A DNA stretch of 20,348 bases from Mycobacterium sp. (lineage in GTDB: Bacteria > Actinomycetota > Actinomycetes > Mycobacteriales > Mycobacteriaceae). This document shows positions 1-20,348 of this stretch, in pieces (the stretch's first letter is position 1; every line of letters begins with the position of its first letter). The position numbers were made by a program, and so were the translations under genes. The DNA lies in the NCBI GenBank assembly GCA_019246375.1, contig JAFAQO010000297.1, positions 1 to 20,348 of the forward strand, read 5' to 3'. Under the pieces are notes generated by a model, which was not told the origin of the DNA, did no database searches, and worked only from the letters and a program-made list of their open reading frames with translations.

Positions 1-695
1 GATCCGCGTCCGGATAGCACGTAGACCAACGCGTTGAAGTCACGGTTCCATGGAATGTTCAGCCGCGCTCCGGGTTCGATCGTGGCGTGCGCCATTGTGA
101 TCGGTGTGTGGGTGACGCCCGGGCCGCGATAGCCGTCGATCTCGCCGGCGATAATGCGGACAAGCGCTCCGCCGTCGTCGGAGGCGAGCAGCACGACGTC
201 GTTGGCCTCGATGGCCTGATACCGCGGGGTGGCGAATTTGTTGTTCTTGGGCAGGTTCACCCACAGCTGGGTTCCGTGGAAGATGCCACCGCTTCTGACT
301 AGGTCGGCAGGCGGGGTTTCGATATGGAGGATGCCCGAACCGGCCGTCATCCATTGGGTTGCACCGTCGGTGATCAGACCACCGCCGGCGTGCGAGTCCT
401 GGTGCGCCAACCGGCCGTCGATCATGTAAGTGACGGTTTCGAATCCGCGGTGCGGGTGCCAGTCGGTCCCCCTCGGTTCGCCCGGCTGGTATTCCACCTC
501 ACCGATCTGGTCCATGTGCACGAATGGGTCCAGCACCGCGGTGCTGACGCCGGCGAATGCTCGCACGACGGGAAAGCCCTCGCCCTCGTAGCCGCGCGGA
601 CCGGTTGTGATTGACCGGACCGGGCGTTCGGTGGCAGCCGGGCCGGCCGCGGCCACTCGCGGCAGGGTCAAGGTGTCTGCGGTTACGGCGGGCAT
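1..695 (-). CDS. Pirin family protein (3' end outside window)
   Basis: This is a bicupin of the pirin family; bacterial pirins are metal-binding proteins, some with quercetinase activity, and the substrate here is unknown. The minus strand reads open from the ATG at 695 to the window edge (about 231 residues), so the C-terminal part of the second cupin is missing. The N-terminal cupin carries the pirin signature HPHRGFETVTYMIDG (residues 80-94) and WMTAGSGILHIETP (115-128). His80, His82, His124 and Glu126 match the usual three-His/one-Glu metal site. The start is supported by AGGAG (701-705) five bases upstream. Dps lies upstream on the same strand 104 bases away, so the gene probably has its own promoter. 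Family assignment is secure; function is inferred. Confidence 0.93.
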   Translation of the reverse strand, partial: MPAVTADTLTLPRVAAAGPAATERPVRSITTGPRGYEGEGFPVVRAFAGVSTAVLDPFVHMDQIGEVEYQPGEPRGTDWHPHRGFETVTYMIDGRLAHQDSHAGGGLITDGATQWMTAGSGILHIETPPADLVRSGGIFHGTQLWVNLPKNNKFATPRYQAIEANDVVLLASDDGGALVRIIAGEIDGYRGPGVTHTPITMAHATIEPGARLNIPWNRDFNALVYVLSGRG

Positions 696-799
696 GTGAA
701 CTCCTATCGTTGCCCAGCTATAACCGGACTGCGGTCCGATTCATTCCGCTCTATCGTGTGTTGGCCACCGCAGTCGTGCTACTGCCTATTTTTCGACGT

Positions 800-1342
800 T
801 TAGTCCCGTGCAGTGCTCGCGGCATCGCGCTCAGTGGCGGTGCCTTCGTGGGCCAACGTGCCGCCGGCATTCTCCAGATGGGCACGCACGAACCACTGGA
901 ACTTCTCCAATTCGGCGGCCTGACCGATCAGGATGTCTTGGCTGACGGGGTCGAGTTGCTCAGTCTCCTCGATGGCCTTCCGGATGTCCTCGATCACGCC
1001 GGTGTAGACGAGATCGAGCGCGGCCAGATGCGCCTGAACAGTGTCACGGCCCACCGAATAGTCATCCCAGGTGCGATCTTTGATGATCGCGCCCGGAGTA
1101 CCTTTCGGTGACGCGCCGAGAGTTGCGATACGTTCGGCCACCTCATCGGCATAACCGCGAACCAGCTTGACCTGCGGGTCGATCATCTCGTGCACACCGA
1201 TGAAATTGGGACCCACGACATTCCAGTGAACATGCTTGAGCGTCAGGTGCAGATCGTTGTAAGTGCTTAGCTGCTTCTGCAGCAGTTCGGCGACTTGCGC
1301 GCCCTGCTGGTCGGTCAAGCCTGGAATCGTGAACTGTGTCAT
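800..1342 (-). CDS. dps: Dps family ferritin-like DNA-protection protein
   Basis: A 180-residue Dps (DNA-binding protein from starved cells). The family forms dodecamers that oxidise Fe(II) with peroxide, store iron and protect DNA. The inter-subunit ferroxidase ligands are visible: His39 in HVHWNVVG, His51 and Asp55 in GVHEMID, and Asp66 and Glu70 in YADEVAERI. This pattern matches M. smegmatis Dps1. The C-terminal tail (about 160-180) is polar and could contribute to DNA binding, as reported for Dps1. The ATG at 1342 is preceded by GGGGAGT (1348-1354). A sigma-F-like promoter (CGTTA, 15 bases, GGGTAT) lies at 1387-1412. The AlkA-like gene upstream ends only 71 bases away, but the promoter suggests independent stress induction. 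Confidence 0.95.
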   Translation of the reverse strand: MTQFTIPGLTDQQGAQVAELLQKQLSTYNDLHLTLKHVHWNVVGPNFIGVHEMIDPQVKLVRGYADEVAERIATLGASPKGTPGAIIKDRTWDDYSVGRDTVQAHLAALDLVYTGVIEDIRKAIEETEQLDPVSQDILIGQAAELEKFQWFVRAHLENAGGTLAHEGTATERDAASTARD

Positions 1343-1386
1343 CGATTACTCCCCAAGGTCGTAGGCACGGTGCGATCGGGTCACGA

Positions 1387-1412
1387 ATACCCGAAACACC
1401 GCAGCGATAACG
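1387..1412 (-). promoter_or_regulatory. Candidate sigma-F promoter of dps
   Basis: On the minus strand CGTTA (1408-1412), a 15-base spacer and GGGTAT (1387-1392) resemble the mycobacterial SigF consensus GGTTT-N15-17-GGGTA. The -10 is excellent and the -35 is degenerate. The predicted start near 1380 would give a leader of about 38 bases before the dps ATG. Spacing is identical to the katE promoter in this window. M. smegmatis dps1 is reported to be SigF/SigH controlled, which fits. Confidence 0.55.
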
Positions 1413-1413
1413 G

Positions 1414-2322
1414 CTACAGAAAGCGAATGTTCTGCACCGGCAGCCGCGGTCCACGTCGCGGTTCGTATGCCAGTCCACTGGCTTCGAGCAGGCGAACCAC
1501 CCGGTGGCGATGCGGTCGCATGGGTTCCAGCAATTCGACCATCACCGCATCGACGACCGGTCGACCGAGCAGTGTCCAACCGATCATTTTGGGGATGTGG
1601 TAGTCGCCGACCGATAATGCATCGGCATCACCGAACGCTCGCTGCGCGGTTTCGGCTGCCGTCCACACCCCGACCCCCGGCAGCGATGCCAGCGCGTCCC
1701 GAGCCTTGGCCGCGGGCCACGATCCCAGCCTTTCCAACGATGCCGCCCGCCGCGCGCAGCTGACGATGGTGCGGGCTCGTCGTGGGTCGACGTTGGCGCG
1801 GTGAAACTCCCAGGACGGGATGTCTTGCCACACGTCGGCCGGCGGCGGCACCCTCATTCGCGCCGGCGCCGGTCCGGGCGCTGACGTGCCGTATTTGGTT
1901 ACCAGCACCCGCCAGGACCGGAATGAATCAGCGCCGGGTACCCGCTGCTCGAGAACCGCCGGGATCAGCGCTTCCAGCACCCGACCGGTGCGCCCGAGCC
2001 GCAGATGCGGTACCCGACGGTGCGCGGCCTCGACCGTCGGCCCGTGCGGCACGAAATCAGATGCGTTGTCGTCGGCGCCCAACATCGAGGGCAGTGCTTC
2101 CAGGAATTCCGCAGCACCACTGCCCCATGCCGCGCAATGGACGGAGTTGGACGCAGCGCGGCTGATCCGAGCCGTGACCGGTCCGGTGGGCAACAAGCTG
2201 GTCCACCAGATCGCGCAATCGTCGGACACCTGGAAGCATGGGTCACGCGGACCGCGCCGAAGCGGCGCCAACGTCAGCCCGGGGCTGGCTGCGCCAGAGA
2301 ATGTGAGGGTGCGAGCGCTCAT
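1414..2322 (-). CDS. AlkA-like DNA-3-methyladenine glycosylase (HhH-GPD family)
   Basis: A 302-residue protein of the helix-hairpin-helix/GPD superfamily, most like AlkA-type glycosylases that excise alkylated bases. The hairpin motif LPGVGVWTA is at 214-222. The catalytic Asp is probably Asp240 in LSVGDYHIPK, at the spacing expected after the hairpin. The N-terminal half (1-110) resembles an AlkA N-terminal domain but is divergent, with few recognisable motifs. From memory it corresponds to M. tuberculosis Rv0142, which lies beside the same neighbours. The ATG at 2322 has only a short AGG just upstream; a -10-like TATGAT lies at 2341-2346. Substrate specificity cannot be read from sequence. 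Its neighbours dps and msrA suit a damage-repair role. Confidence 0.8.
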   Translation of the reverse strand: MSARTLTFSGAASPGLTLAPLRRGPRDPCFQVSDDCAIWWTSLLPTGPVTARISRAASNSVHCAAWGSGAAEFLEALPSMLGADDNASDFVPHGPTVEAAHRRVPHLRLGRTGRVLEALIPAVLEQRVPGADSFRSWRVLVTKYGTSAPGPAPARMRVPPPADVWQDIPSWEFHRANVDPRRARTIVSCARRAASLERLGSWPAAKARDALASLPGVGVWTAAETAQRAFGDADALSVGDYHIPKMIGWTLLGRPVVDAVMVELLEPMRPHRHRVVRLLEASGLAYEPRRGPRLPVQNIRFL

Positions 2323-2340
2323 CCTGTTCTGGATCCATCG

Positions 2341-2346
2341 ATCATA
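2341..2346 (-). promoter_or_regulatory. -10-like hexamer upstream of the AlkA-like gene
   Basis: TATGAT on the minus strand matches the mycobacterial TANNNT -10 pattern and would start transcription about 11-12 bases before the ATG at 2322. I see no clear -35, which is common for mycobacterial promoters. The gap 2323-2463 between the divergent genes holds nothing else obvious. Confidence 0.3.
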
Positions 2347-2463
2347 AAATCTCCGCGCCCCGCGTGACGGCGCACGATTGACCGCTAACTGTCCTCCGCG
2401 TCAGGATGGCGGTGTGACCCGCGCCGGCGACGATGCAGACCGAAGCGATGAGAAGCGGCGCCA

Positions 2464-2859
2464 ATGACGACGCCGTTCGACAATCCGCAGGCTGAACTGG
2501 CGTGGATGTTTCTGCAGTGCCTCGGCGACGGCGACGTCGACGAATGCTTCGACCTGCTGAGCGACGACTTCACCTACTGGAGCATCATTACTCGTGCGTC
2601 GGTCGACAAGGCGGAAATGCGGCGGCAAGTCGAGCGGCGTAAACAAGACGTCCAAATCGCCCTTGATCTGATCCGGTGCGTTAACGACGGCGACAGCGTG
2701 GTGGTCGAGGCGCAAGGTGACGGGGTAACCACCAACGGAGTGCGCTACAACAGCCCGTACGTGTTCATCTTCGACACCCGCGACGGTCTCATTGTGTCGT
2801 TGCGGGAGTACAGCGATACGCAGTTAGCGGCGAAGGCGTTACCCGGCACCGCCATTTAA
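2464..2859 (+). CDS. SnoaL/NTF2-like fold protein
   Basis: A 131-residue protein of the NTF2-like superfamily (SnoaL, ketosteroid isomerase, limonene-epoxide hydrolase relatives). Evidence is the helical N-terminus with a DVDECFDLLSDDFTYWS stretch (24-40), and the C-terminal sheet NSPYVFIFDTRDGLIVSLR followed by EYSDT, which is typical of SnoaL-like domains. Members are small enzymes or binding proteins, and no specific reaction can be assigned. The start is fixed by a TGA at 2449-2451 in frame upstream; the ribosome site is weak. It likely corresponds to M. tuberculosis Rv0141c (recalled). It faces the DUF427 gene, and the two stop codons share the palindrome TTAA at 2856-2859. Confidence 0.8.
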   Translation: MTTPFDNPQAELAWMFLQCLGDGDVDECFDLLSDDFTYWSIITRASVDKAEMRRQVERRKQDVQIALDLIRCVNDGDSVVVEAQGDGVTTNGVRYNSPYVFIFDTRDGLIVSLREYSDTQLAAKALPGTAI

Positions 2860-3236
2860 CCGGCGTCGACGCTGATTTCAGCCTTATCCGGGTAGAACGC
2901 GACGTGACCTGCGATCGCCGCGACCGCATCATAGGGATGCTCATAAGTCCAAACCGCATCCTCGACCGTGTCGCCGCTAGCGGTGGTCACGCTGTAGTAG
3001 CTGGCTTCACCCTTGAACGGGCAATACGTGTTGGTGTCGGTGCGAGTCAGCACATCTTGTACGACATCTTCCATCGGGATGTATTGCACCGCAGCGTAAG
3101 TCGACTCCTGCAGCTGCAATGCGGCATCGGTGTCCGCAACGATCTCGCCGTTGACCCGGACCCGCACATGCCCGTTGGTCGGTTCGATGGTGATTGGGTG
3201 CTCGGCGGTGGGCTCCAGAACGGGGCGGTTGCTCAT
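2856..3236 (-). CDS. DUF427 domain protein (single domain)
   Basis: A 126-residue single-domain DUF427 protein of unknown biochemical function, widespread in actinobacteria and cyanobacteria. The family signature TYCPFKGEASYYSV spans 70-83 and is followed by AVWTYEHPYDAV (95-106). No signal peptide or membrane segment is visible, so it is probably cytoplasmic. The ATG at 3236 has a good ribosome site (GAGGAGACG, around 3243-3251). It is separated from the SDR upstream by 114 bases. A second protein with two copies of this domain lies at 14163-14957. Recalled counterpart: M. tuberculosis Rv0140, of the same length. Confidence 0.9.
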   Translation of the reverse strand: MSNRPVLEPTAEHPITIEPTNGHVRVRVNGEIVADTDAALQLQESTYAAVQYIPMEDVVQDVLTRTDTNTYCPFKGEASYYSVTTASGDTVEDAVWTYEHPYDAVAAIAGHVAFYPDKAEISVDAG

Positions 3237-3350
3237 GGTGACGTCTCCTCACATGCGGATAGCAGATGTAACACCAATCGGCGACCAAGATTCCCGTCGC
3301 GTGTGACCCTCGAGCGCGACATTGGCCGTACGCTCGGCGGCGATCGCTAT

Positions 3351-4367
3351 TCAGCCCGGAGTCGCGCTCTTCCCTTTGGCGTTTCGAAGCTCCGCCCAGA
3401 ACCGCGCGGCCTCGCGAATCGACTCCTCCACCGGCCGTGGTTGCCACCCAAGTTCGCGAACCGCCTTGCTGTGGTCGACTTCGGCTTCAGCGCGCATCAT
3501 CCGTATCGACGCCAGGCTGAGTTCCGCGTCTTTGCCCGTGAGCCGGGCTCGCAGACTGCCCAGCGCGCCCAGCATGTAGAGCACCGGCACCGAGATCGAC
3601 CGCCGCGGCGGCGGCACACCGGCTTCGTCGGCGGCGATCCGCACCACGTCCTGCAACGGCATCATCCGTTCGGAGATCAGATACCGCTCGCCGTTGCGCC
3701 CGTGCTCGGCGGACAGAATCAGAGCCCTGGCGGCGTCGTCCACACCGACGACTTCCAGCTGGATGCCGTTCATCAGGAACGGGAGCTTGCCGAATACCGC
3801 GCCGGCGATGAACGCGCCGTGCGGGGTGCGACCCCAGTCACCGCTGCCATAGGTCGTCGAGACGCACATCGCGACCGCGGGCAGGCCGGCTTCTGAGGCA
3901 TACCGCAGCACCAAGTCTTCGGCTTGTACGCGGGATTGCACGTAGGGAGTCAGCCCACGCCGGTTGATCGCGTCCGCTTCGGTTGCCACGTGCCCGCGTC
4001 GCCGGCCCACCGTCGCATAGGTGCTGGTGAAGACGAATCTGCGCAGCTTCGCGTCCTTCGCGACCTCCAGGACCTTGCGCAGGCCCCTGACGTTGGTGTG
4101 AAAAAGCGGGGATGGATCACGCAGCCACGCCCGGGTGTCGACCACGCAGTAGTACACGTCGTCGCAACCGTCCATCGCCGTGCGGAGGGTGGCCGTATCG
4201 AAGACGTCACCGTAGAACCGGGTGACCTCCAGGTCGTCGATGCTGCGGGTGTTGGCGGTCGGACGCACCATGGCCCGGACGTCGGCGCCGTCGGTGACAA
4301 GTTGGCGGGTGACATGGGAGCCTAAGAAGCCGTTGGCCCCAATGACCAGCTTCGGCGCTTGTGTCAA
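3351..4367 (-). CDS. Extended SDR, NAD(P)-dependent epimerase/reductase-like, TTG start
   Basis: A 338-residue extended short-chain dehydrogenase/reductase. The Rossmann glycine motif is GANGFLG (10-16). The active-site Ser is probably Ser115 in [10 protein letters not shown], and Tyr142 sits in [12 protein letters not shown]. The position normally held by the catalytic Lys (YxxxK) is Arg146 (codon CGC). Mid and C-terminal regions resemble dihydroflavonol-reductase/3-beta-HSD-like proteins. The reading frame is open far upstream, but the true start is TTG at 4367: GGGAG (4374-4378) lies six bases before it, and the glycine motif falls at the usual distance from it. The start overlaps the stop of the SnoaL gene as TTGA, implying translational coupling. 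Recalled counterpart: Rv0139. Substrate unknown. Confidence 0.88.
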
Positions 4368-4882
4368 GTCACACTCCCTTTCGGGCCGCCGTAGTCCTGC
4401 ATCCAGCGCGCGGCGTCGTCGTCGAGCGTGCCGAGCTCCCGAGCCTTCTTGCACCATTTCAGCGCTGCCTGCACAAAGCGCAGCGGGTTGTAAATGTCTT
4501 CTTGACGGCACCACCGGTTGCTGCCGGCGTAGGTGATGATCGAGATGTTCGTTGCGCTGATCACAGTGCCATCGCCCGGGTCGACCATCGGATTGTCCAG
4601 TTCGCAGATGATCCGGCCCGTGGACTCGTCGATGACCGACCACAGCGACGGGAACGCAGCCATGTGACTGCCGGGAAAGATACTCATCGTTCTGCGGATC
4701 CAGGCACGTACCTCGTCGCGGCCTTTCATGGTGCCCGCTGCGTGTTCGACGTACTCGACATCCGGGGTGTATTGCTCGGCCCAGGCATCCCAGTCTCGGG
4801 TTTCGGCAGCATAGGCAACCGTCTGCTCGAATTTTTCAAAAGCCGCCGACAGCTCCTCACGGCTGAACAGTTGGGTCGTCAC
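4364..4882 (-). CDS. SnoaL-like/nuclear transport factor 2 family protein
   Basis: A 172-residue SnoaL-like protein. The N-terminal helix, [18 protein letters not shown] (30-47) and [13 protein letters not shown] (50-62) are characteristic of the SnoaL_4/NTF2 group. The C-terminal part has a hydrophobic sheet ([11 protein letters not shown]) and a longer tail than the 131-residue NTF2 protein in this window. The start is GTG at 4882, with GAGG about seven bases upstream. Its stop overlaps the TTG of the downstream SDR, so the two are probably translated together and may act on one substrate; this is inference from context. It diverges from msrA across 123 bases. Recalled counterpart: Rv0138. 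Confidence 0.85.
4374..4378 (-). promoter_or_regulatory. Ribosome binding site deciding the TTG start of the SDR
   Basis: GGGAG on the minus strand lies six bases before TTG at 4367-4365. No in-frame ATG or GTG competes at this distance. The site lies inside the end of the SnoaL gene, as expected for a coupled downstream gene. Confidence 0.7.
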
Positions 4883-4944
4883 CCGAGCACCTCACGTCTG
4901 GGTTGGCGGCGTGTTTGGCAGACGTCAACGCCCGAAATCGTGTG

Positions 4945-4950
4945 TAGCCT
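4945..4950 (+). promoter_or_regulatory. -10-like hexamer upstream of msrA
   Basis: TAGCCT matches TANNNT and would give a leader of roughly 50 bases before the msrA ATG at 5006. No convincing -35 is visible. It is a candidate only. Confidence 0.25.
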
Positions 4951-5005
4951 AACAACGTGGCCACACGCCGACACCACTGGGCCTACCGATGAAGGAAGAG
5001 CACGA

Positions 5006-5521
5006 ATGACCAACTACCGCAAGGCGATTCTGGCTGGCGGCTGCTTCTGGGGTATGCAGGACCTGATCCGCAAACAGCGTGGTGTGGTTGCCACCCGGGT
5101 GGGCTACACCGGCGGCGACACTCCGAACGCGACATACCGCAACCACGGCACGCACGCCGAAGCCATCGAAATCACCTACGACCCGACGCGCACGGACTAC
5201 CGCACCCTGCTGGAGTTTTTCTTTCAGATCCACGACCCGACAACCAAGAACCGGCAAGGCAATGATGTCGGGGCAAGTTACCGGTCCGCCATCTTCTACC
5301 TCGACGACGAACAGAAGCGGATCGCATTAGACACGATCGCCGACGTCGAGGCATCCGGCCTGTGGCCAGGCAAGGTGGTCACGGAAGTCAGCCCCGCCGG
5401 CGACTTCTGGGAGGCCGAGCCGGAGCATCAGGACTACCTGGAGCGCTACCCCGGCGGGTACACCTGCCACTTCATCCGGCCCGACTGGAAGCTACCCCGA
5501 CGGGCCGACGCCGCCCGGTAA
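5006..5521 (+). CDS. msrA: Peptide-methionine (S)-S-oxide reductase MsrA
   Basis: This 171-residue enzyme reduces the S-epimer of methionine sulfoxide, free or in proteins, using thioredoxin-type reductants. The catalytic motif GGCFWG is at 11-16 with nucleophile Cys13. Cys154 in PGGYTCHF matches the resolving cysteine of M. tuberculosis MsrA. Other family landmarks are GYTGG (33-37), [11 protein letters not shown] (50-60), [11 protein letters not shown] (70-80) and [10 protein letters not shown] (85-94). The ORF is open further upstream, but ATG 5006 has AAGGA (4992-4996) and places GCFWG at the usual distance. It diverges from the SnoaL-SDR pair. It is complete, and probably acts in the cytoplasm in oxidative-damage repair. 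Confidence 0.97.
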
Positions 5522-5606
5522 GCGGGTCATATGGCCGTGCAGCCCTAGGCCGAAGCGGCCCGAATAGCGGTTGTTCTCGCTATGCTCCATGACGGAGTGG
5601 TGCCTG

Positions 5607-6014
5607 ATGCCGGACGACAACAACAACACCCGGTCGATGACCGCGCTACGCATCGCGCTCATCGTCATCGGTCTCGTTTTCATTTTCGGGGTCTACCCCC
5701 AGACGATCGTTTGGCCGTCCGGCTGGAGATGGGGTCACGGATCATCGCCCTACCTGATGATGATCATCGGTGTCTACGCCACGCTTGGCGTGTTTCTGCT
5801 GATCGCAGCGCGCAATCCGCTCGCCCACCGCAGCTTGATTTGGTTCACAGTGGCCTCGAGCGTCGTCCACGCGGCGATTATGGCCGTCCAGGCGATCGTC
5901 GACTCGCATGAGCACGGTCATCTCATTGGTGACGTACCCGCGCTGCTCGTCGTCGCGGTTGTGCTTGCGTTGTTGCTGCAACGTGCCGAGCGGTTACCTG
6001 CCGTGCGCGCGTAA
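5607..6014 (+). CDS. DUF6632-like four-helix membrane protein
   Basis: A 135-residue integral membrane protein with four predicted helices at about 13-35, 49-68, 76-98 and 107-124. The loop around SSPYLMMIIGVYATLGVFL and the segment HRSLIWFTVASSVVHAAIM recall the DUF6632 family; no function is known. ATG 5607 is preferred because CGGAG (5593-5597) lies nine bases upstream; in-frame alternatives are TTG 5571 and ATG 5589. The gene follows msrA on the same strand after 85 bases. Its last 21 bases overlap the convergent thioesterase gene. It is absent from my recollection of this position in M. tuberculosis. Confidence 0.72.
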   Translation: MPDDNNNTRSMTALRIALIVIGLVFIFGVYPQTIVWPSGWRWGHGSSPYLMMIIGVYATLGVFLLIAARNPLAHRSLIWFTVASSVVHAAIMAVQAIVDSHEHGHLIGDVPALLVVAVVLALLLQRAERLPAVRA

Positions 6015-6461
6015 TTGGTAGAGGCCGCGGGTGGTGGCGATGGTCTGACCGTCGGCGTCGGTCACGATGGCTTCGAGGGTGAAGTCAGCCTTGCCTCGTT
6101 GCGCGGCTTCGGCCTCGACATGCGCGATCGTCTCGTCGTCGAGAGCGGCCCGTGCCCGAATCTCTGATCTCGCCATACTGACGAACTTGATGTCGATGTT
6201 TTTGACCAGTGGGAAATACTTGGCTCTGTCGAACGTGGTCAATCCGATGATGCCGCCGAGGATTTCAGCCGCGACAAACTGCGCTCCGGCATACACCACG
6301 CCGAAGTGATTGCCGTTGCCCTCGACGGGCACGGTTACGGCGGCGTGGCCGCGGCCAGCCTCGACGACGCGCAAACCTATCTTGTGTGCCATTGGGATCG
6401 TAGACTCCATGGCACCGTTGATCATGTCGACGAGTTGATCGGCCTCACCTGCAGCAGTCAT
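5994..6461 (-). CDS. PaaI/DUF4442-type hot-dog fold thioesterase
   Basis: A 155-residue hot-dog protein, probably an acyl-CoA thioesterase. The central segment GNHFGVVYAGAQFVAAEILGG (about 50-70) fits the hot-dog helix that carries the catalytic Asn/Glu in PaaI and YiiD-like enzymes. NIDIKFVSMARSEIRARA (88-105) is the following strand pair with the SMARSE signature seen in DUF4442 proteins. The ATG at 6461 begins only 20 bases after the cyp138 stop on the same strand, so the two are probably co-transcribed; this suggests, by inference, that the thioesterase acts on an acyl substrate linked to the P450. Its ribosome site is weak. Its 3' end overlaps the convergent DUF6632 gene by 21 bases. Confidence 0.82.
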   Translation of the reverse strand: MTAAGEADQLVDMINGAMESTIPMAHKIGLRVVEAGRGHAAVTVPVEGNGNHFGVVYAGAQFVAAEILGGIIGLTTFDRAKYFPLVKNIDIKFVSMARSEIRARAALDDETIAHVEAEAAQRGKADFTLEAIVTDADGQTIATTRGLYQLRAHGR

Positions 6462-6480
6462 AGCGGCACATCGTATCGGT

Positions 6481-7830
6481 TCAGCGATGACGCCGATGCA
6501 CCACGATTCGGCCGCCGTCCTTCGGGGTGTATGCGACACCCCGAGCGTGCACCTTCTCGCCCGGAGCCGTGGTGGTCTGGATTGTGAAGTGCCGCAGCAC
6601 AGTTCGCAAGACCACGTCCATCTCCATGTTTGCGAATGCGGCGCCCACGCACCGCCGGGTGCCACCGCCGAATGGAATCCACGCGAACGTGGACGGCTTG
6701 TTGCCGAGGTAGCGTTTCGGATCGAACCGGTCGGGATCGGGGAAGGCGTCGGCATTGGCATGCATCCCCGCGATGCTGACGAAGATCGAATACCCGCGTG
6801 GGATCACCCACTCGCCGAGCTCGTACACCGGCGCGTAAACGTGGCGGCCGGCCGCATCGATGACGGTCCGGTTCCGCTGCACTTCGAGAATTGTCGCCTG
6901 GCGTAGCTCGTTGTCGTCGGTTTCGGCCTCCTCGACTAACGCCGAGAGTACGTCGCGGTGCCGGCTGAGCCGTTCGAAAGCCCAGCCCAGGGTGGCTGCA
7001 GTGGTTTCGTGTCCGGCGGCGAGCAGGGTCAGCAGCTCGTCCCCGATGTCTGCGCGTGACATGGCCGAGCCGTCCTCGTAGGTGCTGCGCAGCATCATCG
7101 CGAGTATGTCGCTGCGATCCTCGAAGTCCGGGTCCGCTCGCTCGGCAGCGATCAACTTGTCGATGACAACGTCGTACTTGCGCCGCCACTCCGCGAGCCG
7201 ACCCCACGGGCTGTAACGACCGTAGGTCCGGGTGGGTTTTGGCAGCGTTGCCAGCCGCGAACCGAGCGTGACCCACGGTGGGATGATCCGCCGCAGCACG
7301 TCGAGTTCGGCGCCCTCGGCACCGAAAACCGCACGCAATATGGCGTTGAGCGTGATCCGCATCGTCGACGGCAGAGTCGCGACCGCCTCGCCCTCCGGCC
7401 AGCCGGCAATCTCCCGGAGGGTCTCCTCTTCGATGATGTCCTCGTAGTTCTTGATGCTCTTGCCGTGGAAAGGCGGAGCCAGCAGTCGGCGCCGCCGGCG
7501 ATGGTCGTCGCCGTCGAGCGCGAAAACCGAGCCGGGCCCGAGCATCCGGCTCAGGTTGGGCTGAATATTGCCGAGAATTTCGGGGCTGGTGGTGAAGATC
7601 TGTTTGGCCAGCACCGGGTCGGCGACCACCACCGTGTGACCGTAGACCGGGACGTTGAGCATGAATGCGCTCCCGTAGCGGCGCGCAAGTTGTTGAATCA
7701 TCCAGCGACGTCTAGCGGCGAACCCGATGCCCTGTAGAAATGTGGGGATCGGCGGCGCCGGCGGCAGCTTGACGGCAGGCGGCGCCGTCGCGACTTGAGT
7801 CTCAGCTGCTGCTTCGCTCACGGGCTGCAC
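6481..7830 (-). CDS. cyp138: Cytochrome P450 of the CYP138 type
   Basis: A 449-residue haem monooxygenase. Landmarks: C-helix region DGDDHRRRRRLLAPPF (106-121), I-helix oxygen-binding motif AAGHETTA (271-278), ExxR motif as EVQR (316-319) and haem-binding loop FGGGTRRCVGAAF (387-399) with Cys394 as iron ligand. The overall sequence closely recalls M. tuberculosis CYP138 (Rv0136), an orphan P450. The frame extends upstream, but GTG 7830 is the best start: AGGAGG (7837-7842) lies six bases before it. GTG 7821 is an alternative. The gene diverges from a TetR gene, and two GGTAC-N6-GTACC repeats lie between them. No ferredoxin gene is adjacent. The natural substrate is unknown. Confidence 0.95.
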   Translation of the reverse strand: MQPVSEAAAETQVATAPPAVKLPPAPPIPTFLQGIGFAARRRWMIQQLARRYGSAFMLNVPVYGHTVVVADPVLAKQIFTTSPEILGNIQPNLSRMLGPGSVFALDGDDHRRRRRLLAPPFHGKSIKNYEDIIEEETLREIAGWPEGEAVATLPSTMRITLNAILRAVFGAEGAELDVLRRIIPPWVTLGSRLATLPKPTRTYGRYSPWGRLAEWRRKYDVVIDKLIAAERADPDFEDRSDILAMMLRSTYEDGSAMSRADIGDELLTLLAAGHETTAATLGWAFERLSRHRDVLSALVEEAETDDNELRQATILEVQRNRTVIDAAGRHVYAPVYELGEWVIPRGYSIFVSIAGMHANADAFPDPDRFDPKRYLGNKPSTFAWIPFGGGTRRCVGAAFANMEMDVVLRTVLRHFTIQTTTAPGEKVHARGVAYTPKDGGRIVVHRRHR

Positions 7831-7836
7831 TCCCAA

Positions 7837-7842
7837 CCTCCT
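7837..7842 (-). promoter_or_regulatory. Ribosome binding site deciding the cyp138 GTG start
   Basis: A perfect AGGAGG on the minus strand lies six bases upstream of GTG 7830. It excludes the longer in-frame extension, which would run through the operator region. It begins four bases from the nearer inverted repeat, so a repressor bound there could also occlude initiation. Confidence 0.75.
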
Positions 7843-7846
7843 GCAT

Positions 7847-7862
7847 GGTACTGCGGTGTACC
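7847..7862. promoter_or_regulatory. Candidate TetR operator A (GGTAC-N6-GTACC)
   Basis: A perfect inverted repeat of GGTAC and GTACC separated by TGCGGT; the next outer base pair (T/A) also pairs. It lies in the presumed leader of cyp138. It has the same arms and spacer length as operator B, with centres 34 bases apart. Confidence 0.65.
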
Positions 7863-7872
7863 ACCGGTGTCT

Positions 7873-7879
7873 TACGATA
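7873..7879. promoter_or_regulatory. Overlapping divergent -10-like hexamers for tetR and cyp138
   Basis: TACGAT on the plus strand (7873-7878) and TATCGT on the minus strand (7874-7879) both match TANNNT and overlap back to back. They would start tetR near 7885, inside operator B, and cyp138 near 7867, next to operator A. This geometry suits simultaneous repression of both genes. No good -35 elements are visible. Confidence 0.35.
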
Positions 7880-7880
7880 C

Positions 7881-7896
7881 GGTACCGTGTGGTACC
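7881..7896. promoter_or_regulatory. Candidate TetR operator B (GGTAC-N6-GTACC)
   Basis: A second perfect GGTAC/GTACC inverted repeat, here around CGTGTG. It also contains the 10-bp palindrome ACGGTACCGT at its left edge (7879-7888). It lies within the cyp138/tetR intergenic region and covers the predicted tetR start of transcription. Confidence 0.65.
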
Positions 7897-7927
7897 AACC
7901 ACTGGCAAGCGTTCATTGGAAGAGGGC

Positions 7928-8539
7928 ATGGTCGTGACAGCAGTGGCTGGCGACGCAGCTTACGTCGACATCGATCCGTTTCGGCGCCGGCTGCTCGACG
8001 GCCTCGCCGCCTCGATCGGCGAACGTGGGTATCGCGCTACTACCGTCGCCGACATCGTCCGGCACGCGCGTACCTCGAAGCGCACCTTCTATGACCAGTT
8101 CGCCAGTAAAGAGCAGTGTTTTCTCGAGTTGCTTCGCGCGGACACCGAGCAGCTGGCTGAAGAGATCCGGGCGGCCGTTAGTCCAGAGGCCGACTGGCAT
8201 CGTCAGATTCGTCAGGCGGTCGAAGCCTACGTCGGCCACATCAAGTCCCGGCCGGCGATCACGTTGAGCTGGATCCGTGAGCTTCCTTCACTTGGTGCGG
8301 CCGCCCGTCCGGTTCAGCGCCACGGATTGGAATTATTGACCAGACTGTTGATCGACCTCAGTGGCAGCGCAGGATTCCGGCGCGCCGAGCTGGGACCGCT
8401 GACACCGCCGTTGGCGGTAATCCTGTTAGGTGGACTGCGGGAATTGACCGCGCTGGCCGTCGAAGACGGCAAAGACGTGGCCGAGATCGTCGAACCCGCG
8501 GTGACCGCTTCCGTAGCCCTGCTCGGCGCCCGACACTGA
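7928..8539 (+). CDS. TetR family regulator divergent from cyp138
   Basis: A 203-residue TetR/AcrR-type repressor. The N-terminal helix-turn-helix lies at about 22-62: GYRATTVADIVRHARTSKRTFYDQFASKEQCF contains the conserved TT-V-I, Tyr55, Phe58 and K61-E62 positions. The C-terminal ligand domain is a helical bundle without a recognisable ligand signature. ATG 7928 is preferred, with GGAAGAGGG (7918-7926) upstream; GTG 7934 is a close alternative. The ORF is open further upstream into the operator region. Divergence from cyp138 and the paired repeats at 7847-7896 point to autorepression and control of the P450. Recalled counterpart: M. tuberculosis Rv0135c. Confidence 0.93.
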   Translation: MVVTAVAGDAAYVDIDPFRRRLLDGLAASIGERGYRATTVADIVRHARTSKRTFYDQFASKEQCFLELLRADTEQLAEEIRAAVSPEADWHRQIRQAVEAYVGHIKSRPAITLSWIRELPSLGAAARPVQRHGLELLTRLLIDLSGSAGFRRAELGPLTPPLAVILLGGLRELTALAVEDGKDVAEIVEPAVTASVALLGARH

Positions 8540-8620
8540 GGCGGCAACGTGGGCCCACCGCGGGCCTACGCTTTGCCCGGCTACGCTCGTCGCAGACCGC
8601 GGATGATGTGGAGGACTGCA

Positions 8621-8833
8621 ATGCGCCTGTCGACTCGAAATCAGCTCAAGGGGACTATCACCGACGTCGACATCGGCAGTGTCATGGCGGTCGTCAAGGT
8701 GCAGCTCGACGGCAGCGATCAAATCATCACATCCTCGGTCACCAAGGACGCCGCGCTCAATCTCAATCTTGAAGTCGGCCAGGCGGCGACGGTGTTCATC
8801 AAGTCGACCGAAGTGACGATCGGCGTCGAGTAA
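8621..8833 (+). CDS. Mop/TOBE-type molybdopterin-binding small protein (molbindin)
   Basis: A 70-residue single Mop domain. The sequence follows the molbindin pattern: STRNQLKGTITDVDIGSVMA at the start, then SSVTKDAALNLNLEVGQ, and the terminal strand FIKSTEVTIGVE. Such proteins bind molybdate or tungstate as hexamers, or serve as small sensors and stores. The ATG at 8621 is set by GGAGG (8610-8614) six bases upstream, and two TACGCT hexamers (8567-8572 and 8582-8587) could be -10 elements. No molybdate transporter or cofactor gene is nearby, so its partner is not visible. It converges on the desaturase gene. Confidence 0.92.
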   Translation: MRLSTRNQLKGTITDVDIGSVMAVVKVQLDGSDQIITSSVTKDAALNLNLEVGQAATVFIKSTEVTIGVE

Positions 8834-8872
8834 GCGCGAGTCGAAGACTCATTCCGGGTCCCGAGATTACCT

Positions 8873-8907
8873 AGAGGGTCGCGGAAATCTGAACTTCACA
8901 ACCCTCT
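8873..8907. terminator. Weak inverted repeat between convergent genes
   Basis: AGAGGGT (8873-8879) and ACCCTCT (8901-8907) are perfect 7-bp arms separated by 21 bases, lying between the Mop stop and the desaturase stop. There is no T-tract and the loop is long, so it is only a possible bidirectional terminator. Confidence 0.25.
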
Positions 8908-8928
8908 GCGCAACTAGAACGCAGTGGC

Positions 8929-10041
8929 CTACGCCGCCATCGGCGGCCGCGCGGAGACTTGCTCGTCTTGGGCGGCCCGCTTCTTCGTCGGGAGGGTCAG
9001 CTTGAAGATTTTGCGGACGACGGTGCCGAATTGCCTCGGCAGTGACCCCGCGTTGTACGGGATGCCGTAGCGCTGGCAGATTTCGCGCACCTCGGGCGCG
9101 ATCTCGACGTAGCGGCGAGCCGGCATGTCCGGGAACAGGTGGTGCTCGATCTGGTGCGACAGGTTGCCGGACAGTAGGTGAAAGAGCTTGCCACCAGTCA
9201 GATTTGCCGAGCCCAGAACCTGCCGGAAGTACCACATGCCGCGGGTCTCATTCGCTGTTTCCTCGACGGAGAACTCTTGCGTCCCATCCGGGAAGTGACC
9301 GCAGAAGATAATCATGTAGGACCAGACGTTTCGGATCAGGTTGGCCGACAGGTTGCCGGTGAGCACCAACGGCGCGAACGGGCCGGCCAACAGCGGGAAA
9401 GCGACGTAATCCTTCAGCATCTGGCGGCGGGTCTTGCGCCAAATGCCTTGCAGGATCACGCGTTTGTCGGCGAAGCTGATTTCCCCGGCGCGGATGCGTT
9501 CGGTTTCCAGTTCGTGCAGTGCGACGCCGTACTGGAACAGCACCATCAGCAAGAGTGCGTAGATCGGGTTGCCCAGGAAGTACGGCTCCCACGGCTGGTC
9601 TTCGCTCATACGCAAGATGCCATAGCCGATGTCGCGGTCCATCCCGACGATGTTGGTGTGGGTGTGGTGCATATAGTTGTGTGAGTGCCGCCATTGGTCG
9701 GCGGGACAGGACGTGTCCCATTCGAACGCACGGCCGGAAATCGCCGGGTCGCGCATCCAGTCGTATTGGCCGTGCATGACGTTGTGGCCGATTTCCATGT
9801 TGTCAAGGATTTTCGACAACCCGAGCATTGCGGTACCGGCCAGCCACGCCGGCGGCAGGATCCCGGCGAACAGCAGGGCACGCCCGCCCACTTCGAGGGC
9901 GCGTTGCGTCTTGATGACGCGACGGATGTAGTCGGCGTCGCGTTCGCCGAGGTCGGCCATCACACGTTCCTTGATGGCGTCGAGTTCGCGACCGAAGGCC
10001 TCGGCTTGCTCGGGGGTCAGGGTGATCTTGGGCTTCGACAT
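8929..10041 (-). CDS. Membrane fatty-acid/acyl-CoA desaturase (DesA3-like)
   Basis: A 370-residue di-iron membrane desaturase that would introduce a double bond into an acyl chain using electrons from the upstream reductase. Three histidine boxes are intact: HNVMH (86-90), HSHNYMHH (119-126) and HQIEHH (296-301), plus CGHF (247-250). Hydrophobic segments lie at about 53-78, 158-175 and 212-246. It resembles mycobacterial DesA3 (stearoyl-CoA delta-9 desaturase), but its C-terminal tail after the last box is shorter than I recall for DesA3 (427 residues). AAGGAGG lies just upstream of ATG 10041, and the reductase stop is 32 bases away, so the two form an operon. The exact acyl substrate and position are not readable. 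Confidence 0.93.
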   Translation of the reverse strand: MSKPKITLTPEQAEAFGRELDAIKERVMADLGERDADYIRRVIKTQRALEVGGRALLFAGILPPAWLAGTAMLGLSKILDNMEIGHNVMHGQYDWMRDPAISGRAFEWDTSCPADQWRHSHNYMHHTHTNIVGMDRDIGYGILRMSEDQPWEPYFLGNPIYALLLMVLFQYGVALHELETERIRAGEISFADKRVILQGIWRKTRRQMLKDYVAFPLLAGPFAPLVLTGNLSANLIRNVWSYMIIFCGHFPDGTQEFSVEETANETRGMWYFRQVLGSANLTGGKLFHLLSGNLSHQIEHHLFPDMPARRYVEIAPEVREICQRYGIPYNAGSLPRQFGTVVRKIFKLTLPTKKRAAQDEQVSARPPMAA

Positions 10042-10073
10042 GGAGCCTCCTTAATGAGCTGGGTTCGATTGAG

Positions 10074-11132
10074 CTATAGGGCGAGCTCGACATCACCGAC
10101 GGGAACAGACACGCAGATTTGCACGTCCTCGTCGGGGTTGGTCGAGACGCCTCCGGTGGTGAGGTTGCGCACGACGCCGCTGGTTTTGCGCCGGGTGCAG
10201 GTGTGGCAGATGCCCATGCGGCATCCGCTCTCTGGTGCCAGCCCGGCCGCCTCGGCCTGCTCCAGCAGGGGCCGGCCGTCGTCGACGACGTCAATGCCAC
10301 TGCTCGCAAACGTCACTCGGCCGCCCGACGGCTTAGCGGGCAATTCGACCGTCGGGGCCACGAAGCTTTCCGACTGCGCGTTCGGGCAGTGCTCGCGGAC
10401 GGCGTCCACCAAAGGAACTGGCCCGCAGACGAATACCGCATCTGGTGACGGCATGGCCGCCGCCAGGTGCTCCGGCCCGAAGCGGCCAGTCAAGTCGCCC
10501 GCGCCCGACCGGGTGTACCCGTGCAGCACATGCACGTGGGCCATCGCGGCCAGTTCGTCGCGGTAGCAGGCCTCCGCGGGATTGCGCGCGTAGTGGATGA
10601 ATGCGATGTCCCCGTCGTGGCCTTCAGCGACCAGTGTGCGCAGCATCGCCAGCACCGGCGTGATGCCGCTGCCGCCGGAGACGAACAGAATGCGTCGGGG
10701 ACGACGAGCTGGGAGTACGAAGTCACCGCCGACGTTGCTTAGTGCTACCACCATCCCCGGGCGGGCCTGCTCGTAGAGGTAGGACGAGACCAGTCCGTCG
10801 TCGTGGCGGCCGATCGTCAACTCGAGGTCGCCTGCGCCTTCGGCGTTGGCAGGCGAATAGCAGCGGGTGTGCCGGCGCCCGTCGATCTCAACGGTGATGT
10901 TGACGTACTGGCCGGCCTTGACGGTGTGACCACAGAAGGCCGCATTCGGCTCGAGAGTGAGCGTGATGCTCCGCGAGGTGGTCCGGCACGCCTCGATGAC
11001 CTTGGCGCGGGCTTCTCCCAGCGTCCAGGTCGGAGCCACCAGCTCGGTGTACCGGTCGACGCCGTGCGGCCCGGTGAGCAGGTCGACCAGGTCTGAGCCT
11101 AGGACCCGCTGAGCAAGCGTTTTAGTGAACAT
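10074..11132 (-). CDS. Ferredoxin reductase-ferredoxin fusion, electron donor to desaturase
   Basis: A 352-residue flavin/iron-sulfur oxidoreductase like M. tuberculosis Rv3230c, the partner of DesA3. The FAD motif RCYS is at 90-93, the pyridine-nucleotide site GGSGITP at 153-159, and CGP at 236-238. A C-terminal plant-type [2Fe-2S] domain has Cys304, Cys309, Cys312 and Cys340. Electrons would pass from NAD(P)H via FAD and the cluster to the desaturase. The likely start is ATG 11132, giving MFTKTLAQRVLGSDL as in homologs; a longer in-frame ORF begins at 11198. No Shine-Dalgarno sequence is visible and CACAGT sits at leaderless spacing, so the mRNA may be leaderless. A FabR-like box covers the start codon. 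Confidence 0.92.
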   Translation of the reverse strand: MFTKTLAQRVLGSDLVDLLTGPHGVDRYTELVAPTWTLGEARAKVIEACRTTSRSITLTLEPNAAFCGHTVKAGQYVNITVEIDGRRHTRCYSPANAEGAGDLELTIGRHDDGLVSSYLYEQARPGMVVALSNVGGDFVLPARRPRRILFVSGGSGITPVLAMLRTLVAEGHDGDIAFIHYARNPAEACYRDELAAMAHVHVLHGYTRSGAGDLTGRFGPEHLAAAMPSPDAVFVCGPVPLVDAVREHCPNAQSESFVAPTVELPAKPSGGRVTFASSGIDVVDDGRPLLEQAEAAGLAPESGCRMGICHTCTRRKTSGVVRNLTTGGVSTNPDEDVQICVSVPVGDVELAL

Positions 11133-11141
11133 GCGTACACT
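11124..11141. promoter_or_regulatory. FabR/DesT-like operator 1 over the reductase start codon
   Basis: AGTGAACATGCGTACACT is an 18-bp imperfect palindrome (6 of 7 arm positions pair around four bases). Read on the other strand, AGTGTACGCATGTTCACT closely resembles the E. coli FabR box as I recall it (AGCGTACA-NN-TGTTCGCT) and shares AGTGAAC with the Pseudomonas DesT site. It spans the reductase ATG (11130-11132). A FabR/DesT-like regulator is encoded next door. Confidence 0.7.
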
Positions 11142-11188
11142 GTGCGACGCGCTGCTGCAGTTCGTCAAGCATTTTCGCAGCTCTGTGG

Positions 11189-11194
11189 TAGGGT
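11189..11194 (+). promoter_or_regulatory. -10 element of the FabR/DesT-like tetR gene
   Basis: TAGGGT fits TANNNT and lies seven bases before GTG 11202, so transcription would begin at or one base before the start codon. There is no Shine-Dalgarno sequence, which together suggests a leaderless mRNA. Confidence 0.55.
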
Positions 11195-11200
11195 TCACAC

Positions 11201-11218
11201 AGTGAACAGCCGTACGCC
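11201..11218. promoter_or_regulatory. FabR/DesT-like operator 2 over the tetR start codon
   Basis: AGTGAACAGCCGTACGCC matches operator 1 at 14 of 18 positions in the same orientation, including AGTGAAC and GTAC at identical spacing. It spans GTG 11202. A separate perfect inverted repeat, GTTCAC-ACA-GTGAAC (11193-11207), overlaps its left half and the -10 element. Either could be the actual binding frame. Confidence 0.55.
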
Positions 11219-11876
11219 TACCTCACGGCCGCACCGGTCGGGGCACGGGCGTAACCGGGATAGCCCTTCCCGAGAGGAACGCAAAGAGGCGACTCGGCGC
11301 GCCATCGTCGGCGCAGCGCTCAAGCTACTCGTTGACCGTAGCTTCAGCGGGCTGAGCTTGCGTGAGGTGACGCGGGAGGCCGGTATCGTGCCGGCGGCGT
11401 TCTACCGGCACTTTGAGTCGATGGAAGCCCTCGGGCTGGTGCTGATCGACGAGTCTTTTCGCACCTTGCGCGATATGCTGCGCAGCGCCCGCGCCGGCAG
11501 GCTCGACCCGAACCGAGTGATCGAGTCATCCGTTGAGATCCTGATCGCCAGCATGGCCGAGCGGCGTGAGCACTGGCGCTTTATCTACCGAGAGCGCTCC
11601 AGCGGGGTCACCGTGTTGCGCTACGCCATCCGCACCGAGATCCGGCTCATCACTTCGGAATTGGCCACAGACCTCGCACGCTTTCCCGCCCTGACCACCT
11701 GGAGCACCGAGGACCTCAACATACTGGCGACCCTGTTCGTCAACTCGATGATCGTTATCGCCGAGGCCATCGAGGACGCGCAAAGCGCCGAGGCGCTGGA
11801 GGAGATCAGGCGCATCGCGGTCAAACAACTGCGGATGATCGCCGTGGGTGTCGCCGGCTGGCGCAGCAGCCCCTAG
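11202..11876 (+). CDS. FabR/DesT-like TetR family regulator of the desaturase operon
   Basis: A 224-residue TetR-type regulator. The helix-turn-helix SLREVTREAGIVPAAFYRHF (52-71), then ESMEALGLVLIDES, is strikingly like E. coli FabR, and RERSSGVTVLRYAIRTEI (130-147) matches FabR's RERSG region. The C-terminal KQLRMIAVG also fits. FabR and Pseudomonas DesT sense saturated versus unsaturated acyl chains and repress unsaturated-fatty-acid or desaturase genes. The start is GTG 11202, with TAGGGT at leaderless spacing; the ORF extends upstream to 11142 without support. It diverges from the reductase-desaturase operon, exactly as desT does from desCB. Ligand and direct control are inferred. Confidence 0.88.
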   Translation: MNSRTPTSRPHRSGHGRNRDSPSREERKEATRRAIVGAALKLLVDRSFSGLSLREVTREAGIVPAAFYRHFESMEALGLVLIDESFRTLRDMLRSARAGRLDPNRVIESSVEILIASMAERREHWRFIYRERSSGVTVLRYAIRTEIRLITSELATDLARFPALTTWSTEDLNILATLFVNSMIVIAEAIEDAQSAEALEEIRRIAVKQLRMIAVGVAGWRSSP

Positions 11877-11888
11877 CGGCGATCGTAA

Positions 11889-11922
11889 GCGCGGCGAAGC
11901 CGGGCGCAGCGGGTCGCCGCGC
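11889..11922. terminator. Bidirectional hairpin between convergent tetR and katE
   Basis: Perfect 9-bp arms GCGCGGCGA (11889-11897) and TCGCCGCGC (11914-11922) flank a 16-base GC-rich loop, within the 58 bases separating the two convergent stop codons. There is no T-tract, as is common for mycobacterial terminators. Placement and stem strength support a shared terminator. Confidence 0.55.
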
Positions 11923-11934
11923 GACAATCTGGCG

Positions 11935-14043
11935 TCAGGCGGGCACCGTGTCGGTTTCGCGGTCCCACGCTCGATGCTTGGCCAGTGCCGACGCGAAGGC
12001 TTCGAAAAACTCGTCCGGGATGGTGTCTTCGGCCGCGGTTGTCGAGACCACACCTTTTTCGGCCACCACCTCGGCACCGTCGGCAAGTTGCTCGGCGACT
12101 CCGGCTTTACGCAGCAGGTCAATTCCCGCGCCGAACGCCGCCACCGGCTTGAGGTGCTTGTAGGCCTCGGTGACGAAGTGCAGCGCATACCCGTCACCGG
12201 ACAGCGTCTGCACCGAATCCGGACCGCACGGCACGACGACCGCGTCGTAGAGGACCGAGGCCATGGTGTTGATGGCGCGGTCGACGTCGACCTCACCGCC
12301 GGATCCGCCGGAGAGCGTCCCGCCTCCGGTCGGTGCCAGCACCTCTGCTATGGCGCCGCGTTTCCGCATCGCCTCGACGAACCGCTCCACGCCGCGCACG
12401 TCGACGCCGTTGGCGGCCAACACGGCGATCTTGCGGGTTTCGATGCTGTCGGTTGCGGTGTTGAGCTGCGAAAGCGCAGGCGAGGCCGGCAGCTTGTCGT
12501 CGACGGCCTGCTCCTCCGGATCGGGCAGGCCCAGTTCCGCAGCGACCCGGGACGCCAGGTCGTGGTCGACCAGGTTCAGCTGATCGACTACGCGGGAACG
12601 GATTTCGACAACCTCCACATGGCCGAGTTCGAAGGCGAACGCAGCCACGATATGTTTGGCCTCGACCGGTGACATGCTCTTCCAGAACATGCGGGCCTGG
12701 CTGTAGTAGTCCTGGAAGCTCTTGGCGCGTTGGCGGATCTTGTGGCCGTCCACCCTCTCGGTGTAGTGCCGGAAGACGTCCTCATCGGCCAGCGCGGGAC
12801 ATCCTCCGCCCAGCGAGTTCTTGAAATAGCTGGTTTTGCCTCTCGGAATGGCCATTTGGCTGTAGCCGTCGTGCTGGTTATTGCGGACATCGGCGACCGG
12901 CCGGTTGACCGGCAACTGGGCGAAGTTGGGTCCGCCCAGCCGGATCAGCTGGGTGTCCAGGTAGGAGAAGTTGCGGAACTGCAGCAGCGGGTCGTTGGTG
13001 AAATCGATGCCCGGCACCACGTTGGCGGTATGGAAGGCCACCTGTTCGGTCTCGGCGAAAAAGTTGTCCGGGTTGCGATTGAGCACCATCTTGCCCACCG
13101 GCCGGACCGGAACCTGTTCTTCGGGAATGATTTTCGTCGCGTCGAGCAGATCGAATGCAAAGTTGAACTCGTCGCTTTCCGGCACCAATTGCACGCCGAG
13201 CTCCCACTCCGGGTACTGGCCGGCTTCGATGGAGTCCCAAAGGTCGCGCCGGTTGAAGTCAGGGTCCTTTCCGGCGACTTTCTGGCATTCGTCCCAAATC
13301 AGCGAGTGCACACCGAGGCGGGGCTTCCAGTGGAACTTCACGAACGTGCCTTCGCCACGAGCGTTGACGAGGCGGAACGTGTGCACACCGAAGCCCTGCA
13401 TCATCCGGAAACTGCGCGGCAGTGACCGATCCGACATCAACCACATGATCGTGTGCAGAGTTTCCGGCTGCAGCGACACGAAATCCCATAGGGTGTCGTG
13501 CGCTGACTGGGCCTGCGGGATCTCGTTGTGCGGTTCGGGTTTGACCGCGTGCACGAAGTCCGGGAACTTGATGCCGTCCTGGATAAAGAACACCGGGAAG
13601 TTGTTGCCGACAAGGTCGTAGTTGCCCTGATCGGTGTAGAACTTCGTGGCGAAGCCGCGGACGTCGCGAACGGTATCGGCGGAACCTCGAGACCCCGCCA
13701 CGGTGGAGAACCGCACGAATACCGGAGTCTGCTTGCCGGGCGTGGTCAGAAACTTCGCGACGGTGTATTCGGCCAGCGAGTCGTCGTAGGGCTCGAAGTA
13801 GCCGTAGGCGCCCGCGCCGCGGGCATGCACCACTCGCTCGGGGATGCGCTCGTGGTCGAAGTGGGTGATCTTCTCGCGGGCATGAAAGTCTTCCAAAAGC
13901 GTGGGGCCGCGTTCACCGGCAGTGAGCGCGTCGTCGGTGTGGTCTACTCGAACGCCTTGCTGAGTCGTCAAATACCCGGTGGCCCGGTCAACGCGGTATT
14001 GACCTAGCTGCTCGTTTTTCGGGTTCTCGTCGTTGGTTGCCAT
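11935..14043 (-). CDS. katE: Large-subunit monofunctional haem catalase (KatE/HPII type)
   Basis: A 702-residue clade-2 catalase that disproportionates hydrogen peroxide. The core (about 10-500) has catalytic His73 in [12 protein letters not shown], Asn147 in [14 protein letters not shown], and the proximal haem ligand Tyr361 in RNFSYLDTQ with Arg357. The extra C-terminal flavodoxin/GATase-1-like domain typical of large catalases spans about 545-690 ([13 protein letters not shown] through VVVPCGPDS). The ATG at 14043 has GAGAGGA upstream. A sigma-F-like promoter lies at 14080-14104. It is a different family from KatG, and I recall no katE in M. tuberculosis. It diverges from the tandem DUF427 gene. 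It appears complete and should be active. Confidence 0.97.
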
Positions 14044-14079
14044 CTGCGTCCTCTCGGCATTTCTCCCCCGAGGCTGGGT

Positions 14080-14104
14080 TACCCAAGTAGTGCATCAACA
14101 AACG
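14080..14104 (-). promoter_or_regulatory. Candidate sigma-F promoter of katE
   Basis: On the minus strand CGTTT (14100-14104), 15 bases and GGGTA (14080-14084) give a near-consensus SigF promoter. It would yield a leader of about 30 bases before the katE ATG. Spacing is the same as at dps in this window. Confidence 0.65.
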
Positions 14105-14162
14105 ATCAACGCTTGAGTCGCGGTGGCAGTGTTGAAGTGATTCAGGGCCGAAAGGACGCGAG

Positions 14163-14957
14163 ATGAGTCTCAGAATGCGGGATCTGGTGCGCGGCGCACT
14201 GAATTCGCTGTGCTACGAACCCACCGAGAAACGGCTGCGGGTTTACCTTGCCGACGAGCCGGTTGCCGATACCCTCGACGCGCGGCTGGTCTGGGAGCCA
14301 CGCCGGGTCGTCCCGACCTACGCGGTGCCGGTGTCAGACGTCTCGGCCCAGCTCGAACCGGCCGGCGGGGTCGTGCCCTTGAGCGACCAACCAGTCCTAG
14401 ACCCCAGGAATCCCTTTACGGCGCATACCTGCAGCGGGGCTTCGTTCGACGTCGTCGTGAGTGGAGCGAGACGCACAGCGGCGGCGTTTCAGCCGGCCGA
14501 TGCCGATCTGGCCGACTACGTGACGCTGGACTTCAACGCCTTCGAGTGGCGCGAAGAGGACGAACCCATCGTCGCTCATCCACACGACCCATTCCGCCGG
14601 ATCGATATCCTGCACAGCAGCCGCCACGTTCGGATCGAGTGGGAAGGTCGCATGCTGGCCGAGTCGTCCGAGCCGATGCTGCTGTTCGAGACGCTGCTGC
14701 CGGTCCGGTTCTACCTACCGTCCGCCGACGTAGTCACTGATCTCGAGCCGACCGGCACCATCACCTACTGCGCGTACAAGGGCCGAGCGTCCTACTATTC
14801 GGTGCCCGACGGCCCAACGGATGTGGCCTGGACCTACCACGCACCGCTACATGACGCCGAGCCGGTGCGAGACCGGATCGCCTTCTTCGACGAGCGGGTA
14901 GACGTCATCGTCGACGGCGAACACCGGCAACGTCCGGTCACGCACTTCTCGCGTTGA
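14163..14957 (+). CDS. Tandem DUF427 domain protein
   Basis: A 264-residue protein with two DUF427-like repeats. The C-terminal repeat (about 147-252) is well conserved, with TYCAYKGRASYYSV (201-214) and VAWTYHAPLHDA, matching the single-domain protein at 2856-3236. The N-terminal repeat (about 20-142) keeps the RVYLADEPVADT strand and FEWREEDEPIVAHPHDPF but has lost the central YCxxKGxASYYSV motif, reading HTCSGASFDVV instead. AAAGGA lies upstream of ATG 14163. It diverges from katE over 119 bases, so it may share stress control, but I see no SigF motif on its strand. Function is unknown. Confidence 0.88.
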   Translation: MSLRMRDLVRGALNSLCYEPTEKRLRVYLADEPVADTLDARLVWEPRRVVPTYAVPVSDVSAQLEPAGGVVPLSDQPVLDPRNPFTAHTCSGASFDVVVSGARRTAAAFQPADADLADYVTLDFNAFEWREEDEPIVAHPHDPFRRIDILHSSRHVRIEWEGRMLAESSEPMLLFETLLPVRFYLPSADVVTDLEPTGTITYCAYKGRASYYSVPDGPTDVAWTYHAPLHDAEPVRDRIAFFDERVDVIVDGEHRQRPVTHFSR

Positions 14958-14982
14958 TCGGGCACCGTCTGGGATGCGGCCG

Positions 14983-15339
14983 CTAAGGGCCGTCACTCTC
15001 GTCGACGACGTCGTACAGCGAACTGCCGTCCTCAGGAGTCCCGTCGACCTGGCCGTAGTGTGCGCGGCCCGGCGGTTCGTCGTCCGACGAGCCGGTGAGC
15101 AAGTCGGGTTCTTCGGCGGCGAGTCTGTCATCGAGCGATTCACCCTCTCGCTCTTCACGTTCGGTCATCCCGAAGCGGTTAGCCTCGCTCCAGTCGTCGG
15201 GTGGGTCGACGACGATGTCGCCGTCGTCGTTGCGTAGCTCATCAGAATCGGTGGACTCGCTTGCGTTCAGGGTGCCGCCGGGGCCGCCCTCTTCGGGAAA
15301 GTCCGACGGGTCAACGAGATCGCCGGTGTCACTAGCCAT
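14983..15339 (-). CDS. Acidic DUF5709-like hydrophilic protein
   Basis: A 118-residue, strongly acidic, probably disordered protein rich in Asp, Glu, Gly and Ser. The segment REEREGESLDDRLAAEEPDL (61-80) resembles the actinobacterial DUF5709 signature. No function is known. ATG 15339 is chosen because homolog-like sequence begins MASDTGDLVDPSDFP; a longer ORF starts at 15396. Little Shine-Dalgarno signal is present, and a SigF-like element ends ten bases upstream of the ATG, so the transcript could be nearly leaderless. Its 3' end lies 25 bases from the tandem DUF427 stop (convergent). The family call is moderate. Confidence 0.7.
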   Translation of the reverse strand: MASDTGDLVDPSDFPEEGGPGGTLNASESTDSDELRNDDGDIVVDPPDDWSEANRFGMTEREEREGESLDDRLAAEEPDLLTGSSDDEPPGRAHYGQVDGTPEDGSSLYDVVDESDGP

Positions 15340-15348
15340 GGTCACCGG

Positions 15349-15374
15349 TTGCCCGTAGCTTTCGGTCGCTAAAC
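15349..15374 (-). promoter_or_regulatory. Possible sigma-F-like promoter of the DUF5709 gene
   Basis: GTTT (15371-15374), 16 bases and GGGCAA (15349-15354) on the minus strand differ from the SigF consensus mainly by C for T in the -10. The predicted start is within a few bases of ATG 15339. It is weaker than the katE site. Confidence 0.35.
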
Positions 15375-15490
15375 AGGTCTCAGACCGCGAGCTCAACTGG
15401 GGTTTTAATAGTCGCCGCTCCTCCTCGGCCCGTTCTCGGCCCGCATCGTCGCCGCTCCGGGCTTAATGGTCGCGGCTGTCGTTCCCTTTG

Positions 15491-16105
15491 CTACCGGGGC
15501 ATCCGCCACATCGGCCACAGCGTCGGCCCACCGTTGGGCAGCACAATCTCACCGGTGACGGTGAAGCCAAACCGTTCGTAGTACGGCACGTTGTCGGGTT
15601 TGCTGGATTCGAGGTAAGCCGGGCAGTGCTCGGCGTCGCACCGATCTAGCCGCGAACGCATCAGCGCCTGACCGAGCCCCCGACCTCGGACGCTAGTGTC
15701 GCTTCCGATGGTGGCGAGATACCAGTGCGGTTCCTCGGGATGTTGGCGCTTCATTCCTTCGACCAGTTCGGTGAGCTTGCGTCCAAGCGTGAGCCGCAAC
15801 CCGAAGCCGCGGATCAGTGACGGCGTCATCATCAGCTGCTCACGGAGCGAGTGTTTCCATCGGCCCGGCGGGTCCCAGAGTGCGGCCGCGCCGATACTCG
15901 GTCCGTCGCTGGCTACTTCCCCACCGCCGCCAGCGAGATGATGGTGCCGGGTCATCGTCGCGAAAAATTTCCGCAGATGCGCTGCACGCGCTCTGTCGTC
16001 GGGCATGATCCACATCGCAACCGGGTCGTCGTAGAAGGCGCGGCCCAGGACATGTGACAGCGCGGCGATATCGGCTTTGCGCACGGGGCGTGCCTCGATA
16101 GTCAC
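15491..16105 (-). CDS. GNAT family N-acetyltransferase
   Basis: A 204-residue GCN5-related acetyltransferase. The acetyl-CoA pyrophosphate loop is SVRGRGLGQALM (138-149), preceded by strand HWYLATIGSD (127-136). C-terminal DNVPYYERFGFTVTGEI (171-187) is the typical GNAT end motif. Substrate is unknown. The start is GTG 16105: TAGCCT (16112-16117) lies exactly six bases upstream with no ribosome site, which is the standard leaderless arrangement. It diverges from fadE1 across 76 bases. Recalled counterpart: M. tuberculosis Rv0133; the fgd2 gene that I recall lying between the GNAT and fadE1 genes there is absent here. Confidence 0.92.
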   Translation of the reverse strand: MTIEARPVRKADIAALSHVLGRAFYDDPVAMWIMPDDRARAAHLRKFFATMTRHHHLAGGGGEVASDGPSIGAAALWDPPGRWKHSLREQLMMTPSLIRGFGLRLTLGRKLTELVEGMKRQHPEEPHWYLATIGSDTSVRGRGLGQALMRSRLDRCDAEHCPAYLESSKPDNVPYYERFGFTVTGEIVLPNGGPTLWPMWRMPR

Positions 16106-16111
16106 ACCGCC

Positions 16112-16117
16112 AGGCTA
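16112..16117 (-). promoter_or_regulatory. Leaderless -10 element of the GNAT gene
   Basis: TAGCCT on the minus strand is followed by exactly six bases (16106-16111) and then GTG 16105, so the predicted transcription start is the first base of the start codon. Confidence 0.55.
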
Positions 16118-16144
16118 GTCATCATCGCCATGACTAATTGGATG

Positions 16145-16150
16145 TAGCGT
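16145..16150 (+). promoter_or_regulatory. -10-like hexamer of fadE1
   Basis: TAGCGT fits TANNNT and would start transcription near 16157. That leaves a leader of about 25 bases that contains the ribosome site GGGAGAG (16169-16175). No clear -35 is visible. Confidence 0.35.
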
Positions 16151-16181
16151 CTCCAGTACAACGGCGCCGGGAGAGCCAACC

Positions 16182-17477
16182 ATGTGGGATTTCGAAACAG
16201 ACCCCGAATACCAGAAGAAGTTGGACTGGGTCGAAGAATTCATGGTCGACGAACTCGAGCCGCTCGATTTGGTCGCGCTGGATCCTTACGACAAGAACAA
16301 CGCCGAGACGATGGCGGTGCTGCGGCCCCTGCAGCAGACGGTGAAAGACCAGGGCCTCTGGGCGGCGCATTTGACGCCCGAACTCGGCGGCCAAGGGTAC
16401 GGCCAAGTCAAGCTCGCACTGCTCAACGAGATCATCGGTCGGTCGCGCTGGGCGCCGTCGGTGTTCGGGTCTCAAGCACCCGACTCGGGTAATGCGGAGA
16501 TCCTTGCCTTGTTCGGCACCGACGAACAAAAGGCGCGCTACCTGCAGCCGCTGCTGGACGGTGAGATCACCTCCTGTTATTCGATGACCGAACCGCAGGG
16601 CGGCTCGGACCCGGGGTTGTTCGTCACCCGCGCGGAGCGCGACGGTGACTCGTGGGTGATCAACGGGGAAAAGTGGTTTTCGACCAACGCCCGTCACGCC
16701 ACCTTTTTCATCGTCATGGCGGTCACCAATCCGGAGGCGCGCACCCGCGACAAGATGTCGCTGTTGATCGTCCCAGCCGAAACACCGGGAATCGAGATCG
16801 TGCGTGACGTGGGCGTGGGAGCCGAGTCCTCCAGCCACGCCACGCATGGCTATGTGCGCTATACCGACGTGCGGGTGCCGGCCGATCACGTGCTGGGCGG
16901 CGAAGGCCAGGCATTCGCGATCGCGCAGACCCGGTTGGGCGGGGGACGCATTCATCACGCTATGCGCACTATTGCGCTGGCGAAGTCAGCCTTCGACATG
17001 ATGTGCGAGCGCGCAGTGTCACGCCAGACCCGGTTCGGGCGACTGGCCGACTTCCAGATGACCCAGGAGAAGATCGCCGACAGCTGGATTCAGATGGAGC
17101 AGTTCCGGCTGCTGGTCCTGCGAACCGCCTGGTTGATCGACAAACATCACGACTATCAGAAGGTGCGGCGCGACATTGCCGCCGTAAAGGTCGCCATGCC
17201 GCAAGTGCTCCACGATGTCGTACAGCGGGCCATGCATCTGCACGGGGCGCTCGGCGTCTCCAACGAAATGCCGTTCGTCAAGATGATGGTCGCCGCCGAG
17301 TCGCTGGGCATTGCTGACGGTGCTACCGAGCTGCACAAGATGACGGTGGCCCGTCGCACGCTGCGCGAATACGAGCCGGTGTCAACACTTTTCCCGTCCC
17401 AGCATCTGCCAAGTCGGCGCGCCGAAGCGCAAGCCCGACTGGCCGAGCGACTCGAACACACGGTCGCCGAATTTTGA
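16182..17477 (+). CDS. fadE1: Acyl-CoA dehydrogenase (FadE1-like)
   Basis: A 431-residue flavoprotein that would oxidise acyl-CoA to enoyl-CoA. The ACAD signature CYSMTEPQGGSDP (132-144), the FAD/substrate strand WVINGEKWFSTNA (158-170) and the C-terminal helical region MHLHGALGVSNEMPF (351-365) are intact. At the site of the catalytic Glu of MCAD (the YEGT motif) this protein has ADGATELH, so the base would be Asp379, as in the ACAD10/11-like branch. GGGAGAG supports ATG 16182. The neighbour htdZ encodes a hydratase for the next beta-oxidation-type step, but it converges on fadE1, so they do not share an operon. Recalled counterpart: Rv0131c. The chain length used is unknown. Confidence 0.93.
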   Translation: MWDFETDPEYQKKLDWVEEFMVDELEPLDLVALDPYDKNNAETMAVLRPLQQTVKDQGLWAAHLTPELGGQGYGQVKLALLNEIIGRSRWAPSVFGSQAPDSGNAEILALFGTDEQKARYLQPLLDGEITSCYSMTEPQGGSDPGLFVTRAERDGDSWVINGEKWFSTNARHATFFIVMAVTNPEARTRDKMSLLIVPAETPGIEIVRDVGVGAESSSHATHGYVRYTDVRVPADHVLGGEGQAFAIAQTRLGGGRIHHAMRTIALAKSAFDMMCERAVSRQTRFGRLADFQMTQEKIADSWIQMEQFRLLVLRTAWLIDKHHDYQKVRRDIAAVKVAMPQVLHDVVQRAMHLHGALGVSNEMPFVKMMVAAESLGIADGATELHKMTVARRTLREYEPVSTLFPSQHLPSRRAEAQARLAERLEHTVAEF

Positions 17478-17552
17478 CGACGGCGCAGCGACTATGCCGC
17501 TCGTGTCGATAAATCGCACACCCGACCAACGCAGCCGGCGCGCAATGCACAG

Positions 17553-18008
17553 TCAGGCGATGTAGCGGACGATGCTTTCGGCCACGCAGGCCGGCTTGGG
17601 CGATCCCTGGATCTCGACGATCGTCGATACGGTCGCCTGCACGGCGCCATTGCCGAGGTCATCGACATCGACCAGAGAGCTTTTGGCGCGCACCTTTGAG
17701 CCGACCGGCACCGGCGCTGGGAACCGAACTTTGTTGAGTCCGTAGTTGACGGCGAGCTTGATGCCTTTGACGGTGTAAATCTGGTGCTGCAACCGCGGCA
17801 GCAGCGACAGCGTCATGAAGCCATGCGCGATGGTCCCGCCGAACGGCCCTTGGGCCGCTCGTTCCGGGTCGACGTGAATCCACTGGTGATCGCCGGTCGC
17901 GTCGGCGAAAAGGTTCACATCTTCCTGGGTGATGGTCACCCAGTCGCTTTGCCCGATCTCTTGTCCCGCAACGGCGGCAAGATCGGTGACGGATTCGAAG
18001 GTACGCAT
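17553..18008 (-). CDS. htdZ: MaoC-like (R)-specific enoyl-CoA hydratase
   Basis: A 151-residue hot-dog hydratase that interconverts 2-enoyl and (R)-3-hydroxyacyl thioesters. The hydratase-2 motif FADATGDHQWIHVDPERA (34-51) contains the expected catalytic Asp40 and His45, and GTIAHGFMTLSLLP follows. Length and sequence match M. tuberculosis HtdZ (Rv0130) as I remember it. The ATG at 18008 gives MRTFESV; the frame is open further upstream to 18362, but that extension lacks similarity. The ribosome site is weak. It converges on fadE1, and the 75-base gap between their stops holds no clear terminator. Confidence 0.94.
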   Translation of the reverse strand: MRTFESVTDLAAVAGQEIGQSDWVTITQEDVNLFADATGDHQWIHVDPERAAQGPFGGTIAHGFMTLSLLPRLQHQIYTVKGIKLAVNYGLNKVRFPAPVPVGSKVRAKSSLVDVDDLGNGAVQATVSTIVEIQGSPKPACVAESIVRYIA

Positions 18009-18069
18009 GGGGTCATCGTGCCACTTGGCGGTTGACGGGTTGGCGTTGGCCAGCCGGTGCCACGGGGAT

Positions 18070-18096
18070 GTTTCGGTTGGGTTCCGGTTCGGGTAG
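18070..18096 (+). promoter_or_regulatory. Candidate sigma-F promoter of the hydrophilin gene
   Basis: GTTT (18070-18073), 17 bases and GGGTAG (18091-18096) fit the SigF pattern at the upper spacer limit. The predicted start near 18103 gives a leader of about 40 bases to ATG 18143. Confidence 0.5.
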
Positions 18097-18142
18097 CCAC
18101 GCGCGAGACAGCCCGAGGACGGCACTGGAAGGAACGACGAAC

Positions 18143-18313
18143 ATGACCGGACAGCGCGGCCACAAGGCAGAGTCGGACGTCGAGCCGGAGGGCCATGAGT
18201 CACGTTCGCGTGCCGGCAGGGACCAAGAAGGCGGTTATGTGGGTCGGACCGGCGCCGACGACGCTCTCGATGTCGGCGAGACCGGAGCCGAAGCCCGCAG
18301 CGAACGCGAATAA
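18143..18313 (+). CDS. Small glycine-rich hydrophilin-like protein
   Basis: A 56-residue protein, wholly hydrophilic: about ten glycines, many Glu, Asp, Arg and Ser, and almost no large hydrophobics. This composition meets the usual description of hydrophilins, which accumulate in desiccation or osmotic stress, but no family motif is recognised. ATG 18143 is supported by AAGGA (18129-18133) and a SigF-like promoter upstream; the frame is open earlier, to 18032, with no start signal. The phosphoesterase begins 19 bases after its stop on the same strand. The coding call rests on the ribosome site, promoter and composition. The function is inferred. Confidence 0.62.
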   Translation: MTGQRGHKAESDVEPEGHESRSRAGRDQEGGYVGRTGADDALDVGETGAEARSERE

Positions 18314-18332
18314 CCGACTCCGAGATGTTCGG

Positions 18333-18836
18333 GTGAGGCTGCTGCTCCTCTCCGATACCCATGTTCCGCAGCGCGCGAGGGATTTACCTGGCCAGGTATG
18401 GGATGAAGTCGCGGGCGCAGATGTGGTCATCCACGCCGGCGACTGGGTAGCACCGCAACTACTCGACGACCTGGAGGACCGGTCCGCCCGATTGGTGGCG
18501 TGCTGGGGCAACAATGACGGGCCTGCGGTGCGGTCGCGGTTGCCGGAACGGGCAGACGTCACCTTGGCAGGGCTGCATTTCACCGTTGTGCACGAGACCG
18601 GCGCCGCGAGCGGCCGCGAGGTGCGCATGTCGCGCCGGTATCCGGACAGCGACGTGCTGGTTTTCGGGCACAGTCACATCCCGTGGGATACCACCACCGA
18701 AACGGGGTTGCGCCTGTTGAACCCGGGTTCGCCGACGGATCGCCGTCGACAACCGTTCTGCAGCTACATGACCGCGACCGTTGCCAACGGCGCACTGATG
18801 GATGTTGTTCTCCATCAACTGGACAGATATCTCTGA
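18333..18836 (+). CDS. YfcE/MJ0936-type calcineurin-like metallophosphoesterase
   Basis: A 167-residue two-metal phosphodiesterase. Metal and catalytic residues are visible in order: Asp8 and His10 (LSDTH), Asp37 (HAGDW), Asn60/Asn61 (WGNND), His87 (VVHE), and His113 and His115 (GHSH). This is the compact YfcE-like form. The natural substrate is unknown. GTG 18333 is chosen because the first beta strand, VRLLLLSDTH, begins there as in homologs; the ribosome site is weak, and a longer ORF (from 18195) overlaps the hydrophilin gene in another frame. The stop codon lies inside the palindrome that precedes the MarR gene 12 bases on. Confidence 0.9.
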   Translation: MRLLLLSDTHVPQRARDLPGQVWDEVAGADVVIHAGDWVAPQLLDDLEDRSARLVACWGNNDGPAVRSRLPERADVTLAGLHFTVVHETGAASGREVRMSRRYPDSDVLVFGHSHIPWDTTTETGLRLLNPGSPTDRRRQPFCSYMTATVANGALMDVVLHQLDRYL

Positions 18837-18847
18837 AACAGAGGTAT
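18827..18847. promoter_or_regulatory. Candidate MarR operator
   Basis: Arms ATATCTCTG and CAGAGGTAT pair at 8 of 9 positions around AAA. The site overlaps the phosphoesterase stop codon and the ribosome site (AGAGG) of the marR gene. A possible promoter, TTGTTC-N17-TATCTC (18805-18833), would run into it. Position and symmetry suggest autorepression by the MarR protein. Confidence 0.6.
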
Positions 18848-18848
18848 T

Positions 18849-19310
18849 ATGGGTGCGGTGGAGTCGCACACCGACCTGGTCGCCGAGCTGTTCAGCGTCA
18901 TCGGACGATTCCGCCGCCAACTGCGACGATCAGTCGGCCGCGGATTCGAATCAACACAGCTCACCGAATCCCAGGCCGAGCTGTTGCGGCTTGTCGGACA
19001 GCGACCGGGTATTTCGGTCAACGTGGCCGCCGCAGAGCTTGGGCTGGTTGCCAACACCGCCTCGACTTTGGTGTCCAAACTCGCCGCCCATGGCTTGCTC
19101 GTCCGAGCCGTCGACGCCACTGACCGACGCGTGTGCCGGCTGCGGCTCACCGAGCCGGCTCAGCGGATGGTCGACGCGTCGCGGGCCGCGCGCCGGGCGA
19201 CGCTGTCCGAAGTGCTCGACAAACTTGATACCGGCCAGATCACAGCCCTGGCCGACGGATTGGAGGTCATCGACACCTTGACTCGAATGCTGAAGGAACG
19301 CCTCACATGA
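18849..19310 (+). CDS. MarR family regulator of the ABC exporter operon
   Basis: A 153-residue winged helix-turn-helix regulator. The recognition helix region is AELGLVANTASTLVSKLAAHGLL (62-84), followed by the wing DATDRRVCRLRLT (89-101) with the MarR-typical DxRD-like turn. Flanking helices would form the dimer interface. ATG 18849 follows AGAGG at a short distance; GTG 18858 is a poorer alternative. The stop overlaps the ABC ATPase start as ATGA (19307-19310), so regulator and transporter are co-translated. The palindrome at 18827-18847 is its likely operator. The inducer is unknown, but this pairing is usual for drug or lipid exporters. Confidence 0.92.
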   Translation: MGAVESHTDLVAELFSVIGRFRRQLRRSVGRGFESTQLTESQAELLRLVGQRPGISVNVAAAELGLVANTASTLVSKLAAHGLLVRAVDATDRRVCRLRLTEPAQRMVDASRAARRATLSEVLDKLDTGQITALADGLEVIDTLTRMLKERLT

Positions 19311-20125
19311 GCGCATCGGATTCGATGGCCGTCGAGTGTCGCCACTTGACCTACCGCTACGGTCAGTTCACGGCGGTCGACGATGTGACAATGCAGGTCC
19401 GGGCCGGCGAAACCATGGGTCTGCTCGGGCCCAACGGTGCGGGAAAGACCACGCTGGTACGCATGCTCATTACGTTGACTCCGGTGCAACATGGTGATTT
19501 ACGTGTTTTCGGACTCGACGCACGCAAGCATGCCTTCGATATTCGCAGCAATATCGGCTATGTGCCGCAGCAACTTTCCGTCGAGCCGGCGTTGACCGGC
19601 AGACAGAACGTCGAGTGGTTCGCGCGGCTGTACGACGTCCCACGCGCCGACCGCGCCGGTCGGGTCGACGAGGCGCTCGACGCAATGCAACTGCTCGACG
19701 TCGCCGACCGGGTGGCCGCTACCTACTCCGGCGGCATGGTGCGTCGCCTTGAGCTGGCCCAGGCGCTGGTCAACCGCCCGTCGATGCTGATCCTCGACGA
19801 ACCGACCGTCGGGCTCGATCCCATTGCCCGAGAGGGCGTCTGGTCGCAGGTGCAACGCATGCAGGCCGAGCTGGGCATGACGGTGCTGCTGACCACCCAC
19901 TACCTGGAAGAGGCGGACGCGTTGTGTGATCGGGTCGCGCTCATGCATCGCGGTAGCTTGCGGGCGATCGGCACGCCGACCGACTTGAAGGCGACCGTGT
20001 CGCCGGATGCCACGCTGGAGGACGTCTTCCGCCATTATGCGGAATCTGACCTAGACGACGACACTTCGCAGCAGGGCTTCCGTGAGATCCGGTCCAGCAG
20101 AAGGGCGGCCCGTCGTGTCAGTTGA
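19307..20125 (+). CDS. ABC transporter ATP-binding protein (DrrA-like)
   Basis: A 272-residue ABC ATPase of the DrrA/ABC-2 exporter type. Walker A GPNGAGKTT (41-49), Q-loop Gln88 (YVPQQ), signature YSGGMVRRLELA (140-151; SGGM in place of SGGQ, as is common in DrrA proteins), Walker B MLILDE with Glu165, D-loop GLDP and switch His198 are all present. The C-terminal tail (about 240-272) is polar. It starts within the MarR stop (ATGA) and overlaps the permease start by 11 bases, so it belongs to a three-gene operon. It would power export of a hydrophobic compound, drug or lipid, which the sequence does not identify. Confidence 0.96.
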   Translation: MSASDSMAVECRHLTYRYGQFTAVDDVTMQVRAGETMGLLGPNGAGKTTLVRMLITLTPVQHGDLRVFGLDARKHAFDIRSNIGYVPQQLSVEPALTGRQNVEWFARLYDVPRADRAGRVDEALDAMQLLDVADRVAATYSGGMVRRLELAQALVNRPSMLILDEPTVGLDPIAREGVWSQVQRMQAELGMTVLLTTHYLEEADALCDRVALMHRGSLRAIGTPTDLKATVSPDATLEDVFRHYAESDLDDDTSQQGFREIRSSRRAARRVS

Positions 20126-20348
20126 GCGCATTGCCGGAACGGATCTGGTACGCGCGCCGCAAGGACGGCGCCGTATCCGCGGAACATTGCTGAGCGTAGC
20201 TACTTTCGCGATCGTCGAATTGCAGAAGCTTCAGCACGACCGCACCGAACTGGTCACCCGGATGGTGCAGCCGGCGTTGTGGCTCTTGGTTTTCGGTACG
20301 ACGTTCAGCCATTTACACATGATCAACACCGGATCCGTGTCTTATCTG
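20115..20348 (+). CDS. ABC-2 type permease (3' end outside window)
   Basis: The first 78 codons of the membrane partner of the ATPase. GTG 20115 begins inside the ATPase gene (11-base overlap) in a different frame, with AGAAGG (20099-20104) upstream. After a basic cytoplasmic N-terminus (about 1-50), FAIVELQKLQHDRTELVTRM and the first membrane helix VQPALWLLVFGTTF (51-64) match the start of ABC-2/DrrB permeases. The remaining helices lie beyond the window. Its position makes a complete MarR-ATPase-permease export operon likely. Confidence 0.88.
   Translation, partial: MSVERIAGTDLVRAPQGRRRIRGTLLSVATFAIVELQKLQHDRTELVTRMVQPALWLLVFGTTFSHLHMINTGSVSYL

Follow-up and report, generated by a model that had tools for sequence, protein, structure and literature searches.

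Organisation of the locus

The DNA analysed here, referred to as the window, is a stretch of 20,348 nucleotides from a Mycobacterium genome (contig JAFAQO010000297.1). It carries a gene for a TetR-family regulator (tetR) that diverges from the gene for a reductase, with the gene for a membrane fatty-acid desaturase probably in the same operon as the latter (Table 1). A regulator divergent from a reductase and desaturase operon is the arrangement of DesT-type systems. Both enzyme genes lie on the strand opposite tetR in all 79 related loci long enough to show both (L008 stops short of them). Gene order and regulator family are established here by sequence and fold comparison.

Table 1 Genes, boxes and promoter-like elements of the locus, numbered from the first base of the window
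Feature	Position	Strand	Basis or remark
Desaturase, membrane fatty-acid type, 370 aa	8929..10041	-	PF00487, E 8e-32
Reductase, FAD/NAD/2Fe-2S, 352 aa	10074..11132	-	PF00970, PF00175, PF00111
Box 1, operator-like 18-mer AGTGAACATGCGTACACT	11124..11141	+	Over reductase start
Predicted -10 of reductase operon, CACAGT	11139..11144	-	A at -11, T at -7; overlaps box 1
Predicted -35 of reductase operon, TTGACG	11163..11168	-	TTGAC at -36 to -32
Predicted -10 of tetR, TAGGGT	11189..11194	+	7 bases before GTG
TTCAC half-site facing box 2	11194..11198	+	TTCAC-N3-GTGAAC in window
Box 2, operator-like 18-mer AGTGAACAGCCGTACGCC	11201..11218	+	Over tetR GTG start
TetR-family regulator, 224 aa, DesT/FabR family, actinobacterial branch	11202..11876	+	Domain search, profile, tree, fold

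The regulator belongs to the DesT/FabR family

The tetR product contains a TetR_N domain (PF00440; E 5e-11, 42.6 bits against a cut-off of 24), which places it in the TetR family. Its best match in both sequence and fold is DesT of the Pseudomonas aeruginosa DesT/desCB system, in which we take DesC to be the reductase. The two proteins are 36% identical over 202 residues, and the fold resembles that of liganded DesT entries; absence of a protein from the fold-match lists carries no weight. Full-length homology, a shared fold and a similarity well above that to other TetR proteins make it a DesT/FabR protein in the wide sense. It falls outside DesT in the narrow sense, that is, the DesT clade excluding other FabR-family proteins.

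The first-pass annotation described the regulator as FabR-like. This stands as a statement of kinship, since a DesT/FabR-family protein does lie beside a desaturase operon, but not as one of identity. The protein scores 132.3 bits on the FabR equivalog NCBIfam NF008402, for which the curated cut-off is 151 and E. coli FabR reaches 413.9, and in a tree with some long branches flagged, DesT among them, DesT and FabR group together (98/96 support) apart from the window protein, which falls with other actinobacterial proteins.

Two operator-like boxes cover the divergent start codons

Boxes 1 and 2 are identical at 14 of 18 positions, and the reductase ATG (11132-11130, minus strand) and the tetR GTG (11202-11204) lie within them, exactly as the first-pass annotation had proposed. 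Palindromy is incomplete in box 1 (6 of 9 pairs) and poor in box 2 (5 of 9). Box 2 is faced by a TTCAC half-site in 80 of the 81 loci described below, at a gap of 3 bases in 62, 4 in 17 and 5 in 1. Compared with the FabR motif of E. coli as given in PMC4273635, box 1 is identical at 14 of 18 positions and box 2 at 13, a level reached by a fraction of 5e-5 of 20,000 18-mers sampled from the window. Each box is thus an 18-bp FabR-motif-like site near the start of a putative target gene, as in DesT/FabR systems in the wide sense.

A pattern drawn from both boxes, allowing up to two mismatches, has no further match within the window. At least two matches arose in 2 of 100 shuffles, a weak test because the pattern derives from the boxes themselves; the comparative evidence is the stronger one. 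For that comparison 307 relatives of the TetR protein were found in a scan of a genome collection, and the best 80 of the 307 (best-segment identity 78 to 90%), with the window, gave 81 loci; as nearest relatives, these are not independent samples. Conservation of the 18-mers among orthologues had been set beforehand as one test of the proposal, and both were kept. Box 1 is present in every one of the 80 loci long enough to include it (79 fit the strict pattern, and L034 has a different first base; L008 stops short and is outside the count), starting 78 to 80 bases upstream of tetR. Box 2 occurs as GTGAA[C/T]NNNCGT in 81 of 81.

A weight matrix was built from the 39 distinct box sequences of the window and the 80 loci; it includes the window boxes, which therefore fit it by construction (scores 27.4 and 26.3). 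The sole other match above 8 in the window is box 1 read on the other strand (10.6). Of the 171 matches above 15 that the matrix finds in the 80 loci (681,385 bases), 79 are box 1 and 80 are box 2; another 4 are box 1 read on its opposite strand, and 8 lie just past the tetR stop codon. In 20 genomes taken from the far end of the homologue listing (74 to 80% identical), box 1 scores at least 25 and a second box at least 15.0 in every case, with the second box 77 to 80 bases beyond the first in 16 genomes and 153 bases in 4. Taken together, the comparisons support the view that the boxes are conserved, operator-like and of FabR/DesT type.

Some variation accompanies this pattern. The four loci with 153-base spacing (L255, L256, L258 and L260, from G177, G157, G124 and G020) have a third box or a remnant about 78 bases after box 1, and all three boxes are strong in L256. 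A box-like site, AGTGAACA..CGAACACT or near it, lies around positions 4689-4715 in 8 of the 80 loci (L019, L030, L033, L042, L063, L071, L075, L077), some 14-40 bases 3' of the tetR stop; the next gene beyond it is apparently convergent in the four inspected (L019, L042, L063, L071). Exact-pattern searches missed boxes in several regulator-bearing genomes and had no match in G020; such counts understate the true number, because G020 and others carry boxes that depart from the exact pattern. Most one-mismatch matches of loose patterns are probably chance (15 and 21, against 14 and 20 for the reversed control), and in another loose-pattern search the pattern exceeded its reversed control among the matches listed. 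Candidate sites in L127 and L128 were inspected and dropped.

Conservation acts on the DNA

The boxes sit on start codons, and their sequences might be conserved for translation or for early codons rather than as operators. Early codons are indeed biased: Thr codon 5 of the reductase, which lies beyond box 1, is ACT in 39 of 68 loci, indicating some general 5'-end codon bias. The choice of codons within the boxes argues against such an explanation. Arg codon 4 of tetR is CGT in 81 of 81 loci, yet CGT serves for 27 of 177 arginines at codons 9-12 and for 225 of 2430 over the rest of the gene. Thr codon 3 of the reductase is ACT in 74 of 80 loci (136 of 1808 elsewhere), and at Thr codon 5 of tetR the triplet ACC, which encodes 731 of 974 threonines elsewhere, does not occur (0 of 69). 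The non-coding upstream half of box 1 is conserved nearly as well as its coding half, and a similar 18-mer occurs upstream of fadE and of a second desaturase gene in G198, in both cases clear of the start codon. Codon 8 of tetR, beyond box 2, is TCA in 73 of 81 loci, so the conserved DNA extends wider than the box; this and the bias at reductase codon 5 somewhat weaken the argument for constraint on DNA rather than protein. Within the boxes the codon counts place the conservation at the DNA level, and we regard a translational origin as very improbable.

Promoter-like elements and probable leaderless starts

Promoter-like elements keep a fixed register with both genes. In 80 of 80 loci, numbered from its start codon, the reductase gene is preceded by TTGAC (-36 to -32), an A (-11) and a T (-7), and six further bases separate the -10 element from the ATG. 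TANNNT stands 7-9 bases upstream of the tetR start in 80 of 81 loci. The start codon is GTG for tetR in all 81, and for the reductase ATG in 78 of 80 and GTG in 2. These distances suggest that the reductase and tetR mRNAs are both leaderless, in which case box 1 would span -9 to +9 of the reductase operon. The accessible part of PMC5445863 gives a promoter-like sequence at -96 for MSMEG_1742 of M. smegmatis, which counts against a leaderless start as the sole one, since such a start leaves the -96 sequence unexplained.

Spread of the cassette

Within the genus, 198 genomes including that of the window were surveyed, and 175 have a homologue of the regulator at E <=1e-80. Eight others have matches between about 2e-37 and 1e-50, and the remaining 15, several of them incomplete assemblies, have weak matches only. 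A survey of the phylum gave a match <=1e-15 in 18 of 296 genomes, five of which belong to the window's genus (its own genome included). Among the 14 loci that this survey gave from outside the genus, 11 have a box scoring above 15 and six a reductase-like frame (L241-L245, L254), while no desaturase was recognised within the 1.5 kb flanks of any; in the eight loci of genus g15, a motif search of the 1.5 kb flanks found neither reductase nor desaturase. G198 has regulator, reductase, desaturase and two boxes; its regulator and one named Frankineae bacterium MT45 are identical. Boxes thus accompany FabR-like regulators into other genera. In some related cassettes (L132, L169, L241) the promoter has just a single box or a weak box. 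In G002, which lacks the regulator, only a C-terminal piece of a window-like desaturase is left (L135, 3087 onward).

A probable DesT/FabR-type repressor circuit

We consider it likely, with good confidence, that the locus encodes a repressor circuit of the DesT/FabR type acting on box 1 and box 2. The tetR product would bind both boxes and repress from them. At box 1 it would mask the last part of the -10 element together with the transcription start and ATG of the reductase-desaturase operon, which would be blocked; at box 2 it would cover the start of its own leaderless gene. By analogy with DesT, the acyl chain of a bound acyl-CoA may set the affinity of the repressor, and a surplus of saturated chains would then switch the desaturase on. 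Several observations weigh against this reading: the general bias in early codons, the spread of conserved DNA beyond box 2, the poor palindromy of that box, the -96 sequence of MSMEG_1742, the lineage-bound fadE site described below, the related cassettes with a single or weak box, and the g15 loci, where neither enzyme gene was recognised within 1.5 kb.

Circuits of this kind are known from other bacteria. E. coli FabR acts on fabA and fabB and is of the same wide family; its targets are genes of anaerobic unsaturated fatty-acid synthesis and not an aerobic desaturase. In P. aeruginosa, a DesT regulator of that wide family is divergent from the desaturase gene (PMC4273635, in the portion available); the window system differs in its pair of boxes, both of which lie on starts that are probably leaderless. 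The same source describes Shewanella oneidensis FabR, in the part consulted, as divergent from the desaturase gene desA, with an 18-bp box beginning at the predicted transcription start, much like the window; one box is described there, in a different phylum (PMC4273635). Compared here with the two window boxes, it shows 7 and 5 mismatches over 18 positions.

The boxes might instead serve as operators for a different regulator, MadR or FasR for example, with the neighbouring TetR protein answering to something else. Mycobacteria do possess further TetR proteins that respond to acyl-CoA. FasR is a structural relative of the window regulator, and MadR (Rv0472c / MSMEG_0916) is, according to the available part of PMC8872791, an acyl-CoA-responsive TetR repressor of the mycolic-acid desaturase genes desA1 and desA2. 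It resembles the proposed regulator in ligand class and in acting on desaturases within the same genus; its consensus appears to be different, and its target desaturases are different (PMC8872791). Compared by eye only, the consensus given there, TCTGTGxxxxxxxGT, is unlike the boxes (AGTGAACA....GTAC). In the 15 genomes without a close tetR homologue, several of them incomplete, a search with the exact pattern gave 4 matches and one with its reversed control gave 3; one of the four (G182, 17.2) is box 2-like, but by frame reading it lies among sugar-nucleotide genes and not at a desaturase. The boxes also travel with FabR-like regulators in other genera. Presumably the MadR gene is not adjacent to desA1 or desA2. 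We judge control by another regulator to be improbable.

A different reservation concerns the signal. The regulator could be of DesT type in form and respond to something other than the saturation of C16-C18 acyl-CoA, perhaps a thioester of a very long chain or a lipid of some other kind. Its modest identity to DesT allows for this, a box-bearing paralogue faces a P450 gene, and Di Capua et al. (2017) are said to have proposed C18:0 and C24:0 as the chains on which MSMEG_1742-43 acts. In its fold and its putative target genes, however, the regulator agrees with DesT, and no measurement here favours a different ligand; we hold such a ligand to be possible but doubtful.

The M. smegmatis genes MSMEG_1741-1743 are probably the orthologous cassette. 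Di Capua et al. (2017), reportedly also the source for two desaturase sets, are said to have proposed a repressor role for MSMEG_1741, beside MSMEG_1742-1743, and the link between regulator and operon has therefore probably been published already. To our knowledge the operators of the tetR/reductase-desaturase cassette are unpublished, and we know of none for MSMEG_1741-1743; MadR is the only worked-out mycobacterial desaturase regulator known to us. A literature search, with most subscription papers outside its scope and some sources available in part, found MadR and no operator for the cassette, and the main texts searched do not name MSMEG_1741. To say that no such circuit has been described in mycobacteria would be too strong, given the account of MadR in the available part of PMC8872791 and the repressor role said to have been proposed for MSMEG_1741. 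In the sections available, MSMEG_1742 is called an oxidoreductase (PMC5445863) and the MSMEG_1743 desaturase is raised in cold stress, 5.45 at the first time point, which fits membrane control (PMC10454040). The desA3 gene Rv3229c is paired with MSMEG_1743 in the accessible part of PMC10699116 and with MSMEG_1886 in that of PMC9861118. What the window appears to add is a conserved operator-like pair for a kind of circuit little described in the genus.

The boxes would provide a putative operator map for unsaturated fatty-acid control in cassette-carrying mycobacteria, and a clear natural case of operator-like sites inside the first codons of probably leaderless genes.

Further candidate targets

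An acyl-CoA dehydrogenase gene (fadE) in the genome of the window has a box upstream of it that scores 29.6. Boxes above 15 precede fadE in 12 of 50 orthologues surveyed (10 of 30 loci and 2 of 20 further regions), a count that leaves out G031, where fadE is partial, and pattern-search sites in G117, G060 and G186. None of 290 composition shuffles (58 short regions, five each) exceeds 15, the maximum being 14.3. At 12 of 50, the link to fadE is lineage-bound; in some lineages, including the window's genome, the same regulator probably also controls this gene. More broadly, and tentatively, a DesT-type regulator in mycobacteria may act through operators fused to leaderless start codons. A single short sequence would then be the edge of a promoter, an operator, the start site for the ribosome and coding sequence all together, and would constrain the first residues of two proteins; in part of the genus the regulator would also couple desaturation to chain breakdown through the acyl-CoA dehydrogenase gene; we see this combined reading as plausible, somewhat short of probable. 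In G198 a palindromic box precedes a second desaturase gene.

The fnr1-desA3 promoter was rejected as a general target. Sites above 15 occur in 2 (L180, L186) of 25 regions from 23 regulator-bearing genomes (the fnr1 regions of G001 and G045 being left out), in 0 of 10 regions from genomes without the regulator and in 0 of 3 presumed abscessus-type regions; L182, L185 and L192 score 10.1.

An additional reductase gene with two boxes is present in G001 (L177, 1462-1566) and G006 (L178, 1237-1342), and its homologue in G004 (L216) has no boxes. A second TetR gene and a divergent P450 gene, with predicted frames that overlap at their starts, lie at 6481-8539 of the window, where the matrix scan found no box. 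In G050 (L167, 692-1492) and G092 (L168, 740-1545), a second FabR-like TetR gene faces a small frame, with a P450 gene further on, and has a box on each side, one of them weak in L168 (12.3).
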